DNA from: Candidatus Calescibacterium sp.
GTDB taxonomy: Bacteria; Calescibacteriota; Calescibacteriia; Calescibacteriales; Calescibacteriaceae
Reading direction: 5' to 3'
Length of the DNA stretch: 5,795 nucleotides
Assembly: GCA_025060505.1 (NCBI GenBank)
Contig: JANXBU010000031.1
Span: 1 to 5,795 of the forward strand
Within the stretch, counting starts at the first letter, position 1. The number at the start of each line of letters is the position of its first letter. Both the position numbers and the translations under genes were made by a program. The notes under the pieces are model-generated. The model had not been told where the DNA came from. It saw only the letters and a list, made by a program, of their open reading frames with translations, and searched no databases. Shown piece by piece: positions 1 through 5,795 of this stretch.

Positions 1-29
1 GTTGAATCCTACCTATGAGGGATTGAAAC

Positions 30-64
30 TTGTGTAAAACTTCTTGTATTTTTTCAATCATCGT
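30..64 (+). other. Spacer 1, overlaps spacer 15
   Basis: Its last 12 nt (53-64) equal the first 12 nt of spacer 15 (970-981), a suffix-prefix overlap expected of two neighbouring protospacers on one strand. Read on the opposite strand, the merged sequence contains the end of an aspartate-rich frame (NDNDDD, then stop) that overlaps an ATG opening a second frame, MTMIEKIQEVLH. This looks like tightly packed phage genes. The overlap is short and AT-rich, so it is less certain than the other pairs. Confidence 0.6.
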
Positions 65-94
65 GGTTGAATCCTACCTATGAGGGATTGAAAC
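65..94 (+). repeat. Reference CRISPR direct repeat, GG form (first complete copy)
   Basis: This copy is representative of all repeats. It begins GGTTGAATCC and ends GGATTGAAAC. AATCC (69-73) can pair with GGATT (85-89), giving a 5-bp stem, extendable by a T-G wobble, around the TACCTATGAG centre. The expected Cas6-type cut lies between 86 and 87, leaving ATTGAAAC (87-94) as the 5' handle of the next crRNA. The cut site is inferred from the family and not seen directly. The variable bases, positions 1-2, fall in the 3' tail of the preceding crRNA, far from the handle. Confidence 0.95.
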
Positions 95-161
95 CCGTAT
101 ACGAAAGTTTGGGCGTGCAAGAGATCACAGGGGTTGAATCCTACCTATGAGGGATTGAAAC

Positions 162-199
162 AGAAACGCCTGAGGCAGCTCCAGCACCCAGTTATCTTG
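162..199 (+). other. Spacer 3, overlaps spacer 27
   Basis: Its first 14 nt (162-175, AGAAACGCCTGAGG) are identical to the last 14 nt of spacer 27 (1801-1814). The merged target is open for its whole 63 nt in at least one frame on each strand, so the coding strand is undecided. Spacer 27 shows TTG immediately upstream of this protospacer. Confidence 0.85.
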
Positions 200-229
200 G
201 GTTGAATCCTACCTATGAGGGATTGAAAC

Positions 230-265
230 GTGTAAGTATCTTCGTCCCCAATATCTTTTATCTTT
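230..265 (+). other. Spacer 4, same target site as spacer 29 in a variant
   Basis: It aligns without gaps to spacer 29 (1911-1946) over 36 nt with four differences, all in the last 13 nt. The first 23 nt are identical. Both start at exactly the same base, as expected if a fixed PAM defined the cut in two related invaders. Confidence 0.9.
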
Positions 266-701
266 GGTTGAATCCTACCTATGAGGGATTGAAACAACTT
301 CCGGAAACATATATGTACGTCGGCACTGTGAATTGGTTGAATCCTACCTATGAGGGATTGAAACTCGTTGAAGATGTGGTAGGGGGAAAGACTCAGGACA
401 GGGTTGAATCCTACCTATGAGGGATTGAAACATATCTCCGAAAAGGCCTCCTCAAGCACACTGATTTGAGGTTGAATCCTACCTATGAGGGATTGAAACG
501 TAGAAGATTTTTAATTTTTATTTCCTTTTTCATGGCTGGTTGAATCCTACCTATGAGGGATTGAAACTCCTCCTCCAAAAGGAAAACGGGGTTATATCTG
601 ACTGTGGTTGAATCCTACCTATGAGGGATTGAAACCCGGGTAATATCAGCCCCCCCTGGAGAGCAAACCTTGGTTGAATCCTACCTATGAGGGATTGAAA
701 C

Positions 702-737
702 CTCCCTGAAATGTTGAGATACATCTCAGGGAGTTCT
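702..737 (+). other. Spacer 11, contains an 8-bp perfect inverted repeat
   Basis: CTCCCTGA (702-709) is the exact reverse complement of TCAGGGAG (726-733). A nested alternative stem, TGAGAT (715-720) with ATCTCA (723-728), is also present. The protospacer therefore lies on a natural hairpin or palindromic site of the invader, and the spacer part of this crRNA should fold on itself. Confidence 0.85.
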
Positions 738-835
738 GGTTGAATCCTACCTATGAGGGATTGAAACACACAGGTTGGAAAGTGTTCTTCGTTCTTTGTG
801 ATTTCGGTTGAATCCTACCTATGAGGGATTGAAAC

Positions 836-872
836 TCGTTACCTGAACTACTTGACTTATCATCGTTACCTG
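836..872 (+). other. Spacer 13, from a tandemly repeated coding region
   Basis: TCGTTACCTG occurs at both ends (836-845 and 863-872), a 27-nt period equal to nine codons. It shares a repeated unit with spacer 82 (5446-5483), whose period is 24 nt. On the reverse strand it reads GNDDKSSSSGND; on the forward strand LPELLDLSSLP. Both are open, so the coding strand is undecided. The target is probably a short-repeat linker in a viral protein. Confidence 0.8.
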
Positions 873-969
873 GGTTGAATCCTACCTATGAGGGATTGAA
901 ACTCTTTGAGGATAATATCTTTATCTAATCTGTTAATCTGGTTGAATCCTACCTATGAGGGATTGAAAC

Positions 970-1006
970 TTCAATCATCGTCATTGTCGTTTATGGAAAA
1001 AATAAG
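970..1006 (+). other. Spacer 15, overlaps spacer 1
   Basis: Its first 12 nt (970-981, TTCAATCATCGT) repeat the last 12 nt of spacer 1. If the overlap is real, the three bases upstream of this protospacer are TTT. Confidence 0.6.
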
Positions 1007-1140
1007 GGTTGAATCCTACCTATGAGGGATTGAAACATCTTCTATTCCTTCTCAGATAGTTTGGCTCATAAGGTGGTTGAATCCTACCTATGAGGGATTG
1101 AAACAAGAAAAAGAAATAAGATATATTTTCAGAGAAATAA

Positions 1141-1237
1141 ATTTGAATCCTACCTATGAGGGATTGAAACTTCACAGCATCTTTCAACTTTATATCTTCA
1201 ATGAAGAATTTGAATCCTACCTATGAGGGATTGAAAC
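1141..1237 (+). repeat. Repeat block 2: AT form, 2 copies
   Basis: Repeats at 1141 and 1208 begin ATTTGAATCC in place of GGTTGAATCC and are otherwise identical to their neighbours. This is a short island of the AT form between two long GG blocks. Confidence 0.95.
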
Positions 1238-1278
1238 TTGGATGAGAACTCCTGCACATACGCCTTCAGGAGTTCCCT
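1238..1278 (+). other. Spacer 19, longest spacer (41 nt), with a 9-bp perfect hairpin
   Basis: GAACTCCTG (1246-1254) and CAGGAGTTC (1267-1275) are perfect inverted repeats around a 12-nt loop and fill most of the spacer. At 41 nt it is the only spacer over 39 nt. It also sits at an AT-to-GG repeat switch. Confidence 0.85.
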
Positions 1279-1308
1279 GGTTGAATCCTACCTATGAGGG
1301 ATTGAAAC

Positions 1309-1346
1309 TTCCATCCGTTAACACTATTACTATGGGATTTGTCTCT
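1309..1346 (+). other. Spacer 20, convergent with spacer 79
   Basis: Its first 24 nt (1309-1332) are the exact reverse complement of the first 24 nt of spacer 79 (5246-5269). The two protospacers lie on opposite strands of one locus and overlap by their PAM-proximal halves. Spacer 79 shows CTA immediately upstream of this protospacer. Confidence 0.95.
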
Positions 1347-1709
1347 GGTTGAATCCTACCTATGAGGGATTGAAACATTTATCTGCTTTTTGTAGTTGTG
1401 AGAGAATACTGTGGTTGAATCCTACCTATGAGGGATTGAAACTAAAGTGTGATTTTCTGAAAATTTTTGTTATTTTTAGGTTGAATCCTACCTATGAGGG
1501 ATTGAAACTGTAAAGAGTGAAGCGAGTGGATCAGCGAGATCTTGTGGTTGAATCCTACCTATGAGGGATTGAAACCTTCCGCTCTCTGGTAAGCAAAAAA
1601 CATCTGAAGGTGGTTGAATCCTACCTATGAGGGATTGAAACTCAAAAAGGTTTATGTATGCAAATGTGCTGTTTATTTGGGTTGAATCCTACCTATGAGG
1701 GATTGAAAC

Positions 1710-1745
1710 ATATAACTCTCGGCTCATATTTTGCCCCCGGGAAAA
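1710..1745 (+). other. Spacer 26, homologous overlap with spacer 55
   Basis: A shared 16-mer, ACTCTCGGCTCATATT, lies at 1715-1730 here and at 3670-3685 at the end of spacer 55. The five bases before it differ. On the reverse strand this spacer reads FPGAKYEPRVI and spacer 55 reads YEPRVVRKEFD, so the difference is a synonymous V codon plus an I/V change, as in homologous genes. Projected on spacer 55, the upstream bases are TTC. Confidence 0.75.
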
Positions 1746-1775
1746 GGTTGAATCCTACCTATGAGGGATTGAAAC

Positions 1776-1814
1776 AAGCTCAAGAAGTATCAGCCTGTTG
1801 AGAAACGCCTGAGG
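1776..1814 (+). other. Spacer 27, overlaps spacer 3
   Basis: Its last 14 nt (1801-1814) equal the first 14 nt of spacer 3 (162-175). The base triplet before the overlap, TTG (1798-1800), is the deduced PAM of spacer 3. Confidence 0.85.
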
Positions 1815-1910
1815 GGTTGAATCCTACCTATGAGGGATTGAAACCTGATATTTTTTCTGATATTCGAACATTCAAAGGAAGGTTGAATCCTACCTATGAG
1901 GGATTGAAAC

Positions 1911-1948
1911 GTGTAAGTATCTTCGTCCCCAATCTTTGTTATCTCTTG
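1911..1948 (+). other. Spacer 29, variant of spacer 4
   Basis: It is identical to spacer 4 over its first 23 nt (1911-1933) and differs at four of the next 13 positions. It looks like an independent acquisition from a diverged relative of the same invader. Confidence 0.9.
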
Positions 1949-2046
1949 GGTTGAATCCTACCTATGAGGGATTGAAACATATCCACCGTCTTTGATATTA
2001 TAAAGAGTTCTTCTTTGGTTGAATCCTACCTATGAGGGATTGAAAC

Positions 2047-2083
2047 AAATGATATCCTGAGGAATCCAGGATACCATTTATAG
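2047..2083 (+). other. Spacer 31, contains a 13-position hairpin with one mismatch
   Basis: AAATGATATCCTG (2047-2059) pairs with CAGGATACCATTT (2067-2079) at 12 of 13 positions around a 7-nt loop. It is the longest inverted repeat found in any spacer. There is no terminator-like T run after it. Confidence 0.85.
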
Positions 2084-2351
2084 GGTTGAATCCTACCTAT
2101 GAGGGATTGAAACACATAAGCTGTCTTGGTATCTGCGGAATAAAATTCCCCGGTTGAATCCTACCTATGAGGGATTGAAACTGGATCCTCTTACGATCCT
2201 GGCACTTGGAGCTGGTGGGTTGAATCCTACCTATGAGGGATTGAAACATAATTTTACTTCTTTCCTTTTCTTCGAATACCTAGGTTGAATCCTACCTATG
2301 AGGGATTGAAACAGGGGGCAGGGGAGTTGTTTTATAGGTATATTTGGGCAA

Positions 2352-2582
2352 ATTTGAATCCTACCTATGAGGGATTGAAACCAATCCATACCCGCAATTC
2401 AAAATAGACGAAATTATGATTTGAATCCTACCTATGAGGGATTGAAACAAGATGACTACTATGAAACATTTTGGGATCTCATTCGGATTTGAATCCTACC
2501 TATGAGGGATTGAAACTCAAGAATAATCCGAAAACAAGCTTTCAATACATCCATTTGAATCCTACCTATGAGGGATTGAAAC
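2352..2582 (+). repeat. Repeat block 4: AT form, 4 copies
   Basis: Repeats at 2352, 2419, 2487 and 2553 begin ATTTGAATCC. Confidence 0.95.
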
Positions 2583-2618
2583 TATCTAATTCGGAGTTTG
2601 TATCTGCTTGCGTCTTTC

Positions 2619-3381
2619 GGTTGAATCCTACCTATGAGGGATTGAAACAAGAAAATCCTTCAGTCTTAAATGTGGGAGTTCCTTGGTTGAATCCTACCTA
2701 TGAGGGATTGAAACTGATGAGTGCGGGGGTGTATGTGGCGGAGAGGGATGGGTTGAATCCTACCTATGAGGGATTGAAACTTTTTTACCTCCTTATACCA
2801 CAACCCGCATAATTTGGGTTGAATCCTACCTATGAGGGATTGAAACCAAAGCTGGTTCATACGACGAGCATATCCTTGTTTTTGGGTTGAATCCTACCTA
2901 TGAGGGATTGAAACTTACTATGATGATAGGAATAAAAAGGAAAGATTTTGGTTGAATCCTACCTATGAGGGATTGAAACTCATCTAAATCTTCTAATTCA
3001 GCATTTACATCTTTAGGTTGAATCCTACCTATGAGGGATTGAAACCCCTAGGAATAAAAGGACTTATGTCAATTCCCTCAGAATGGTTGAATCCTACCTA
3101 TGAGGGATTGAAACTATATGAAAGAAAAGGAACATTATACCAAAGTGCTAGGTTGAATCCTACCTATGAGGGATTGAAACCTGACTGCCTGCCACCTGAA
3201 CCATTCTTTTTGCTTCGGGTTGAATCCTACCTATGAGGGATTGAAACTGAATAAATGCACAGTGATATATGTGGGTATTGATTGGGTTGAATCCTACCTA
3301 TGAGGGATTGAAACTCTTTCCCGAGCTATACCTAAGAAAGTTCAGATTAGGGGTTGAATCCTACCTATGAGGGATTGAAAC
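2619..3381 (+). repeat. Repeat block 5: GG form, 12 copies
   Basis: Repeats start at 2619, 2685, 2751, 2817, 2885, 2950, 3016, 3085, 3151, 3218, 3285 and 3352, all beginning GGTTGAATCC. Confidence 0.95.
2980..3015 (+). other. Spacer 45, same target site as spacer 52
   Basis: It aligns without gaps to spacer 52 (3448-3483) with 32 of 36 identical. The differences are at positions 9, 21, 27 and 36, all multiples of three. On the reverse strand it reads KDVNAELEDLD against KDVNAELEELD, so the changes fall at wobble positions and give one D/E change. The forward frame also tolerates them (one K/N change). Confidence 0.92.
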
Positions 3382-3447
3382 CGGCTTCTTTCACCTCATC
3401 AAGTGATACCTTCCTCAATTTGAATCCTACCTATGAGGGATTGAAAC

Positions 3448-3484
3448 TCATCTAACTCTTCTAATTCGGCATTCACATCTTTGC
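3448..3484 (+). other. Spacer 52, same target site as spacer 45
   Basis: It is the partner of 2980-3015, with the same 5' edge and wobble-type differences. It lies seven spacers away, in an AT-repeat block, while its partner is in a GG block. Confidence 0.92.
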
Positions 3485-3648
3485 ATTTGAATCCTACCTA
3501 TGAGGGATTGAAACTAAATTCAGGTGCGATATAAAGAAAACCGAACTCAAGATTTGAATCCTACCTATGAGGGATTGAAACACAAGGGATTTAAATGGTC
3601 TAAGGTAAAGCAGACACAATTTGAATCCTACCTATGAGGGATTGAAAC

Positions 3649-3685
3649 AGATCAAATTCTTTTCTAACTACTCTCGGCTCATATT
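3649..3685 (+). other. Spacer 55, homologous overlap with spacer 26
   Basis: Its final 16 nt (3670-3685) are shared with spacer 26. The remaining bases extend the homologous target upstream and show TTC (3662-3664) before the projected start of the spacer 26 protospacer. Confidence 0.75.
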
Positions 3686-4018
3686 ATTTGAATCCTACCT
3701 ATGAGGGATTGAAACCAGATCATCTTGAGTCTGCTGGGAATCTTGAGAATTATTTGAATCCTACCTATGAGGGATTGAAACTTCCCACCTCCTTGGGGTA
3801 AGATTGTAATCTTCCAGGCATTTGAATCCTACCTATGAGGGATTGAAACCCTAATTCAGCAATTTGACTAAGAATCTTTGGAGCAATTTGAATCCTACCT
3901 ATGAGGGATTGAAACTTCTTTTTGGGGCTGGTTTTCTTTGGATTGTTTCTGTATTTGAATCCTACCTATGAGGGATTGAAACTTGATGGATACACAAGCT
4001 ACATCTTTACGGAAGATA

Positions 4019-4248
4019 GGTTGAATCCTACCTATGAGGGATTGAAACTAGGCTTCAAGAAACAAACAAAATTCCCTTTCTAATTGGTTGAATCCTACCT
4101 ATGAGGGATTGAAACCCGCTCTTCTTGCCATAATTTTTTTTACGGGGTCTTGGGTTGAATCCTACCTATGAGGGATTGAAACTGAAATTCGCATAAGCTT
4201 CTTTTTGTGAATGATATAGGTTGAATCCTACCTATGAGGGATTGAAAC
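4019..4248 (+). repeat. Repeat block 7: GG form, 4 copies
   Basis: Repeats at 4019, 4086, 4153 and 4219 begin GGTTGAATCC. This short GG block lies between the long AT block and the only GT block. Confidence 0.95.
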
Positions 4249-4285
4249 AGGAAGATCGTCATCGTCATTAAGAACCTCGGTTGAA
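4249..4285 (+). other. Spacer 64, ends with a repeat-like GGTTGAA
   Basis: The last seven bases (4279-4285) equal the first seven of the GG repeat and directly abut the first GT repeat at 4286. The total length of 37 nt is normal, so this is not a simple insertion of extra repeat sequence. It sits exactly at the single GG-to-GT switch. Confidence 0.6.
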
Positions 4286-4315
4286 GTTTGAATCCTACCT
4301 ATGAGGGATTGAAAC

Positions 4316-4352
4316 TAAAAGACCGTAGTTAACTAAAATTGAATCCCTGTGA
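4316..4352 (+). other. Spacer 65, contains a degraded repeat-like segment
   Basis: TTGAATCCCTGTGA (4339-4352), followed by the G of the next repeat, matches the repeat from TTGAATCC to CTATGAG if TAC is deleted and one base is changed. This may be chance, or the target may itself resemble a CRISPR repeat. Confidence 0.5.
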
Positions 4353-4581
4353 GTTTGAATCCTACCTATGAGGGATTGAAACAACTCATCAAGATAATCC
4401 TGAATGTATCTTTCAAGGGTTTGAATCCTACCTATGAGGGATTGAAACCTTTTGCCTCAGGGGCAGTAACCCATATCACGGGAACGTTTGAATCCTACCT
4501 ATGAGGGATTGAAACTCGGCTTCGGGATTTTGAGGATTTCCGATTATTCTTGTTTGAATCCTACCTATGAGGGATTGAAAC

Positions 4582-4618
4582 AGAGATCAGGGTTGAATCT
4601 AATGAACAATTGCAGCTT
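4582..4618 (+). other. Spacer 69, contains a repeat-like GGTTGAATC
   Basis: GGTTGAATC (4591-4599) is identical to the first nine bases of the GG repeat and is followed by TAATGA, loosely like the repeat's TATGAG. The spacer lies in the GT block, so the match is to the GG form and not to its immediate neighbours. Confidence 0.5.
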
Positions 4619-4648
4619 GTTTGAATCCTACCTATGAGGGATTGAAAC

Positions 4649-4684
4649 AAGGTAAAGAACCATACGAGGCTTTGACTTGGGTTT
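4649..4684 (+). other. Spacer 70, overlaps spacer 72 in a variant
   Basis: Its first 24 nt (4649-4672) match the last 24 nt of spacer 72 (4795-4818) at 22 positions. On the reverse strand it reads KPKSKPRMVLYL against KPRLVLYLKFEI, so the two changes are one synonymous R codon and one M/L change. The deduced upstream triplet is CTT. Confidence 0.88.
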
Positions 4685-4780
4685 GTTTGAATCCTACCTA
4701 TGAGGGATTGAAACTCATTGAGGGAGCAAAAATGGAGCAGATATCTAATAGTTTGAATCCTACCTATGAGGGATTGAAAC

Positions 4781-4818
4781 ATGATTTCGAACTTAAGGTA
4801 AAGAACCAGCCGAGGCTT
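4781..4818 (+). other. Spacer 72, overlaps spacer 70
   Basis: Its last 24 nt align with the start of spacer 70 with two adjacent differences (positions 15-16 of the overlap). Bases 4792-4794, CTT, are the deduced PAM of spacer 70. The two spacers are close in the array, so they were probably acquired close in time from related invaders. Confidence 0.88.
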
Positions 4819-5215
4819 GTTTGAATCCTACCTATGAGGGATTGAAACTTCTCATCTCCTGACAGTGTGAATTCGTCAATAGCTGTTTGAATCCTACCTA
4901 TGAGGGATTGAAACAAAAAGTCATAGATACATATCTCAAATGGAGATGATGTTTGAATCCTACCTATGAGGGATTGAAACTCTCATCACAGGCGCTTCTG
5001 AAAAGGTGGGGAAGAAGTTTGAATCCTACCTATGAGGGATTGAAACCCCCAAGTCTTATACCTTGTTGTTTCACGATAAGGGGTTTGAATCCTACCTATG
5101 AGGGATTGAAACTTGTATTTATTTTCATATTTTTCTTTGACGAGACATGTTTGAATCCTACCTATGAGGGATTGAAACATAATAAGGGAACCGTAATTAA
5201 GAAAATCCGTCAGTT

Positions 5216-5378
5216 ATTTGAATCCTACCTATGAGGGATTGAAACTAGTAATAGTGTTAACGGATGGAATAGGGGAATATCATTTGAATCCTACCTATGA
5301 GGGATTGAAACAATTTCAAAGAGTCCCAGAAGAGTTAGGTGCAGCTCCATTTGAATCCTACCTATGAGGGATTGAAAC
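5216..5378 (+). repeat. Repeat block 9: AT form, 3 copies
   Basis: Repeats at 5216, 5282 and 5349 begin ATTTGAATCC. Confidence 0.95.
5246..5281 (+). other. Spacer 79, convergent with spacer 20
   Basis: Its first 24 nt (5246-5269) are the exact reverse complement of 1309-1332. Spacer 20 shows CCA immediately upstream of this protospacer. The two crRNAs would be complementary to each other over 24 nt. Confidence 0.95.
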
Positions 5379-5415
5379 AGTGTCTCTTCAAGCACACCTG
5401 TGTCATCAACTATGA

Positions 5416-5780
5416 GGTTGAATCCTACCTATGAGGGATTGAAACACCTGAACTTGACTTATCATCTTTACCTGAACTTGACTGGTTGAATCCTACCTAT
5501 GAGGGATTGAAACCTGCAAGAGAAAAGTTACCGCATGTGCTTGAATTCAGGTTGAATCCTACCTATGAGGGATTGAAACTACATCCACTCAGAAATAGTA
5601 GAAAAGAAATCCCAAAGGTTGAATCCTACCTATGAGGGATTGAAACGAAAAGAGAGAATATTTTCAATGTATTCCTCTTTGTAGGTTGAATCCTACCTAT
5701 GAGGGATTGAAACTGAAATCTATATACTTCTTGTCTATGAACTTACTGAAGGTTGAATCCTACCTATGAGGGATTGAAAC
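5416..5780 (+). repeat. Repeat block 10: GG form, 6 copies
   Basis: Repeats at 5416, 5484, 5550, 5617, 5684 and 5751 begin GGTTGAATCC. The last repeat is still perfect, so the leader-distal end of the array has not been reached. Confidence 0.95.
5446..5483 (+). other. Spacer 82, two copies of a 14-nt unit (24-nt period)
   Basis: ACCTGAACTTGACT occurs at 5446-5459 and again at 5470-5483, a period of 24 nt or eight codons. It is homologous to spacer 13, which has one extra codon per period. The reverse strand reads SSSGKDDKSSSG and the forward strand PELDLSSLPELD. Confidence 0.85.
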
Positions 5781-5795
5781 GTCGTAAAAGCGAAT
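5781..5795 (+). other. Partial spacer 87 at the window edge
   Basis: The last 15 bases follow a perfect repeat and are the start of another spacer cut by the window. Confidence 0.85.

What the first reader, a model, noticed from the sequence alone, without database searches (positions are those of the whole stretch)
1309..5281. PAM of the system (5'-YYN) can be read from the array itself
When two spacers come from overlapping protospacers, one records the bases flanking the other. The triplets directly 5' of the protospacers are TTG (spacer 3, from 27), CTA (spacer 20, from 79), CCA (spacer 79, from 20), CTT (spacer 70, from 72), TTT (spacer 15, from 1) and TTC (spacer 26, from the homologous spacer 55). 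If the tandem repeat in spacers 13 and 82 continues upstream, they add TCA and TTT. All eight have pyrimidines at -3 and -2. YYN fits PAMs known for clostridial type I-B systems such as CCA and TCA, and supports the orientation with the handle 5' of the spacer.
Basis: partly seen in the sequence, partly recalled or inferred. Interest (0 to 1): 0.7.

Follow-up and report, generated by a model that had tools for sequence, protein, structure and literature searches.

The report
CRISPR array reveals its target motif
A bacterium's CRISPR memory bank holds enough overlapping snippets of its targets to read off, from the array and its own assembly, the short DNA tag (YYN, mostly TTA, TTG or CTA) its defence uses to choose targets; the tag is the usual one for this class of CRISPR system.

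Summary
The window is a whole contig (87 repeats, 86 spacers) of a draft genome whose four contigs with this repeat hold 207 countable spacers. All six overlap triplets and both conditional ones read as stated; one (spacer 15 from spacer 1, 12 nt) is at noise level. Extending the test to all 207 spacers and to viral-like DNA on contig C45, which contains exact or near-exact protospacers, gives 32 spacers with a confident 5' flank. Of these, 30 are YYN (10.3 expected, P about 2e-13) and 23 are YTR (2.1 expected). TTA, TTG and CTA make up 22 of the 32, and there is no matching signal on the 3' side. The motif is therefore better written YYN with a strong YTR core. The genome carries a complete type I-B (Cas8b1-like) cas operon. 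Published Cas8b1 PAMs are YYD, TTN/TNA and TTA (weaker CTA, TCA, TTG, TTT), nearly the same list. Of 20 spacers mapped to C45, 17 are antisense to its ORFs, and a III-A operon without its own array is present, as in known I-B/III shared arrays. A solid new member of a known kind. No protospacer was found in outside collections.

The parts
1..5780 (+). CRISPR array: 87 repeats (26-nt invariant core plus a GGTT/ATTT/GTTT start) and 86 spacers; the repeat ends in the 8-nt 5' handle ATTGAAAC
   Evidence: Rfam CRISPR-DR2 matches
162..199 (+). spacer 3; 5' flank TTG read from spacer 27
296..334 (+). spacer 5; 5' flank TTA in C45:2640-2678(-), 35/39 identical
970..1006 (+). spacer 15; 5' flank TTT from spacer 1 (12-nt overlap, noise level)
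1309..1346 (+). spacer 20; 5' flank CTA read from spacer 79 (24/24 nt, opposite strand)
1710..1745 (+). spacer 26; 5' flank TTC (from spacer 55) or TTT (from C45)
1776..1814 (+). spacer 27, the source that records the flank of spacer 3
2583..2618 (+). spacer 39; 5' flank TTA from C46 spacer 26; itself records CTA for C46 spacer 37
2649..2684 (+). spacer 40; apparent exception, flank ATC in C45, but only 14 nt match (paralogue)
3046..3084 (+). spacer 46; records CTA in front of C46 spacer 2 (34/34 nt)
3649..3685 (+). spacer 55, homologue that gives the flank of spacer 26
4049..4085 (+). spacer 61; 5' flank TCA in C45:2513-2549
4649..4684 (+). spacer 70; 5' flank CTT from spacer 72 (22/24 nt)
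4715..4750 (+). spacer 71; 5' flank TTG in C45:3312-3347, 35/36 identical
4781..4818 (+). spacer 72; 5' flank TTA in C45:624-661 (29/38 identical)
5246..5281 (+). spacer 79; 5' flank CCA read from spacer 20 (24/24 nt)
836..872 (+). spacer 13; internal 27-nt period gives TCA if the repeat continues upstream (assumption)
   Evidence: sequence
5446..5483 (+). spacer 82; internal 24-nt period gives TTT if the repeat continues upstream (assumption)
   Evidence: sequence

Best explanation
The window is one of several arrays served by a type I-B (Cas8b1-like) CRISPR-Cas system. The adaptation proteins (Cas4-Cas1-Cas2, inferred) cut prespacers next to a 5' PAM, here YYN with a strong YTR core (TTA > TTG ~ CTA, then TCA, TTT, CCA, CTT, TTC, CTG). 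They insert the prespacers with the PAM-proximal end next to the ATTGAAAC repeat end, and Cascade is expected to read the same motif on invading DNA. The motif can be read from the array because the host sampled the same or paralogous target genes repeatedly, so that one spacer records the bases just outside another. Shown: flanks, statistics, orientation, cas operon. Inferred: assignment of the array to that operon, the enzymes involved, and use of the motif in interference.
For: Of 207 spacers, 32 have a confident 5' flank (score at least 14; shuffled spacers reach that about 0.2 times per run). 30/32 are YYN (expected 10.3 from the same sources and strands, P 1.7e-13) and 23/32 are YTR (expected 2.1). 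The YYN fraction is 0.94 at offset 0 and 0.09-0.55 at every other offset from -12 to +12; YTR is 0.72 at offset 0 and at most 0.13 elsewhere. Spacer-spacer overlaps alone give 12/12 YY and C45 protospacers 18/20. Exact or near-exact protospacers: C43_34 37/37 TTA, C43_55 36/36 TTG, C43_48 37/38 CTA, window spacer 71 35/36 TTG. Several homologous spacer pairs start at the same base but end 1-2 nt apart, so the 5' end is the fixed edge. Complete operon cas6-cas8b(TM1802/Csh1)-cas7-cas5-cas3-cas4-cas1-cas2 on C38, with a leader-like stretch that ends in the GG that begins the GGTT repeat variant. A 106-spacer array with a near-identical repeat core in an unrelated genome shows no confident spacer overlap, so the method does not create them. 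Cas8b1 PAMs in the literature are YYD, TTN/TNA and TTA (PMC13199841).
Against: Two exceptions: C43 spacer 36 (GAA at 36/37 identity) and window spacer 40 (ATC, 14-nt match). The P values treat spacers as independent although several hit paralogous or identical sites. All complete protospacers come from one contig (C45) that is itself a mosaic of array and viral-like sequence, probably an assembly chimera. No protospacer was found in the plasmid, phage or viral-contig searches made. The array contig is not physically joined to the cas operon.
Confidence: 0.92

Rival explanations
1. The YY flanks reflect only the pyrimidine-rich strand of the target genes and a few correlated overlaps; there is no PAM (for example a purely type III, PAM-independent array).
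For: The C45 strand matched by most spacers is pyrimidine-rich (YYN 0.36 against 0.25 on the other strand), and a III-A operon is present.
Against: The test uses the background of the same source and strand; 30/32 against 10.3 expected. The signal exists only at offset 0, and YTR is about equally common on both strands (147 and 161 sites) yet occurs in 23/32. The three antisense-strand hits also read TTA, TTA and CTG.
Confidence: 0.03
2. The true motif is narrower than YYN (YTR, or TTA with tolerated variants), and the CCA, CTT, TTC and TTT cases are paralogue differences or tolerated minor PAMs.
For: -2 is T in 28/32 and -1 is A or G in 27/32. P. thermoglucosidasius I-B uses TTA best and CTA, TCA, TTG and TTT weakly (PMC10551041); these five triplets make up 26 of the 32 here.
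Against: CCA (spacer 79) comes from a 24/24 identical overlap, so at least one YCA is real.
Confidence: 0.6
3. The array is shared: spacers chosen by the I-B adaptation machinery with this PAM are also loaded into the III-A (Csm) complex, which needs crRNA antisense to mRNA.
For: 17 of 20 spacers mapped on C45 are antisense to its ORFs although YTR sites are about equal on both strands (P 0.001). csm1 and csm3-csm5 are on C22 with no array and no adaptation gene recognised nearby. This arrangement is common (71 of 85 shared-repeat cases in PMC8482600 are I-B with III).
Against: csm1 is split by a frameshift or stop in this assembly. Only 20 spacers on one target region. Primed adaptation or type I-B itself can also give strand bias.
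Confidence: 0.6
4. The motif lies on the 3' side and the array is read in the other direction.
For: None beyond a weak excess of pyrimidines at 3' position +1 (15 of 19).
Against: Reverse-complemented 3' triplets are YYN in 6 of 19, the background level. Homologous spacers share 5' ends, not 3' ends. The cas operon contig ends in leader-like DNA in the same orientation.
Confidence: 0.01

Closest known systems
Thermotoga maritima type I-B1 (Cas8b1/TM1802), PAM YYD
   Same: Cas8b matches the TM1802 family full length (320 bits); the repeat-adjacent triplet is AAC in both; 5' pyrimidines at -3 and -2, A favoured at -1 (PMC13199841)
   Different: Here T dominates at -2 and purines at -1 (YTR). This is inferred from natural spacers, not from a binding or cleavage screen.
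Parageobacillus thermoglucosidasius type I-B, PAM TTA with weaker CTA, TCA, TTG, TTT
   Same: The same five triplets account for 26 of 32 flanks here; that genome also carries a type III system
   Different: Cellular interference data there; spacer statistics only here. The co-resident type III is III-B there and III-A here.
Hungateiclostridium (Clostridium) thermocellum type I-B1, PAM TTN/TNA
   Same: Cas8b1, AAC repeat end, T at -3 and -2 (table in PMC13199841)
   Different: C at -3 is common here (9/32).
I-B/III multi-effector compatible arrays (Vink et al. 2021, PMC8482600)
   Same: Type I PAM, coding-strand bias and a type III operon without its own adaptation genes
   Different: Small sample from one target region; the type III csm1 gene is interrupted in the assembly.

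Membership tests
CRISPR-Cas type I-B (Cas8b1) | signature cas8b with cas5, cas7 and cas6 | tested here: met
   TIGR02556/TIGR02591, TIGR02592, TIGR02590 and TIGR01877, all over cut-off
CRISPR-Cas type I-B (Cas8b1) | cas3 helicase with HD nuclease | tested here: met
   TIGR01587 and TIGR01596 in one 794-aa protein
CRISPR-Cas type I-B (Cas8b1) | adaptation genes cas1b, cas2, cas4 | tested here: met
   TIGR03641, TIGR01573 and TIGR00372 over cut-off
CRISPR-Cas type I-B (Cas8b1) | 5' PAM with pyrimidines at -3 and -2 (Cas8b1 trend), different from the repeat end AAC | tested here: met
   30/32 YYN; repeat end AAC (trend)
CRISPR-Cas type I-B (Cas8b1) | this array is physically linked to the operon | tested here: inconclusive
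   window and operon are on different contigs; the operon contig ends at GG, the start of the GGTT repeat variant
CRISPR-Cas type I-B (Cas8b1) | PAM-dependent DNA interference | not testable with these tools
   needs an interference assay
I-B/III-A shared (multi-effector compatible) array | type III effector genes without own adaptation genes and array | tested here: met
   csm1, csm3, csm4 and csm5 on C22; no direct repeats in the 19 kb fetched. csm1 is frameshifted in the assembly.
I-B/III-A shared (multi-effector compatible) array | bias of spacers to be antisense to mRNA | tested here: met
   17/20, P 0.001 against equal PAM supply; one target region only
I-B/III-A shared (multi-effector compatible) array | crRNAs of this array bound by the Csm complex | not testable with these tools
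   needs crRNA sequencing

The most novel reading that the evidence does not exclude
Contig C45 is a real mobile element, not an assembly chimera: a tandem family of unknown genes interleaved with short arrays of the host's repeat, so that the target of the host's spacers itself carries mini-CRISPR arrays, as some archaeal viruses do.
Probability: 0.07. Interest if true: 0.6.

Novelty: new member of a known kind. Interest (0 to 1): 0.3.

Why it matters
It shows that a PAM can be derived from an array and its own draft assembly when no target genome is known, here for a lineage with only four relatives in its family among the genomes held. The result agrees with biochemical PAM screens of Cas8b1 systems, so natural spacers, cell assays and purified proteins point to the same recognition rule. 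It also gives practical guidance (TTA, TTG or CTA next to the target) for anyone testing this system.

Tried and rejected
Searches for protospacers outside the genome found nothing. A 4-kb array stretch against phages, the window's spacers against plasmids, the repeat and three target-derived DNA patterns against viral contigs, and two C45 proteins against viral contigs gave no match; one C45 protein was also searched against phages and plasmids without result. The repeat core has no exact copy in the species genome collection. The rest of the window's own genome holds no convincing protospacers outside C45 and the arrays. The C45 gene family is absent from the four family relatives and has no Pfam or PHROG hit worth naming. 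The virus-array junctions on C45 did not give usable PAM readings because spacer length there is unknown. The array of genome G058, tried as a second example, had no confident spacer overlaps and served as a negative control. Cas8b has no sequence relative in the PDB at E 0.01, and only one distant named relative was found.
Full report
What the window is. The 5,795 bases are one complete contig (C40) of a 115-contig, 2.28-Mb draft genome estimated 86% complete. It consists only of CRISPR array: 87 copies of GAATCCTACCTATGAGGGATTGAAAC and 86 spacers of 35-41 nt. Each copy is preceded by GGTT, ATTT or GTTT, and these variants come in long blocks: 10 runs against 46.9 expected after shuffling. 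The same repeat occurs on three other contigs: C43 (63 copies), C46 (48) and C45 (15). Together they hold 207 spacers that could be delimited.

All six overlap triplets were recomputed and are as stated. The overlaps 20/79 (24 of 24 nt) and 70/72 (22 of 24) are far outside the null distribution. The overlap 3/27 (14 of 14) is also above it. The overlap 15/1 (12 nt) is not, because shuffled spacers give several hits of that score per run. The two triplets taken from internal periodicity (13 and 82) are read correctly but rest on an assumption.

A larger and fairer test. I aligned the start of each of the 207 spacers, without gaps, to all other spacers on both strands and to the non-array parts of contig C45. 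I kept the best hit per spacer. C45 joins pieces of array to viral-like DNA, a tandem family of unknown genes, and that DNA contains exact or near-exact protospacers: C43 spacer 34 (37/37), C43 spacer 55 (36/36), C43 spacer 48 (37/38), window spacer 71 (35/36) and others. At a score of 14 or more, which shuffled spacers reach about 0.2 times per run, 32 spacers have a readable 5' flank.

Result. The 32 triplets are TTA 9, TTG 7, CTA 6, TCA 2, TTT 2, and one each of CCA, CTG, CTT, TTC, GAA and ATC. YYN is met by 30 of 32, against 10.3 expected from the same sources and strands (P 1.7e-13). YTR is met by 23 of 32, against 2.1 expected (P 6e-21). These P values assume independence, and at least one pair of spacers shares a target site, so they are somewhat optimistic. 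The signal is confined to the triplet directly 5' of the protospacer; the same test one to twelve bases away gives 0.09-0.55 for YYN and at most 0.13 for YTR. Spacer-spacer overlaps alone give 12 of 12 and C45 gives 18 of 20. In the window alone it is 10 of 11. Reverse-complemented 3' triplets are YYN in 6 of 19, the background rate. A further argument needs no flanks: several pairs of homologous spacers begin at exactly the same base but end one or two bases apart, as expected if the 5' edge is set by a motif and the 3' edge by a loose ruler.

Exceptions. C43 spacer 36 matches C45 at 36 of 37 positions with GAA in front. On the opposite strand its other end is preceded by TTG, a normal PAM, so it may have been inserted in reverse, an event known at low frequency (under 0.5% in a type I-F system, PMC5059440). 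One case is not proof. Window spacer 40 (ATC) matches only over 14 bases and evidently comes from another paralogue.

Which system. Contig C38 ends with a complete type I-B operon, cas6-cas8b-cas7-cas5-cas3-cas4-cas1-cas2. It is followed by about 160 bases that stop at GG, the first two letters of the GGTT repeat variant. Cas8b belongs to the TM1802/Csh1 group, i.e. Cas8b1 by the usual naming. A second cas1-cas2 pair on C11 has a different repeat and does not concern this array.

Comparison with known PAMs. The published profile of the T. maritima I-B1 system is YYD, with A most favoured at -1 and T at -3 and the repeat end AAC rejected. The same paper lists TTN/TNA for H. thermocellum and TTA for P. 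thermoglucosidasius, both Cas8b1 with repeat end AAC (PMC13199841). In P. thermoglucosidasius TTA is best and CTA, TCA, TTG and TTT work weakly (PMC10551041); these five triplets account for 26 of the 32 here. The host's family has four relatives among the genomes held and nothing else closer than domain level was listed. A gene for lipid A synthesis (LpxD) next to the csm operon argues against a clostridium.

Possible double use of the array. Of 20 spacers mapped to C45, 17 lie on the strand antisense to its genes although both strands offer about equal numbers of YTR sites (P 0.001). Their crRNAs would pair with mRNA. The genome has a III-A operon (csm1, csm3, csm4, csm5) without an array in the 19 kb fetched, though csm1 is split by a frameshift in the assembly. 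This resembles the common I-B/III shared arrays of Vink et al. (PMC8482600). Sharing is an inference here.

What could not be shown. Only a few spacers and two proteins could be tried against the viral contigs, and only the window's array or spacers against phages and plasmids. A 106-spacer array with a similar repeat in an unrelated genome gave no confident overlaps, a useful negative control.

Verdict. The reading is correct, can be sharpened from YYN to YYN with a YTR core, and describes an ordinary Cas8b1-type PAM in an uncommon lineage. It is a good piece of sequence reading with modest novelty.

Noticed in passing
window 1-5780: The first bases of the repeat (GGTT, ATTT, GTTT) change in long blocks along the array: 10 runs against 46.9 expected. 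This may record recombination between arrays or successive leader-end repeats.
   Followed up: partly
L017 (contig C45) 1-3395: Array pieces with 2, 8 and 5 repeats alternate with tandem copies of an unknown gene family that many spacers target; probably assembly joins at spacer/protospacer identity, possibly a real element with mini-arrays. A partial repeat lies at about 2145-2159.
   Followed up: partly
L039 8357-14282 (contig C22): III-A csm operon; csm1 is split by a frameshift or stop and csm3 lacks about 30 N-terminal residues in the assembly.
   Followed up: partly
all four arrays: G is depleted at the first base of spacers: 13 of 207 against 18% overall (P 2e-6), independent of the PAM readings.
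   Followed up: partly
L011 (contig C43, reverse strand), spacers 3 and 20: Two spacers contain pieces of the repeat itself (GGTTGAATCCTA and TATGAGGGATTGAAAC), perhaps traces of array recombination or self-derived spacers.
   Followed up: no
L022 1-1300 (contig C11): A second, partial cas1 and a cas2-like ORF next to four copies of a different repeat, CCAGACCCGTACATAAGGGGATTGCGAC (one degenerate).
   Followed up: no
window 702-737 and 2047-2083: Spacers 11 and 31 contain inverted repeats (CTCCCTGA...TCAGGGAG; ATCCTG...CAGGAT), suggesting hairpin or terminator regions as targets.
   Followed up: no
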